Origin: Dipodascopsis uninucleata var. uninucleata
Lineage: Eukaryota; Ascomycota; Lipomycetes; Lipomycetales; Lipomycetaceae
Assembly (NCBI GenBank): GCA_030568195.1
Contig: JAJLTO010000014.1
Location: 186,001-250,000, forward strand
DNA: 64,000 nucleotides
Direction of reading: 5' to 3'
The translations under genes were made by a program, and so were the position numbers. The notes under the pieces were generated by a model, which was given only the letters and a program-made list of their open reading frames with translations, searched no databases and had not been told where the DNA came from. Positions within the stretch are counted from its first letter, which is position 1; every line of letters begins with the position of its first letter. Shown piece by piece: positions 1 to 64,000 of the stretch.

Positions 1-1835
1 TTTAGATTCCTTAATACTAATTGAAGCAGGACTGCTTTTTGTAATGAATATGTGAAGTCCAATCGGATTTTCACCTGTCAATAGCTTCCTCAGTGTAGCT
101 CTCAAGGGCCCAATAGAAAATTCACTTCTAATAATCCAATATAATATCACATGCTGTCCGCTTGATCTTAACTTTCGAGCACGTTAAGCATACATAGTAA
201 ATCCAGATATCCAAACACCGCCAGCGAGAAGTAATACCGTGTCGAATGTTTCCGCTGAAAAATTGTGCCCGTATGGCCCCTCGACCCCCATACGCAAAGT
301 TGCGGACCTTGAAGGTTGCTCTTCGAGATAGTTGGATATAGTTTTAGTGATTCCCTTCTTCGGTCTTGCTATATATATATGTTTGCCATTACGAATTTCT
401 AGGAGAGAAAATGGATGGTTCTCCCAGAATTTGAACTTGGCGAAATAAATATAAGCATATTGCCCAGGAAGGATCCTCCACGGTATTTCAGGAGGATCGA
501 TTTCAAGCTCAATTAAGTCATTAGTCATAGTTGCTTTCGCAAAAGTACCAGATGGATTGAAAGATCCATAGTATAGTGGACGAATCAATCTGACCAGCCT
601 ATCAAATGCCCAAACAGCAATAGCACCATATATGTACTCCATCCATCCAATTGTAGTACAGTGCCTCCAGACTCCAAGTGTGAATAGTATAACGGAGAGT
701 ATATGAAGTACAAAGAACGTCTCGTACCAGTAATGGCGCAAAGCGTATTGTGCTTGTCCAATAATCAAGCCACCTGCAACAATAGCTACTGTACCTGAGA
801 TGATATAGCTCTCTTTGTAGTATCCTTTCAAGCTTGCAACACCATAGAGTAATGCATGTACTGTATACATGGTCGAGTGCAGGGTCGCATGAAGGTACAT
901 TGACCTACCAATCCATCTATGATAGGTCATAGAGGTCTGCATGGATCAGCCAGTAGCATACTGCATGAAATTGTTTCGACCGCCAAATAGGTAGAGAAGA
1001 GGGAAATGACCAACAGCAACAATGCCTGTTCTATCTCCAACAGCTCGTGTAAGCTGCTTGTCTGTCTTTGAAAAAATTGTGCTACCCGCAAAGATATCAT
1101 AATCTACGAATATAAATATCATGTCCAATATTAGAAAGCCAGCGACTACTAGAGACTCAAATCTGGTAGGAATCAAGCCTACAGGAAAGCCAGAAATTTT
1201 ATATGGATCTGCATGCTTCTTTCCGTAAGGGCTTTTACTGCTAGCTCTCGTCGTAACTTCGCATTGAGTTTGTTCAACAAGATCACCGATCTGGGGAACA
1301 ATCTGATAAGTAGTTTTCTGATGGTAGCCAGTACGGCAATAAAGAAGAAATAAAACGTGCAAGCAATTGCCATATAGTCCGAAACGTCAAAATTACCATA
1401 GAAAGACTTAAATGATCTATAATTACCATAGTAATACGTCTCTGGTACGAGGAATGGCTTGATCATGACATCAGTAGAGTAATTGAGTGTAGAGGTGATC
1501 TCCACGTTCTCTAAACCCCACGCAAGAGCGTCATCTAATGTATACATAAACTTTAAGCCATTTTCATATTCGCAATAGGCTTTCATGATAGAAAGTGAGT
1601 TATGAAAATCTCGCTTGGAGCAATAATGATCCACAGAAATAGCATAGGTGCTTGTTGGCACACGTTCAGTACATAAGCATTCGCGAGTAGTCAAGGAGGA
1701 ACAGTTAAATACTTTCGGATAGGTGTTCATGAAGGCATGACAGACAACTGCACAAACAGGACCATGACGCGAGGCTTTCACCACAGCGGCATAGAGTGGC
1801 AGAACTACTAGCACAAGCGCAATAAAGTAGCTCAT
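1..1835 (-). pseudogene. Ferric/cupric reductase (FRE family), decayed, 3' end beyond window
   Basis: Seen: the minus strand from the ATG at 1835-1833 encodes a signal-peptide-like start (MSYFIALVLVVLPLYAAVV), a Cys-rich extracellular segment, several membrane segments, the heme-ligand region (HRWIGRSMYLHATLHS and FFVLHIL..WRH), the FAD motif HPFSL and the NADPH-side GPYG motif. This order is that of fungal plasma-membrane ferric reductases, which pass electrons from NADPH through FAD and two hemes to external Fe(III) or Cu(II). The frame is broken three times. There is a frame change at about 1200-1260, a TGA at 948-946 where the family has Trp (context NNFMQYATG-stop), and a TAA at 186-184 within the NADPH domain. 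Homologous sequence continues after each break, to base 1. Inference: a recently inactivated paralogue, since neighbouring genes are intact. Sequencing error at three places is possible but less likely. Confidence 0.82.
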
Positions 1836-4800
1836 TATTTACTTCACTTAAGTATTATCGAATCGAATGACTAAGTCAGTGATAAAGAGTCCAATCTTCT
1901 GCCGACGACCTGTAATCGAGCTCAATAATAGAAGAAATTATTGTATTATTTATATTTCTAGATCAGTCCAATTACAGTAGATGACCATGGAACAGAAAAC
2001 GCGCATATTTCTCCCGCAAGATATCTTTGGATCACTTATATAAACATAGTGGGATTTGTATGGATTCTGCATTATGTTTGAACTTCCATAGACCAAGAAA
2101 ATACTTGGATGAAAATATTGCCAATATGCAGTGAAGAGTTAGAATCCAGAAACAAAACGAAGCAAATAGCGAGTATACATATATCTATATACCTTGGCGA
2201 AAAAGTCTGAATTAAAATATTTCAGGACTGGTAGAGATAGTTTTACTGTAGGTATCTAGACATCTAGACTCTTCTTTTCGGTGCCTTTAAGCAGAACCAA
2301 GACTGATCTAGTTTTATTTTATCTAGGAATTATAATTTTCAAAGATAGAGAAGGTGTGCCTCACACTCTCGGCTACATCCTTGGACTTGGTGATCTTATT
2401 AGTGCAACTACTTGTAGATTATTAAAAAAGACTCCGCTCTGATTCTTTCATCGGGAGAAGAATTTCATTTGAATTACGCAACATGTTTTCTAGCAACGAG
2501 ACAAAGTTCAATAAGCAAGTCATTATTCTATGTTCTCTGTGACATATTTCGTATATGCTCTTGTATGATCACGCAGAGGAGCTACGAAAGACGGAGGGAG
2601 AGAAACAGTTACGAGTACTGTAATTGAAAGATGTGTGTCACAAGCAGAACATAACTTTAGGTCGATATACCAAATGTAGACTCCTGCTTGACAATTACAA
2701 TTAAGCGAAGATTATACTTTATCTGGTATATGACATTAGCTCATAGAAATGCTCCAGGACGTTTCTCTTATGAAATAAGTTCCATCAACACTCAATACTT
2801 TTCGATATTCCTACGACCTCGTATACTAGAGCACATTTCTGCCCATCTTATTGTTATATAACTACAGTACTGACTAATGTGCACTGAGATATTGTGTTGA
2901 AACACGCGCTAAACACTTCAATCTGATAAAAAAGTCTAAACTCTATTTGTTAATTAGGTAAGTGTAATTCATTTGACAAGGAATATGAGACATTTTTAAC
3001 ACAAATAACGTTAATCGAACGCACGGAACCTTAATTTGATTAGGGCTCGGACTCGGGCCTCGAATTCGTTTTATCATTCTCGCTCCATCTGGTCTAGATG
3101 CTTTACGAGATCCTCTTGAATACATTTATTATTAGAAGTCAACCAAGCTTATACTTGCGAGAGGCAGTATTACTATTAGTTGCTAGCATACCAATATGTA
3201 GTATTATTTGCTACAAGCTGTAATACTCAAGCAAAAAAAAAGCAAGTTGAACAAATATACATCTGAAAGAGCCATCCCGACTTTATCAATAGCCATTAGA
3301 TTACCGAAACAAAAAAAAAAATAGGGATAGAAATTGTCTGCAATAAATAAGGTCTACTACATTGACTAATAATATCATATATTAGTGACTATGGCGGATG
3401 GCCTGATATATGCGGGCTCTTAATCACCGTTATCACAATCAGATGTCAGTTTCTCTCTATAACTTCTACAAATATAAAATTTCCATACAATATTGGTTAC
3501 TTCCAATTAAGCAATACTAGATGATTTTGTGAGGTGTCATATAACAGGTTACTTTCCTAGATGTGGATAACGGACAAAGCAAAGACCCTTATGTGAGTCA
3601 TAGCAGAATCAAACACCAGTATCAGCTCACTCTATATGTTGCTTCTATCAGCATCAGTTTACCAGTGATTGTATTCCATTCATGATACAGCGATTTGCAA
3701 GCTGGCCTATAGATGCTTTATTATTAAAAAAAGATGGAAAATTGTCGCTTGAGTCCGATAATACGCTATAATCTCAAGAATTAATTACATAGCGAAGTAA
3801 GGTTCTATTCCAGGTTTCAGTCCCTCTACCAAGCTAAGAGAAAGCATCCGGAGTTTTTAATCAGCCTAATCTTGACAATCTATACTGTACAAGCTGCTCG
3901 GATCAAATCTAAGCTAATTGTGCTACATCTGCTTGCTATCTACGTTAGAATAGATGTGGATTCAATGATTTATGATTAGAGGCAATTGGCTGTTGCTATA
4001 TACTCGGACGATTCATATAGTATTCTCTCTTCGGAGCTAGTTGACTGAGCTATTTTCTCCGTTAGTGACTATTATATTTATCTGAGTAAGAATCACATTC
4101 AGATTGCTTATTCTGGAGAACTTTAGAAGATAGTGAACATTTCTGTAGAATTACGACAGTGAAGTGGATAAATTATCCTAATAGAATTATTCCAGGAAGA
4201 CAAATGTTACGCTTCGAGATGCAAGATAATCACATTGACAAGTATATAAGGATTCACGCTACTATGGAATTCATACTACTATGGAATTCATATATTTGGA
4301 CTTCATTGTAATTAGATGGAAGGTTAGAGTCATCTGATCTCCGACTACTTTATAAAAGTGTAATAACGCATTTGTTGGAACATGACTGAGCAGCGATTTT
4401 GCAAAGTTGGTATGGAGTCGAAACCTAAGTAAGCAGACTCATGGCTAAATTTTAATAATAATCCTAGATATATCATTACCATAGTAGACCGGTGGGCTTG
4501 TAACTTTGGGATGCCACGTCTTACCATAGTAAACGACTTCATTTCGATTCGTACATACCATATGCTCTCTTATCTTTTGAACATCCAGAATTTCAAAACT
4601 CAGCTTCAGAAACACATTAATATTAGATATACTGTTAAATATATTCCTTATATTAAGTCATCTAACAGCTATCAGTACATGAAAATGCAGTTTCCAGTCC
4701 CAAAATACTTTGAATGAACTATTACAGTTTCATATTAATCAGGCAGAATGTGCTGACTTGATTTACCCTAAACACAAATATAACATCTGTTGACTTAATC

Positions 4801-4884
4801 CTGCAAGATCGGTTTCCATAATATCTGTATTATATCACAGAACAACAGGAAGCTGAAGCCAAATGAATCATCCTTGGGTGAGAC
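1836..4884. other. 3 kb intergenic region, FRE pseudogene / ATG38-like
   Basis: No convincing gene is seen. The longest open frames are short, overlap on both strands (for example 4345-4717), and show no family resemblance or codon bias. The region is AT-rich with poly-A/T runs (such as 3234-3241) and one perfect 17-nt tandem duplication. It should contain the promoters of the two divergent flanking genes. I recognised no tRNA, and no mobile-element coding sequence. Confidence 0.6.
4259..4292. repeat. Perfect tandem duplication of 17 nt
   Basis: The 17-nt unit CTACTATGGAATTCATA occurs at 4259-4275 and again without change at 4276-4292. Two perfect adjacent copies in non-coding DNA suggest a recent replication-slippage duplication. 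No function is implied. Confidence 0.9.
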
Positions 4885-5929
4885 ATGAATGGGTCTACTC
4901 TGGACAAGGTAAGTGATGTTGAAATGAATAAACGAGATTAGTCGGCGCCAAATTCTGACGACTACATGGCAACAGGCTCATAGACAAGCCCAAGAAGCCG
5001 ACCAGGCTATTATGTCGGGAAAGATCAAGCAGGGAATCGTCCTTTATAAAGATGCAGCATCAATTTTTGAGTCTGTTAAGCAATCTACACGAGATCCTGA
5101 GGCTCTCAAAATATTGGATATTTTAAATCAGAAATATACTAAAATATCAGAACAACTGCAGTACCATCTTGAAACTGATCCATCGTCGTTACAAACAAGA
5201 TCCGCTATTCAGGGCCAGCATCAAGCAAATAGTGCCGCTGGTCCCAACAGCTACCACTCATCATCATCATCTCCTTACCAGTCTTCGTCGTCACTGACAA
5301 GTACTCTAGCGTCAGCTCGTGGAATCCCAGTAGGTGCTGTTGGTAGCGATATTGAGGGTCATTATGTTAGTGTTAAGAGAAGAGAGTCTAGTATGGACGA
5401 TCCTTTCACAAAGTGCTTAGCCTCACTTGAGGCTGGTCTGAATAAGCTACAACTTTCGGCTTCCAAAGTTAAAGGAACATATGAAGGTCTAAAAACGCAG
5501 GTAGCTACGTCTGGGCCTGGGTCCCTAACGATAGGTAATGGATTTGATATCGGAGAGTCATTTTATCTTGTCACACATGACTCCAATCAGCATATTACAG
5601 CTAGTACGCATCTTGGACCACCTAGTGACGGAAAGGAAACTTCACTAGTTGTCGAGATGAGTAATCACATCGCTGCTCAAGAGCATCTCATTAAAAAACA
5701 ACGTGATATCATACGCACTAGTCTAGGAAAGCTACGCCAGGTTGAAAACAAGAGAATGGGAGATCTTGAAGCCGAGATTGACAGATTAGCGACTGAAAAC
5801 GAGAAACTCAAGATCCAGAATGGTAGACTGAGAAGCAGATGGGAAGAACTGAAGGATAATAATCGTAAGAAGAGGTCGCATTCGAGCAGCGACACTACCG
5901 AAACAATTGTGGAGGAAGAAGAGAATTGA
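4885..5929 (+). CDS. ATG38: Atg38/NRBF2-like subunit of the autophagy PI3-kinase complex
   Basis: Two exons, 4885-4908 and 4976-5929; the 67-nt intron has a GTAAGT donor and a CTGAC branch-like site before CAACAG. The spliced product is 325 aa and begins MNGSTLDKAHRQAQEADQAI. The upstream ATG at 4863 would give the wrong phase, so 4885 is chosen. Residues about 5-75 form a helical MIT-like hairpin (LDKAHRQAQEAD..IVLYKDAASIFE..TRDPEALKIL). A Ser-rich linker follows, then a C-terminal coiled coil (about 235-300) and an acidic tail. MIT plus coiled coil is the architecture of yeast Atg38 and animal NRBF2, which bridge and dimerise the Vps34-Vps15-Atg6-Atg14 complex at the phagophore. The assignment rests on architecture and the N-terminal pattern; other MIT/coiled-coil proteins are possible. 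It is convergent with the next gene, 126 nt away. Confidence 0.65.
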
Positions 5930-6055
5930 CAAATAGCCATAAATATCTTTTTCCAGAAGCTATACATACTTATTGATAAATAGCCGATTATGTATATTAT
6001 ATAGTATACAATAAGTACAACACTTATATTGAATATGCTACTTTATTATCTAGAT

Positions 6056-6603
6056 CTATCTATGTAAAAGCCAATCTATCTTGCCGTTGATTCGCGCTAC
6101 GGTATCCTGAGTCCATTTCTTTGCCTCTTCAAAAGTCATTTCTATATATAGTCCTAGTCCTATGTCTACAAATATTAAATTTGAATCGGCTATTTTGGCA
6201 TATGCCCAGTATTCTTTGATATCTTGTCGTAGTGGTGTTAAGACTTTTGCATCTTTATGCTTTCCGTTTGCCGCGAGTGCTCGTTCTAGCTCCGTGATTT
6301 CTATATATCGTGTAAGGGCATCACTGTCACACATGTTAGTTTCCCATTATGATCTTTTGATCCACATTCTAATCTCTGATTTGTTTTCAACATCAGAGAG
6401 AAATCACACTGTGAGTATTAGTCACTGTGTTTCCAGTTGACAAATGGCAAGCGGTCTCAATACTAACGAATCGACAGTAATAATTATCCTATGGCCACTT
6501 ACTATTCAGATGCTATCTTTTTAAGTTCCCGTATACAGGATGCTGACGCCTCAAGAACCACTTCACTCGCTCTTGAACCATCAATCACAAATGCGTTTGG
6601 CAT
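6056..6603 (-). CDS. UXT-like prefoldin alpha-type subunit
   Basis: Exon 1 is 6603-6503 and exon 2 is 6323-6056, joined across a 179-nt intron (GTAAGT donor; AACTAAC branch; GTGACAG acceptor). The spliced 122-aa protein starts MPNAFVIDGSRASEVVLEAS. It reads through the junction as KKIASEYDALTRYIEITELE, a coiled-coil helix. The middle has a beta-hairpin stretch IFVDIGLGLYIEMTFEEAKKW, followed by a second helix. That hairpin and the following EA closely match the UXT branch of alpha prefoldins, which act in the R2TP/prefoldin-like chaperone complex or in transcription. It is shorter than animal UXT (about 157 aa), mainly at the N terminus, so another upstream exon is possible. The intron holds a second branch/acceptor pair (see findings). 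It is divergent from SAH1. Confidence 0.6.
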
Positions 6604-7253
6604 AATCTAGCCTTAATCAGACTATTGTCTCTTATAAACTCTTGCTGGTATTGCCCAATTCACTAGCAGTTGCTCTCTCTCTTTCTCCAGGCAAATTAGT
6701 CCAATTCCTCTCAACCGCTCTATTTAATGTTCATTTATGGCATAAAGTTCACATAGTATATACAATGCTCTATCCAAGGCTAGGGTACTATTAATTTTTT
6801 TGGCTCAAACTATTTCTATCAGTAAATGCAATGCTAGGAACAATAAATTTGTTACTCGGTGGAAGAGAGTATTTTGTAAATCATCGTCGCTAACAGAAAA
6901 TATTAACGTAAACAATTAATTTTTGTAAGAATTATCCTGAAGGCTATTCAGATCATCGTATATTCTATATTTTACCCTTTTTTTGTTACTTTGGTGATTC
7001 TGTTGTTTGATAAATCGACGCAGTACAGCACTTGCCATTCGTTACGTAATGCCCCAAAGAATAAATTACTACACAAAGCGAACACGTTGTTTATTACAGG
7101 GTATGGGTAATATCAAAATTTTTCTCTCATTTTTTTACGCCAGAAAACACGGCTACTGCTTGCCTCTTTCTTGTTATTTTGTTCTTTTCCTTCGTTGATA
7201 TTACTGCCCTTTTTACCTTTTTCCTCTAATTTGTCTATTAATTCACTTTCAGA
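6604..7253. other. Divergent promoter region, UXT-like / SAH1
   Basis: 650 nt between divergent starts. The SAH1-proximal part is strongly T- and C-rich, as in highly expressed fungal genes. A GTATGG at 7099-7104 and a TTTCAG at 7247-7252, two bases before the ATG, could bound a 5'-UTR intron. This is a suggestion only. No other gene is seen. Confidence 0.5.
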
Positions 7254-8884
<1,631 letters not shown>

Positions 8885-9494
8885 GTGGTTCCCGTTTGCA
8901 ATTTTATAAACTGTATATTGCTTAGATGATTTCTTTTATTCACTCCACTACCTTTTTACATAACTTTCCTTTTTGTCACTCCTTAAATTATCTTCTTTTA
9001 TTTTGTTTTTTTCCTCGGGAATGGTCATCAAAAGTCTGTTTTTGTATATTGTATTAGCAATTGTCGATTGAGATTTAGTCCGACGATTCGGGGGAAATAT
9101 TGGGACGGCTTCAACGAAGTCCAGAAAAGGGCATAATATTCAACATAGGTCCATATAGACTAAAAAAAAACTATATATAGATATAGTACAATATATTTAT
9201 ATAAGAATATTAACTAATATTCTCATTGAAAACAATTTTTTTTGTTGGCGTAGACGTAAAACGTTCAAACTATAGTAGAACTCAGATGGAGCTAATGTTC
9301 ATAATATGTTTTCATACAAGTATAATATAGAGAAGTTTACTAACTAGATGATAAAGTGAAATTCATTAATATTAATGAATACAGAAATCCTTATAACTAC
9401 AATTAGTAACTGATACAAATGATAATGACTTAAATAAATGATAATAAACCTTGTTGGGTACCATATAACATTGCCTTCAATATAAGCAAGCTAT
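8885..9494. other. Convergent 3' region, SAH1 / THO2
   Basis: 610 nt of AT-rich sequence between two convergent genes. It contains T-rich and TATATA-type stretches (around 9170-9210) fitting cleavage and polyadenylation signals for both transcripts. No gene or structured element is seen. Confidence 0.5.
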
Positions 9495-12400
9495 CTAAGG
9501 TCCAGTACGCCTCCTCTTCTCAATCTTTTCTGCTCCGTTATCATCAGTCCTGTCATGCTTCCTGCTAGCACGATCCGCCCCTTCTGTTCGGTCTTTATCC
9601 TTATCTGGTCGCTCTTTGTCTTTGTCGCGCCTATCGCGTCTTCTAGAATCTCGCTCCTTATTGTCACGATCGCGATCGCGATGGCGGTCGCGATCTCTAT
9701 GATTACGATCCTTATCTCTATCAGTTTCTCTTTCCTTTTCCGGCGCTTCTTTTGAATTATGTCTCCTGGTGCCTTTGTGATCTCTGTGCTCATGATCGGC
9801 ATTGTGATATCGACGAAGCTTCTCATCTTTATCGTTATCGTTATCCTTTTCCTTTTCTCTATCCTTCTCCTTCTCCTTCTCTTTCTCATTCTGCTTTTTC
9901 TCGTCTCGCTTGTCTCTTGCCCTGCGATCAAAATCACGCCTATCCCGATCACGACTCTCTTGCTCTCTATCCCGATCACGATCTCCACGATCCCTGCCAA
10001 TCCTATCTCGTAGTCTTTCTTCGCCTCCTCCACTACTTTCATTCTGTCTTACTTGATCTTTCACTGCTGGACCTCCTTTTTGTGAAGATACAACAGATTG
10101 GCGATTAACTCTGTCTGACACTTGACGACCGCGGACATCTGGCGATTGTACACTGGATCGTGAATTCCCTTGACCGGATCCACTCCGAGTATTTTGACTT
10201 CTTCCTGATGGCTGCTGAGGTGCTGATGTTTGACTAGCAGTTGCATTGTTACTCGAGCCACGTATGATTAATGAAGGTCTAACAGAACCAGAACCCGAGC
10301 CAAGAGGAATGCTGTTTGCACTATTGCTTGCAACAGGTGGAACTTCGCTAGGTGGAGCGCCACCTCTTTGTACTTGACGACCCCCTTGTTGCCTAGTTTC
10401 ATGCCTTGTATCGCGTTGAGCTTGTGAAGGGTTTTGAGAGTTATAATGCTGTTGTGGCTGTTGAGCAGGCGATTGAGGGTGACCATTGTTATAATAGCTA
10501 CGATCATCATCTCTGCCTCTGTATTCCTGAGGACCATCCATACCACGAGATCCATAGCGAGATCCACTCTGTTGAGGCGCAGATGACACTCCTGGCACAT
10601 TTCTACCAGTAGGGATAGCATTAGGACCATGGACAGGTGGCATATTTCGACCGGCGTTCATCTGTTGCATAGGTGCATTTGGTGCACGACCCCATCCCTG
10701 ACCTTGCATATGATGTCTTTGGTCTGACGGTATACGCTGCATAGCAATATCCTTTCCCGTTTGCATACCGGTATGCTCGTCGTGCATAGCTCTTGGTCCA
10801 CGAGGAGGAGTATCACGAATAGGCGGTCCATCACGAGCAGGAGGTCCACGGTTATGTGCTCCACCTTGAGGCCCTTGGGAAGCGTTTGGTGGATGATTCT
10901 GGTCTCTTTGGTTTGCTATTCTTCCAGATCCATTGGAACCCTGGTTAAGATGGCTCTTTGGTTGCAGTGGAGGCGGCTGTTGGCGTTGCTGAGCTGCCAT
11001 GATCTCAGCTTGCCTTGAAGGGTGTACTCTAGCACCACCAAGATCGCTGTTGACTTGTTCGGTACCTTGCTTAGTAGCAGCTTGAGGATTGGAATGCACT
11101 GTCTGTCTTGCATTATCACTTGTTCGTCTAGGAGGTTCATTCAATCTGCCAGATGACGCTGCTGGCCCGCTTGGAATTGTATTAGTGCCACTGAAAACTG
11201 GACCTTGTTGACGTGAAACATTTTGAGAGGCGTCGCGTGATTGATCGGATGCTGGGCTTTCAACTGTTGTTGACACAAATGGTTTCGCATTAGCATTTAG
11301 CGCTGAGCTGGTAGGTTTCTGTGATTTCTTATCTTCAGGAAGTCCTCTATAAGCCAATTCAGAAATCCAAGTTGGTTGCGACCGTTTTAAGAGACCCTGG
11401 AGCGCAGTAGCTGCCAGTTTCAAATCTTCGCGCTCTTCCGTCTTCGCCATAGAGTCTAAATGTTTTAAGAGCTGCTCTCCATGATGAGTGACAAGCGGGA
11501 ATTCTTTGGTCATATTGCGTAAAACAATAATAGCATTCCGGCGACGCACATACTCAGAACTTTCTAAACAGTCTTGTAAGGCAAGTCTTATTCGACTGTG
11601 CCATTTATGATTAATAGTCAAATATTCCATAAAAGACATCATATGACATTTTACGATTTCTTCGTCTATTGTAGCACCCTTTGGAATGGTTTCTGGCTTG
11701 TCCATCTTCTTACACATTCCTCTGAAGAAGGTAACTTTGCCATCTTTCTCTTGTCTTCCCAAGCCATCTCTAATGAATGTATTCTTCTCGCGCCACCTCT
11801 TTAATTCAGCCAGAAGTTCACAAAGAAACCTTCCCAAATTTTCAGCTTCGTAAGGCGAACAACTAGATATCGTAGCAAATAGGCCATAAGGTATATATCG
11901 TTCAAGGAAATAGAGCAAACAGAAGTTCTTTGCTTCTCCACTATGAAGAATCTTGAGAAATTTAACACAATAAACAGCGTCTGCGGGCGATAAAATTGCC
12001 CTTGGAAATATGCAGTGAAGACTTATACTGTCTACTACGGATTTCATGAAAACCAGCTGCTTTTGCCAGTATTCTTTGCTTCTGTTCTCTACTGGTTCTT
12101 CCCCCGGCATTTGAAACCAGTAATCTTTTTCTCCATGAAGTCTCTGGCGAGTGTGTTCATATTGAGCAATGTGGACTCTGCTTTCAGCTTGAAGGCTTGT
12201 AATCTTGCTCATAAAATTATCCCTCTCCATTTTCCTTCTCCGGATTCCACTTGGTGTGTTGTCTGATCGATCAGAATCGAGTCTATTCATAGCATCCCGC
12301 AATCTCGACTGTTCCTGTTTATATCTGTTAATCGAAACGTAAATATCGTATAAAGAAAGCTGCCAAAAGGTGACATAAAAAGCTTTAAAACCATAGTCAT

Positions 12401-15400
12401 TCGATAAAGGAGTCTCAGGCACTTGAATATTTTGAATTATATTCTTCAGGAGTGGATGCCAGACGTCTTTGAGTTCATCTGCACTGGCACTCGTAGTTTC
12501 CAAAATGTCAGTTGTTTGCTCTTTTTTATGGTAATCTTGACTTTCTTCTTTTATGCTGGCTTCCCCTTCGCCGGTTTGTTGAATATCAGCCATGACGACA
12601 TCAGCGCTTTCGTCCTTAATGTCATCGTCAACTTCGCCATCCTCAATAGCATCCTCTGCCTTTTTTGCTGAATCTGATGCATTTTTAGACTCGCTAGTAT
12701 CTTCCGTCATAGGTGATTTCGTGTCCTCCTTCTTTGTAGTGTTAGATATTGCAGAATTTTGTTCCGCTCCAATTCTCTTTTTTCGTTCTCGTTCCTTCCA
12801 GCGCTGGTCGTCATACTTACGTATGTCTTCCCCAAGCTTCTCTCGCCATAAATAAAAAGCCATGGCATGATCAACACCAAATTCATTGCAAAGCGTAGGA
12901 ATATCAAACACGAGCCTCAAAAACATACTCTCTTTCGAGTTCAAATCCATCTGAGGCAGCAGAAAAGAGTTCAAGAGCTCAACATACTGTGTAATTATGA
13001 CTCCCAGATCATCATATCGCGTACCGAGAACTTTGGTCCTTGCTAAGTAATCAGGGACATCAAAAACAACAGTCTTATACTGTTGTGCGAGTAAGATAAA
13101 CAACTCAGATATTAGTCCTTCAGATGTTAAGCAATTGAGAAGACGTGTAGCCGAATCCTTTGAAGTATGTCGCTTATCTCCAATGGAGGCTAGCGTTTCA
13201 ACTCGCATCACATTTCCAGCGCTGAGGCCCTCTAGCTGAAAATCTGTCAAGTTTGTAAGATGTGTAATACCTGCCATCTGACTAATGAGCTCTTGTAAAA
13301 TGAGAATATCAGAAGAGTTCTGCTTATGTAGTTGCCGTTGAAGATAGTGCAATATAGGAGTAGGATCCATAAATGAATATTCACGGCAAAGTTTTGCATT
13401 AAACGTTGAAAGTGACTGTAGCCATTTACGTCCTGTAACACCGTCCAGCTGAACTGTTCCTCGACCAGACGTAAGCTGCATCATAATTACAAGAGGTAAA
13501 GCATCGTAACCTATACGTGTAAATCTTCTTGCAGCTTGTACAACTAGATCACTAAGATTGTCGTAACTTTCGACTTGGCTTACCAATGCCATAAAGGAGG
13601 TCATTGGATTTGAATACGTCACTTTAGCTAATTGAGCCATCATTTCCTCGACATTTGTTTTTGAAAGCCTCTTCAATATATTTTTTGTCTCTTTTTCAGT
13701 CTTGGAGGCAGCAAATCTGAGTTCCACTTGATTCTTGAACAGGACATTGTACCATTCTCCATACACGGAGTACCTTATAGGATAAGGATAGTGAAACAGA
13801 ATTTTTCCCACTTCATTCATTACTCCTGGATTTGCCTCTATAAGAGCTACCGCTGGTAGCAGGTAAGTACGAAAATACTGCAGCCAGAAAGAGCTATCAT
13901 ATTTACTGTCCTCGCTCTTGTTATCAATATAATGGTCCACAATTCTACAGAGCTTTGTAAAGAGTATGGTATCTCTCGAGAGCTGTGGACCAGAAAACGC
14001 AAGAAAAACATCCGAAGCAATTAAAAACTCTTCGATCGAGTTAATTCTATCTAGCCCACGAGTCCACTCATCATAAAAAAATCTATATGATATCGAAGAC
14101 ACATCAGACTTCTTCAGAGGCGTTAGAACACGTCTACTAGATGGAGCACTTGGCTGCAGATAAGAAATGTGGCGGGCGTTACCCACTGCTATCTTTTTTA
14201 TATTGTCCTCCTGCTTAAACAATGATTTATATTGTTGTATTGGTTCATAAAACGGTTGTAGTGAATAGGAAAATATGATATGTAGAACATCCGCAATTTC
14301 TGGATAGGGCCCCGCGAGAAAAGGAGCTTTAGAGAGAATATATAGAGCTGGTTGCACGCATCCAATAGCAAATAATGATACTATCATGGTGACTTTCTGA
14401 GGAACTATCAGCTTCTCATCTTTGCTTGCCTTCCCACTGACCTCGCCATCAACCTTTTGCCCGATTTTTTCTGATCTAGAACGATCGGATGGTACTACGT
14501 CATCCGCCAAAGGTGCTGCTAGTGCCAATGCAGATGCTGTAGCCATATACGCCTTTTCTTCAAGATCGTTTTGCCATTTGCTCTTTTCCAGTTCAAGCTC
14601 TTCATCTGATGGAGATAAATGAGGATAGATGGAAGCCATATTAATGAACCCTTCTTTCATGAGAATAGCAATAAGCATAATCAGATTTTCGGGGGCCTGC
14701 TCCCTTTCTTGAGTATATGATCGTAACTTAAATCCCAACAAAGACGCTGCTAATAGATTTCCACCATAAGCTAGCTGTGTGATGTCGTCTGGTCTAGCCA
14801 ATTCCCTGGGCCACCATGGCGATATTTGTAATAATTTCAAAAAGAAATTGTACTTTCCAACTAGGCATACGCCAAAGATATCTAGAAATATATCTAATGC
14901 TCTATTAGGATCGAGATCAAAGCAGCCTATGATTGATATAATGTTACTCATTGTCTGTGAGACAAGCGACATATTGTCAAGCCTATATGAAGCTGAATGT
15001 AGTTCAACTATAAGTTTTGCATATCCTTCTGATTCTTCGCGGAGTAGATTAAACCTTTTCTGAAAATACAAAAGCGCAGTGTGTACACGAGTGATTCGCT
15101 TCTCGAACATATGATTAACAAATCCAGCGCTATAGAGAGTCGATGGCTCCAAACGCAGTAATAATAAAGAACGATCAATATTAATGGACTTGACAACATT
15201 AATAAGTGCCTCCGAATTCTCAAATACTGATAATGTATCCGCAATCATCGAATTAAGATCAACGCCCGAATCCGCATACTTGGTTATAATTTGATTCAAG
15301 AATTCAACAACTTGCTCTACTTTTATTCGATCCATCGTAGCAGCAAGGACTAGTTCGTAGAGAAATGTCATAAAATTAACAGTGTCATTATTTTGAAGCA

Positions 15401-15808
15401 TTTCGTCAATTTTTTGATATCTATATACATAGCGTGTAAGTCAATTACTGCAATCCCCTACAGTCCATTAAATTATAGTAAAATTAAAATATCCACATAA
15501 ATGAAGTAAAGCAGTTGTCGCACTCACATCTCATCGAGCTCTCCACTGGCTATAAGCTGACAGACTTTATTATCGACCACGAGCCACACCAAATCTAGAA
15601 TTTTCGCAATCCTCTTATCTCCATTATCTACCGATGGCATTTTAGTGAGCACAGGCGTATTGGGCTTGGTTATAGAAGGTGACGCGGTTGCCGAGCCCAT
15701 TCTTGATTGTGACCCTGCAGAAACTGATCTTTCGATGTCTGTCACTGCTGCTCCTCCTTCATCCATACGCTTCCGCTTGAGAGATACCGAAGGACTGTCT
15801 ACCATCAT
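9495..15808 (-). CDS. THO2: THO complex subunit 2
   Basis: Exon 1 is 15808-15528 and exon 2 is 15420-9495; the 107-nt intron has a GTGAGT donor. The protein is 2068 aa. THO2 is the large scaffold of the THO/TREX complex, which couples RNA polymerase II elongation to mRNP packaging and export in the nucleus and limits R-loops. The N-terminal THOC2-type helical region starts near residue 65 (RIAKILDLVWLVVDNKVCQ, then across the junction GELDEIYQKIDEMLQNN). An acidic Ser/Asp-rich insert lies near 990-1050, followed by the conserved Tho2 block (DVWHPLLKNIIQNIQ.., about 1060-1370). Residues about 1430-2068 are disordered: Pro/Gln/Gly/Asn-rich, ending in a long Arg/Asp/Glu/Lys repeat tail (DRDRHRDRDRD and similar). 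The spurious long open frames at 9491-10108 on both strands are by-products of that repetitive codon pattern. Confidence 0.92.
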
Positions 15809-15955
15809 TGATAGTAATACCGCTCTTCTGACTTAGACCTGTATCTTCAAAGCAATCTATGGCGCTTGCTGTAAGAATATTCTTATGATCTCTCGCGCCT
15901 TAGTAGAAAAGATTGGCGATGCAACTAAAAAAAATTACTAGTCTTGGACATTATA

Positions 15956-15963
15956 TCACGTGA
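15956..15963. promoter_or_regulatory. TCACGTGA palindromic E-box
   Basis: A perfect TCACGTGA lies in the 161-nt divergent spacer between THO2 and the HSM3-like gene. It ends only 6 nt before that gene's first ATG. The sequence is the Cbf1-type bHLH site. Binding is inferred from the motif only. Confidence 0.45.
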
Positions 15964-15969
15964 TATATT

Positions 15970-17406
15970 ATGACAACATCAAAAATCAAAATGACCAACT
16001 CACTTCTCCGTCTTTCTTTTGTAAAATTATCGAAAAACAATATGGATGGATATGACAGACTAGGAGCATTTCTAGAAAGTAGAAATTCAGGCGCAGATCT
16101 TAACAGTCAGACGCTTGATCAGTATTATAATAACATACGTGCCAATACTACTCCAAGATCAGGAGCACTTGCGGCGATCTGGCCCGGGATCTTGCATGTG
16201 CTTAGGCTTCCTGCTCTATCATCTTATTCCATTGAATCTCTGATAGACGAAGTGATTACACCGTTAGTGAAATCTAATATTATTGAGTGGCCAGAAGTCA
16301 GAGAATGTGTTGGAAGTTGGCAGGTGCTCATCGAGTCTGTAAAAGCAGACACACATGACAAAATTCGTCAAGCGGCACTTGACTTCCTGTCGTTATATGA
16401 CTTCTCGGAGGGCGATGAATTTGTTGAGCCTCTCACGGATGTTTTATTTTCAGAAAATCTCTCTGAACAGTGTGTTGCACGAATTGAGAAAGCTTTTCAC
16501 AAATTTTTGACTGGCGATATATCTATTAGGCAGAGTCTTATCGGTGCTTTATCTGCTAAGGTGGACGATCCTACGCTTACAGCCGTTGCACTCTCTCGCT
16601 TACAATCTCTAGTTCTGATTTTACTTAAAGATACTGGATCAAAGGGTGTGCCGGATAATCTCTTAAAATTTGCATATTCGAAAGATGATACTTTAAGTTC
16701 CCTAACAACGATGAAGTTCTATGAAAAGCTGCTTTCGCTTAATCTTCCGCCCTCAGTGTTCGAGACAACGTATGACTGCTATGAAAATTTAGTAAATATA
16801 TTATTCTCACATAGTACTAGCATGGAGAAAACAGAAGCGGCCGTTGTATTGGGTCAGCTCGCTCGCTCTAAACCTGAAGTTTTTGAGCGAATTGATAATC
16901 AGCTCGGGGTCGTACGGAACTTGACTCTACGAGACGAGACTGATTGTGTTCTTTTAAGACTGATCTCTGGTGATTATATTGCAGCCAAGGCGCCACAATT
17001 GATTGTGAACTTCCCCGTAAGTAGTTCTGAGACTGCTGAAGTTCTCTCTAATCTCTGTTTATACCGGAGCTCTCTAAAGCTTTTGCGACTGGAGACTGCA
17101 TCATTGGCGAAGCTGCCTGTGGAATCCCTGTTATTGGTATGTCTTTCTTTAGCTTCTACCAAGTTTGGCGCCAGAACACTGGTGTCATTGCCTGGAATAA
17201 TGGATATGGTTATTCAGCGACGAGATCGAATGGGATATGACTTAGCTCGAATTAGGGGCGACGTTATAGATGCATTAGCAGAACAAGGGGAAGATGTGTT
17301 AGGACCATGGGCAAGAGTTATATCAGAAGAGAAACGTCTAGGACCGTGGGCAAGCGAGACTTCAAATGAAGCTCGTGTTGATGTGTTGGACAGGACTGCT
17401 GGGTAA
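15970..17406 (+). CDS. HSM3: Hsm3/PSMD5-like proteasome base assembly chaperone
   Basis: A single exon of 478 codons from the first ATG. In-frame ATGs at 15991 and 16042 are plausible alternatives, because an E-box abuts the first one. The protein is all-helical with ARM/HEAT-like repeats. The C-terminal block SLPGIMDMVIQRRDRMGYD followed by LARIRGDVIDALAEQ and a GPWA motif aligns well with the end of animal PSMD5/S5b. PSMD5 and yeast Hsm3 hold Rpt1-Rpt2-Rpn1 during assembly of the 26S proteasome base. Close to the stop, a 16-nt segment is repeated 39 nt apart (17300-17315 and 17339-17354), giving two LGPWA copies. It is divergent from THO2 and convergent with COQ7. The family is fast-evolving, so certainty is moderate. 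Confidence 0.68.
   Translation: MTTSKIKMTNSLLRLSFVKLSKNNMDGYDRLGAFLESRNSGADLNSQTLDQYYNNIRANTTPRSGALAAIWPGILHVLRLPALSSYSIESLIDEVITPLVKSNIIEWPEVRECVGSWQVLIESVKADTHDKIRQAALDFLSLYDFSEGDEFVEPLTDVLFSENLSEQCVARIEKAFHKFLTGDISIRQSLIGALSAKVDDPTLTAVALSRLQSLVLILLKDTGSKGVPDNLLKFAYSKDDTLSSLTTMKFYEKLLSLNLPPSVFETTYDCYENLVNILFSHSTSMEKTEAAVVLGQLARSKPEVFERIDNQLGVVRNLTLRDETDCVLLRLISGDYIAAKAPQLIVNFPVSSSETAEVLSNLCLYRSSLKLLRLETASLAKLPVESLLLVCLSLASTKFGARTLVSLPGIMDMVIQRRDRMGYDLARIRGDVIDALAEQGEDVLGPWARVISEEKRLGPWASETSNEARVDVLDRTAG
17300..17354 (+). repeat. Internal 39-nt-spaced near-duplicate in the HSM3-like gene
   Basis: TAGGACCATGGGCAAG (17300-17315) recurs as TAGGACCGTGGGCAAG (17339-17354), 15 of 16 bases identical and in frame. 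The 13-codon offset suggests a small in-frame duplication that doubled the LGPWA motif at the C terminus. Confidence 0.75.
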
Positions 17407-17518
17407 AATATAAAATGAAAAATGAACATAATTACATATAATCGGTTTAAGGGATATATATTACACGACAGAACTGTTGACATAATTATTAAATTACCTG
17501 TACTAATTAACTAAATCC

Positions 17519-18289
17519 TCAAACTCTTTCAGCAGTCCAAACTGCTGCTCTACACCCAGCCTTTATCGTTTCTGTAAGAAGTACATAGGGTCTAGCCAAC
17601 TGTGCATCGTTTTCGATAGCAGTGTCCAAATGCTCAAGTTCATCATCTCTAAATTCACTAACTGTCTTAGCAAGGGATTGTAATTCCTCGCTCTTTACTC
17701 CGTCACATTCTCTGGCTTCTTTTTCCAATATTGATACCAGCTCTCGGAGCTGATTATTGTAATGTCCGCCTATAACTGTTTCTACTGCAAGGGTGCAGGC
17801 CATTGCAGCCTCTTTACCCATTAAAGCGGTACTCACACCGAGTCCATAGGCCGCCACTCTCCAGATTGGCGTTAGCAAAGACGGTCGTACTCGATGGTGG
17901 ACCTGAAGATGATCAAACGTCTTATGATGGTATATTTCTTGATCCCACATGTGCTTAATCAGCGGCTCTATGGAAGGCATGGTACGTTTAAATATAGTAT
18001 GCTGCCCTTTATAAATCAAATCCGCACCAAGCTCTCCAGCCTGATCCACGCGGATAAGGCGAGAAAGGAAATTCCTAGTTTCTGGTGAGAGAGAGCTCAA
18101 TTGTTTTCTGATTCCATATTGCAATCTGTCTTTTGAATTTGTGGTTGACTCGCATTCTGGATCACCCTTGTCACTATTCAAGCAGACAACAGCACTAGAA
18201 AATGGTCTATTGTAGCTCAATCTAAGAGCAGTCTTTTCAATGCTCGTACGTGATAAAGAATACAATCGCTGGTAGTAGCTTAGATTCAT
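17519..18289 (-). CDS. COQ7: 5-demethoxyubiquinone hydroxylase Coq7
   Basis: A single exon, 256 aa. The N-terminal ~75 residues are basic and Ser/Arg-rich, fitting a mitochondrial presequence. The rest is the di-iron hydroxylase. Iron ligands sit in RVDQAGELGADLIYKGQ (Glu), DQEIYHH (ExxH), LAVETVIGGHYNNQ (Glu, His) and DDELEH (ExxH). The enzyme hydroxylates demethoxyubiquinone in the penultimate step of coenzyme Q synthesis at the matrix face of the inner membrane. The 3' end is 112 nt from that of the HSM3-like gene, and it shares a 197-nt divergent promoter with TAH18. All ligand motifs are intact. Confidence 0.96.
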   Translation of the reverse strand: MNLSYYQRLYSLSRTSIEKTALRLSYNRPFSSAVVCLNSDKGDPECESTTNSKDRLQYGIRKQLSSLSPETRNFLSRLIRVDQAGELGADLIYKGQHTIFKRTMPSIEPLIKHMWDQEIYHHKTFDHLQVHHRVRPSLLTPIWRVAAYGLGVSTALMGKEAAMACTLAVETVIGGHYNNQLRELVSILEKEARECDGVKSEELQSLAKTVSEFRDDELEHLDTAIENDAQLARPYVLLTETIKAGCRAAVWTAERV

Positions 18290-18486
18290 TTTTAAGTGGA
18301 CACGAAGAATAGATACTTAAAATAACTTGTAGCTGAACTGGTAAATCGTTCGATGAATTGGACGGAAGACGAAAATCTCCCAAGCTGACGTTTACCAATT
18401 TTCTCAGTCCCTAAACGAAGCAACAAATTTAAATCAAGTTCATCTGTGGTCATAAATTTCCCAGTAGTTCACAGTACACTAAAGAC

Positions 18487-20322
18487 ATGATTGATAACCT
18501 TCATGGCCCTTCAATATATATAGTCTATCTAACGGAAACCGGTGCCTCACAAGGTCTGGCAGAGCAGCTTTGTGATCGTTTAATACGTTTGAACTTTCGG
18601 GCCAGTGTCTTAAATTCCGCAGATGCTGAATTAATTGCAAAACTAATATTCCGAGCTGATCCATCTAGGAGACCTATTATAGTTTTTTTTGCCTCTACTA
18701 CGGGTAATGGAGAAATACCTACTCATGCCAGAAAGCTATGGCGACTGCTCTTAAGAAAAAAGTGGACAAGTCAGTCTCTGGCAAACATATTGTTCACTAG
18801 CTTTGGACTTGGTGATAGTACGTATACTCGATTTAACTGGGCAGCTAGGAAATTGCACACACGTATTATTCAGCTTGGAGCGAATGAGATATGTACTCGA
18901 GGGGAGGCCGATGAGGTAGCTGAGGGAGGTACTGAAAGTGCTTATGCTGCATGGGAAAAAGTATTTTGCGAGAGACTACTAGAGCTTTATCCATTACCAG
19001 AAGGGCAACAGCCGATTCCAGATGATACGCTCCTTCCGCCAAAAATACCCGTTAGGATCTTAAGCCTTAGGACTGATAAACTCAGAAATGAAAAAGACAT
19101 CACAACTGCACCGTTGGAAAAGAAGAATCTCAGAGTTGGATCAGTTGTCTATAACAGACGAGTAACACCCAGAGATCATTTTCAAGACGTCCGTCAGTTC
19201 AAGTTCAAGCTTGATCATGAAGAAGAGATAGTTCCGGGAGCCACTGCCTTAATATATCCTCAGAATCATCCATCACTAGTGGAAGTCCTTCTACTAAGTC
19301 AAAAATGGGATAAATTTGCAGATAATATAATTTCTGTACCTCCTTCAGTCGAGAAGTGGGCGTACACGAGGCCATTGACATTACGAAATCTTATTACTCA
19401 TCATTTGGATATCACATCAGTTCCGAGGGCGTCTTTTTTCAAGGCGCTGTCTTATTTTTCTAAAGGAGATGAGCAGCAACTAGAAAAGCTGCTTGAGTTT
19501 TCTAATGCCTCAAATGAAGACTTTGTTCAAGATAGATATAATTATGCAGACAGACCTAGACGCTCGTCTCTTGAATGCTTGGTTGAGTTTGAGTCAGTCC
19601 AGATTCCAGTGGAATATATTTTGGAAATTTTTGGGCAACTTCGACCAAGATCATTCTCAATAGCGGGTGTGCAAGGTAACGAAGTAGAGCTGCTTATTGC
19701 AATCGTAAAGTATAAAACCATGCTTAGAAGAGTTCGACATGGTGTGTGCACGAGGTACTTATCAAGCCTAACGGAAGATGATAAATTCATATATGAAATT
19801 TCAGCTCCTGCTGCCAGATGTCCTCCTCTAGATAGGCCCGTAGTTATGGTAGGGCCAGGCACTGGAGTTGCTCCTCTAAAGTTCTTATTTGACGTTAGAA
19901 TGAAAGCGACGAATAATGGTCCTATGACGGTGCTATTCTTTGGAAATAGGAACCGTACAGCTGACTTTTTTTATGAAGATATTTGGAAGGGATATTCCTC
20001 TACTATCACAGCAGATCCAGGACGATATATCTTGATGAAAGGTGAAAGTGCAGAGATTTACGCATGCTTTTCACGAGATAATGATAGCTCTATTCGCTAT
20101 GTTCAACACATGTTAGAACAGGATGAGATATCACGAGAGATTGGTCATTTACTTGTACATATGGGTGGTTATGTTTGGGTGTGCGGAAGTAAAGGTAAAA
20201 TGCCAAAAGCAGTTCGATCCATGATTCAGGCTGCTATTGAAAAAGTTGCTGGTGAGAATATTGGCGTAAAATATATATCCGAAATGGACAAATCTGGACG
20301 GTATTTAGAAGAGACTTGGTGA
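18487..20322 (+). CDS. TAH18: NADPH-dependent diflavin reductase Tah18
   Basis: A single exon, 611 aa. The N-terminal flavodoxin domain (about 10-155) shows the FMN phosphate loop TETGASQGLAEQL, FFASTTGNGEIP and FGLGDSTYTRFNWAARKL. The FAD domain follows (about 200-420; RPRSFSIAG is the flavin-contact motif). The NADP domain (about 430-605) shows GPGTGVAPLKF and FFGNRNRTADFFYEDIW. It ends in the family-typical ISEMDKSGRYLEETW. Tah18 passes electrons from NADPH to Dre2 in cytosolic Fe-S cluster assembly and also has roles in diphthamide synthesis and ribonucleotide reductase cofactor assembly. The motif context LGDST..FN..A.KLH separates it from cytochrome P450 reductase. Confidence 0.95.
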   Translation: MIDNLHGPSIYIVYLTETGASQGLAEQLCDRLIRLNFRASVLNSADAELIAKLIFRADPSRRPIIVFFASTTGNGEIPTHARKLWRLLLRKKWTSQSLANILFTSFGLGDSTYTRFNWAARKLHTRIIQLGANEICTRGEADEVAEGGTESAYAAWEKVFCERLLELYPLPEGQQPIPDDTLLPPKIPVRILSLRTDKLRNEKDITTAPLEKKNLRVGSVVYNRRVTPRDHFQDVRQFKFKLDHEEEIVPGATALIYPQNHPSLVEVLLLSQKWDKFADNIISVPPSVEKWAYTRPLTLRNLITHHLDITSVPRASFFKALSYFSKGDEQQLEKLLEFSNASNEDFVQDRYNYADRPRRSSLECLVEFESVQIPVEYILEIFGQLRPRSFSIAGVQGNEVELLIAIVKYKTMLRRVRHGVCTRYLSSLTEDDKFIYEISAPAARCPPLDRPVVMVGPGTGVAPLKFLFDVRMKATNNGPMTVLFFGNRNRTADFFYEDIWKGYSSTITADPGRYILMKGESAEIYACFSRDNDSSIRYVQHMLEQDEISREIGHLLVHMGGYVWVCGSKGKMPKAVRSMIQAAIEKVAGENIGVKYISEMDKSGRYLEETW

Positions 20323-20546
20323 ATATTCCGACAAAAAAAAACCAGTGATCGCACAAAAGACTTGAAGGATTAGCAAATAGATATCTATTATAATTATTCT
20401 AATTTTGGGTATAACATAATTTTATATTCTCAAAATGAAAAAAGATTAAAGAAAAAGTAATTATTTGCTTCAATAAAATACGTATCATTGTAGTATTCGC
20501 ATATTTCATTTCTTCATGTCAAAACCCTTAAATTGTGCTATCAACC

Positions 20547-21374
20547 TCAGTCACTGCTAGTTAAAAATCTAATGATAGCTTTTCCAGCTAAATTACCATG
20601 ATTTTTTAACTGCGCCCGGCTAATTGCATCCTCTGCCTCGGCCGATGTGATTTTGCCGTTCTTAAGGAGATCGTTGACTAAACTTACAGTTACATCTTTA
20701 TTGAATTCGGGATGACCTTGAAAAGTGAGTAGTCGACCTCCAACAAAGAATCCTTGCACCGGGGACCTTTCTGTTCGTCCAAAAACATGTATATCTCTAG
20801 GTGGAATAGATACGTGATCTCTATGCATTTCCTGTAATCGCAGTGTTCTGCCGTCAATCGATTCACCTGGAAACAGTGTATCTTTCAGCTCTTGATCAAC
20901 TTCGATTTCTGTGACCGCAATTTCCCATCCTTTGGAATTTGGTTCGACATTTCCACCCAGTGCCCGGGATATTATCTGATGACCAAAGCATATCCCCACA
21001 AGTCGTGATAAGGACTGGTCATAAACTCGTCTAATAAAGTCAGCGAGCTGGACAATCCAGGACTGGTTATCGTAGGCATCCGCACCTGAGTGCCAAATTA
21101 ATAACTATACTTTTACATAAGAATTTCTGAACTTACGAGAGCCGGTAATTAGAATACCGTCAAATTCCTCTGGGTCAGGATAGCATCCTTTCACAACATT
21201 GAACGCGGTGATTTCATGACGTATATGTTCTAGCTTTTCCTCCTCCTCTGTAGCGGCATTACTGAACAAAGAAACAAATAGGTCAGTAAACGTACCACAT
21301 GGCGTCTCGAGGTCGGGGTCTGTTTCCAGAATCGCTATTTTAATGATGTTATCTTTATGAGAAGCCGGCGACAT
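20547..21374 (-). CDS. Class I glutamine amidotransferase-like protein
   Basis: Exon 1 is 21374-21137 and exon 2 is 21085-20547, across a 51-nt intron (GTAAGT donor, CACTCAG acceptor), giving 258 aa. The first ATG in frame is at 21374 (MSPASHKDN). The GATase fold is visible: an early oxyanion strand FDGILITGS, the nucleophile elbow GICFGHQ, and the His-Glu pair in FQGHPEF. All three catalytic residues are present. It belongs with the free-standing GMP-synthase-like amidotransferases (yeast YLR126C type), for which physiological substrates are poorly known, so no specific reaction is claimed. It is convergent with TAH18 and divergent from RPL32. Confidence 0.85.
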
Positions 21375-21515
21375 CTCCAAATGGTGTGATAGCCAACACG
21401 AACAAGAAAGATGAATTCGACAAATGACAAGTGTCTCATTTTGCTATCAGTAAGTCATCTCAGACATTAAGCGTAATCGCATCCAGTGTGCGGCTCAACA
21501 AATTCCCGAAGAGAT

Positions 21516-21582
21516 GAGGTAGGGTAAAAATATTAATCATGCTATAGGGTTGTGACCTAGTATTGAATTTTTAGCAGTCACA
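21516..21582. promoter_or_regulatory. HomolD box and HomolE-like box upstream of RPL32
   Basis: CAGTCACA at 21575-21582 is a perfect HomolD box. GAGGTAGGGT at 21516-21525 matches 8 of 10 bases of the HomolE consensus AGGGTAGGGT. They lie about 133 and 190 nt upstream of the RPL32 ATG, in the order and spacing used in fission-yeast ribosomal protein promoters, where HomolD replaces the TATA box. Function here is inferred from motif and position. Confidence 0.65.
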
Positions 21583-21714
21583 GGTAATATCCCAGAGCTA
21601 TGATTACTGACATACAAACGAAGGTGCATCCAGAAAAGCTGTCTTAAAATTACTTACGATTTATTGTTGTTTGATTGTATTGTCCGACCAGAATAACAAC
21701 ACACATCAGCAAAG

Positions 21715-22240
21715 ATGGCTCCAGCTGCTCCTCATCCAAAGATCGTCAAGAAGAAGACAACTAAATTTAAGCGCTGGCAATCCGATGTTGTCATCGGTGT
21801 CAGTGAGTCATGGCGAAAGCCCAAGGGTATCGACTCACGTATTCGTCGTCGGTAAGTAGAATATGAAAATCTTGAATATGAGTGGAAGTTCTGCTATCTT
21901 TTAGAGACCAAAAGCAGTTTCACTTTGTCAACAACTATGATTGGCAATATAGTATGACTAGTTTTACTAATTCCCCAATAGATTCAAGGGAACTTCTGCC
22001 ATGCCAAAGATTGGTTACGGATCGAATAAGAAGACTAAGCATTTGATGCCATCTGGCCACAAGGCTTTTCTCGTCCGCAATGTTAGCGATGTCGACCTTT
22101 TGTTGATGCACAACAAGACTTATGCCGCCGAGATTGCTCACAACGTTTCTTCTCGCAAGAGAATTGCTATTTTGGAAAAGGCTAAGGCTCTTAACATCAA
22201 GGTTACCAACCCAACTGCTAAGTTGAGATTGGAGGGTTAG
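21715..22240 (+). CDS. RPL32: 60S ribosomal protein eL32
   Basis: Two exons, 21715-21851 and 21982-22240, joined within an Arg codon ([19 protein letters not shown]). The product is 131 aa, the standard length. The 130-nt intron has a GTAAGT donor, a TTACTAAT branch and a CCAATAG acceptor. Diagnostic blocks are [46 protein letters not shown] and [19 protein letters not shown]. It is a structural protein of the large ribosomal subunit. Codon use is biased as expected for high expression. Regulation probably runs through the HomolD/HomolE boxes. Confidence 0.97.
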
Positions 22241-24740
22241 ATTTGTTAAAACATGGTTTTAATGGGTTTTCTTTTTCATTGACAAAAAAAGTTGGGAGAG
22301 TAATCATTCATGTAATTATAACGGTATACAATATACATTTAACGTGTATATATATAGATATTGATATATCTATAGTGTCACATTCATATTAGTGCTCTTA
22401 AGATTTCTAGACCTACATATTTCAAGCGGCATACATTTCGTTTCGCTTTACGTATGCCAATTATATTTACCAAGTAATCGTTTCGTACAATACGGTATAT
22501 AATATCTCTGCTGAAAGATATTAAAAGCTATAAAATGCCTTTGAAATTAATATGATGATTTGAGTCCTACAATAGAGCAAGATTAGCAGTGAAATGCAGC
22601 CTTAATTTTTTCTCGTGGTAGTATAGAGCGTATCACGTGACTATACCTTAAGTATGTCGACATCTAGTTCTAGTGGCCGTGACAGCGGAGGTACAGTTGT
22701 ATTGCATAGCTCTGTTGTGTAACTGTTTATAACAATACGACAAACACTATAATAAATTCTCTTCTAAACGTCTTCGTATATGCGTGGCTATTCTGCCTAT
22801 ATTGTGGAGACATGACATTCTTGGTAATGTAATGTGCAACTTCTAATAGCCAGTGAGTGACAAGAAGAAACAAGGATGATTTCCAGCTCAAACTTGGCTC
22901 TAATTTGAGTCAACAAAAATGAGTTGATTGTATGCACCTGCATGCGAGATCTCGAACTCAAAGAACCTTGCTCTCTATGACTATATCTCGAAGGACTGCA
23001 AGATATAAACTACTGGATTAAGAATATTGGTCTTCGCTCATTCAAGAATAAGAAAACCAGTTATTGTCATCCTCTGTTTAATTTTAGCGCCTACTAAAAA
23101 AATGAAATATGAAATGCTATGAATCATAGCTCGCACGGTGCTAAAAAACCAGTAAGTACGTCTATTGTTCTCAATACGATGCTTCACCCACGTATTTCCT
23201 GTAGTTCAGTCAGATTAAAACTTCAGGCTGTTCTCCATTACCTATGGAGCCTAAGTACTGTTAAGTCAATGCAATAAAATTAGCATGCGCAGGAAATTGA
23301 ATAAATATGGAGCGATATCTTTACTGCTCTACTACTCACTGTTTTTACAAAGGTCGAGGAATATAACGCTAGTCAGCGACCATTAACTAATATATGTCGA
23401 TTAACTACGGATATTATGAGGCACTGCATCACGATTGCGTTAATTTGCAAATAGTGCTGCAGCTGATAGACATGCTCCTCACTTTTAATTTATTTTTTAT
23501 TTTACCTGTGATCGTGATCTCTGACTGTGAAAAAAGCCATAGCTGTAACGAAACGAGTTCAGGAATAGCGATGAGCTGGTCAGAATACCCTAACATTAGA
23601 TATGTAGATGCTCTACACTGAAAGAGAAATTTAGGTTATCGCTTAAGGATACCCCACTATTTAGTTCTCAGGTAGAGAAACTCTATTGGCTTCTTCACGA
23701 TGAGAGTTGGAATACGAAGAGGATATGTAGGATTAGGATATTTTTTCGATATTTTCAATACATAATATGGCCATCGTGTATATTATAGAATACAGTTTAT
23801 AAAATGGGGAATTATTGTGCCCAAAACGAGTTGCCAACAAAACAAAACTAGCATGTCTAGTATCTTAAAACAGGATCTCCAAATATCCATGGAAAGTATC
23901 AGCTCTGTTTATGGCTGAGCTGATAAACTAATCTGAGAGGGGTAGAATAAAAAAAGAGGATAGTCTATGTGGAAACTGCTACTAGAACATGAGTCAGTGG
24001 TTTCAGAGGAAGAACTAATCATTTACCAGCGCTCGTCGGCTGACATCAAGTTCTACTACAGCGCTGGCAACTAATATTACGCTACAGCTACCGACATCTG
24101 GCTCTAGAAACACACTAGTTTGGGTCATGTCAAAATAAGTGACTTCTAAAATATAGCTCAAAAGCTTCTGTAGTCCACAAGAGCAGGGCGGCTAGATTAA
24201 GAATTACTACATGGTTATGTTGCGAGACTATTTGTTCCCAAAATACCGGCTAAACTGCGGACAAAGTTTTTCACGCGCACTTCCAGAGATGTCATTTCCA
24301 TATCATCTTAGAGTCCATAGACTCTCGTAAGCACGATTCGGATCACCCTCAGAGCCAATTGTCTACTCAGTGCGTCTGAATATACTCACAGAAGGGAAGT
24401 CAGCATTAAAATGCAATTTGTAAGACTTTACAGATGTGCTATATATGCCATTAATAAGCATTCGGAGAAGTTGCGTGCAATAAGGAACTACGAGAAACGG
24501 CCTAAATGGTCTAAAATATTAAATATTATATCCTGCGAAGAGTGGATACAAACAAGACATTAGCAAACAGCCTACATCTGGTGCTAATAATCTTACCTAG
24601 AAGTATCGTCGAAGAGTCAGCTGAGAGGCCGATACACAGTCTGTCTCATCCGTAGGTCAAACAGACTGAGTGCCAAACACAGAATGCACTCATCTTGGTA
24701 TGATGTGGTACTAAAAGCAAAACGGAAATAGCTCATCAAC
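22241..24740. other. AT-rich gene-free stretch downstream of RPL32
   Basis: About 2.5 kb with no open frame resembling a gene. The first 150 nt hold TATATA-rich sequence fitting the RPL32 3' end. A TCACGTGA E-box lies at 22633-22640. The rest shows stops in all frames and no recognisable repeat, tRNA or transposon sequence. Confidence 0.55.
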
Positions 24741-25336
24741 AGCCCACTTTTTGGCGGCTAAACAGCCGAAAGGATATTCGCAACACCAGCGGTCTGATCT
24801 TCGGACAATGCTCGCAGAAGTGTTCTCCCATGAGGCGCCCGCCAAGGCCAATGTGTCCGGGTAACTACTTTAAAAATGTGTAGAATCGAACAGGGAGATA
24901 ATTGACTTTTAGTACGACTGGGTTTGAGGACACTAGTGGAATCGAAACACAAAAGAAAACAAAGCAAGAGCAGTTCGGATAGTGATTTACGCATATGTCT
25001 ATAGCGCTTTTGCTGACTGCCCAGACGATGTCCCTAGCGGCCTGCGGTGACCCTATCGTAGAAGGGTGTAGCTAGACGACAGCGCAGAGGTGTTGGGCTA
25101 AATTACGCTAATTGGGACATCGTGTAGTTCCCCTAGGGAGTTGCGAGGCGGGTCTATTAGCGCAAGCGGCAATAACACGTCACGGTATTGGCTGAGGCGG
25201 GCCTACTGTTTTAGGCGGGTTTACATACGTGCTCTGCGGACTACAGCTAACGTTAGTGCGAATACAGAACTGTAGTGCGAAGAACAGCAAAGAATAGCGA
25301 TTATAGACTGTCTGTGGAGTAAACTAGACACGAAGT

Positions 25337-25383
25337 GGGGGGGTGGAGAGGGGGGGTTAGGAGGGGAAATATGCATATGGGGG
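25337..25383 (+). other. Putative G-quadruplex tract
   Basis: Guanine runs of 7 (25337-25343), 7 (25350-25356), 4 (25363-25366) and 5 (25379-25383), with loops of 6, 6 and 12 nt. The seven-base runs could also supply two G-triplets each, giving shorter loops. Such density is exceptional in an AT-rich genome. The structure is predicted from the pattern only. Confidence 0.6.
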
Positions 25384-26768
25384 ACAGTTGGGTCCGGTCT
25401 CGTTATGTCAATAGAGCGCTGTTAGTCGACGGGATTGTTGCGAGCGAGAGTACGCTGACAGGCATTTGAAGCTGTTGCCGTCAAGAGCAGTGAAGCAAAT
25501 AGCCTGCAGTAAACGGAAAATTACCCTAGTGCGCAGGGTAACAAAGTCGGGGGAGGGCGGCTATCGGTTATATGCCCTATAGTGGAAGAATGGGGAGGGT
25601 CAGAGGTAGGGAAATAGCCGAATGGGGTAATGGTCACGTTTAGCATAGACCCCCACGTTGGATGCACTAACAGGATGTGGGTGCTCAGCAGAATGGTAAT
25701 GTTCCGCCGACTCTTATTATTGCCGTATTCATACATACCGGACAGGCCACGGCGCGAGTATGCATCGCACACTAAGTCACACTAAGTTTAGCACTATCCC
25801 ACCAGTGTGCGGATTATACTCCACCGGCAGCATTAGCCACGCGTAGACACCTTTTGTGGCCGCGGGGTAGGTCATCAGGTTACAGACGAGATATTTAGCC
25901 ATTTTGAATTAGCAGTTGGAATAGGAGTGTTTTCCGAGCAGCACTAGTTACAGTATCAGCGAACACTTTTAGGATTTTGATTTTTTTCCCTCCTTTCGCT
26001 CTCGCTTTAGGACCTATCCTGATCTTCTCTAGTCGTCTCTTGCTGATTGTGCCGTCTGTCGGCGCTTAGTGCGTAGATGGGCGGGTGCGGTAGACTGACA
26101 GAGCTGTAGCGTAGAAAGTGGTAGAGCGCGCTGGCAGCGCCAGAGCTTAATTGCTTCGGAACCCCAAGATCAGATAGGCCGCGAGCTTAAAATGCGACCG
26201 AAAATTTCGGACCAGCGTGTGCGCTAGTATTCACAGAAACCGCAGGCGCATGTATGTCCGACGGGCACGTCGCTGGTGCTTATTTCTTTTTCTCTCGGTT
26301 TCTGGTGCACTGCTGCAGTACTACTAGGCTGAGCAGCTGGCGCTCCTGCCGGTACTGTGAGCGCGTGGGGCTGTGGTATCGAGGCTACTGGGCCCTTTGA
26401 GTGCTCTGTCTGGGGTGCTCGTTGGCAAGCCGCGCACAAAGAAGGGGATGTGCGATCTGTGCGGAATCGGCTAGCAGGCAGAGCGAAACCGGTTGGAAGC
26501 GGGGCGTTCTGCTGGGTCTGCCTGGAGAAGAGGAAAATGGGCGGGGAATTCGTGACGAGCTCGTAGCGCAAAATTAGTGTACACGAAGTGCAGAAAGTAA
26601 CTAAGAGCTGCGTCGGCTAATGGCTGTCTGGCGAGAATTTGGCTTAGCTTTGTTCAGCGCTACGCAGTGGCCGTGATTTGAATGGCCGTTACCGACGATT
26701 GATATTAGCGGCTGTTGGGATAACTTGAGCTGGGCCGAGATATCGACGTTAATTCTGCGACCAGACGT

Positions 26769-26863
26769 GATGTTGTTGATATTGCTATTGATGGTGAGGA
26801 CTACAATGGTGTTGTTGTTGTTATTGTTTTAGTTGTTGGTTTAGTTGTTGATGATTTTAGTGC
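26769..26863 (+). repeat. Imperfect GTT/GAT trinucleotide repeat
   Basis: Repeated GTT and GAT/GGT units dominate this stretch, including four consecutive GTT units at about 26810-26822. It lies in the gene-free block upstream of the transcription factor. No coding role is seen. Confidence 0.7.
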
Positions 26864-29112
26864 TATTATTAATACCACGTATAATTTAATATTACAGATA
26901 TTAATCAGCCGGTAGCCCACCGCGCTTCAGACAGAGTAGCCCTATAAGCGGATTTATTCTGTGATTCGATTCAAGGTCCCGGGATTTCTATTACTCCTCC
27001 TTCCGTTCTTCCATTTCGCATTTCGCTAGCATCGGCACGGTGTAGGCGTTAGTCTAGCTAGTCTAACACTAGTTAGGCGTGCTCACGGTGTAAGTTCGCG
27101 TAAGACAGTGACATAGAGCGCGCATGCTGGTGCCTTTGTATTTTCGGTATGTTCTATTTCTCGTTTGGGAAAGGAAGAGCGTCACAGTCGTTTATTTACA
27201 TTTGTGCGCATTTCTTGTGGGGATGAAAGGACTGGGATGCGATGCCAGCCAGATACAGACCTGGGTATGTGCGAATAGGTAATGCGGAGTAGAGTGTGCG
27301 TAGTTTCAGGCGGCTAATTGTAATCTGCAATCCGCTCCGCTCTGCATCTAATATTTTCTTTACGTGTTTCCCCTCTTTTCGTGGCTGTCCCCGCAGGGCG
27401 CCAATCCCAATCCGCACAGACTCAAGGCAGTCGCTGCGCGGGAAGTGGCAACAGCCAGGCGAAACAGGAGATTTCCCCCCAGCCGATATCTGGGGAGAGC
27501 CCGCTTCGCAGACTACAGGAGCAAACGCAGCCAACGATCATCTGCGTTTCGCATCCTGTCGTGCGCAGCGCTGCTGGCCGCAGCGCGTGTGTGCGTGTCC
27601 AGGGCTCTTTGGCGCGCCGCTGCGCAGACAGCCTGTCCGGATATATACATACGCTGCTTTTTCGTTGTGAAAACGGCAATGAGATAGACGACGAGAAGAC
27701 GTGACTTTCTTATGGCAGAAATGGTTCTTGCGATCATGCACTATGTAAAGTTTAAACTAATTACATCAGAAATAAGATGAAAAAGTTTGGAAAAAAAACA
27801 ATGCCAATTAACGTAGAGAAAGTGAAAAAAGGATAAATTAGAGTTTTTGTTGTAATAAACTCTATATCTATGTTCATGCTAGCCATCGCTCCAAAGTATG
27901 GATTCACGCCCTAAAAATTGCTTTTTCGGTTTACCCTTTCTATTACTTCAATTTGCCTGTAGCTCTGAATATGGTGCTATATTCTGTATTTCCTCTCGCT
28001 CATTTCTTCTTCCTCCATTATTCTTTTTTTTCTACGCTCCATTCAGCCTTTCTTACTCGCAGCTTCGCAAGTGCAGCGGTTACCGTACTAGCATCGTCCT
28101 CACGAGAGCTACCAGATCTTCAACTGTCGTGCTCCAGGGCTCGTCACCGTTACTACAGTTTACGTTGTGCTGCCTGGTCTTACTCCGCAAATTCACTCCG
28201 CAGTCTATCCCGCAGCAGCGAATTGGCCACCACTCAGTTTTTCGCCATATTTTCGCTATAGTCTCTGAGATCTACGTTCTGCGCAGAAGTTTTTAGGCCG
28301 TCTTGCGCTTGTCCCCCGCATTGTGAATTTGTATTTGCTTCTGCTGTGATAGCCCTCTAGCAGTCTCTTGTACAAACTGCTATACGTTAGCGTACGTTCT
28401 GTGTCACCTATAGTGGGCGAGTTTTGCACTTCCTTCGACTTTAGAAGCTGTCGGCTTGTTCTTGCAGCTTCCCCGCGGATTCATATTCTGCTATCCCTAT
28501 ATCCAGCGTAATTACTCAGTTCATTGAAGTGAGTCCTCTTTATTTATCGAGTGATACTGTCTTTCTGTTGAGCTTGGCGAGTTCCATTGCTCTGATATAC
28601 TGAAGGCTGCGACAAGGAACGTTTGGAGTTCTTCGGAGAATCAGTTACTAACCGTATATACAGATTGCGAGTACTACATTAGCTAAGCAGTGCTTTCCTC
28701 TCCTGCTTTATCTATTTTGAATAAACAGGAACACACTCAGTAAAAGTTGTCGTTTTCTCTTGGAGTCTACGAGCAGACGCAAGAGCAACTTCGCTTGTGC
28801 TTATTATACCGCAGTGTGCTTCTGGCCGTTCCTGAGACGTATCTCACTATCTCTTACCATTAACATTCTGCGCAAGCCAGAGAACTTGGAAATGTCCTAG
28901 GTATTCTCCCAAGGGACAAGCGCTATATACTCTCTGAAATTTGCCAAATTATATGTCAAATCGTTGATATCCTATTAATGTATATATAGCACGATACCTA
29001 CCTAGCTCGTGTCATTTTCTAGTTTACAAAATCTAACAAAAAGCGGCCACAGCGGGGCATTTCAGTATCAAATTTTTATATTAGCGAATCTCATATAAGT
29101 ATAGTAGGCACG

Positions 29113-31996
29113 ATGCAAACAATGCAGGCTATGCAGTCAGTGCTCTCACTGACCAACAGGTCTACCAAGTCCTCAACCACGCCTACAGCTGTTTCTGGTC
29201 CTTCACCAGTAGCTATTTCTGGACGGACCTCGGTGTCTCCCGGTAGCCAGCAATCTTCTGCAAGCAGTCGTCCGCGCAGAGCCCCAACAGTTGATCCTGC
29301 TGCTGTTGCTGCTGCTGTTACTTCGTCATCCGGGCCATCTGTTGTCCCGGCTCCTCCACCTACAGGCGGAGTAGCTACGAACATTTCAAATTCACATCCG
29401 GTTGCTGACCGCAGATACAAGTGCTCTTTTTGTTCTCGAGCCTTTTCTAGGTCCGAACATAAAAATCGCCATGAGCGCTCCCGTATGTGTTTCTTTTTTT
29501 TTTTTGATATCTTATAGGAATAACGGTTTCTGGGGAGCGTTTCGTGTTAGGTTTTATACTAACTATTTTTTAGATACTAAGGAGAGACCTTTCAAATGTG
29601 ATCGATGTAAAAGTACGTTTGTTAGGCGAGACCTTCTCTTACGACATGTTCGCACGGTTCATGCCAAAGCAACAGCAGCAGCCGCTGCAGCAAAAAGTGC
29701 TGAAAATGCAGAGAATCAAACGACCAATGACACTAAGCAAGAAAATATGCATTCGCCCACTTCAATGAGCAGGTCGATGAATACACATGCACCACATCCA
29801 GGTCACACGAGCTTGAGTCCTGTTATGAACGGAGGTCCAATAATTCTACACGACAATGTGACAAGTCCTAATATGCCAGCTCCATCACTCACACATCTTT
29901 CCACAGGTTCTACTGGTGAGCACACCATGCCAACTTCTGGACTTGCATCGTCATCTTCACTTTCCCATTCCTCAAGTTCTGTGTCGGATAGTTCTAGCGG
30001 TCCGATCAACAAATTTAGCTCTCGCATTGCTACTAACTCCGATAGAAACAGTACTCCATATGAGAGCCATCCAAAGATGAATGACGACTCTATGACTGGC
30101 GTAACGCCACATAATGCACCGCCACCAAATTCACTTCCTACCCCACACCCACAACCGCCACCTTTACCACCCCCATCTCGGCTATTGACAAGTTCCAATC
30201 AGACTGTAACTTTGCCTTCTGTTCAGAATCTTACTATTCAGCCCTCAGGACCGCTTCCTTCTACAAGCTCACCACAGACATTGCAACAGCCATTATTGGG
30301 TGGTCCTTCACTTGAAGATTCTACTCGACGTCACTCAAATCCTGAGATAAGCGCAGCGATGCTGATGACTAGACTTGGGTCGGTGTCTTCATTCTATACT
30401 CCGAAGAATAACAGCAACTTTCCTTTCATCCGTGATCACGAAAATGAGTCTATTTCTTCTTCAGACTCTGATATCGAGGAGTCTACTCCGTCATTGCGCC
30501 GATTTATATCGGATACTCTATATTCCCTCGACCCGTCTGGTAGTATATTTGTTCAATCCCTACTCCCTTCGGACGCACTTGCCCATTCTTACATTCATGC
30601 TTACATCACCACGCATCATCCAAACCACCCATTTTTGCACTTGCCCTCTTTCTCACCAACATCCACACCACCACCTTTACTTCTTTCTATTCTCTCTCTC
30701 GGAGCGCATACATCCAATGACAAGGACTTGGCGTCACGTCTTCATGTCGCGTCAAAGACTATGGTCAATGCTCGGATTGACACGGACACTTTCTCTTCAC
30801 GCACAGTTCCTCTTTGGGTGGTTCAAACCGTGTTATTAAATACATCGTTTGCTGCATGGGCTGGTGATCCTCGAGGACTGGAGTTTGCCTGTTCGGTAAA
30901 GTCATTTTTGGGCAATCTTGCGAGTGGTCTTCGCTTTGAGCTTAATCATCCTCGCAAGACCACTAGAGAAGAATGGATCCACTATGAGGCAGCCAAACGA
31001 ACATACTTTGCAATTTTTAGTTTTTTTGGTCAATTGACTGCTGCGTTCAACTTTCCTCCTGGAATTACAAATAATGAGCACAGTATTCTTGAATTGCCGT
31101 GCTCTGATGAGGAATGGATGTCTCAAAGTCCTTCGCCTGTACCTGTTGTACAGTCTGCATCTTTCTGGGAAGCAATGGATGCGTTGCTTCATTCTCGCGA
31201 TATTCGTGTTTCGCCGTTTGCGTACCGCATTTTGGCTACCGGCTTATTTCTAGAGTGCTGGTCTTCTCGTTCATCTATAGTTTGCGATTTTCAGTCAAAC
31301 GTTGACCGTCTCAATTCTGGTGTGGAGACTTGGTTTCGATCATTTATGTCATATGGACCAAGCAATCGCGCAACCAGAGCTGGACCTCTCGCAATCTATC
31401 GCATTACGAAACTTCGCCTGTATAATATGGTTGCAGCACCTGGACAGCCTGACGAGTTCCAGCAACTACAGGATACTCTACGATATCATGATGTGGGAGA
31501 AGTCTTGCGGTCACTGCGCAGCTATGCTGTCAAAGTCTCTCTTGCAAACAATGCTATCGTGGCTGCAGAAGTTGCTTTCAATGTACTATTCCCATTTTCA
31601 GTTACCGATACTGATGAAGACGAGCACTGCATTGACTCAGTGATCACAAGCTGGGAAGCTGCGGTTACTTTGACTACTTGGACACGAAAAATTGAGAGGG
31701 AGATGGCCTTAGTAAACGGAGATAAAGGTGTTTACCGCTTCCAGCCACATCAGCGCGAGCTAGCTCTTTTGCAGAATATCCGTACAGTACTTGACCAGAT
31801 AATGTCAGGTGAAATCGGATCACAGGAAGGATGGGCAAACGAAGTAAAAGCTGCTGGAGGTGTTGATAGGCTTTCTGTATTTGTTGGTTGGTGGTGGGGA
31901 AGAAGACGGCGTGTGCGAGGACATCAAATGAGGATCCCGTCTGCTCGATCTTCTGATCCACTTATTGATATGAGCTCATCAAATGGGATGCAGTAA
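29113..31996 (+). CDS. C2H2 zinc-finger plus fungal-specific-domain transcription factor
   Basis: Exons 29113-29482 and 29574-31996 give 930 aa. The 91-nt intron (GTATGT; TACTAAC; TTTTTTAG) splits the His of finger 1, and splicing restores HERSHTKERPFKC. Finger 1 (about 101-124) is YKCSFCSRAFSRSEHKNRH; finger 2 (about 130-153) is FKCDRCKSTFVRRDLLLRH. They are joined by a canonical TKERPF linker. A long Ser/Pro/Asn-rich region follows, with a proline run near residue 310. The C-terminal half (about 440-900) resembles the Fungal_trans regulatory domain (HHPNHPFLHLPSF, LLLSILSLGA). Two N-terminal fingers plus this domain are typical of Adr1- or Klf1-type Ascomycota regulators of carbon use, stress or morphology. 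No target can be named. The unusually long upstream region suggests complex control. Confidence 0.88.
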
Positions 31997-33531
31997 TCTC
32001 TCACTCTGTCTGAAGGATGGGGATTTGGTAGCATTACGCGGGAGGTTATTGGTATATACTCTGAAGTTGTGCGGAGTGAATTGGTAGGATAAGAAATAAC
32101 TTATTTGACCTTGTTCTGGTAATTTCCGTCTAATGTAGAGATGCGAATTTCAAAAGTGTTATATATTATTCATATGGGTTTGTATTTTGTCTTCATTATA
32201 CTGTAAGAAGGCAAACAATTTTGGGACCCTATATCTGGAAAAATGGGATGTGTGCGTGTTGTATGGAACAGGGACTCTCGTGAAAGGATTGATTTATTTG
32301 TTATTAACTGTTTGCTCCTTGACGTATATACACTCTTGTCTTTGGTTTAAAGTCTGGTACTGATAGGTTCATTTTCTCTATATGTTATTAGTATTATGTT
32401 ATTGTTCATGCGCGTTTATGTCGTCAAGTTGTTTTCTTGATGGGATGGGTTATTCTTCCTTGTGTTATTAGTATGTTATACATCATATCTCTTTTGCTGT
32501 TACTAGGACTTTCTTTGTTATTGAATGTAAATTATCTAATTCGCACTTTGTCTACCATTCTATAGCTGTTTAATGCCATAAATTCCAGTGCTATACTATG
32601 TCTTTTGATATGCACAAGTCTAGTAGACTGTACATAGACTTCTACAGGCATCTAGGATATTCTAGTTTATTAATTCAAATGAAATAGTCGGCTACTGGGC
32701 AGGCTGATAACAAATATTCTAGTACAAGTAGTAATAATGACGGAGAAGCAAGGTTAACGGAATCATGTACCTCGGGAATACTCCGCGACGATATCTCCTA
32801 ACTGGATTTAGCTTTCACAAAAATGCGGGGTAAACCATCAAATGAACATAAACTTTCTTTATTTTTTGCTGACCAAACAAGATCTTAACTTTATATCTAA
32901 TGAATTTAACTTTCACGCCCACATATTCATGTTTAAAGTTTAACGCCTGCCACATCTACAGAGAAATCCATTACCCGAAAAAAATAGATTTCCTATCAAA
33001 CACTTGCGGCTGTAAACAAGAAATTAAAAAATAAGCCGAAATGAGCTATAGACTTTGCGAGATTATATGAAATTAATATCATGTGGTTTTTGAGGACTGT
33101 TATTGAAATTGAAGATACTGACAATTAAGTTGATTCTAGTAATGTATTGCGAGGCATGCTATTATATCATGTAGGTACAATTAAATCTTGAATATCTGCT
33201 GTCCGCAGACAAAGAGATATTGTGAAGTAAAATCGAAGACTAGAAAACAAAATCAAAAATTCAGAAATCAAAATTCGATAGTCAAAAATCAGATCGGAAA
33301 TCAAAATCAAAAAGTCAAAAAAGCATGGAGTTCAAAATTTAAATAATAGATTATGAATAGATAAACGAGCATAAATAAAAATTTATACCAGATTCAATTA
33401 GGGAGCCTCACAGGGAGCATCAAAAAATATCTCAGCATTTCAAATTCAGTGTCAGTTATAGCCGTATTGCTCAATTACTGTAGAATTTGTATTTCTACTC
33501 ATGTAATAGTACAATCTCGTTTTCAATAGAT
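31997..33531. other. Convergent spacer between the C2H2 regulator and BUD4
   Basis: 1.5 kb without a gene. The left third is T- and G-rich, probably the 3' UTR of the regulator. The right part is A/T-rich with a low-complexity TCAAAA-type tract at 33244-33331. I looked specifically for a PH-domain exon continuing BUD4 on the minus strand and found none. Confidence 0.6.
33244..33331 (+). repeat. Low-complexity TCAAAA-type repeat
   Basis: Loose repetition of AATCAAAA / GTCAAAAA / TCAGAAATCAAA units over about 90 nt, just beyond the 3' end of BUD4. It is a cryptic simple repeat with no coding capacity. Confidence 0.7.
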
Positions 33532-36500
33532 CTATCGTTCATGTTTACTTGATTCGCTGTGTGATAAAGTATTTAGTGCCCGTAAGCAGGCATTGAGGCT
33601 TCGAGGCACCGTATCATCTCTTGATTTCTTGGGATAATATAGCAACTGCAATATTATCTTTCCTATAGAGTATGGCGGTCTAGTGACCTTGGCATTATTC
33701 TTTGATTTGTTGGGATCAGTAGTCACCGTCCATTCGTTGTAGCAGGGTACCTCCAACACCTTAGACTTCAAGTAGACCTCATTTTCTATCTGCGAGAAGG
33801 AAATATATGATCTCGCAAATGATCCATCCGTACCGAGATAGTCATTTATCGACGGTTTCTGTACCTTTTCAGCGGCGCGAGTCGATTGCTGGCTTCCGAT
33901 GAGAGCGCTTAGTCCCGAACGTCTCTTAGGGGACGAAAACAGTCTAAAGCGCGATTCTCGTTTTTTAACTGGTGGCGCACTAACGTCCTTTTTAACAGAG
34001 CCTGTCGATTTTCTAGGTGTCATATTTTTCTTCGCTCTCAAGGTCAAGATAAACTCCAAATCTTTTCCGACAATCCTGTCCATAAGTAATGTTAGCAAAT
34101 ATCGAGCTCCGATACACAGAAGAGCTTTACAACACAGCAGGCTTACTCACAATTCAAACTCTTGATATATGGCTGCATTTCGCGTGAGATTCATATAAGC
34201 CGTTGTCACACAATGGATACCATTGTCAAGTGTAAGCGTAAAGTAGTTTTGCTCTTTCTCTCCAAGAGGAATTTTAAGATCCTTCAGAGCCAAAACTTTT
34301 ACAAATAATCGGCCTTTATCATTTGGATCAATATCTATGATGTCTTTTGTTATGGGAGCAACCAAGGCATGAGATTCCATTACGATCTCTGCACTCTGCG
34401 CCCTTGCTGACGTTTGCTGCTTGATCGACTTCGTCACCGCATTTGCGGGAGATTCTCTAATTGCTGCCGATGATTCTAATTGATCTCTCGCCGCTTTAGC
34501 CTTAGACATCTTCACACGAGCAAGTTTTGTAATATCATTTTCAACATCGGGATCCATAGATGCTGTAGGCAGGTATCTCTTTAATGGTTGTCTGACTGGA
34601 GAAGGAGCAGGAGTGGGAGGTAACTCGGTTTCTGGTGCTACTTCAACGCGCTGCGGTGAAACACTCAAAGTTTCTTCACCGGAGATAGATAACTGCCTAT
34701 ATCTGGTTACGTCTTCAATCTTTGTCTCGAGATACACACTCTCACGCTGTTCTGTAGGTGTCTTCATTACCTCCGGTATGATGAATTCTTCCATAATGGA
34801 GATAGGTACGGGTGGCGCAGGCGCTACGTCAACCTCTGCCCTTCTTGAGACCAATTCTTGATTGCTTCTTTTGCGACGCAAAGAAACTCGAAGTTTCGAC
34901 GATTTATAATCCTTGTATAAAGTAGGATCAGCTCTAGCATGGACAATATTGGTATTTTGCCGCATAAGATAACCTCGACGTTGCGTTTCCACAATACGAT
35001 CAAACTCTGAAGCAAGTTCATCTGATATATTAAGATTACCAATATCAAGATTAAGAAGAATGCCATCAATTCCTTCGTCAGATATCATACCCTCCTGCGG
35101 GAGATCATGTATTGTAATCTCACTGGCTGCACTTATTCTGCGATGAGACTCTGCAACTTCGTCGACATCTGTAGGCGCTAAGCTTCGTCGCGTTTTAGCT
35201 CCAGGAGGCGCCAAAATTGTAATCTGCGATGAACTTCGATGAAGTCCAACATCTCCTGACGCAATGTACGGTGCTGAAAACGATGGAGAGCTCATAAAAT
35301 CCACCAGAGCCGATTCTAAGTTCTCGTCCTCTGCGGATATCTTTGGTACATCTAACTTATAATCATCGTGAGGTTTCTGCTTGAGGGTCGATGATCGTGA
35401 AAGGCTAGCAACAATATCCTGAAACGTAGGATTTGTAGTGATATCTATATTCTCAGATTTTGAAATATGTCCGCTGGTAGCAGAAGATGCACTGAGAATC
35501 AAATCTATGGACCCTGAAACAGCAGAACACGTTGTTCTCATAGAATCTGTAGACTCTGATTTTGGAAAGTTCTTTACTGCTGGATGTATAGATTGCACAG
35601 ATTGTCTTGAGTTTGTAGAGTGTATAGAAGTCTGAGAATGCACAGAATACACAGAGTAATCAGAATGTGCAGATTTTACAGAATGTTCAGACTGCACAGA
35701 ACGAGTAGACTGTAAGGAATTGAGAGAACCATTGGAATTACTAGAGGGCAATTCCTGGCTTGAGCTTGCTTGAGGTTCGTCATCAATAATTAAAGAGTGT
35801 ATAACAACAGTATTGAAGCTTTCATCTCTTGTAATAGAAGCTTTGTCCTGCTCCAGGTCGACATTTAAATCTTGTGCAGCTTCAGCTGCTGATGTACTTT
35901 TAGACACTTCCACCTCTGTAAAGCCTGCATTTTCAGGAGCATAATCCTGACTTTCTTGAAATTGAGTCGGCCTCTCTTCGTTATCGTTAGTAAAATTTTC
36001 TGCAGTACAGGTGTTATCTACGAGTACAGTATTTTCAGTGGGGCTCTTGGCCGTAAGCATAATATTTACACCTCTAGTACGCTCATTCTTCTCTTCCTCT
36101 TCATGCTCTTCATTCGTTTCAATAATATCTTCATATGCGTTGACCGAGTCATATGTGTCATAGATAGAGTCATCGTAAACAGCGCTGTTTCCTGAATAGC
36201 GCCGTGAGCCACGTCGTGTGAGTGAGTCACGACTCATTCCGACGTTTGTCGGTACCTGTGGTAGTGGCCGAGATTTTGGTCTGACACTCCCTGAAGTTGG
36301 TATGGGTGGTAAAGATCTACTACCACTCAATGACCGACGATGCTCAGGCAAATAACCATCTTCATATACAAGAACAGGAACTTCAGATTTTGATACTTTT
36401 GGATGGCTACCAAAGTTCAGCTGCTCATCGTCCGATACATAGGAGAAAGAAGGAGACCCAGGTACAGGTACTTCAGTGATGTCTTCTTCGATAATATCAT

Positions 36501-37251
36501 CATATTCTTCGTTTAAGTAGTCATAATTAACATAATTTGCATCTAGGTCATCATAATCAAAGCGATATGGATTCTCTTTCTCCGTGGGTTTTACATCGGT
36601 CGCGGGCTCAAATTCATGAATCAGTGGCGGTGTCATTTCAAAGGTGACTTTCTTGCGAAGAGATCCGGTAGATGAAATTAGCGATGACCTCTTGTTAACA
36701 GAGTACTGACGTCTTGGCAAGGAAAAATCATTGACGTTATCAGATTGCTCTCCGACAGAAGCAGTAGTGACCCGGTCCTCCTTTAGGTCGGCAACTTCTG
36801 ACACTGCGTCTGGAGTAGTAATAGCCCTTTCTTCTGTAATAGTAGCAGCCATTACTGGTTCTAATGGTAACGACAAAGATGGATGTGAGCTGGCACATTC
36901 TTCTTTCTCACGCCAGAAGTTCTCGGCATTCTTGAAGTCAGTAGATACGTTACTTCCATGTCCAATTCGATGCTGTTGCAGCTTATGCTCAATTGTCGAA
37001 GGTGAATTTCTTCTGCGGTCACTTGAAGGTAGCTCGACTAAAGGTGATATAGCCCTCTTCACCGGAGAAAAGCCGTATGCCTTTTTGGTAGTGAGTGTAA
37101 CAGCCTTCTGATCTACCTTAACCTCCGAAGCATGCGTCTTTTCATTTTCTTGTTGAGAAGGCAGTGCCGTTTCCAACTTCTCGTGCGGAGCCTTTTCTTC
37201 GGTTTCTAATGCGGGCCTCTCATTGTGTTCTTGTACCGCCGTAGACGCCAT
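33532..37251 (-). CDS. BUD4: Bud4/anillin-like septation protein, no C-terminal PH domain seen
   Basis: Exon 1 is 37251-34151 and exon 2 is 34075-33532; the 75-nt intron has a GTGAGT donor and TGCTAAC branch. The product is 1214 aa. Most is acidic, Ser-rich and disordered, with a Ser/His/Gln repeat near residues 510-560. The anillin/Bud4 homology block begins near 980 (GRLFVKVLALKDLKIPLG, LTLDNGIHCVTTAYM). It continues across the junction as YQEFELIVGKDLEFILTL, then FRLFSSPKRR, GSFARSYISFSQIE and VPCYNEW, ending with IGKIILQLLYYP. Bud4 anchors septins at the bud neck or septum, with Bud3, in axial budding and septation. In relatives a PH domain follows directly; here a TAG at 33534-33532 ends the frame first. 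It is divergent from CCP1. Confidence 0.85.
35575..35720 (-). repeat. Degenerate micro-repeat inside BUD4 encoding Ser-x-His/Gln-Ser
   Basis: On the plus strand, units resembling GCACAGA(A/C)T recur about every 12-15 nt. On the coding strand they read as SVQSEHSVKSAHSDYS and SVHSQTSIHSTNSRQS. The pattern suggests repeated slippage duplication in a disordered, potentially phosphorylated linker. Confidence 0.65.
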
Positions 37252-39451
37252 GATTAGAGGACTTTTTTGTCCGCGCTATCTTCAGTAGATATATATGTCT
37301 GTTGTCTATAGATGTCTACCTGTATTGGTATTTTGACTCTAAATTATACTATTCTTTTAACTTCTGCTCTTAATTAGAGCACAGTTTATCCATATAAATA
37401 AATTGTAGAAGAGATTATATCCAAAATGTATAGTATAATTGTAATCTTGAAGGTCTCACTAAATTGGTCTTCACCGTTTGTTGACACTCTAAATCAATTG
37501 ATGCACGAGTCAGAGGTAGTAGAAAATTACACAGAGGCAAGCGCAGTAGCAGACGTTGCTAATGCTTTAGCAAGACAAGTGAATAGTAAACAAAGAACAT
37601 ATCAAATATAGCACTTAGAGATCAGGCAAGTCAATGGCTAGAAGGTCCATCCTGATGTGTATGCAAATGCGGCTCTCGTGTTTTTATTTATTGTTTACTA
37701 TTGTTGCCAGAGAAACATGCCCATGCTTTTGACCTAACTACTCTATATATCCTTTCGAACCCTATAGATATAGCATTGCGTTCTATATGTACTCTCTCCA
37801 GTCACATTTATCGTATCGGTACTGTGAGCTGCAAACTTCATTAGTAAGCAACGTTTATTCTTTCGTTGCCTTGGCAACATATGCCAGTACTTTTGCGGAG
37901 TAGTACACAGGTGTGCATGACATCACACTTGTATATAATATGGATGTAATATAATGCTGTCGCTCAGTTATATTAAGCTATAAAATTTAAGCTTTGTATC
38001 TTACGCAGCACATCATACATCAGGGGCACAGGGTTGTGCGTAATTATCGGCCAATCAGAGTATCGAGATTATCAATATTGCCGACAGTCAGCCAAATCGG
38101 CTTCGGTAAAAATTCAGTGTTCTTGGTCACCAGCATCGATTGCCAGAGAATTTTCCTCCACTGAGGCGGTATCTATAATAGTTACTCCCGCTGTGGAATC
38201 ATAAGGTCACATTTGATGGATAATAAGCTGAAGTGGCGTTACTAGCTGGTAACAGCAGTAGTGTTTAGCTAATTTAGAGGTAGAATGTACAGGCAAGGTT
38301 ACTCGACGTGAGCTGATTCGAAGCCGACTTCGCAGAAGTAATGTGGACTGATAGGCGCAAAGTTACTTCATATAGGAAGAAGTATCTACTGTGTGAGAGT
38401 TAGTAATGAAATATTTGTTTGTATGAATGTGTCTCTTATTATCTGTTCACTTGCGTGGTGTCAGTCACAGGTAGAGGTAAGATTAAAAAACAATGACAGA
38501 TGAACGATATCCGACTTTTACTACACGATAAAAGTGCTTTCATTTCCTCTAATCGTGATTTTTGGCAAGTGCAATGGAAGTCTCTTGAAACTCCTACGTA
38601 AGTAATAATTGTAGTAAAATGCGAGTAAATCTAAAGGTGTAGTTCAAGAGATAGCTTCAGTTTATTGAGAACAAGGGGGGTATTTTTATCTGCTTAATCG
38701 AATATAGACGATAATTATTATCGGGCTGCGGAGAGAAAACAAGTTATAGGACAATTTTGCCGTGCAGAGATGTCTAGAAGGATGTATATATTGAAAATCA
38801 TGACCTTGTTGCCGTTCACAATACAGCTAGGTAGAGAGTTAAGATTAAATTCTAGGCAGATGAAAACGAATAGCTCGTACATAAAAATCAAGTTCAAATA
38901 ACAAAGATGGATTGTGATACTGCTCTTAATGATACAAAATTAGAATGAATTTTAGAGCTTGGTAATTTAAGGAATAAGCCATTTCGTAGTATACTTTCTC
39001 GTTATTTTAGTGTTGAGAACTGCCTACGACACATGGACATATATAACATGCCTGTGAATGTCATTCGTATCCTCCATCACTAATTTTTCTTTCCCTGTCA
39101 ACATCTCGAAAGTAGACTTTCTATCATTCAGCTTTCTGTTGCAAATTATTAATTTATATTTGCCTGGACATACATCGATTGTTGATCTCTGGAATTACGC
39201 TTTGTATTTGCCTGTATATTCCTTTTTCTACTGGTGATACCTCCTCTCTTTGTCTAGGAAGTTGATCATATAGCGTGGTCTTTGTCCAACCCCACCTCTA
39301 CACTGTAAGTCTGGTGATTAAATTTTACATTACCAATATTTTTCGGAAAGTATTACTTAAATATGAAAGAATATTTTACTTGTGAATTTATTAAGAAAAT
39401 TCAGTTATTAATAAATAATGTACAGACCCGAGTGAGTTGAGATCATTCAAA
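37252..39451. other. 2.2 kb divergent spacer, BUD4 / CCP1
   Basis: No gene is seen; the only open frames are short. A CAGTCACAG matching the HomolD box lies at 38462-38470, about 990 nt upstream of CCP1. A likely CCP1 5'-UTR intron is listed separately. From 39080 the sequence becomes pyrimidine-rich, typical of a leader or promoter. Confidence 0.55.
39305..39425 (+). other. Probable 5'-UTR intron of CCP1
   Basis: A GTAAGT donor at 39305-39310 and a TACAG acceptor ending at 39425 bound 121 nt located 26 nt before the CCP1 ATG. A pyrimidine-rich presumptive leader precedes the donor. The interior is AT-rich like other introns here. Inferred from splice signals only. Confidence 0.5.
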
Positions 39452-40831
39452 ATGTCTTTCTACAGAACTGCAGCTAGATCTTCAAGAACCTTCTTGAGAA
39501 CAAGTGCTCCTGCACTACGCATTCGAAATGGTGCATTTCGAATGAATAGTACTGCTTCTACTACTACTCCACCCCCTCCACCTCCTCCTCCAAGTGGTGG
39601 AAACGGCATATTGTATGGTGCTCTCGCCCTAGCACTTGCTGGGGGTGGATATTACTATTACACTACCACTGTTGCTCCTTCGGCTGGCACTGCTGCTAAG
39701 CCATTTGTCCCTACTTATGAGGATTACAAGAAGGTTTATAACACAATTGCTGATAAGTTGGAAGCGGGCGACTATGATGATGGATCGTACGGACCAGTCC
39801 TTGTCCGTCTAGCATGGCACTCGTCAGGCACCTATGATAAGGCTACTAACACGGGCGGCTCCAGCGGTGCTACTATGAGATTTCTTCCTGAATCTTCTCA
39901 TGTAAGTAGCTGTTAAATAAATATAAGCATTAAGAATCTTGGAAATATGCTGACAAAATCATGACTTTCAGGGTGCTAATAATGGTCTGAACGTCGCTCG
40001 TGATGTCTTGGAGCCTGTCCACGCACAGTATCCATGGATTTCTTATGGAGATCTCTGGACTTTAGCTGGTGTTTGTGCTCTCCAGGAAATGGGTGGTCCA
40101 ACTATTAAATGGAGACCTGGTCGTGTTGATGCTGATGCAAGTATGTAATTTTTTTGTGAAGATTTGCGCAAGCATTACTAATTTTTCTGGTGATCAGGCG
40201 CTTGCACTCCTGATGGACGACTTCCTGATGGTGCTAAGGGTGAAAATCACTTGAGAGACATCTTCTACCGCATGGGATTCGATGATCAGGAGATTGTCGC
40301 TCTTGCTGGTGCTCATGCTCTCGGTAGGTGCCACACTGACAGATCCGGTTACGATGGACCTTGGACCTTCTCCCCTACCTATCTCACTAATGACTACTAC
40401 AAACTTTTATTGGACGAGAAGTGGCACTGGCGCAAGGTAGGTAGCGTCAATTTTATTTAACTTAATGGTGAGGGGTAGGAACTAACCTTTAATGTACAAA
40501 TATATAGTGGAAGGGTCCAGCTCAGTATGAGGACTCAACCAACTCTTTGATGATGCTTCCAGCAGATATGTCTCTTGTCAAGGTTAGTATTAGTAAATTC
40601 TTTTTAGTATAAATTCCCACATATTAATCTTATTTGTTGATCCTAAATATTAATTATCTGTTTTAATTCCTCAAATAGGACAAGAAGTTCAAGAAGACCG
40701 TCGAGCGCTATGCCAAGGATCAGGATGCTTTCTTCAAAGACTTTTCTGCTGCTGTCACCAAGCTCTTTGAACTTGGAGTCGAATTCAAACCAGGTCAAGA
40801 ATATTGGGAATTTCCAGCTACCAATGCCTAA
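39452..40831 (+). CDS. CCP1: Cytochrome c peroxidase, mitochondrial
   Basis: Five exons: 39452-39901, 39972-40140, 40198-40436, 40508-40582 and 40679-40831, giving 361 aa. The N terminus ([19 protein letters not shown]) is a matrix-type presequence. It is followed by an 8-proline run, a hydrophobic sorting segment ([13 protein letters not shown]) and a YYYY motif, a bipartite signal for the intermembrane space. The distal heme pocket [12 protein letters not shown] (Arg, Trp, His) and the proximal [10 protein letters not shown] are intact, and the Trp of compound I is expected in the EKWHWRKWKGPAQ segment. The enzyme reduces H2O2 with electrons from cytochrome c. The start at 39452 is the only ATG giving a presequence; the TTG at 39437 is not a start. 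Confidence 0.96.
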
Positions 40832-41808
40832 GTGTATATTGTCGGACCTAAATTTCAATAGTGGAGACGAGATTAGTGTTCTCCATATATCTTTATATTC
40901 TTTTTACAATATCTACTTTATGTTTGATGCTTGCTTTTTATAGTTCGAATTTTAAAGTCATTATTATTATTATGACTATTATTGGTTTTATTTGATTTTA
41001 TTTTATTATTATCAATAATATAATGATTCGTTTATCTTACAGTACTCTAATTCTCCATATCAGTTCTGCCTAATCAGTAAAGAAAACCTCTTGCATATGA
41101 AGTCGATCACCTAAGCTTCTTCTTGGGAAAATTCGTTTATCGAAACGATGCAATGCTTAGCAGTAGCACTAATAAGCAACTAAAGGAAGCTCGTAGAATG
41201 AGCATTTCATAATATGCCTGATACCTAGTCTAAATCACCTACATTAAAAAACTCGTCTAAATGGTTTTTATTACGATATTTTCGGCGTCTAAGTTAATTT
41301 GCAATGAGCAAAATATCTGATCTTCGAAATTCTCTAAATAAACAATTACTCCATTATTGACCGAGAAATAGTAAATCTATGATCGGAGCAATTCAACATG
41401 AGTGGTGTTGTATGTGTGCAAGAGAACATCGCGAGAATGTAATTGGGAGACATTCGTGACTATTAACTATTTCGATTTTTTTTTTCGTTACATTTCTCAT
41501 TTTCCATGATATTCAAATAATTCGAGACAGCTTCACTTGTCAGAACCACCACTACATCATAATCCAGTGAACTTATAGGTGAAAGCTTTTCTCTTTCATT
41601 TATTTTGGACCTTTACTTGCATTGGATTTTACATGCGACCGAAGATTATCGGATCACACAGACCTTCGCATCAGTTTCAAGGAAGCTTATATATTTCGAC
41701 ACATTTTCTTGTTGAGTTCTCTATCTGCAAATAGATAGAACGACAATATAATAGGGTATTTTAGAATTGTGTCTTTGTCTATATAAATTAGAAACGATTA
41801 CTTCGACT
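40832..41808. other. Spacer between CCP1 and PAM17
   Basis: About 1 kb of AT-rich DNA with TTATTA-type simple sequence at 40955-41020, probably the CCP1 3' UTR, followed by the PAM17 promoter. No gene or structured element is seen. Confidence 0.55.
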
Positions 41809-42480
41809 ATGAATCACCATATTCGAGTATGTTCTGCCCGAGCTAGCATACCTGCTAGATTTCTTTTACAACGACTTTCTACAAGTCCATCGCACTCTTC
41901 TATGCTTCAATCAGCTAGAAGAAGAGGGTTCGCTTCTACGGTCTCAGTTGCTGCGGAGACAACGGGCACGCCTCGTTATGATCCTAATGACGTTAGATCA
42001 CTGAGCTGGAATGAGTTTCTTCGTTTAAGAACTTACCGACGATATTTCAATCTCGCTGCCGCAGGCGTTACTGGCTCTATCGGTCTTGTGGTTGGCTGGG
42101 AATATGTATCATCAATTGAGATTGACGCTACACAAACTATATTCGGTTTTGATCCCATTCTTGTACTTGGCTGTGGATTGTTTGGTTTCGCTGGTCTCTG
42201 CTCGGCTCTTGGACCACTTGTTGGTGATCTTGCGTACAGATTCTTATTGTTGCGTTCTCGACGAACTGCTTTCAGATTGAAGGAAGATTTGTTCCTCCAG
42301 CATGTCAAGAAAAACAGAGTTGATCCATCTCTTCAATCTTTTGCAAACCCCGCACCAGATTATTATGGAGAAAAGATCACTTCCTTACACGGTTATCGAA
42401 AATGGCTTCGTGACTGTGCTGCCTTTAGACGCTATGGCAAATCAGATCTTGATATGCCAAAGCGAAAAGATTTTGCTTGA
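41809..42480 (+). CDS. PAM17: TIM23-associated motor subunit Pam17
   Basis: A single exon, 223 aa from the ATG at 41809. The N terminus (MNHHIRVCSARASIPARFLL) is Arg/Ser-rich with no acidic residues, a mitochondrial presequence. The conserved body begins LSWNEFLRLRTYRRYFNLAA. Two membrane segments follow (about 97-117, GSIGLVVGWEYV, and about 127-150, ILVLGCGLFGFAGLCSALGP), then GDLAYRFLLLRSRR and the C-terminal YYGEKITSLHGYRKWLRDC. Pam17 organises the import motor (with Pam18, Pam16 and mtHsp70) at the TIM23 channel in the inner membrane. The length agrees with other fungal Pam17 proteins. Confidence 0.95.
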   Translation: MNHHIRVCSARASIPARFLLQRLSTSPSHSSMLQSARRRGFASTVSVAAETTGTPRYDPNDVRSLSWNEFLRLRTYRRYFNLAAAGVTGSIGLVVGWEYVSSIEIDATQTIFGFDPILVLGCGLFGFAGLCSALGPLVGDLAYRFLLLRSRRTAFRLKEDLFLQHVKKNRVDPSLQSFANPAPDYYGEKITSLHGYRKWLRDCAAFRRYGKSDLDMPKRKDFA

Positions 42481-43029
42481 AGGGCGTCTTAATTCTCAAT
42501 TAGCACAGCTTGACTATATTTTGAGTAGAACTAGTTTTATTTAAATAATACTAATTTTACATACCACTCATCTATATATACTTCCAACTTAGTTGTTTTC
42601 AAATACTCCTTCTTTCAAGAGTTTTTGTCTACAGGTTCTTATTATATAATGACAATTGATACTTTTTTACTACGAAAATAGTGCCTAATATTGAACTACA
42701 ACCATTGACTACCATATCTACAAAGAACTCGATTTAGCATGATCAATGCATTAAAATTAAAAGTGTTTATTAAGATAAATGACCTGAAGCGGACCCGCCA
42801 CTAATAATATTTCCTCACACAGAATTACCATTATCTGACAAAAGTCGGATAACCAACGACCAAGAATATCAGATTATTCGAGGAGAATCTAAGTAGCCCT
42901 CTGCGAAAATACTTAACACTGATCGACTCAAAATAGAGGAAGACAACAATTAAAAAGGTTATTATCCAGAAAGAAATTACTTCAAACAGAGTCTGCTATA
43001 CGAAGTACTGATAAAACTAGAACCCTCAT
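42481..43029. other. Convergent 3' spacer, PAM17 / PDA1
   Basis: About 550 nt of AT-rich sequence holding both 3' ends; no gene is seen. Confidence 0.55.
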
Positions 43030-44599
43030 TTAGAAAGTGTAGTTCTCCTCAGTGATACGTCCACGAAGAACAGGTGGCTCGGTACCCTTAATATAAACGT
43101 CTTCGAACAAGAGCTTAGGAGAGGACTCAGGAGCAGGGGAAGCCTCAGCTTCCTTGGTCTCCTTATCAACGTAAGCACGAATTTCCTTATCGATACCCTT
43201 GATAGTTTCCTCATCAGCAACACCCCATTCAATGAGGCGCTCCTTCAAACCGGTCACAGGATCGTGTGTAGACCTCATTCTTTGGATCTCTTCACGAGTT
43301 CTATAAGTAGTACCAGGATCAGACATAGAATGTCCACCATATCTGTAGGTGGTGTATTCAAGAACGAGAGGACCATTTCCAGTGGTAGTGTAGTGCTTGG
43401 CGAATGCAGAGGCTTCCTTAACAGCAAGCACGTCCATACCATCAACCTTAATACCTGGAATATATTGACCACGCTCGTGATATTCAGTCAATGCAGAAGA
43501 ACGAGCAGCGGAAGTACCCATACCGTACTTATTGTTCTCGCAAGCGAAAACGCAGGGGAGATTCCATAATTTGGCCATGTTATATGCCTCAAAGACCTGT
43601 CCTTGGTTGGCCGCTCCATCACCATACAGAGCAAAGGTGGTATGGGGGAGACCCTGATAGTGTTTAGCGAAAGCAAGACCAGCACCAACAGGAACCTGGG
43701 CACCAACAATACCATTACCACCAAAAAAGTTAGGAGCAAACATATGCATAGAGCCTCCCTTACCGAAAGAAACACCATCACGGCGTCCCATCAATTCAGC
43801 TAAAATTGCTTTGACGGAAGCACCCCTCATATAAGCAAAGCCGTGGCAACGATAGGCAGTAATAATTTGATCATCTTTGGTAATAGCATGCTCGATACCA
43901 ACAGCAATAGCTTCCTCACCGATAGAAAGATGACTGGAATAAAAATAAAACACAGTTAGTTCCACCTCTTATGACCGACAATAAAGACACAGTAAGGAAT
44001 AGACTCGTCAAAGACATACCAACTAAATAAAAAATAACGTTAGAAAGCTTTCACTAGTAGCTTTATAATTGCTTGATAGATGATGACTTACAATCCTCTA
44101 ATCTTCTTAGCCTTATACAATGCGTCGGCAGCGGTCTCAAGACGACTACAGGACACAACACGATATTAGTAAACCTACTCAAAACAGTCCAATTGTATAC
44201 TGCACATACCGGATAGTGACCATATCCTTGTACAACTGCAAGAGTTCGTTCTTAGTAACCTGAACCTCAAGAGGAGGAGTGTCAATCATATAAGTTTTGA
44301 AAGACTCTGGAGAAAGAGGGACGGTGAATTTTTCATCTGCGTCCTGTAACATACAACAATTATTAGTATCAAACCATTATTCAAGTATGAGATAAATACA
44401 CAATTAATAGGTTAATTGTGTTTTACGATAAAATAAACTATGACAGAAAAATATACAGCCGTCACTATTGAACCAGTAAAGCTATTTGTATACATACAGC
44501 TGGAATCGAAGTCACAGAGCCGGTAGCATAGGAGCGAATTGAAGCAAATCTCGATCCAGTCGAGTTTCGCAAAGATTTCAAAGTAGCAGTTCGCAACAT
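43030..44599 (-). CDS. PDA1: Pyruvate dehydrogenase E1 component, alpha subunit
   Basis: Five coding exons on the minus strand: 44599-44498, 44343-44210, 44145-44092, a 3-nt micro-exon 44022-44020, and 43933-43030, giving 398 aa. Exon 1 is a mitochondrial presequence (MLRTATLKSLRNSTGSRF..). The junctions restore TIRRLETAADALYKAKKIRG then FCHLS, invariant in the family. The thiamine diphosphate/Mg motif GDGAANQGQVFEAYNMA and the phosphorylation loop YRYGGHSMSDPGTTYR are complete. With the beta subunit it decarboxylates pyruvate and reductively acetylates E2 lipoyl groups in the matrix. The Ser in the GGHSMSDPG loop is the usual kinase target. Without the micro-exon the frame is kept but the active-site Cys is lost (RGFHLS). 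Codon bias indicates high expression. Confidence 0.96.
44020..44022 (-). other. PDA1: 3-nucleotide micro-exon of PDA1
   Basis: Coding strand TTG, preceded by a 69-nt intron (GTAAGT donor, TTCTAACG branch, TTATTTAG acceptor) and followed by an 86-nt intron (GTATGT donor, AACTAACT branch, ATTCCAG acceptor). Exon 3 ends GGA TT and exon 5 starts T CAT CTT. Inserting TTG gives GGA TTT TGT CAT CTT, that is G-F-C-H-L, matching the universally conserved RGFCHLS of E1 alpha. Each flanking intron has its own full set of splice signals. Confidence 0.88.
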
Positions 44600-45995
44600 C
44601 TTTGTAAGGCAGTGTTTGTCTAGAGTCTTATAAATGGAATTTGCAGTTTCTATGGTGAAAAATAGTGTAAGAATGTCCGGTTGAGTAATTGCCCTTTCTT
44701 CTAAAGCCGAAAAGCAACGGAATTTATCAACCAATCCACAAAAAAACACAAAAAAGGATCACTTTCTAATAAAAATATCGCAAGATATCTATATATTAGA
44801 AAGACTGTTAAGTTAACGGAATCCCGTGTTTTATGTGCTGTGTCTATAAAATATAAGGATAGATGTGAGAAAATCAGGTAAAAGAAAATGAAAGGAAATT
44901 AATGCCTTCATGGAAGTGGGAAGCGAAAAAATTTAGGGAAGAAAATAAGCCTTCTTGCTTGCTGAGCGAATGGGCAGCACCCTCTTTGTAGAGAATCTAA
45001 CTAACATTGACATTTAGTTATGATTACTCATCGGATAGTGTTTATCAATCTCGATTGGTACGTAAATGTCAGTATTCTATACGTATATTTAAAAACGTAG
45101 CCTGCGACTATCCGCTGGCGTAATCGGAACAAATCGGGTGATGACCATGCTACCCAAAATCGGTCCTCTTTCGTGAAAACCTTTAGAGATCTTAATGCTG
45201 ACGACCCAAAAAAACCAACATTATATAACAGATTAGCATACCTTCTATTGGTATCCGAGAATGATGACTATTAATGTTATCGTTATTATTAAAATATTAT
45301 GTAATAGAGATAGAGCAGTAAAATTCCAATAGCATATCAGTCGCCCGGTGACTGTAGGTAGGATCTACTGCGGGATAGACGCTACACTACGAATTATAAA
45401 ATGTCCATTTCTAAATACAGTTAAAACACATTCATCCCGTGTACCTTGTTCGTTGATTTGAAGAGGAAAGACCCCCACAAAAAAAATTGCAACACCTGCG
45501 ATTCCAATATAGTCTCCTATTATTGTACTAAGCAGGCCCATAAGAGCTTAACTAGTGTTGATCGAACGGGGAACTGTGTTTTCTCCCAGGTATGGTCGCA
45601 ACTCATAAATTGTGATACAGTTAGCTCCTAAGAGCTGTTATGTCAATTAAGTAAATATATCATTATCTTTGGTAGGTTACTCAATAACTGAATATCATCG
45701 ATTATACATAATTCAGACAAGTTTAACAGTTATGGAACTTTAAGTTACGGGTGACTAAAGATAATCGCTCTGTACGTACTAGAACTATTCGTAGAACAGT
45801 AGACATCATACTAGATGAGAGTGTACATATAATTCATATCAGTTCTCGATTTTTCTGCAAATTTAAAAATTAGAATATAGAGTAGATCATATATAAGTAA
45901 AAATAAGAGTCAAGGCTGACTATGATCGATAGTCATAGAGTAGCTAACCAACAAGTTTGATACCTGAAAAATAAAAAATACAAAAAGATAGCCAG

Positions 45996-46022
45996 TATAT
46001 ATATATATATATATATATATTA
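45996..46022. repeat. (TA)n microsatellite
   Basis: Thirteen consecutive TA units followed by a further A-rich flank. Confidence 0.92.
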
Positions 46023-46452
46023 ACACACTCGTTTATATATTATGTGTGCAGCGTAATGTGTACGCACCTAACAGAAGATGATTATGATAACAGCTCAAGT
46101 CGAAAAATATATTCATAAATAATAGGACGACAGGACGTCGAACCAGAGGGTAAATCTATCTAGCGGATACCAATCGCTCAAAGGCGGTATGAAATCTTCT
46201 CAAGCGACCTGTTAAAGCCCATAGTATTAATCTAGTTCCAAAACAAGACCATCACCATGATACAAGGAATGAATAATGAAAATCAATGAAATTTGCAATA
46301 AAACACGCATAAGAAAATATGTAAAGACAGAATATATATATCAAAATTAGAAAAGACCAGATAAACGGAAATCATCGTATAACAAAACGTAAGTTCTGAC
46401 AATATCGCCATCTTCTGCTCAGCCACGAAACATCCATGTGCCGAAGCATGTA

Positions 46453-46476
46453 TAATAATAATAATAATAATAATAA
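46453..46476. repeat. (TAA)8 microsatellite
   Basis: Eight consecutive TAA units followed by TACTACTAATAA, in the 3' flank of the PUF gene. Confidence 0.9.
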
Positions 46477-46852
46477 TACTACTAATAAGTTATATCTAAG
46501 AGTTATAAACGTATAGATATAAAAAATTATATAGATTAACACATATAGGTTGGAATGTGAATAGTGATCCAAAAACATAACATTCCTTGCATCAATTGAT
46601 ATCATGTATAAATAAATAAATATGTAATATAGATATATATGTACTGCACAAAATATAAGACCCAGAAATTTAGTAGTAATATAATATATGAGAAACTAAT
46701 CGAGTGACGATAAACAAAAGATACTTAGAAACAAAAACAACTATATACTAGGATCTTTTTTCGGGGAGAAATGCCATTCACTTATCTTTCATTTTTTTAG
46801 AGCCTTAGGGGCTTGCCATCCCAACTTTTCAACTTCGGTTAAAGCTAATGAA

Positions 46853-49800
46853 CTAATATCTTCTATTATTTGCAGTAGCGCCATTGCTATAAGACTGACT
46901 AGGATACATTTGCTGGGCCATCATTCCATACTGGCTAGTTGAAATGGGTACTGCCGGATAATTCAATGGTGATCCTACGGGACTCTCAGGAATCATGCCT
47001 TCATAGCGATAGTGCTGATCTGATGGAGATGCTCGGAATTGGGAATAATCCGGAGGAGGTGACGTAGTTACTGCATATGGACTGAAGTATGGCGAAACGA
47101 CGGGAGGTGGTGACTGATTCACTCGCAGAGACTGTTGTAACATAGCCTGCTGATACAACGCAGCTTGCCCAAGCTGGGGAGAGATCTGAGCGTAATGATT
47201 GTGAGCCTGTTGCATCTGCTGAGGGGACTGTTGGTACTGCTTAGCTTGATTTTGAGATTCAACCGACAATCCAAGATGGTCCATTTGCATAGCTAGATAG
47301 TTAAGCGATGTCGGATCCTGTCTGGCTGCACTAATATAAGGACTTTCATAAGAATTTGGATCGTATCCCGGACTACCGTACATCGGAATTTGCTGCATTT
47401 GCATTTGCTGCTGCTGTATTGGGAAGTCTCTCACATGACTTGCTCTCTGATGATGGTGACTGCCATTCATGTTGTTATTTCCTTGAGAGTGATGGTGATG
47501 GTGTTGCGACTGGCTCATCTTTCCAGAAACTGATCCTACGCCTGATACACCATAAGTACCATTATTTGATCGGGCAGATAATCCAACTTCATCCATTAAT
47601 CGACGATATCCTTGTGAAGGATGAACTTTAAGCTTAACAAGAACATTGCGTACTGTAGCAATAGCTCGTTGTCTGATATCACTCTCTAAGAAAGGAGTCG
47701 TGATGATTTTAAATATAACGGCGGGTCCGTGAGTACTATCACTAAGAATCTCTTCAAGAACACTCTCATCAGGGTTTAGAACCAATGCGTCAAAAATTGC
47801 ACGTCTTGCTTCTGGCTCTGCCCGATAATTGACCACTTTTAATACTGTCAAAGAGGCCAGCTTGTGAGTACATAATGGTACTAGATGCGGTATTAATCTT
47901 GGTGCGAGTATTCTATGTCTGTTTGGAAGAGTACAGGTATCCAGGAACCACGTGAGTAAAAGAGCACCATTTGCATTCGTAGCAAGCTGAACCGTGTGAA
48001 GGGTGATTGCTGCAGCCAAAACGCGTTGTTGCTCCTTGCTTGCATAATGACTTTCGAGGCAAGCCCGCATTGCACGAGCGCCGAAACGACCTTGAGCAAT
48101 ATCCCAGAATCTAGAAAGCATTGTCTCAAATATGAAATCGTTGAAAGGAGACCCAAATCTAAGACAACACTGCAAGACGTAGTTTCCAAATTGATCCAAA
48201 AAAAGATGAACGGTATAAGGCCTCAGGCTATCAGCAATGATCTGCATTTGTTCAGGCGTATGGGCGACATCAATGACTTTTTGAGCGGCCCAAGTCCCAT
48301 TCTTGTGAATACCTAGTTGAGATAAATAAGGCGAAAGTTTGACAAGCATGCGCGTCTTGATGTCTTCAGAACAGTAATCAAATAGTTTCTGCACAACAGT
48401 ATTACCAAGATAATCACTAGCTAATTCTGCAATTTCATCCAACATGTCAATAGCTACAGCCTCAATCTCTTGCACAGTATAACTTCCATTATCTATACGC
48501 TTCCTTATTTCTCGCAATTTTGGTGCATCGTGGACCCTATTTGGATTTGGATCTGGAAGTGGGGGCATCTCTTCAACGAAACTAGTGAAAGTTAAAGCAG
48601 CAGTCAAGTTATTCCTTATACTTTCGATTTCCTCTGAATCAGCACCATATTCTTTAACGATATCAAGGATATCGTACTGAAGTTCAGCTAGAGTCTTAGT
48701 TGGAATAGATACAGCACTCTCTAGCTTAGATGTGTCCTTAACAGTGTATGAGATATCAGCATTTTCAGCTTCCGATGCTGTAGAGTTAGCTGTGTTTGGA
48801 ACACTAGAACTTTGGGAGGGAGATGGACTCATTACTTTCGCAAATCCGATGCGTAGAGACCCATTGCTCATATCGTAACCATTAAGAGCAGCTCTAGCCT
48901 GAATCGCAGATTCAATGGAAGCATAATTAACGAAAGCACAAGAGTTATTTGACAAGATCCTTGTAGATTCCACAACACCATACTGACTAAAAAGCGCAGT
49001 TAAAGATGCAATAGTAGCCGATTGAGGAATATTTCCTAACCATAAAGAACGAGTAGGGCCGATAGACTTGTCATCTAACGAAGTCACTATGTTACTCTCA
49101 TCAGCAGTCGCGATATCATCCTTCATTGGCATTCCTGTGGATGGAGATGAGCTCGAATATTCTAATTGTGAAGGGGTATGCGCAAATGACTTAATTCTTG
49201 CTTGTAATTCCGGGCCACCAAAAGTTCTAGATCGCGGCCTTACATTTGAAGGAATACGCGAAATGCCAAACGCACCCAAAGAATCCATTTCATGCTGTTC
49301 ATCGGATTCTTCCATTAAGTGTTCTAGAGCTTTGTTTCCAGGACCATCTTCATACTTTTCAGTAGCATTAACTGAGTAAGAGCGTAATCGATTGACGTCT
49401 GTTCTTAGACGATTCATATCTGCTAAGAAGGAAGAATACGATGAAGAATTTCCAGCTGATGAATTAGACATACCAGATTTTGAATTCATGCTAATAGCAT
49501 TTCCAGACTGTATCATATCATGCTGAATATCGGACGACGATTGTGGTATTTTCTGTGAATCTGAAGGTGAAACCATCTGTGGTCGTCGTTCCATGGACAT
49601 GTTGAGATCGCGGTCCTGAACTGAATCAAACGACTGACGAAAGGGTTCAGATGATTGCTTTCCTGACTCTTCAAGACCCAAATAATCAAGCGTTCCAATA
49701 GCAGGAGTAGAGTGGTCTCGAGCTTCTGTAGATGAAGCAGATGATGTCCAAGGGCTAGAAGAAAAAATAGACGATCCAAAAGGTGATGAATATACCGAAC

Positions 49801-51378
49801 GAGATGACGGTAGGTTTAACGAACCCGACCGATATCGAGATGATATACCTCCTGTAGCAGTTGATACTGGACCGGGTGCCGCTGGAGAAGCAGAAGAAGA
49901 GTTTGACGTAGTTGAAGTAAGTGGAATTGACTGCTGCTGTTGGTGCAGTTGTGCTGGTGTGTGAGTTTGAGCATTGAGTGGAATGCTTGAAACAGTGCGG
50001 GAAGGAAAATCCTGCGATCGTTGATGCAGCAAATGCTGTGATTGCTGTTGGTGCTGTGATTGGTGCTGAAATGAGCTGTTATTAGATACTGAGGAGACCA
50101 AAGAGGATGACGGCTTTGATCCAATCAAACTAGGCGCCAGTATATGAGAGGATGCGGAAGTACCAATTGTGGAAGATGACGACAGTCTTGAAGGCATTGT
50201 ACCGGCACGGGCTCTCTGTCTGAACGCCGGACTGAAGGTCGAAGAAGATGAAGACGAATGTGACGAAGCTGGAGGCGAATTAGGGTCAGCCAAAAATGAA
50301 CCTGGAGTCTGGCCAGCGCCTGCAAGATCGGAAGTGGATTGAGACTGCTGGGCGATTTGAACAACTGGCTGAGACTGAGCATCGAAAAGGCCATCACGCT
50401 CTCGCTTTGGAGACGATATAGGACTTATCCAAAAAGACATATCTTGAGCCTGGACTTCCCGAGTTCTATACGGAGGTACAAAATTAGAAGTTAGCAAAAT
50501 CGAAATATATCATTTCAAAGTCCTCTCATGGTCAAGAAATGAAGTCGCAGAATTTCAAAGAGAGAATCGGACGGAAGAAGAGTTACATTCAAATTAGGAA
50601 ATAAAGCAAAATGACACGACAGAGAAGAATCAGACTGCTAAATTACTTCTATTATGAATATTCTTTAGGTTTAAAAACTGATGAGCAGGAAAGGGATAAG
50701 TGAGACCCTCTCAGCTAATAAAAGAAGTTGATTTTTTCATCCGCTCAGGCTCGGCGTCCTCTTATCAAAAAGACACGAATAAAAACGGCGAGCGACCAAA
50801 GTCATTTACATTTCGCTATTTCGAATAAATAGTCTTCCTGATTACCGCTTTGCATAGAAAGAATACGAAAAAAAACCATAAAAAGTATGCTAAAAAATAA
50901 CTTACCTCTTTGAAAAAAATTTGGAATCATAAGTCGAAGGAGAAGCGGAACCCATTCTAACTATATTTAGCGGTGCATTTAATCCAGGTGCTTTAATACC
51001 AGTAGAAAGAGCGTTGATTCCAGAGTCCGGACTCACAGAAAATTTCGATGGAGGAGTTGACGCGAACGAGTAGACTGGTGAATATGGTCGTTCCTCGTTG
51101 AGCGTACCAGTAGATGCAGTAGATGTGGCGTTGATAGTGGTAGCACTCAAGGTGGCACAGGCAGCACCTCTGAGATTGACAGGGAAAGAAGGATTAGAAA
51201 ACGGAATAGATGAAGACAAGGGGTCAATCGATGAATCTAAAGTGAATGAAGACGATTGCCTATGATTTGAAGTCACGGATGGTGAATCTGAGAATGAATG
51301 AGACAATCCGTTAAATTGTTGCGACTGCTGCGTTATTTGAGATTCCGGAATAGACAATGCGTCAGACAAGTTCGACAT
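46853..51378 (-). CDS. JSN1: RRM and PUF-repeat RNA-binding protein, Jsn1/Puf2 type
   Basis: Exon 1 is 51378-50906 and exon 2 is 50465-46853, across a long 440-nt intron (GTAAGT; TGCTAAC; CCGTATAG); 1361 aa. The N-terminal ~600 residues are Ser/Gln/Asn-rich and disordered. An RRM lies at about 625-700 (RSLWLGNIPQSATIASL.., SCAFVNYASIESA). The PUF repeats run from about 800 to 1080 (SDYLGNTVVQKLFDYCS, HKNGTWAAQKVID, DQFGNYVLQCCLRFG, GRFGARAMRACLE, NANGALLLTWFLD). The tail is rich in Gln, His, Pro and Tyr. RRM plus PUF is the Jsn1/Puf2 class, which binds 3' UTRs of mRNAs for membrane or mitochondrial proteins and promotes repression or localisation. Yeast has two such paralogues, so the symbol is approximate. 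Confidence 0.88.
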
Positions 51379-54300
51379 TAGTCGAACAGACCTGATTTTT
51401 TAAATTTTTTGCTTGTTAATTTTCTCCCCTATAATTAGTATCCTGTATTTAATAGCAAGCAAATTTATCTTCTTTGCTTTTTTAAGACAACCTATAGATA
51501 TATGATTTGACTGATACTACTGTCTTGTCATCCAAGTAGGGTGGGAAAAGAGAAAAAAATTGAGAGAGTTTGTCGTTAAAATCGATTACTATTGTGATCG
51601 ATTAAATAGACAACTCTGCTGGAACCAAGTTTTTTGACTGTGGCTACCCGTGCTATGTACCGTACGCGAAAGTAAAATCGTACAATTACTCAACCAATAT
51701 AAGTAGCCGTTAGGTTCCTACTGCGTCGTGGCGGTTTAGAAACTAAATGCTGTAGAAATGAAGACTAGTGATCTTCCGTATGGGGTGCTCAGAATTTAGA
51801 GTACACGTTCTCATAGAAGACAGTCGCACGTAGCAAAACAAAAAGTTCGTGCACAGATGCGATTAAAAATCTTTGCTTTCGGCAGTTTTCAAGCCAAATG
51901 AATAGTAGATCAAGATTATGAAAGATTGCAAACAATTGATTCGTGAAAGAGCGGAAAAATGAGAGTGGATGATTATATGATCAATAATTCCAACTCCTCT
52001 GAGTTGAGGTATATACTAAATATGTAAACCTATGTATGTTTATATAGCTTAACAACGCCTAAGATTGAGCGTAAGATAAAAAAGGGAAGAGATGATCTCA
52101 GATTAGAAACTACTAGTAGAAATGGACACAGAAATAAAATACAAGTAGTGATAGTAGTGAGAAATGGTCGGCAATATGAAATTAAACAAAATGAAAATTA
52201 GCGAGAAAAGAAAAGGCTTCCCCTCGGGACTCTAGAAAGAAAAAGTAGAAAACAAGGAAATTGGAATAACTAGAGGTGGAGAGCTACTCTAGTAAAAAGC
52301 AGTCTCTTCAAAAACAGATCGCGCAGTTAGAGATACAGAAGGGAAATTTTAACTACGAGTATGTGGATTCTACTATACAACAATTTTGAGTCCACAACGG
52401 GAACTGACGTTTGTAATGCATGAAAATGAAGTATCAGAATATTTTATTCGAGGGGACAACCAGGCCGGCAAGGAAACTTCAGATTAGGTCGACATTTAGT
52501 TGCTGAATAAATGGATCCCAAGAAAAGAAATATGGTGGGAATGGCGGAAGTATACGCAACACCGGCAAAAAGCCTAAAATTAATACGCAAAAGGATATTA
52601 TTACAAGAATAGTAACATACGCAATACACATCTCACATTCACATCTGAAGAGGAAATAATAGTATCAAATACAATATTACTCGTACCACTCACTATCTTC
52701 CAATTTAGATATTTGGAAGATGTCAGAATATCGAGACTGCAAAACTGGCAAGGTGTGCACTTTTTAGTAACGCTTTGTAATCTTCATACTACTAGCGGCT
52801 GGCTTACTGCGGAGATGTCCACCGATGCTGACAAAAGAGGCTTTTCAAAGTCTATAACGCGAAGGATTCCTTCACTATCCACTCGACACTGTCTGTGAGT
52901 GGCAATTAACTGGCACCACTCAAATGCTAAACAATATATGGTAAAACTTCTCTTGTCTTCACTTCTAAGTTGCTGAGCGTAGCATCGCATTACATTGAGT
53001 TAGCAATCATTAGATACGGTGCATGCTGATATCTGAGCTGCAGTAGAAAGAATATCGTAGATCCGATCTAGCCGTCGCTAGACCCTGTGTTAAATATGTA
53101 GCTTTACAGCGTCCAGTCCCTTGCTACGAAACAGGGACTTTTGGGGAAAAGCCTGATAGGTCATGGTCATGGGTCGCTTAGGTCCTGGGGCTACAGAAAG
53201 AGTTCTGAGCCTTTTTTCCCTTAAATAGAAATTCGCTCTTGCCAGCATGCAGTGCCCCTAGTCGACGCCGCTCATATTTTTTAAATATAGCAAAAACGCA
53301 ATAAAGACAGAGGTTCGCTCTTGCCAGGTTTGAATTACTTACGCCGTAGCAGCACCCAAATGCAAGAACATCCTTTAGCTGAAACCCGTCGTCTTTTTTG
53401 TGCCTTTCTTTCATAGTCACCGACGGTAAGTAATTAAAATAGAGTCCTTTCAGAAAGATTCGCTATAGTAGGATTGCTTATATGATGATCCTTATTAGTA
53501 TACCATGCACAGCAAAACATATTCATCGACTGTGCCTCTTCATATTTAGATAAACCTCTCTAAATACATACTAAATTTGTAATGTACAGCCTACTCAATA
53601 GCTTCTTCGCATTACATTCTACTTAACGAGACCATCAATGCCACTGATTGAGACCAAACCTAGTCTTCTGATAAATTACAACCAATTCAATACATCATCG
53701 TCATCTTCCTACGTAGTGAAAGCCTCCCTCGATCTCCCTTAAACAATACACACAAAACACTAACAGAAAATCGTATTTACGAAATACCAATATATACGAA
53801 CTAAATAAAACACTATATATGGAACATCTACAATTTGAAAAAAAAAACTTCTTAAAACAGATTTTATTGTCTACTCATAAAACAGCAAAGCTTAAACCTA
53901 CTATGCAATAATAATTTGAATACACTCCATATACCAAATGACATATGGAAACCTATGATATTCCTAATCTCAACTGCATAAATCATATCACCAACACAAC
54001 TAAAATGTTGATTGTAAATTACATATTCTTCAACTTCATACCACCAAATTGAGTCCTCAAAAGAGGACGAAAGCAAAAATTATAAAGCCCAGACTACCCG
54101 AAGATAGTTGGCAGCCATAGAATGTTCCGCGCTGTGCAATGCAGACTCCACGGCCGGCTACCGAGAATTTTTGAGCTCCGGTAACGCTTTCAGGTAAGTA
54201 TGAAGAAAAAAAAGAGGAAAAGAAATTCAGAATAAGCGGATGGTGGTCACCTTTTTATATGCTTGGATTCACCCTCTCGCCCCTTTATTAGCCCTAACTC

Positions 54301-54916
54301 TAAAAACCCTAAGTATCACACCAGCACTGCTAATTGGCTGCAATAATATCTAACAAGCCGCAGTTTTAAGCGCTTTGCTGAAGCGCTTGACATTAGTTAC
54401 CCGGATGTACAAACAGAGAGGCATCTCCCAAAATAAACAACTACAGTTGATTTAGTTTTAAGTGAGCCTAGCCTACATCTCATATTAGCAGGTTAACAAG
54501 CATGGATAAGCTGGGTCAGCACATTAGCATTATATTTATAAGATACAATTAAACACAATTACAAATCTTCAGCATAGTGATTGTCGTTATTGGAGTTCAG
54601 ACAGTCTCACTGATATACCTCTAACTAAGATTATCTTGGGATGACGGTCTTGGGCTGGCTAAACACAGTCAAATTTTAATAAGCTGGGCACAGGAGAAGG
54701 AACCATTGTATAAACTGAATCACATAATGTTCAACGTAACATCATATAGCAATATATACCGACGACATTACGGCTGCCTATAAAATTGGGGACGTATAGT
54801 ATACATTACAGCAGTTCTACTGTTTATTAGACCGAGAATTTATTATCTCTTCTGTGCATAGTACTAAATTCAAAAGCAGTGAAAGTTACTACACGCACTC
54901 CGCACCGCAGTCGAGA
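51379..54916. other. 3.5 kb divergent spacer, JSN1-type / SIN1
   Basis: No convincing gene. Seen: a 14-nt direct repeat 82 nt apart (53232-53245 and 53314-53327), a Reb1-type TTACCCGG at 54397-54404, a palindromic AAGCGCTT pair at 54368-54390, and a strong splice-donor-like CAGGTAAGTATG near 54194. The frame at 53178-53420 has no family resemblance. Long 5' regions on both sides may hold UTR exons. Confidence 0.5.
53232..53327. repeat. 14-nt direct repeat pair
   Basis: TTCGCTCTTGCCAG occurs identically at 53232-53245 and 53314-53327, offset by 82 nt. Each copy is preceded by a similar TTAAATA-type segment. It may be the remnant of an approximately 82-nt tandem duplication. Confidence 0.7.
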
Positions 54917-56518
54917 ATGTCGTTGCTAATGAGCAAAGAGTTTATTCTATACAGTATCAGGAGAGATTATCTTGATCGTATGCAAGACGGCCTCGCTGAG
55001 AGAGTGGTGCATATAGACGAGAATCTATATCGACAGGCGTATAATCTTGGAGAGTCATACTCACTGACGACAGATCCGGTAGCACAGTTCGGTGCACAGC
55101 CTTACAGCGCTGTACTACAGTATTCTCCTCCTATACCGAGCTTCGTGGAATCTGACAGATCTGGGAATCAGAATCGTCATCAAATAAGAAGCAACCGCCT
55201 TTCACATGAGAGTGCAAAACGCCATGGCCATAAGGCATCCGACGCAACAAGCACTCGACATAGGCGGCGGAAGAACAGGCGATCCAGAACAAGCCCTCAT
55301 ACAAAGTTTGCAAAGTCTGAAACCGACAGCAATGTATTTTACGATAGTGATTTTGCTGAGAGCGATACAGAGGTTGCATTCGTACTAGACTCCGATGAAA
55401 GTGGCTCATGCAGTACGGAGTTTTCGGATGGTGAAGATGATGCATATGCACAGGGAAGTAGTGGAGGTTTTGACGGAACAGCTCCTGATAACGACAGTAC
55501 TACACCTGAAGATGACGACAACAATGAAGAAATGGAGAAAAATGAAGAAGATAACTATGATGCCAGCACAGCTAATGAAATGGACATTGAAGAGTTGCAG
55601 CGTGCAGCGCGTAAAATTAAATTTTCTAAAATGCCAGCTAGAGAGAAAGATCTCATTCCAGATGTCGACCAAATGCTCTCAACCTATATTCAAACAGCGA
55701 GGGGCAAGAGAAATGGCCAGCGTAGCAAACAGAAGCCAGATAATAGGCGGAATAGCTCGGATACTTGGCAAGACATTGAATCAGAGTCGATCGGTAACAT
55801 CGGACTTGCAGGTAACACGGAAAGTGAAGACGGGAAGAATTATTTGGAATCCTCGTCATTTCGAAGAGGTGGGCCCTATCATAATCTTTGGTCTACAAGG
55901 ATTGCGATGGATGACGACTCTCTTGATGCAGAGGTTAGCCTTCATTCAGATATCAATAACATTGATCCCAACGATGAATCTCTGTTGAGTTCAAGCTATG
56001 TATCGCCGCCTCCGATACCACTTAAGGAGACTGAGATCACTGTTGACGGTAGACGTGAAGCCATGCCTGTGGCATTGCCGCACGTATCTAAGCTAACAGC
56101 ATTGATCCGTATCTCAGAGGCGAAGGCAAAGAATCCCTTTGAAAAGTACACATCGGCTTCTGGCGTTGGTGAATTAAAGCCTTTGAAATTAAAGATCTAT
56201 AGACCAACCTCAGAAACTCCTAAAATTCCGTTTGAGGTTGTAGTCAAGCGGTCTGCAACTGTTGCAGACACTACAGGATATGCTCTTTATCGGTACTGGG
56301 AAGAGAAGCGCAAGCCTGAGCTTGACGAGCGGCAGTGTGACTTGAGCTACTGGACATTGAGAATAGTAGAGGAAGATGGCGAACCAGATCTGGACTTTCC
56401 AGCTCTAGACCGCACACGTATTATATCTGCATTCAGTTTCGATGAGTTTGCGCTCGTTGAAGCCACTCCGAGCCAAGTTTCCGAAAACAAGAGGCTACTA
56501 ATAGCCACGTCTTCATGA
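54917..56518 (+). CDS. AVO1: TORC2 subunit Sin1/Avo1 with CRIM domain, short C terminus
   Basis: A single exon, 533 aa from the ATG at 54917 (MSLLMSKEFILYSIRRDYLD), which matches the conserved Sin1 N terminus; the upstream in-frame start at 54854 is GTG and is discarded. The middle (about 100-260) is basic then very acidic and disordered. The CRIM domain (about 395-515) shows ISEAKAKNPFEKYTSASG, FEVVVKRSATVADTTGYALY, YRYWEEKRKPEL, LRIVEEDGEPDLDFPALDR and FDEFALVEA. CRIM recruits AGC kinases (Ypk/Gad8, Akt) to TORC2 at the plasma membrane. The frame ends 18 residues after CRIM, so the usual Ras-binding-like and PH domains are absent. No continuation was found in the next 1.4 kb. Confidence 0.88.
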   Translation: MSLLMSKEFILYSIRRDYLDRMQDGLAERVVHIDENLYRQAYNLGESYSLTTDPVAQFGAQPYSAVLQYSPPIPSFVESDRSGNQNRHQIRSNRLSHESAKRHGHKASDATSTRHRRRKNRRSRTSPHTKFAKSETDSNVFYDSDFAESDTEVAFVLDSDESGSCSTEFSDGEDDAYAQGSSGGFDGTAPDNDSTTPEDDDNNEEMEKNEEDNYDASTANEMDIEELQRAARKIKFSKMPAREKDLIPDVDQMLSTYIQTARGKRNGQRSKQKPDNRRNSSDTWQDIESESIGNIGLAGNTESEDGKNYLESSSFRRGGPYHNLWSTRIAMDDDSLDAEVSLHSDINNIDPNDESLLSSSYVSPPPIPLKETEITVDGRREAMPVALPHVSKLTALIRISEAKAKNPFEKYTSASGVGELKPLKLKIYRPTSETPKIPFEVVVKRSATVADTTGYALYRYWEEKRKPELDERQCDLSYWTLRIVEEDGEPDLDFPALDRTRIISAFSFDEFALVEATPSQVSENKRLLIATSS

Positions 56519-57984
56519 TAGTCATCTACTAATGGGGTGGCCTGACAGCTGTATAAGTGTTATTGTCGTTATTCTCTCGGAATATGCGCAGTGCATTAAC
56601 AATTCTCTATCTTACGAATAGACACAGACGATGCAGGTTGTGTTTTGTACTGTATGAAATATTTTAATGTGCAATTCACATAGTATCATTTATGCATTGA
56701 ACTTTTTTCTGGATCTATAAACTATGGATATATGTAACAATCAACACTGCGCTGGAGCGACATATACCATTATTCGCGCTAATCAAGCTACACGTAGTGT
56801 ATTTTGGCTGGATCGACTTAGTTTTGCAACGACGTAAGTGCTGCCAATCTAATAGTAGTGGTACGAGCCTACACGTTATCAGTGGATGGTCAAGCCGTCT
56901 ACATATCACATATCGCTGAAGTTACGTCAGTTGCATCACCTTATAGTTACCAGATCACGGTTTACAACATATTGTTGGAAATCAATCATGCATATTCGAA
57001 ATCTCGTGTATTTGCGCTTTCCTGTATAATCTCAGGCCACACCAGTAGAAGATATTCTTTCAGGTTTGATATTCCGTTTCATTTTATTAATTCTTTTAAT
57101 TGGTCTGTCTCATTTTCCTTTCCTGATAATTTATGTCAAGACCAATCCATCCTACTCATATCGGCATCTTCCCTTTGTCTCAGCCCACTATTTAATATTT
57201 AGTCGCTAGATGTGGAACCGGTGGATTCTGGTGGCTTTTCTGCTTGTTCCCCAGTCCACTTACGTCCCATTCTAATGCTACTGGCATATCTGAGTTGCCG
57301 CGTTTAAATTCCCTCGTGTTTGTTCGTAGTCTTTACCATAGCCATGAGAATGCATAACCCGAACCACTCAATATTCTCTCGGGAATACCGCTATGCGTAG
57401 CCGTCGCATATCCAGAATCATTCGTTCGTACGCCCATACCCAACTTTATGTCAGCCAACATCAAACCACTCTTCCACTAAATTGGTAACTTCAATTCCTA
57501 TATATTTCACGTGACCATTTGTAAGCAGGACATGTAGGCTTAGGGTATAAAACATTAGGTTTATGCGAGAGAAATTTTCTAGCGCTTCAAAAGGTGATGC
57601 ACGTGACTTTTCGTCATTTAATGGGCTTCTAACTACAATATCATCTACAAAGTTGCAGGTTAATTCGATCTTTTAACTTTTCTTCTCTATATATCAAGAT
57701 CCCAGTCGCCGACTACTTCTTTAATTATCTTATCTTGGACTGTAGTTTATTTGGAATTGATAGACGGAGAGACCATTATACTAGAGACCTCGCTGTAGGT
57801 GCACATTTCTGAAAGAGAAGGACGACCAGCCGGGATCTGCTCTTTTCTTTGACTTCGTTCGCGCTCTCTTACGAACTAGTTGATTTGGACTTCTAGTATT
57901 TTGGGCGTCTTCGCTTTCTACTCGGGATCTTTTTTATTGTTCATAGTCCGTATTTTGGTCGGTATCTACGATCGGACAATTATC
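56519..57984. other. Spacer and probable long leader upstream of ECL1-like gene
   Basis: About 1.5 kb. The first 350 nt look like the SIN1 3' UTR. A 114-codon frame at 56858-57202 has no recognisable family and may be chance or an upstream ORF. From 57050 the strand is pyrimidine-rich, typical of a long leader. Two CACGTG sites are listed separately. Confidence 0.5.
57508..57605. promoter_or_regulatory. Two CACGTG E-boxes upstream of ECL1-like gene
   Basis: CACGTGAC occurs at 57508-57515 and at 57600-57607, 92 nt apart, about 380-480 nt before the ATG. Cbf1/Pho4-class bHLH factors bind this core. Functional use is inferred. Confidence 0.5.
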
Positions 57985-58929
57985 ATGTCTTTTCTGCCTT
58001 TTTGGTAAGTGATTTTGAGATTTTGTGCTGCGACGGTGCTTCTGAGCTGTCCCAAGTATATATGCGGAATGTTCGCGGCAAGATCGAACCGGATTTTTTT
58101 TTTTTACAATTAAAATGAATCAATCAAGTGATTTTTCGCTAATGTAATATTTCTACTCTCTAGCACTGTGTGCGATAAGCAGCTCACTGGACCTACGAAT
58201 GGCAGTGTTTTGTACTGTTCAGAGAAGTAAGTACGATATATTTTTACAGGGTGGATTTTTTTGAGGTGGTGTAATCGTAGATGAGTCATTTGAGATCAGA
58301 GATTTTTAACCTTCCTATTTTTTTTTAACAGGTGCAAGCGAAAAGATGCTAGAATATCAAAACGGGCATCGGCGTCGTATATGTATTCTTCGCCGATTAA
58401 TGGGCAAAGTTCTGGTCTTCCGCTTACACCCACAAGTCCACAGCTATTTGCGATGCAGGCAGATACAATGAAGTCGTCGGAGAACCTTCAGGAATTGGGG
58501 ATGTTTGATGGTAACCTGCAGCGATCCGATTCTGCTTATTTTGGCCCAATGAGTCCATCACTGCGGTTTAATACGTCGTTTAGTGATATTGCTGAGGCTT
58601 CTACGCTGAAAATGGCTAGAGGCGTGAGACCACTACATCCGAATAGCGTTTATTCTTCGTCTCCTAGATCGATAGAGCTTGTGTCACCAATGTTGATTTC
58701 GCAGACACCGCCACGTTACGAGTCCGGATCATTCATGACGAGTGCTCCTATGGTATCTTCTATGAGTCTTTCAGCATCTGGTCCTAGTAAGAGCAAGAAG
58801 AAAGAAACTGTCGTGCCTTCATATAATATGCCATTAGTTGTCGAAAAGAAAACTGATTTGGCAAGTAGTGTCGAATCTCAGAAGCAGGAAGGTAGTCTGA
58901 AGCGTCTTTTTTACTTCAACGATATGTAA
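57985..58929 (+). CDS. Ecl1-family zinc-binding life-span/stress factor
   Basis: Three exons, 57985-58004 (20 nt), 58164-58226 (63 nt) and 58332-58929, giving 226 aa. Splicing assembles MSFLPFCTVCDKQLTGP followed by GSVLYCSEKCKRKDAR. This is a compact C-x2-C...C-x3-C zinc site (Cys 7, 10, 25, 29) at the extreme N terminus, diagnostic of the Ecl1 family. The rest is Ser/Pro-rich and disordered, with a basic KSKKKE patch. Fission-yeast Ecl1-3 extend chronological life span under sulfur, zinc or amino-acid limitation. No single exon contains the full zinc site: the first Cys codon is split between exons 1 and 2, and the last Cys is in exon 3. The unspliced third exon alone looks like an anonymous 182-codon frame. 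Confidence 0.82.
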
Positions 58930-59456
58930 ATGATATACTACATAGTACTTTTTCCGAATGAGATGGTTATTCGAGCAATACTTAAAATCAATTTTTATTT
59001 ACATCGAATTTAAAAAATGGAAAATTATAGGCGGACGGAAAGTGTCGGAAAATGGGTTGGCGTTTTGTTATTACTTACATACTATGTATGACGATTGGTG
59101 TGGTTAATTTTTTTTGTTTATTGGTATAGATATATTTCTTTCACTAAATTATGAGAATTCTGATTTTGGTCTTCTTGGACAGTTCTATACTTGTGATCTG
59201 CTTATGCTACCTGGTCGCGCGGACGGCATTTCGCTTACAAAGATGCACACCGACTCGACTCATCAAGTATTGAAAATTATGTGTATATTTGTTTACTAAA
59301 AGTGCAATGTAAATAATATCTCCAAAAAAAGCGAACTTGCTCTGGAAGTTTTAAGCATATAGTTAGCAAGTTATTCTAGATCTATTCATGCATAAATAAA
59401 ATTGTTCAATTTCTCTAATTAAATCTTATGTACAAAAGGTTCGATTAAGTAACATC
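58930..59456. other. Convergent 3' spacer, ECL1-like / SLS1-like
   Basis: 527 nt, AT-rich; a 61-codon frame at 59114-59299 has no family resemblance or proper ATG context. Taken as 3' UTR sequence. Confidence 0.5.
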
Positions 59457-61889
59457 CTAACTTTCCACCGGTTGAGAAACGCAGATTGCAAGCTCCACAG
59501 CACTACTAGTCAACTCTAAAAGTTTCTCTGGCGTTCCTGCATCTGTACTGGCATCATCCGGTGCTAATGTAATTTCTACTCGGCGACCTTCTAGGAGACC
59601 ACCTTCAACAATACTGTATCTTAGGTTATGCGATCCATAGTAATAATGGATATCTGTTCGTTGCTCTAAAGACTTAAACATGTACACAATTTCCTTCTGT
59701 TCAGAATCCATTTGCGGTATATTCAAATTTATCGTTGCTGGAACTGACACCGATTGCGATGACATATCGACATTCAGCTTTGATACAAAATCTTTGAACG
59801 AGTCCTGAGAACCAGATATTTGCCCTATTTCTTCTCGTTTTATGCGCATATCCGTTGACAATGAAGGCAATAAAACGTCCACAACTGTTGTACTTTCACA
59901 AGACACTATATTAGCCATCGATTTGTCTATTTGCCACTTATCGTTCACTGGTAACCTAATAGCTACAGGCGGATATTGAGTAAAATTCCGTGGATCATGA
60001 TAAGGAGAAGGCACTAGATGCAGAACAATATATTTTCGCTCAACAGTATAATCGAGACTGACATGGTCATTAGACATATTAGCGTCTTTCATCGAAGATA
60101 TTCCAGACTGAACGAAACGGACTTTGTTGTCACGTAATAATGCTAATTCATCTGACAAACATCGCGTTATGAATTTTGAAAATGCAGGAATGTTCGGTGT
60201 GAAAATATATTGCTCAAGGACCTTTACCACCGGATCGCGGGATCTATCAGTATCAATTGTCGTTCTAGCGTGCTCATGCAACCCAAGTCCAAACACGACA
60301 GAGAACTTTGAATTAGTAGCATTCATTTTATCCGTGATATTCGCAGTTACAGGATGAGCATTTTCAATTATATCGGAAATATTCATTAAACTTTTAGACG
60401 TGTCCCTTGAAGCAGTCGAAATCAAGTACCCGCTCATTGGTTTGACGTCTGTATCACTACTTTCCTTCTTTATATCATCAAAGATACTAATGACGGCGTC
60501 ATTGACCTCCTGCGAACTTAGTGGAGGTTGCAAGGACTCTTGGACGTTATTTTCTACAGCCCGAGGATCAATAAGCATCATCGGCTGTGATAGTATCTCA
60601 TCTCTTAATCTCGCAAGTTGCCCGTCGTTTTCGCCAGAAAGCAAAGTTTTTAGAGAGTGTACTGTCGCTCTTTTTTCCTTGACAGTGCGCCATCTTGCCC
60701 AGGAAGTATGACGATAGATTACCGGTAATGAATCATCATCATATACCTTGAGAAACTCAGTCCCATTCCCTTGTATCCTCGGTAAGTTACTATAGAGTAT
60801 TCGTTCAGACTCGTGAGTATGTAGATTTAATGAGTATACGATTAAACGTCTGGCAACTGTTATCTTTCTAGATGCTAGTGCGGAAATCCTCAACTTAGTA
60901 CGGTCAACAATCTCAATATATGTATCTGACAGCGATGAGATCATATTTATTGGGAGGTGTTCTATGTTGCCATATGGAACTTTAGACAAAAATGTCATAT
61001 CAACAGTCTCATGAACCATGTTCGACAAGACTCTCTCCCAAATACTAGTGATCTTTGAAACCAACCCTTCTGAAGCTTTAATCTCCAATGTAAGTTTCTC
61101 TGGGTTAATATTTATTGCCGCGCCCATAGATGTCCACTGACGAGGTAATGACCAGTTAGATGTCATCAGTAACATAGCTTCGCGACGTTCTGAAAACTTA
61201 ATCATTTTGTAAATGTGGACATCCTTTTGAATATCGCTCGATATTGCTATTCCCCAAAGATTTTTTAAAATTACATCAATTAATATTCTTTTCTTCAGTG
61301 ATGAACTCACTCGTTCTCCCATCTCTCTCGCATATCGACGTAGTTGCTCAACCAAAAATGCGGACGATACAAGTTGAGCAATTTGATCATATCGCGCCTC
61401 AGAAACCTTCAGCTCATCCAGTCTATTTTTTCTTGATTGTAAAATTTTTGGCATTTCTGAATCAAACATTTCCACAACCGTCATATAGTTCTCTTTGTGT
61501 GGCTCCATCAATTTAGTAGCACTAAAATCCAGAGTCTCCTTAGCGAGAGGCTCGTCTGTTCGGGTTTGAATAGCTGGCCTCCTCTTCTTAGTAGAGTGCG
61601 ACAGTCGTGATCTATCCAAAACGATTACATTTTGCTCTCTCAAGCTGTAACTGTATGGCAATTGAAATCCGTCATCCTTTACTCCTATTTCCCCTTCGTT
61701 GTCTTCAGATTTATCTGTCAAAGAATTAATGGACCGTGCAATGAATTTCGGAGCTCTATGCGATGACTCCAGCCAGTATCTACCAGCAGTAGTAGTCCGT
61801 TCTTTCCATGTTGGCCGTCTATCACGCAGCCACGACAGGCTATCTTGCAGACCACAACATAACTGTGCGATACGTTTTATTCGTAGCAT
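59457..61889 (-). CDS. Sls1-like mitochondrial inner-membrane-bound gene-expression regulator
   Basis: A single exon, 810 aa. The N terminus (MLRIKRIAQLCCGLQ) is basic and amphipathic, and the following 60 residues are rich in Arg, Trp and Ser, consistent with mitochondrial import. The central part (about 155-460) has paired alpha/beta segments such as LVEQLRRYAREMGER, KKRILIDVILKNLWGI and LLMTSNWSLPRQW that look like the fungal SLS regulator family, which couples mitochondrial transcription to translation at the inner membrane. No catalytic motif is seen. The family diverges rapidly and the assignment rests on weak motifs plus length, so another mitochondrial protein is possible. It shares a 550-nt divergent promoter with CCT8. 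Confidence 0.58.
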   Translation of the reverse strand: MLRIKRIAQLCCGLQDSLSWLRDRRPTWKERTTTAGRYWLESSHRAPKFIARSINSLTDKSEDNEGEIGVKDDGFQLPYSYSLREQNVIVLDRSRLSHSTKKRRPAIQTRTDEPLAKETLDFSATKLMEPHKENYMTVVEMFDSEMPKILQSRKNRLDELKVSEARYDQIAQLVSSAFLVEQLRRYAREMGERVSSSLKKRILIDVILKNLWGIAISSDIQKDVHIYKMIKFSERREAMLLMTSNWSLPRQWTSMGAAININPEKLTLEIKASEGLVSKITSIWERVLSNMVHETVDMTFLSKVPYGNIEHLPINMISSLSDTYIEIVDRTKLRISALASRKITVARRLIVYSLNLHTHESERILYSNLPRIQGNGTEFLKVYDDDSLPVIYRHTSWARWRTVKEKRATVHSLKTLLSGENDGQLARLRDEILSQPMMLIDPRAVENNVQESLQPPLSSQEVNDAVISIFDDIKKESSDTDVKPMSGYLISTASRDTSKSLMNISDIIENAHPVTANITDKMNATNSKFSVVFGLGLHEHARTTIDTDRSRDPVVKVLEQYIFTPNIPAFSKFITRCLSDELALLRDNKVRFVQSGISSMKDANMSNDHVSLDYTVERKYIVLHLVPSPYHDPRNFTQYPPVAIRLPVNDKWQIDKSMANIVSCESTTVVDVLLPSLSTDMRIKREEIGQISGSQDSFKDFVSKLNVDMSSQSVSVPATINLNIPQMDSEQKEIVYMFKSLEQRTDIHYYYGSHNLRYSIVEGGLLEGRRVEITLAPDDASTDAGTPEKLLELTSSAVELAICVSQPVES

Positions 61890-62439
61890 CGGTCTTCTTC
61901 TCTCACCGTAAGTCGCTGAGACTTCAATATCCTTTACAACTTTCGATCGCCCTTGATGATTTCCACTATTAAAAGCTTAGAATAATTGAATTGATGCTTG
62001 TCTAGCACACACGATTCCCCACCCTGAATATATTAAAGAAAGATATATTTGCAGTATATTGAATGTACCTATACATGCACCATATGATAATTAAAGCCTA
62101 GTGATCGTAGACTACAGAAATATGAAAGCCATCTACAATTAGGTGTTTGCAATAGATGATGCAGTTCGAGAAAACATTTTTTTCTAAAGCATTGGGATAT
62201 CGTATCCGGGTAACGTATGTAAGAGAATTGTATGTTACCCGGTTAAATCTACACTAACGCTGGAGAAAATAATTTCTTCTCTGAGATTCATCGAACGCGA
62301 CGTGAAACAAGATTTTGATAACAAAGGAGTATTAGTCGACAATTCTGAAGTGGTTTATAGGAACCTTCAGAGGTAGTACGTATTGATATAAACACGAGGT
62401 GTATTTGAGTGGAAGCAGTTGAAATATTTGCGCGCAGAG
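61890..62439. other. Divergent promoter, SLS1-like / CCT8
   Basis: 550 nt with an inverted pair of Reb1-type sites (listed separately). A possible heat-shock element half-pair GAACCTTC lies at 62361-62368, 72-79 nt before the CCT8 ATG. No gene is seen. Confidence 0.55.
62206..62242. promoter_or_regulatory. Inverted pair of Reb1-type sites (CCGGGTAAC / GTTACCCGG)
   Basis: CCGGGTAAC at 62206-62214 and its exact reverse complement GTTACCCGG at 62234-62242 are separated by 19 nt, in the middle of the divergent promoter. The core CGGGTAA/TTACCCG is the binding site of Myb-type general regulatory factor Reb1. The arms could also form a hairpin in RNA. Confidence 0.6.
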
Positions 62440-64000
62440 ATGTCTTTACAATTACCAAACGCACCTGGAACTCAGCTCTTTAAACAAGGATATCAGACAT
62501 ATCAGAGCGAAGATGGAGTAATTAATCGAAATATCAGTGCGTGCAGAGAGATTGCATCAATTGTTCGTACTTCAATTGGTCCATGTGGCCGTAATAAGAT
62601 TGTCATCAATCGTAAGTGTCATATATAATGATGAAAGACTGCGTGCAGCAGGGAGCACTTGCAGTGGTGAGATAGAAGATGACTAACAAATCATTTAGAT
62701 CTACAAAAGGTCTTCCTTACCAGTGATGCTGCCACCATTCTGAGAGAATTAGATGTTATTCATCCAGCGGCAAAGCTGCTAGTTATGGCAAGTCAGCAGC
62801 AGGAATCAGAGGTAAGTTTACTTGATTATGTACATGAGGTTGATGAATCCATCACTTCCTCTTTGCAAAACCTGTAGAAGATGGCATTAGCACGCGAAGT
62901 AATATACTGATCATATCATATTATATTCCAGATGGGTGATTCTACAAACTTGGTAATCATTTTGGCCGGTGAATTTTTGAATCAAGCTGAATCGCTATTA
63001 CGAATCGGTTTGCATTCCGCTGATATTATTCAGGGTTATGAGCTTGCTGAAAAGTTTGCTCAAAGAACTCTCGAAGGTACGTGTAATCCATCAACTTGTC
63101 ATGATATTTACTTGTTAATGAATCTTTTATAATAGAGTTATCAGTTGATAAGGTCGAGAAGCTCAACTCGGAATCTGAGCTATTTAAGGCCATTAAGCCT
63201 GCTATTGCATCAAAGCAATATGGTCAGGAAGATTTCCTGGCTCAGCTTGTGGCTGAGGCAGTCCATTCAGTTTTACCAAAGAATCCTAAGAACTTTAGCG
63301 TTGACAACATCCGAGTTGTTAAGATTATGGGAAGCAGTTTAGCTGCTTCTCGAGTCGTTAAAGGAATGGTGTTTAATCGCGAGCCTGAAGGGTCTATTAA
63401 AAAGATAAACTCCACTGCCAAGGTTGCCGTTTTCAATTGTGGTATCGATATTGCACAAACTGAAACCAAGGGAACTGTTTTATTGCACAATGCCAAAGAG
63501 ATGCTTGATTTTACTAAGGGAGAAGAAGCTCAACTAGAAGCTACCATTAAGAGCATTGTTGACACTGGCGTTCGTGTTGTCATCGCTGGCGCTAACGTTG
63601 GTGAACTTGCTTTGAACTATCTTAATAGATATGGTGTTTTAGTGATGAGAATTCCGAGTAAGTTTGATCTACGACGACTCTGCAGAGTTGTGGGTGCTAC
63701 TCCTTTACCAAGGCTCGGTGCGCCTATGCCAGAAGAACTTGGAAAGGTAGATATTGTTGAGACCATTGAGATTGGAGGTGACAGGGTGACAGTAGTGCGT
63801 CAGGAGAATGAAGTCACCCGAACTTCGACTATTGTTATTCGGGGTGCTACTCAGGGTCTTTTAGATGATGTTGAACGTGCTATTGATGATGGTGTCAATG
63901 TTGTCAAGTCTCTTACCAATGATTCTCGACTGGTTCCAGGTGCTGGTGCAACTGAAATCGAACTTTTACAGAGAATCGTTGCTTATGGTGAGAAAACACC
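62440..64000 (+). CDS. CCT8: T-complex protein 1 subunit theta, 3' end beyond window
   Basis: Exons 62440-62611, 62699-62811, 62932-63076 and 63136 to the right edge; about 431 of roughly 545 residues are present. The start MSLQLPNAPGTQLFKQGYQ matches Cct8. Signatures are GPCGRNKIVIN (ATP loop), FLTSDAATILRELDVIHPAAKLL, RRLCRVVGATPLPRLG and the near-C-terminal VPGAGATEIEL. Cct8 is one of eight subunits of the TRiC/CCT ring that folds actin, tubulin and other cytosolic proteins. The nucleotide motif reads GDSTN (GGT GAT TCT ACA AAC), where GDGTN is usual; the catalytic Asp is kept. The introns have standard signals. Confidence 0.95.

Follow-up and report, generated by a model that had tools for sequence, protein, structure and literature searches.

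Structure of the PDA1 gene

The window, a stretch of 64,000 nucleotides (positions 186,001 to 250,000) from contig JAJLTO010000014.1 of Dipodascopsis uninucleata (Lipomycetaceae, Saccharomycotina), carries the gene for the pyruvate dehydrogenase E1 alpha subunit, PDA1, on its minus strand from 44599 to 43030. The spliced product scored 415.1 bits against TIGR03182, which is over the curated cut-off of 393.85, and it is identical to the deposited D. uninucleata protein P0001 in 398 of 398 residues, including a cysteine at residue 98. Thus, the 3-nt exon that encodes most of this cysteine codon is already part of the public gene model. Two more E1_dh matches exist in the genome (16.2 Mb, 25 contigs), a 2-oxoglutarate dehydrogenase E1 and a transketolase, and no second E1 alpha was found. 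The exons and introns of PDA1 are as follows.

44498..44599, minus strand: exon 1, 102 nt, with the start codon at 44599 (of the product identical to P0001)
44344..44497, minus strand: intron 1, 154 nt, GTATGT ... ACTAAT ... CAG
44210..44343, minus strand: exon 2, 134 nt
44146..44209, minus strand: intron 2, 64 nt, GTATGT ... ACTAAT ... TAG
44092..44145, minus strand: exon 3, 54 nt, with the 3' end GGA TT (the Gly codon, then TT of the Phe codon)
44023..44091, minus strand: intron 3, 69 nt, GTAAGT ... TCTAAC ... TAG
44020..44022, minus strand: exon 4, the micro-exon TTG (T completes the codon of Phe97, and TG opens that of Cys98)
43934..44019, minus strand: intron 4, 86 nt, GTATGT ... ACTAAC ... 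CAG
43030..43933, minus strand: exon 5, 904 nt, with the 5' end T CAT CTT (T completes the Cys codon, and CAT encodes His99) and the stop codon at its end

The TTG at 44022-44020, the 69-nt and 86-nt introns on its two sides and their splice signals had been described in a sequence-only reading of this DNA, and the description proved exact to the base. The donors, branch motifs and acceptors of all four introns match the fungal consensus as quoted in PMC7138796, the comparison set being PDA1 introns 1 and 2 together with that consensus; the branch motifs of introns 1 to 4 start 24, 25, 22 and 27 nt before the intron end. In its size and in the complete splice signals of the introns on both sides, TTG fits the usual picture of a micro-exon, an internal coding exon of no more than about 30 nt. 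When TTG is included, the coding sequence is 1197 nt long (398 amino acids and the stop codon) and has RGFCHLS at residues 95-101, whereas when TTG is omitted the frame is kept and the motif becomes RGFHLS. Both products had been predicted by the earlier reading and were reproduced by splicing. Retention of intron 3 leads to an immediate stop, and retention of intron 4 alone leads to a stop 21 residues further on. An intron-retention role for these two introns was considered and set aside, because premature stops are commonplace for introns and are thus uninformative.

Chance occurrence of a 3-nt exon

Within the 158 nt between exons 3 and 5, the arrangement AG-NNN-GT is found at the TTG site only. 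This is also the single place where an AG has a GTRWGY donor at most 12 nt downstream. We kept the outer splice sites fixed and shuffled the interior of the 158 nt 60,000 times with dinucleotides preserved. A 3-nt exon with strict signals (a GTATGT or GTAAGT donor, CTAAC and YAG) appeared in 0 of the 60,000 shuffles; one with loose signals appeared in 99, and loose signals together with a Cys codon in four. A chance origin of the TTG exon is unlikely.

The strict arrangement of an intron, 3-15 nt and a second intron occurs once on both strands of the window, at the TTG site, and was found in none of ten single-strand shuffles. The loose arrangement (3-15 nt) is not above chance, with 14 places on both strands of the window compared with 4 to 12 per single-strand shuffle; for exactly 3 nt, the counts were two on both strands and 0 or 1 per single-strand shuffle. 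The other loose 3-nt place is a CTT at 47861 on the plus strand, and its frequency is as expected by chance.

Searches of the whole genome showed no enrichment of the motif. CTAACN{4,25}YAGNNNGTATGT had four matches, the TTG site among them, compared with six for the reversed control, and CTAAYN{4,25}YAGNNNGTAAGT had seven compared with 16, which is no excess. From the genome density of the motif, 2 to 3 x 10^-5 occurrences are expected per 158 nt on one strand. Given that the strict motif shows no excess across the genome, nothing suggests that 3-nt exons are common in the D. uninucleata genome. The case for the exon rests on its position and its codon rather than on the motif by itself.

The restored residue

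In an ungapped alignment with human E1 alpha (1ni4), F97, C98 and H99 of PDA1 align with human F61, C62 and H63. The residues named for the alpha-subunit catalytic site in PMC6168537 are Phe61, His63, Tyr89, Met200 and His263 (human numbering). All five are present at the aligned positions of PDA1; Cys62 is absent from this list. The restored cysteine therefore lies between the equivalents of Phe61 and His63, and the earlier statement that it adjoins the active-site His agrees with this placement.

We collected 285 distinct homologous proteins in three overlapping searches, which contributed the best 120 of 8000 matches, 108 of 108, and the best 120 of 741. The queries of the second and third searches were deliberately made without the Cys so that they would draw Cys-less models. 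Among the matches listed, 274 of the 275 inspected homologs outside the Lipomycetaceae have the Cys, as does human E1 alpha; this bears out the conservation that the earlier reading had stated for this residue. In older work, Cys62 of bovine E1 alpha was reportedly labelled as an essential cysteine.

The sole Cys-less protein among the 275 is P0122 of Magnusiomyces paraingens (Dipodascaceae), which reads RGFHLSIGQEA. This species may have a similar micro-exon, either shared or of independent origin, or P0122 may be another gene-model error.

Gene models of the Lipomycetaceae

The ten Lipomycetaceae models (assigned to the family by taxonomy lookup for some species and by genus for others) differ from one another at this residue. 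Five have the Cys, namely those of D. uninucleata, D. tothii, Lipomyces japonicus, L. tetrasporus and Kockiozyma suomiensis. In three others, from L. arxii, Myxozyma melibiosi and Limtongia smithiae, the residue is missing and the motif reads RGFHLS. The remaining two have a different residue at the Cys site: Phe in L. kononenkoae (P0002, RGFFHLS) and Ser in L. oligophaga (P0009, RGFSHLS). Plain skipping of a 3-nt exon does not explain the Phe and the Ser. Fisher's test for the Cys inside versus outside the family gave 1e-7, a value that serves as a guide only, as the rows are related by kinship and the searches were biased.

Control columns were provided by 117 positions that are nearly invariant among 235 proteins from outside the family, each 380 amino acids or longer. 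The ten family models deviated at C98 in five of ten, at Q104 (as Q104E) in ten of ten, and once each at positions 255 and 265, so that C98 and Q104E are the only repeated deviations among the 117 columns. L. tetrasporus was judged only before residue 305 in this control, since the end of its model differs. That deposited model (P0121, 333 amino acids) has an unrelated tail after GTTYR, which is probably a gene-model error of its own. The Glu at residue 104 of PDA1, in exon 5, stands in place of a nearly invariant Gln (GEEA instead of GQEA) and appears to be a family marker within the same segment as C98.

Close relatives can differ at the Cys site. The Kockiozyma protein, which has the Cys, is 91% identical to that of Myxozyma, which lacks the residue; L. 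tetrasporus (Cys) and L. kononenkoae (Phe) are 94% identical over 316 amino acids. These results suggest a gene-model anomaly of the family, new to this analysis, that is concentrated at one residue, C98. Such a pattern is what would be expected if gene predictors had either missed a micro-exon or forced a way around it, although it is not proof. The protein models indicate that the micro-exon is probably present in the relatives as well, and the likeliest explanation would be that it is family-wide in the Lipomycetaceae, that intron definition leads to its inclusion by default, and that it is often mis-modelled. The earlier assertion that ordinary gene predictors cannot find a 3-nt exon is not supported: the deposited D. 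uninucleata model does contain the Cys, although in five of the ten family models this very place is aberrant.

Several yeasts of the Lipomycetaceae are known as oil accumulators. If our reading is correct, the deposited E1 alpha models are wrong at an active-site residue in five of the ten Lipomycetaceae examined, which is relevant to metabolic and enzyme work. The family-wide anomaly also makes conservation of the micro-exon directly testable.

A proposed model for default inclusion

We propose, with high confidence, that the E1 alpha gene has TTG as a true internal exon, which would normally be included in the mRNA by means of intron definition. This proposal is based on the anatomy of the locus, the protein motif, the shuffle controls, the Cys of P0001, the near-invariance of this Cys outside the family, and the anomaly concentrated within the family.

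The first part of our model addresses how so small an exon could be joined to its neighbours. Ascomycete introns are described as being spliced by intron definition, in which the nearest splice sites are paired (PMC7138796; PMC6616335). Introns 3 and 4 each have their own donor, branch site and acceptor, and the splice sites would be paired across each short intron. Recognition of the exon would then be unnecessary, and the two introns could leave sequentially. If splicing is co-transcriptional, intron 3 is perhaps removed first. Because the nearest sites would pair and both introns are complete, we expect removal of two short introns rather than of one 158-nt intron, and this favours inclusion as the default.

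The second part of our model involves the protein. Inclusion would supply the counterpart of human Cys62, flanked by the catalytic-site residues Phe61 and His63. With TTG skipped, the segment would be one residue shorter and the subunit probably impaired or inactive. If the model is true, a core enzyme owes one of its active-site residues to an exon far too small for exon definition, and PDA1 offers a clean natural case, in a yeast, for testing models of intron definition and sequential splicing.

Alternative explanations

One alternative takes the aberrant Lipomycetaceae models at face value: those species would have lost their Cys or exchanged it for another residue, and the micro-exon would be peculiar to D. 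uninucleata. The Phe in one model and the Ser in another, where a mere gap might have been expected, are consistent with this explanation. However, a near-invariant residue would have had to change several times separately, always exactly at the 3-nt exon, while the other near-invariant columns hold, and we consider this explanation unlikely.

The sequence-only reading had itself proposed a regulated one-residue switch, in which TTG is sometimes skipped and a Cys-less E1 alpha controls the entry of carbon into the TCA cycle. The reading frame does survive skipping, exactly the skipped form appears in three models from the Lipomycetaceae and one from Magnusiomyces, and the Xlr2 gene of Trichoderma offers a precedent for a carbon-dependent fungal micro-exon (PMC11121469). 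Yet the switch would cost a residue that nearly all outside homologs inspected (274 of 275) retain and that is flanked by two residues of the catalytic site. The splice signals are complete in both introns, an anatomy that favours default inclusion, and the models with the skipped form have close relatives with the Cys, as expected of gene-model errors. We therefore find the switch unsupported and rate it as very unlikely. An extension of the same idea holds that a regulated share of the transcripts is skipped across the Lipomycetaceae, and perhaps separately in Magnusiomyces, so that the Cys-less models would represent a real isoform that tunes pyruvate dehydrogenase activity; we give this equally little credence.

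It could also be supposed that TTG is a coincidence, that the 158 nt form one intron, and that the true product lacks the Cys. A length of 158 nt would be similar to that of intron 1 (154 nt), and RGFHLS is found in three family models. The shuffle controls, the Cys in the deposited D. uninucleata protein and the near-invariance of that residue all argue against this supposition, which is highly improbable. Least credible is a stwintron, in which one intron would sit inside a splice element of a second and no exon would lie between them. Stwintrons are documented in Lipomyces, of the same family (PMC7138796). In introns 3 and 4, however, every donor, branch and acceptor motif is unbroken, and excision of the whole 158 nt would give RGFHLS, contrary to the deposited protein.

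Comparison with known ultra-small exons

Ultra-small exons are a known kind of feature, and the 3-nt exon of PDA1 adds a new case. Within the matches listed from literature on fungal and Lipomyces micro-exons and on 3-nt exons of E1 alpha, we found no report of it. Fungal micro-exons together with pyruvate dehydrogenase matched a single paper, on lipid production in Mortierella alpina, and fungal 3-nt micro-exons matched none; among the eight listed of 119 papers for Lipomyces or micro-exons Lipomyces did not occur, and the eight listed of 670 for E1 alpha or 3-nt exons contained no exon term.

A close fungal likeness is the 1-nt exon of Fusarium CYP621A, which was overlooked by automatic annotation (PMC12940212). 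As in PDA1, the coding exon falls within a conserved motif that cannot form without it, and it has a complete intron on each side. In CYP621A, however, omission of the single nucleotide breaks the frame, and RNA reads are described as confirming the exon; in PDA1 omission of the 3 nt keeps the frame, and the exon is known from the DNA and the protein model. The 1-nt exon of plant APC11 is constitutive, and sequential removal of its flanking introns by intron definition has been proposed, as we propose for PDA1 (PMC4674806; PMC8831610). It belongs to a different gene and kingdom and has been tested experimentally (PMC4674806; PMC8831610). The APC11 exon is often mis-annotated, and misannotation of ultra-small exons is said to be pervasive in plants (PMC8831610).

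The micro-exon of Drosophila homothorax has the same size as that of PDA1, 3 bp, but is one alternative version of an exon of 48 bp (PMC7392893), whereas no larger overlapping exon is seen in PDA1. The micro-exon of Xlr2 in Trichoderma virens is likewise fungal and belongs to a gene with a link to carbon metabolism, and it is not in the JGI model of that species (PMC11121469). It is regulated by glucose and alters a DNA-binding domain (PMC11121469), whereas for the PDA1 exon default inclusion is the likelier reading.

The stwintrons of Lipomyces, from the same family as D. uninucleata, are spliced consecutively by intron definition, and in them a splice element of one intron is split by the other (PMC7138796), whereas in PDA1 an exon separates two complete introns. 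Last, in rtnA of Aspergillus niger a 15-nt exon is skipped (PMC6616335).
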